A stretch of DNA of 6,108 bases from Pseudomonadota bacterium (GTDB taxonomy: Bacteria > Pseudomonadota > Gammaproteobacteria > Acidiferrobacterales > Acidiferrobacteraceae), in the NCBI GenBank assembly GCA_021795255.1, contig JAJYPQ010000262.1, forward strand, positions 1 to 6,108, in the 5' to 3' direction. Made by a program: the position numbers and the translations under genes. Below the pieces are notes generated by a model, which ran no database searches, was not told where the DNA came from, and saw only the letters and a program-made list of their open reading frames with translations. The stretch's first letter is position 1, and each line of letters starts with the position of its first letter. Of this stretch, positions 1-6,108 are shown one piece after another.

Positions 1-284
1 TGTGTATATGTGTTGACCCAGGCGGGGCTGTCTGTATAGAGGTGCCCGAGCGCAATGGGCGGCTTAGTAGTCTGAGCGGAAATGCGGCCACTGATACTAT
101 GGAGCGAGATCGGTGCGGGAGTGGATGATGGCGTCGCAGAGCCGCCACGGTTTTCAGGGGGCGTAGCAATTATGTTCATCTCGACATTAAATCCTAATCG
201 GATATGACGGCCGAGCTTTTTCTCTCCCTGTACGCCGTGCGGCCGAAGTTCTACTATCGTGTAACCCTGGCAATCAAGCCCCAT
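1..284 (-). CDS. Hypothetical protein, partial (runs off left edge)
   Basis: An open frame starts at the ATG at 284-282 on the minus strand and stays open for 94 codons to the window edge, so its C-terminus is not seen. The start has a plausible Shine-Dalgarno (AAGGAA about six bases upstream). The product begins MGLDCQGYTIVEL and continues with a basic segment, then a Pro/Ser/Thr-rich stretch from about residue 44. I recognise no domain, signal peptide or membrane segment. It has the same orientation as the reverse transcriptase operon upstream but is separated from it by about 410 bases without a confident gene. An open frame of this length could arise by chance, so the call rests on the ribosome binding site and uninterrupted frame only. 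Confidence 0.33.
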   Translation of the reverse strand, partial: MGLDCQGYTIVELRPHGVQGEKKLGRHIRLGFNVEMNIIATPPENRGGSATPSSTPAPISLHSISGRISAQTTKPPIALGHLYTDSPAWVNTYT

Positions 285-348
285 TATCGATTCCTTCGGT
301 CTTGGTATATGCGCGCATGATACTCCTTGATTCGTGCCCCACCGCGAT

Positions 349-715
349 ATGGGGCGAATCCCAACAATTGACAAGGTCGGTCGCGCTTGTAACGGTGTTA
401 TGGTTTCCTATCCAAAACGCAAATCCGGCCACATGGCCAAGGAATCTATCCCAGTGACCGAGGATGCCATCCGTAGCTACTGGGGCGGCGGGGTAACGAC
501 ATCGTCGTGTCCTCGTTCGTTGCACATGTCCAGCCGTCGGTGTATGACCGCGCCGCTTCCACCGCAACATGGCTTGCGAACGAGGTCGCGAAGGTTTCAG
601 CGCTGTCATGTCAGATACCGGCGTGAAATCCCTGCTGACGGCGTCGTCCGGCACCCTCAAGGCAGTTTGGCCAAGCGACAAGGCGGGGGCACCCCAGTTA
701 GCCCGCCCCCAGTGA
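349..715 (+). pseudogene. Possible decayed gene with two frameshifts, unknown function
   Basis: No single frame here gives a convincing protein, but three consecutive plus-strand segments in different frames do read like one. Frame one, from the ATG at 349, gives MGRIPTIDKVGRACNG and runs to the G-rich run near 481-493 (ends SYWGGG). The next frame continues as NDIVVSSFVAHVQPSV to about 605. A third frame from about 608 gives MSDTGVKSLLTASSG and ends at the TGA at 713-715. Each segment has balanced amino-acid content and mostly G/C at third codon positions, unlike the Arg/His/Pro-rich single-frame ORFs of the same interval. The tail converges on, and slightly overlaps, the end of the reverse transcriptase gene. 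I do not recognise the protein. It may be a remnant of an earlier neighbour or a chance reading. Confidence 0.25.
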
Positions 716-1786
716 CGAGGCGGACTTTGGCGGCCATCTGATGGGGTTATGGCCGACTCCCGGGTAGTAAGGTCTCGGCCGCCGAGCGCGCGCGTTGGTG
801 TTCACTAAAGACAACAAGCGGCCCCGGGTTCCCACCGCGCGCAGCCGGAAACGGTCATCAACGTGGGCGATGTGATCGAGAACACCAAGGAGGCGTCGGG
901 CAGCATGGGGCTTTTCCGCGTCCGGAGACGCCCGCAGCGCGCGGTCCAGCGCTTTTGCTTTCCGGTGTTGCGGGCCTGTGGCAACCATCTTGCCATTACG
1001 AATACCAACGCCCGTAACACGCTTGTATGCCCGTTTCGGGTAAATCCAGGACTTACCGGAATGGAGTTCTAATCCTGCCTTGGCGAGGAGGCGGCGCGTC
1101 CATTCGAGGTCCGTTAGCGAGGCGCACGGCATGCTCAGTGTGATGTCATCGACATAGACCGACATGTTGCCCCCGCGGGCCTTTGCGCGGCGATGCAGTT
1201 TCTCGAAAAGTCTCCGATGACAATAGAAAGCGAGAACTTCACTGTGGACGCCCCCTGTGGGGAGATGGCCTGTATGGGGGTCCCCCAGGTTCTTCCGATA
1301 ACAGCAGAGCTTGGCCAAGATAATGGCCACATCATCGGCGCACAGCATCTCGTCGCGAAAGAACTTTCGGACCATCCGAAACACCGTCGACGGGTAGAAT
1401 TGACGGATGTCGGCTTTTAGGATGGGGGTGTGGCCGATGTGCTGCTGGGCGTTGGTCAGGAAAGATCGCTTGCGCACGCCGGAGTGACGGAAGTCTGAAG
1501 GTCGCACGCGCCTCAAAAGGGTGGCTATTCTGGCGTGGATGGCGCGTAACTCTTTGGCGGCCTGTTGAATTTCGCGGCCTTTACGGTCCCAAACGTGATA
1601 GTTGCCGGGTCGATCCGCCAACCGTTCGAGATTGGCGGCGCCTCCGCGCCACCCTAGTACTGCGCATAGGGTGCCTAATCCGCGAATCTTATAAAGGGCG
1701 CACTGATCAAGAGTGTACTGCTTTTTGGGGCGCTCCAATCTCTTCTTTGTCGGCCTCTTTTTCCGAGCTTTCGTCTCTGTTTTCAT
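698..1786 (-). CDS. Retron-type reverse transcriptase
   Basis: RNA-directed DNA polymerase of 362 residues, expected to copy part of a partner structured RNA into multicopy single-stranded DNA. A Lys/Arg-rich N-terminus (1-23) precedes the RT fold. The motif-A segment is LKADIRQFYPST with catalytic D126, motif B-like LPTGGVHSEVLAF lies at 175-187, and the YVDD box is at 211-214 (D213, D214), so all three catalytic aspartates are present. Two retron hallmarks are visible: NAQQH (112-116), matching NAxxH in region X, and VTG (257-259) in region Y. Length is normal for a retron RT and there is no maturase or endonuclease domain, which argues against a group II intron or diversity-generating element. 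The gene follows the XRE gene and overlaps its 3' end by 80 bases. The ATG at 1786 has only a weak GGGT upstream; a TTG at codon 17 is an alternative start. One oddity is the Glu in HSE where many RTs have Pro or Gln. Retron assignment is firm for the RT; any defence role is inferred. Confidence 0.9.
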   Translation of the reverse strand: MKTETKARKKRPTKKRLERPKKQYTLDQCALYKIRGLGTLCAVLGWRGGAANLERLADRPGNYHVWDRKGREIQQAAKELRAIHARIATLLRRVRPSDFRHSGVRKRSFLTNAQQHIGHTPILKADIRQFYPSTVFRMVRKFFRDEMLCADDVAIILAKLCCYRKNLGDPHTGHLPTGGVHSEVLAFYCHRRLFEKLHRRAKARGGNMSVYVDDITLSMPCASLTDLEWTRRLLAKAGLELHSGKSWIYPKRAYKRVTGVGIRNGKMVATGPQHRKAKALDRALRASPDAEKPHAARRLLGVLDHIAHVDDRFRLRAVGTRGRLLSLVNTNARARRPRPYYPGVGHNPIRWPPKSASSLGAG

Positions 1787-2057
1787 GCGTGACCCATTGA
1801 AAGAACTTCAGCAAACGCTTTGCTCGAGCCGCCCGGCCCTTGTCTGCGGGATCCACGACTGTGTCCTTGAACAAAAGGAACGTGGATGGCGGTACATCGA
1901 ACACTTTCGCGTATCGGTCGAGCAGGGCGATCGAAACTGTTTTACGACCCGATTCGACCTCGGACAAATATGAGCGCGATATACCCAGCTCGGCGGCGAG
2001 ATCCGCTTGTCTCATTCGGTGAAACTCTCGCGTAAGTCGCAAGGCGGTATGAAGCAT
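1707..2057 (-). CDS. XRE-family helix-turn-helix protein, retron partner
   Basis: A 116-residue protein whose residues about 6-62 form a classical Cro/C1-type five-helix DNA-binding domain. The turn and recognition helix are clear (RQADLAAELGISRSYLSEVE, residues 16-35, followed by SGRKTV). The rest is basic around 73-84, then a very acidic/charged tail (91-107) with no recognisable second domain. I chose the ATG at 2057 because a strong GGAGGT lies five bases upstream; a longer frame reaching 2153 adds 32 residues unrelated to the family. It is the first gene of the retron operon and its end overlaps the reverse transcriptase start. From memory, some retrons carry a small HTH protein next to the RT as their accessory component, so this may be the effector, or a repressor of its own operon; the sequence does not decide which. 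Confidence 0.88.
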   Translation of the reverse strand: MLHTALRLTREFHRMRQADLAAELGISRSYLSEVESGRKTVSIALLDRYAKVFDVPPSTFLLFKDTVVDPADKGRAARAKRLLKFFQWVTHENRDESSEKEADKEEIGAPQKAVHS

Positions 2058-2062
2058 ATGGC

Positions 2063-2068
2063 ACCTCC
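2063..2068 (-). promoter_or_regulatory. Shine-Dalgarno of the XRE gene
   Basis: On the minus strand this reads GGAGGT, five bases before the ATG at 2057. It is the strongest ribosome binding site in the window and fixes the start of the XRE gene, excluding the longer upstream frame. Confidence 0.8.
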
Positions 2069-2083
2069 AATAAGGATAAGGGG

Positions 2084-2105
2084 GTGATGCGAGTCCTGGT
2101 ATCAC
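2084..2105. promoter_or_regulatory. Possible operator, interrupted palindrome upstream of XRE gene
   Basis: GTGAT at 2084-2088 and ATCAC at 2101-2105 form a 5-base interrupted palindrome with a 12-base spacer, 27-48 bases upstream of the XRE start. XRE-type proteins often bind such dyads as dimers to regulate their own gene. A 5-base half-site is short and may be chance. Confidence 0.2.
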
Positions 2106-2238
2106 AACAACTTCCTGAGCACTTCTATCAGGCGCAGGATGAAAAATCCCCACTTCAAAGTCGCCGGATTCAGAAGCACTTCCTTGTACCAGGGTCGCTT
2201 AGACCGTCGTCGGGTATTGCTCTTGGACATAACATGCC

Positions 2239-2287
2239 CTCCGTGTTCGACACCGCATCATTGCGGTGCCCCCTCGCGAACACGGAG
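2239..2287. repeat. Nested perfect inverted repeat (putative msd hairpin)
   Basis: CTCCGTGTTCG (2239-2249) and CGAACACGGAG (2277-2287) are exact reverse complements, 11 bp. Inside them CACCGCA (2251-2257) and TGCGGTG (2262-2268) form a second perfect 7-bp stem with loop TCAT. One base separates the two stems on one side and eight bases on the other, giving a long hairpin with one asymmetric internal bulge. No gene occupies it. It is too elaborate for a simple terminator and lacks a T-tract. Confidence 0.85.
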
Positions 2288-2324
2288 TGCGGATCAGACG
2301 ACGGCCCTCACCCCACTTCCCAAG

Positions 2325-2350
2325 CACGACGAGCACCCTCGCTCGTCGTG
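2325..2350. repeat. Perfect 10-bp hairpin (putative msr stem-loop)
   Basis: CACGACGAGC (2325-2334) and GCTCGTCGTG (2341-2350) are exact reverse complements around the 6-base loop ACCCTC. The stem and loop lengths match the short stem-loops of retron msr RNA. On the minus strand it precedes the larger hairpin at 2239-2287. No T-run follows on either strand, so it is not a typical intrinsic terminator. Confidence 0.8.
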
Positions 2351-2369
2351 TAACCCCCCGGCCCGGTAC

Positions 2370-2755
2370 GGGATGCTCCCGCGCCGATGCCGGCGGCCAC
2401 GCCGGTTGTACACCGACGGTTTAAACAGGAGCTTGCGCCCCCACAGACCTTACGGTCCCATGCTGTGCGAAGGTAGCGCCCCAACCCTCGGGACGGATCC
2501 ATTGCAACACCCGACAGCGAGTGTAGCACCGCTCTTCTTGTGTCGCCAGTAGCGAACAACAGGTAACGAAGAATCGGGTGTCGCGGCCAGTTGGGCAGCC
2601 CCACGGGGAAGTTTTGTTGAGCGTCGGGTGGGGGCGAGGGTAGCCTGAAGCTTGGCAAGGTGGAGTGGAGCAGAATTCACCTCCAAACCGCGCTAGAATG
2701 CCAGGAGAACACCGACCCGGCCCACCGGGCACTCTTGGCCACCCGAGATCACTGC
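2370..2755. other. Region without a confident gene, upstream of retron RNA
   Basis: This stretch separates the minus-strand retron from the plus-strand helicase remnant and should hold both their promoters, but I see no convincing -35/-10 pair for either; TAGAAT at 2694-2699 is the best -10 look-alike on the plus strand. A 6-bp hairpin (2390-2395 with 2400-2405, loop GCCA) and a 5-bp hairpin (2369-2373 with 2377-2381) continue the folded character of the retron RNA region. A minus-strand open frame (2658 down to 2308, TTG start) contains a fairly protein-like stretch beginning QQNFPVGLPNWPRHPILRYL, but it has no recognisable domain and its C-terminal part runs through the retron RNA hairpins. 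Confidence 0.4.
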
Positions 2756-2954
2756 ATGACCACGATTCACGCTATCCTGGACGACCTCGCCCGTGCGGCC
2801 ACCGATACCCGCGACAAGGGCGATAAATTTGAGCGTCTGATGGCGGCCTACCTGCGCATCGAGCCTCGGTACCATGGCCAGCTCAGCGCTTGCGCGGCTC
2901 TGGTCCGATTGGCCCATGGCACCGACCACAAGAGCCGTCCTGCCCGGAACATAG
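2756..2954 (+). pseudogene. N-terminal remnant of a large type ISP-like helicase
   Basis: From the ATG at 2756 the frame gives MTTIHAILDDLARAATDTRD and continues KGDKFERLMAAYLRIEP. This resembles the N-terminus of very large helicase/restriction proteins (type ISP-like or predicted superfamily II helicases), which typically start with a short helical region, then an RDKGxxFERLxxxYL segment. The family usually continues with a W-L-W-S-D/E-W-P motif; here RLWSDWP does occur (2895-2915) but in a different frame, showing a frameshift between about 2870 and 2895. That frame ends at the TAG at 2952-2954, and the original frame ends at 2995. Everything downstream (over a thousand residues in intact members) is missing, so the gene is dead. 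Family identity comes from remembered sequence patterns, not a search. Confidence 0.5.
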
Positions 2955-2980
2955 CTGGGCGCTTCGGCGGAATGGGAAAA

Positions 2981-2986
2981 GGGAGG
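2981..2986 (+). promoter_or_regulatory. Shine-Dalgarno of the membrane protein gene
   Basis: GGGAGG lies five bases before the GTG at 2992 and decides that start. No ATG in the longer open frame (from 2890) has a comparable site, and the added residues would be unlike a membrane-protein N-terminus. Confidence 0.65.
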
Positions 2987-2991
2987 CGATT

Positions 2992-3603
2992 GTGACGAAT
3001 ACAACTGATTACGTCGCGGCGATTGATTGCGTCATGGCGATCTCAACTTTTCTGCTTGCTGTGGCGACAACCTCGATGGCATGGAAAACAGCGTCTCTCG
3101 TTAAACAGAACGCGAAATATCACCTTGACTCGCTCAGGCCGGTGCTTACCTTAGACCCGGTGGCGGGGATACGTTTATATAGGGCTTCTACGGTCAATAA
3201 TAAGGCACATTACCAATTTTCCGGACGACTGCGAAATTGTGGAACGGGACCTGCCATCGATATTCGAGCCACAATCCGATTCCCAACCCTTCGGGATGGG
3301 GAGCCCAGACATTTACCGGCTCTGGGGCCAGGAATGGACTGGAGCGAAACGATGCCGGGGGCAGGAACGGAGCGCGGGCAATTATGGTTCTTTCTGCCGC
3401 TCCCTGGCCCTTGTCCCCAGGAAACGACGCTAACGACGTCACCAAACGTCGTAAAGGACCATTGGCAAATTGACTTCGACTACGCAGACATATTCGGTAA
3501 TAGGTTCTGGACAAAGCATGAGTGTAACCCTGACAAGCCCGATGTTCCGTGGTTTAGGTGCGGCAGCGCTTGTAGCAGACAGGCCTCACACAATAACCAA
3601 TAA
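2992..3603 (+). CDS. Single-pass membrane protein of unknown function
   Basis: A 203-residue protein from a GTG start with a good GGGAGG site. Residues about 8-31 are a hydrophobic segment (VAAIDCVMAISTFLLAVATT then SMAW), followed at once by K32 and other basic residues (K37, K42), which suggests one inner-membrane helix with the rest in the cytoplasm. The soluble part has a beta-rich look: RPVLTLDPVAG, LRNCGTGPAIDI and DYADIFGNRFWT resemble small hypothetical proteins that place a beta-sandwich-like domain after one helix. I know no biochemical role for them. The start codon shares bases with the stop of the broken helicase frame (GTGA, 2992-2995). The next gene, a PIN nuclease, starts 103 bases downstream on the same strand and may be cotranscribed. 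Codon use is less GC-biased than in the GIY-YIG operon. Confidence 0.7.
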   Translation: MTNTTDYVAAIDCVMAISTFLLAVATTSMAWKTASLVKQNAKYHLDSLRPVLTLDPVAGIRLYRASTVNNKAHYQFSGRLRNCGTGPAIDIRATIRFPTLRDGEPRHLPALGPGMDWSETMPGAGTERGQLWFFLPLPGPCPQETTLTTSPNVVKDHWQIDFDYADIFGNRFWTKHECNPDKPDVPWFRCGSACSRQASHNNQ

Positions 3604-3654
3604 ATTAGAAGTGGTGCCAGGCATAAACGCGGGAGCACTGTGACTGTTTGCACT

Positions 3655-3664
3655 ATGACGTCAT
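3655..3664. promoter_or_regulatory. 10-bp perfect palindrome upstream of PIN gene
   Basis: ATGACGTCAT is a perfect palindrome lying about 45-65 bases before the possible PIN gene starts, in the 103-base gap after the membrane protein gene. It could be an operator or lie in a promoter (TTGCAC at 3648-3653 with TAGTGT 17 bases on is a poor match to -35/-10). A single palindrome of this size is weak evidence. Confidence 0.2.
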
Positions 3665-3706
3665 TGTATCTAGTGTGACGGCAATCCTAATGTGCATCGA
3701 TCGTGA

Positions 3707-4558
3707 GTGACCTCAGCTATGTACATCCTTGACACTTGCGCAATCATCGGTATCTCATGGACGAAACTGGAACGGGCGGTGCAGAAGGGTGTCGATTTCG
3801 CCGTCTGTCCAACAACGTGCTTCGAGTTGGCGAGTCACCTTATAAGGTCGGAGGAGAAAGACTATGCCCGTGCGCGCACCAATTTCCTGAAATGTCGTAT
3901 GCCTCACCTTCTTGAGGACAGTGCTGTGCGGTGGGCGGACCGCGCCAGCGCAACGCAAGGTATTAACCCTGGACGTCGAGATGAGCGCGATTTGCTTCTG
4001 CAAATGCTCGACATAGTGTCAGAAGCGCAATCACTTGATGACCTGCATGCAAGGTGTCTACGTTACCCGGATGGATTTATGCTTCCCCTCGCGAACCACG
4101 GGGAAAGGATTGATGAGATCCTGCGAGGAGAGGAGCAATGGTATAAAGATCGCATGAAACAATTACTCAGAGAGAGCGAGTTTTTTCGACTGCCCAATGG
4201 GTCGTACGGCATCACCAGAAAGATCCTAATGGGAAATCTCGAACGGGCTGGAGGCAGTGAGTCGCCGGACTCTGGGATAGGGCGCCGTAGAGCCGTAAAC
4301 AATGCAATGGCGCAGGCTCCGTATATCGGGTACATGCTGCATCGATTATACGATGCGAGGAATCATGGTCGGAATGATATCGACCGTAATGACTACGAAG
4401 ACGCCCTCATTTGCCTTGCAATCGATCTGGACCGCAACGATGTATTGGTGACGGAAGAAGATGGGACGATAAAGGCATTAACGCATACGGCCGCCCTTCT
4501 GGAACGCGAAGCCTGTGTAATGTCAAAAGATGAGTTCGTACAGCGTGAGTGCCAATGA
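3707..4558 (+). CDS. Long PIN-domain protein, putative ribonuclease
   Basis: A 283-residue protein (279 if the ATG at 3719 is used; neither start has a clear Shine-Dalgarno). The N-terminus MYILDTCAIIG is the PIN opening strand with the first metal-binding Asp (D9). E40 in CFELASHL fits the second acidic site. Near the C-terminus NDYEDALICLAIDLDRNDVL followed by VTEEDGT supplies the later acidic residues (E231/D232 and D252) and the final strand. PIN proteins are Mg-dependent RNA nucleases, best known as VapC toxins of about 130 residues. Here roughly 190 extra, mainly helical residues separate the two halves, so this is not an ordinary VapC, and no small antitoxin gene precedes it; the upstream partner is a membrane protein. 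A stand-alone RNase or an abortive-infection-type effector are both possible. Confidence 0.75.
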   Translation: MTSAMYILDTCAIIGISWTKLERAVQKGVDFAVCPTTCFELASHLIRSEEKDYARARTNFLKCRMPHLLEDSAVRWADRASATQGINPGRRDERDLLLQMLDIVSEAQSLDDLHARCLRYPDGFMLPLANHGERIDEILRGEEQWYKDRMKQLLRESEFFRLPNGSYGITRKILMGNLERAGGSESPDSGIGRRRAVNNAMAQAPYIGYMLHRLYDARNHGRNDIDRNDYEDALICLAIDLDRNDVLVTEEDGTIKALTHTAALLEREACVMSKDEFVQRECQ

Positions 4559-4641
4559 TCGATCGTCTTGACATACGAATAGGCCTGTATACAAGGACTG
4601 TTTGCCCAGTAGGCGGCCTTTAGCGAGCCGTAGAGGCGAAC
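4559..4641. other. Convergent intergenic gap
   Basis: Short gap between the converging ends of the PIN gene and the GIY-YIG gene. A bidirectional terminator would be expected, but I see only a weak 4-bp pairing around 4610-4630 and no T-tract. The palindromes GATCGATC (4557-4564) and GTATAC are present but short. TTGACA at 4569-4574 resembles a -35 box, yet no gene follows in the right orientation. Confidence 0.4.
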
Positions 4642-5835
4642 CTAATCGTCCGCTAATACCACCAGCTGCGCTCTTTCGGGATCATACACGACCTCTGTAA
4701 TCGAACCATCCCGGATGCGCTGAACCGCTTCGTCGATGACGGGGAGCGGGACCAGGAACCACTCCCGCGGCCGCACGGGATTCCCGAATCGATCTTCAAT
4801 GGTGAGGTCCAGTTGGGCGGTGGCGAAGACACGGTGGAAGAGGTGTTCGAGCTTGGTGCGGTTGATGCTCGAGAGCTTGTAGCTTGCCACTACCTCCACG
4901 TCGGCCAGCAGATAGGTGGCCTCATGGGCGGCATGGGCAATCCGGGTCTCGACCTTGCCGCCTGTGACGCCGATCTTATGAATGAGTTCGCGATGGGCGG
5001 CGATAAAGGGATGAGCGGAGAGGCTGCGCAAGACATAAATAGTGCCGCTTTCGATATCGTCGTCTTCCCAGGTCTGGCTGAACAGGGGCCCGGCGTCGGG
5101 TTCCGGCGTGACGCGCCGTCCACCTTCATCCTTATAAAGGGCGCGCTGGAGCGAGCGGCGCAAGAGATTACTTTCGGTGCCGTTGGCATAGACGACCCGC
5201 AAGCGGGCGTCGTTCTTACCGGTGGACGTTTTGATGGTCTCGCCCACCTCGGCGACATAGACGAGTTGACCCCCGAGAATAAAGAAATCGCCCTCCAGGA
5301 TAGCAGCGCCCTCTTTGCCAAAGGGCAGGGTCTGGCGCAGGCCGGCCTTGAGCTCACTCTCAACCCCGGCAAAGAGCGGCTTGAAGCGCGCAAAGTCCGG
5401 GCAAGGCGTACGGTCGGCGATTTCTTCCGCGATCCGTCGGTCTTCTTGCGAGCGGACATGCTTCAGGACCGTGATGTCGTTCTCAGTGGGCGCAGCAACA
5501 CCGAGTTCCGCCAGGAGCGCCTCGTCATCGAGTACCGCTACCGGCGGTTCTGAGCCTTCGTCCGCCGCGAGTAGACCGTGGACATCGCGTGCCGCCAGCA
5601 GCGCTTGAGCCTCTGGCAGGGCCCGCAGGCACTGGAGACGCACGGCGTACAGACGCTCGAAGATGTCGCGCCCCTCTCCGTGCTGCGGCACGCGCCCATG
5701 CGTCTCGACGAAGCGCAAGATATCCTCGAATCCAGCCATAATGCGCTCTTCACGCGGGGTATGGCGTCCATTGGCTACGGGTGGAGCCTCAACTCCTAGG
5801 GCGTCCAGGAGTTCATCATCGGAGAGATCAGACAT
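4642..5835 (-). CDS. GIY-YIG nuclease family protein
   Basis: A 397-residue protein ending in a GIY-YIG-type domain. GTIYVL (264-269) and HKIGVT (286-291) are the two signature strands (TIY and KIG variants), R298 is the likely catalytic Arg and E330 in TKLEHLFH the likely metal-binding Glu; FGNPVRPREWF (350-360) closes the domain as in T5orf172/Mug113-like members. The upstream region carries the conserved block FFILGGQLVYVAEVGE (184-199) and NGTESNLLRRSLQRALYKDE (218-237). The N-terminus contains two related acidic segments, DDELLDALGV (6-15) and DDEALLAELGV (103-113), with a helical stretch between them, suggesting an internal duplication of a docking element. The ATG at 5835 has AAGGAG six bases upstream. 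It overlaps the preceding helicase gene by 8 bases, so the two are translationally coupled and probably act together on DNA. Function in restriction-like defence is inferred from context. Confidence 0.88.
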   Translation of the reverse strand: MSDLSDDELLDALGVEAPPVANGRHTPREERIMAGFEDILRFVETHGRVPQHGEGRDIFERLYAVRLQCLRALPEAQALLAARDVHGLLAADEGSEPPVAVLDDEALLAELGVAAPTENDITVLKHVRSQEDRRIAEEIADRTPCPDFARFKPLFAGVESELKAGLRQTLPFGKEGAAILEGDFFILGGQLVYVAEVGETIKTSTGKNDARLRVVYANGTESNLLRRSLQRALYKDEGGRRVTPEPDAGPLFSQTWEDDDIESGTIYVLRSLSAHPFIAAHRELIHKIGVTGGKVETRIAHAAHEATYLLADVEVVASYKLSSINRTKLEHLFHRVFATAQLDLTIEDRFGNPVRPREWFLVPLPVIDEAVQRIRDGSITEVVYDPERAQLVVLADD

Positions 5836-6108
5836 CGTCGACTCCTTTGCGCTCAACCGCGGCCTTCTCTTGGGCGCGGTAACGGGCCAAAGCCGCCACC
5901 CCTTCGGCCATGCGCCGTTCCCAGGCATCGAGGGCGTTAATGTCGGGGAGCCGCCCGCGCTCCTGCTTAAATTGCAGGGCCCGCTGCGCCAGTTCCCGCG
6001 CCTCCTCAACCGGAATGGCGAGACGCTTGGCGGCGATCGTCGTCTGCACTTGGCGCAGGGTCTTCTCGTCCAGTGCTTTAGCCAAAACGGCGTAGGCCGC
6101 CTCAAAGG
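5828..6108 (-). CDS. Probable DEAD/DEAH-box helicase, C-terminal end only
   Basis: An open frame enters from the right edge and ends at the TGA at 5830-5828; 92 codons are visible and the N-terminus lies outside the window. The end matches, from memory, the C-terminus of large DEAD/DEAH helicases found beside GIY-YIG nuclease genes: a helical stretch (LRQVQTTIAAKRLAIPVEEA), then FKQERGRLPDINALDAWERR and MAEGVAALARYRAQEK, a version of the usual RGRLPxxxxxDAWERRMAEGVA signature. No catalytic motif can be seen because those lie upstream. It overlaps the GIY-YIG gene by 8 bases in the same orientation, a clear operon. The family call depends on the tail signature and neighbour. Confidence 0.62.
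   Translation of the reverse strand, partial: FEAAYAVLAKALDEKTLRQVQTTIAAKRLAIPVEEARELAQRALQFKQERGRLPDINALDAWERRMAEGVAALARYRAQEKAAVERKGVDDV

Follow-up and report, generated by a model that had tools for sequence, protein, structure and literature searches.

A toxin-like open reading frame that begins inside the predicted msd of a type VI retron: a proposal for gene silencing by reverse transcription

The template RNA of a retron is laid out in the order a1, msr, msd, and a2, and the canonical retron reverse transcriptase (RT) initiates synthesis next to a2 and proceeds into the msd. In Retron-Eco1 (Ec86) and other tripartite retrons the msd is noncoding and the effector has a separate gene. 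Type VI retrons come without an obvious effector, and an HTH protein by itself does not account for killing. TisB/IstR, a type I toxin-antitoxin pair, has a small amphipathic toxin and an antisense RNA as its silencer. The retron type scheme is that of Mestre et al. 2020, as cited in PMC8541194; the accessible text of the latter paper (2021) describes two phages with short hypothetical proteins encoded ahead of the HTH gene, assigns a similar element to type VI, and counts small auxiliary proteins among the components of that type. Its passages on small open reading frames (ORFs) deal with them without RNA overlap, covariation, or mechanism. In DRT2, according to the accessible text of PMC12039810, reverse transcription assembles a toxic gene. 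Our literature search, which was thin on subscription papers so that an earlier description is possible, found no report of an ORF overlapping a type VI msd.

Here, we describe a locus that has the RT family, the HTH family, and the gene order of the type VI retrons (PADLOC RT_VI/HTH_VI), but which, compared with these elements as described, holds a third gene whose start forms part of the predicted msd and a2. Its RT is related to that of Retron-Eco1 and its a1-msr-msd-a2 order is alike, whereas the predicted msd in this case carries the start of a toxin-like ORF. The locus shares with TisB/IstR a small amphipathic toxin-like peptide whose start is hidden in mRNA structure; the silencer, however, would be an RT that copies the toxin's own leader, together with an HTH protein, and not an antisense RNA. 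Like DRT2 as set out in the accessible text of PMC12039810, it would join an RT and a toxic coding sequence through one RNA template, but the copy would remove the translation start of the toxin rather than assemble a toxic gene. The whole stretch of DNA that was analyzed, 6,108 nucleotides long, is referred to as the window. An earlier note on it had proposed a retron made up of an RT, an HTH protein, and a structured RNA, and our results support that reading as correct but incomplete: the RT and HTH proteins are of type VI by PADLOC and the RNA has a covarying a1/msr/msd/a2-like layout, and a third coding gene inside that RNA had been overlooked.

The ORF listing of the window gives an RT gene (698–1786) and an HTH gene (1707–2057), both on the minus strand. 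PADLOC assigns the RT to RT_VI with 216 bits (1.3e-64), the next family reaching 92 bits (7.5e-27), and its Pfam match is RVT_1. The motifs NAxxH, YxDD, and VTG are marks of retron RTs; they are present as NAQQH, YVDD, and VTG, just as the earlier note had read them, and the first is absent at that place in four relatives (L019, L021, L022, and L080). Nine solved sequences match the RT, Ec86 best of all (2e-14); apart from an unnamed RNA-directed DNA polymerase, they are all retron RTs. A C-terminal tail of ~30 aa is common to the window RT and one of 31 aligned relatives (P0001). A protein search returned 83 relatives, mostly at ~46–68% identity, and those with names are Xanthomonadales, for example Luteibacter, Rhodanobacter, Metallibacterium, Pseudoxanthomonas, and Xanthomonas.

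An RT phylogeny had been suggested as a check, with an RT that clusters outside the retrons as the result that would speak against the proposal. That result did not occur, given the RT_VI assignment and the nearest solved sequences. In our tree, which is unrooted, a branch (100/100) separates the RTs of 30 small-ORF loci, the window among them, from those of 21 other retron-like elements, and seven loci with a longer ORF form a separate group (97/96). The first group consists of 28 of the 31 ORF-bearing loci described below plus L088 and L090; the rows for L050, L034, L042, L054, and L031 were left out, and a different frame rule was used for L060.

The HTH gene lies directly upstream of the RT gene, as had been reported, and at its 3′ end runs into the start of that gene. 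It encodes a Cro/C1-type protein of 116 aa (PADLOC HTH_VI, 1.1e-25; Pfam HTH_3, 3.8e-12). Its likely start is the ATG at 2057, which has GGAGG before it; a start at 2153 merely gives the longest frame and was set aside.

Ahead of both genes the earlier note had seen a gene-free segment of nested hairpins. The hairpins are there, but the segment is not gene-free: an ORF of 42 aa, MSKSNTRRRSKRPWYKEVLLNPATLKWGFFILRLIEVLRKLL (2102–2230, minus strand), overlaps the structured RNA. The encoded peptide, a candidate toxin, has a net charge of +9, with a basic N-terminus and an amphipathic C-terminus, and its Shine-Dalgarno (SD) sequence, GGAGGG (2237–2242, minus strand), lies within the 3′ arm of the hairpin called P3 below. 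We found a like ORF in 31 loci, namely the window, 19 genome loci, six phages, and five plasmids, after dropping L068 (which has the same ORFs listed as L066) and IMG/VR copies. Every one of the 12 annotated phage and plasmid loci that were fetched (six each from the 17 phage and the 91 plasmid records in which the RT had a match) has it, and half of these 12 records annotate a small CDS at its place. Across the 31 loci the ORFs span 42–67 aa with net charges of +2 to +12, on starts that we chose ourselves: for each we picked an ATG accompanied by an SD-like stretch, such that the uniform ATG is a choice and not a finding, and the record for L060 gives a longer start than ours. The stop falls 30–100 nt before the HTH start in 30 of the 31 loci, those in which an HTH start was found. 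A profile built from eight such ORFs retrieved 37 relatives from a protein database, one of them 98% identical to the ORF of the window.

The ORF looks to be coding, judging by its substitution pattern. The dN/dS ratio is 0.00–0.54 in 16 of 20 codon pairs, that is, below 1 in all 16 for which it could be computed, the other four being saturated; the pairs were aligned as protein, were chosen by us, and are not independent. One comparison runs contrary to this trend, with seven nonsynonymous and no synonymous changes between L087 and L060. Over the C-terminal two thirds of the peptide, the highest helical moment exceeds that of shuffled sequences in all 31 loci (z >0; mean 1.7), with z of at least 2 in nine and 1.0 in the window.

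Of 5426 complete Escherichia coli genomes, 99 carry a related cassette, which makes the system open to experiment, and 98 of the 99 matches cover at least 80% of the query. All seven E. coli chromosome loci that were fetched have an intact ORF, which their annotation gives as a 51-aa hypothetical protein. The relatives sit in P2-like prophages, adjoining a replication gene, which is found upstream of the cassette in P2_2H1 and in six of the seven fetched E. coli loci; this setting is no more than suggestive of a role in phage defence. The small basic ORF is not a feature of every locus in the RT family: with RT_VI at E ≤1e-60 there are 24 distinct loci, of which 15 have it. Eight others (L017, L018, and L047–L052) carry a different ORF of 68–83 aa in a similar place, and in the last, L059, the ORF listing holds neither the small ORF nor an HTH gene. 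The pairing tests do not include these nine loci.

The RNA itself folds well. The 371-nt segment at 2060–2430 folds 5.2 SD better than its dinucleotide shuffles, none of 100 being as good, and comparison with relatives extends the RNA to ~2520, upstream of the limit first given for it. Two perfect or near-perfect inverted repeats form the hairpins P1 (2325–2350, minus strand; 2325–2334 with 2341–2350, 10 bp, 100% complementary) and P3 (2236–2290, minus strand; 2236–2249 with 2277–2290, 93% complementary). P3 is a two-part, msd-like hairpin placed just before the start codon of the ORF. An Rfam search with a cut-off of E 10 returned three matches, none of which came near its gathering score.

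To assess covariation, we took 5′ and 3′ stretches at set positions from the ORF start and compared the best complementarity within each locus with that obtained when stretches were swapped between loci. Either 27 or 28 of the 31 loci were used; the near-copies L024, L075, and L064 were dropped, and L072 is absent from the earlier tests. Over 253 pairs of zones the median z was 0.46 (SD 1.6), and 10 pairs exceeded 3, only part of which are explained; the strongest signals came from the two hairpins and from a helix that joins about −105 with a position just past the ORF stop. On a finer grid, two more helices emerged, one joining −80 to −65 with positions +18 to +40 of the ORF (z up to 9.9) and the other joining a stretch 35–65 nt upstream of an msr-like hairpin with ORF positions +8 to +33 (z 7.4). 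In fixed zones, with 28 loci and 20,000 permutations, z was 9.8 for P1, 9.0 for P3, 9.75 for the helix P4, 7.1 for a1:a2, and 5.15 for P2. The p value is 5e-5 for all five helices, which is the floor of the test, and because the zones were set after the grids these values do not come from untouched data. The covariation of the hairpins, which the earlier note had made a test of its proposal, is thus borne out by P1 and P3.

P4 and a1:a2 both reach into the ORF. In the window the 5′ strand of P4, GGGCCGTCGTC (2297–2307, minus strand), pairs with GACGACGGTCT (2201–2211, minus strand) in codons 7–10, and across the family this part of the leader pairs with codons ~7–13; taken alone, the window's P4 has p 0.08 against 100 shuffles. 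The a1 sequence TCGCTGTCGGGTGTTGC (2504–2520, minus strand), the probable 5′ end of the transcript, pairs with the presumed a2, GCAATACCCGACGACGG (2204–2220, minus strand; codons 4–9, ~4–9 in the family), through a 12-nt inverted repeat that is 92% complementary. The window's a1:a2 was found by a wider scan, in which none of 100 shuffles was as good, and it falls largely outside the narrow fixed zone. When ORFs were recoded with synonymous codons, observed pairing remained higher than in the control (28 loci; z 6.6 for P4 and 4.3 for a1:a2, compared with 0.6 for a sham zone). Because a2 lies 5′ of the 3′ strand of P4, the two helices cross, and they would either form a pseudoknot, if simultaneous, or alternate.

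Uninterrupted Watson-Crick runs of eight or more pairs occur in 16 of 31 loci for P4 (35 of 930 swapped pairs), 7 of 31 for a1:a2 (31 of 930), and 10 of 31 for P2 (104 of 930), where the swapped pairs include relatives. The a1:a2 signal is uneven, the own partner ranking among the best 3 of 28 for 11 loci only (wide zone). Two Escherichia loci differ on both sides of it, with TTGGTT/AACCAA in L060 and TTAGTT/AACTAA in L090. A MAFFT alignment of 31 sequences over the P3/P4 stretch yielded no pairs with RNAalifold, and the support for these helices therefore rests on our zone test.

The remaining helix, P2, is a family feature that encloses the ORF and is tentative in the window. There its strands would be GGGAAGTGGGGTGA (2308–2321, minus strand) and TCACCCCCTTATCC (2074–2087, minus strand), the latter between the ORF stop and the HTH gene; it does not stand out: alone it has p 0.52, and the window's own pair scores z 0.02. 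As single-locus significance was poor in most loci, we turned to the cognate-versus-swapped comparison with five control zones, which gave z 5.2 for the main zone and −1.6 to 1.3 for the controls, the zone having been set after the single-locus results. The signal for P2 comes from 18 loci (p 1.5e-4) and is not significant in the other nine, which are those closest to the window (p 0.19). The pair GGGGGT/ACCCCC, first taken as a1/a2 of the window, was replaced by P2 and a1:a2 after the family comparison.

Between a1 and P1 lies an msr-like hairpin, GGGGGCGCAAGCTCC (2428–2442, minus strand), which in the family often takes the form GTGGAGG-loop-CCTCT; its anchors were hand-picked in all 31 loci. 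It is the only structure that RNAalifold returned from another MAFFT alignment (23 sequences), and three of its five predicted pairs change on both sides. A G-rich stretch, in which a branch G may lie, often follows a1, judged by eye. Taken together, the covarying a1:a2, the msr-like hairpin, and P3 indicate, by comparison, a retron RNA with predicted boundaries. Across the family this anatomy has good support, with less for P2 in the window.

The SD sequence lies in P3 and the AUG between P3 and a2, and thus both are within the predicted msd. The SD hexamer of the window has a mean pairing probability of 0.83; values of at least 0.5 occur in 24 of 31 loci, a modest excess over the 57% seen with shuffled upstream sequence.

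The promoter region bears on the role of the HTH protein. A −10-like TACACT adjoins a1 in the window (by eye), and upstream of the promoter there is an operator-like repeat, TTCGC-TACTG-GCGAC (2542–2556, minus strand), recognized by family comparison and present in the window in imperfect form only. Of the 31 promoter zones, 27 contain TTCGC or GCGAA, compared with 13.5% of zones after shuffling and with four of 30 control zones taken from within the HTH gene. The complete TTCGC-N5-GCGAA is present in 16 of the 31 but in none of 6200 shuffled zones and none of the 30 controls. From these repeats the HTH protein looks like an autorepressor. With a coding gene inside the RNA, it is less likely to act as an effector than as an antitoxin or an autorepressor, and we regard it as likely to be both of the latter.

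This arrangement suggests that copying keeps the toxin-like gene off. What we propose, as the best fit to sequence comparisons, is a type VI retron that acts as a toxin-antitoxin element, whose RT silences the toxin by copying its start; we give this an even chance. One transcript from near 2520 would carry a1, msr, msd, and a2, followed by the HTH and RT genes, and the msd and a2 would double as the start of the 42-aa amphipathic toxin gene, with SD and AUG in the msd and codons 4–9 as a2. The RT would prime beside a1 and copy from about codon 3 through the AUG, the SD, and P3. If it starts beside a2, as retron RTs do, codons 1–3, the AUG, the SD, and P3 would be copied, giving a predicted msDNA of ~75 nt (window ~2221–2295, plus sense). 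In other retrons the template is removed by host RNase H; here, copying and such removal would strip the translation start from the toxin message. Meanwhile the folded RNA (P3, P4, and a1:a2) would block translation of the toxin, and the HTH protein would repress the promoter and probably neutralize leaked toxin. A phage that blocks the RT, unfolds the RNA, or removes the HTH protein or msDNA may then release the toxin, which would damage the membrane and stop the infection. The further idea that the template RNA encodes the effector, with the copying of its ribosome binding site and start codon as the antitoxin activity and no separate effector complex, we hold tentatively, at a little short of even.

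A different way to read the locus, which we consider possible but rather unlikely, keeps the small protein as the toxin but has it held by RT-msDNA and the HTH protein; the overlap of ORF and RNA would only couple expression and the msDNA would be a sensor. It agrees with weak matches of the HTH protein to HipB-like, HigA, and PezA antitoxin models, all below the curated cut-offs, and with the account of retrons as RT-RNA-DNA complexes sequestering an effector in the accessible text of PMC12548924. It leaves unexplained, however, why coding a2 and P4 outpair synonymous codons. We find it improbable that the small basic protein is instead a helper, such as an RNA-binding chaperone of the retron complex, with the HTH protein or RT as effector. 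Its positive charge throughout the 31 loci and its basic N-terminus would suit that task, but the C-terminal part leans toward an amphipathic helix, as in TisB, a small membrane toxin; its translation start lies in a folded leader, which is common among toxins; and the HTH protein resembles an autorepressor. Finally, it is very doubtful that the structured leader does no more than regulate the operon, as an attenuator or riboregulator, with no msDNA made from it: the mutually crossing P4 and a1:a2 are switch-like, but both its family and its nearest solved relatives show the RT to be that of a retron, and a1, msr-like hairpin, msd-like hairpin, and a2 stand in retron order.

If the proposed silencing of the toxin by reverse transcription of its start is true, it would be a new mode of gene control by an RT, one that consumes the start of a message, and the toxin would turn on whenever the RT is stopped or its copying spoiled. 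For the type VI retrons, a conserved toxin-like ORF fused into the msd and a2 provides a candidate effector together with a directly testable mechanism. Annotation of these elements, and prediction of their ncRNAs, should search inside the leader, and those who engineer type VI msd regions should be aware that they would be altering coding sequence.

The window RT carries about 30 additional residues at its C-terminal end (698-790, minus strand) compared with 30 of 31 aligned relatives, and the RT relative P0001, which is 99% identical, has the same tail. The canonical NAxxH motif is not seen in the RTs of four related loci (L021, L019, L022, and L080), in which the TG motifs are altered as well; despite these changes, all four loci retain the RT, the HTH gene, and the small ORF.

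By eye, in an alignment of the P2_2H1-type locus L060 with the related loci L064 and L085-L091, conservation is higher across the leader and codons 1-13 of the small ORF than over the remaining ORF, as expected if this stretch has a dual role as RNA and protein.

Beyond the cassette, the window encodes a 283-aa ORF (3707-4558, plus strand) without a match in Pfam, PADLOC, or NCBIfam; its beginning, MYILDTCAIIGIS, resembles a PIN domain by eye. The gene at 4642-5835 (minus strand) encodes a protein with T5orf172 and MUG113 domains (Pfam), which we take to be GIY-YIG-like, and a small ORF lies upstream of it at 5828-6106.

A second group of RT_VI-like loci (L017, L018, and L047-L052) has, at a position comparable to that of the small ORF, a longer ORF (68-83 aa) whose C-terminal portion is hydrophobic. 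Among the ORFs listed, the HTH gene lies 3' of it in every locus except L051. Seven of the eight RTs form a separate branch in an unrooted RT tree, from which the L050 RT was omitted. These loci may represent the same design with a different effector.
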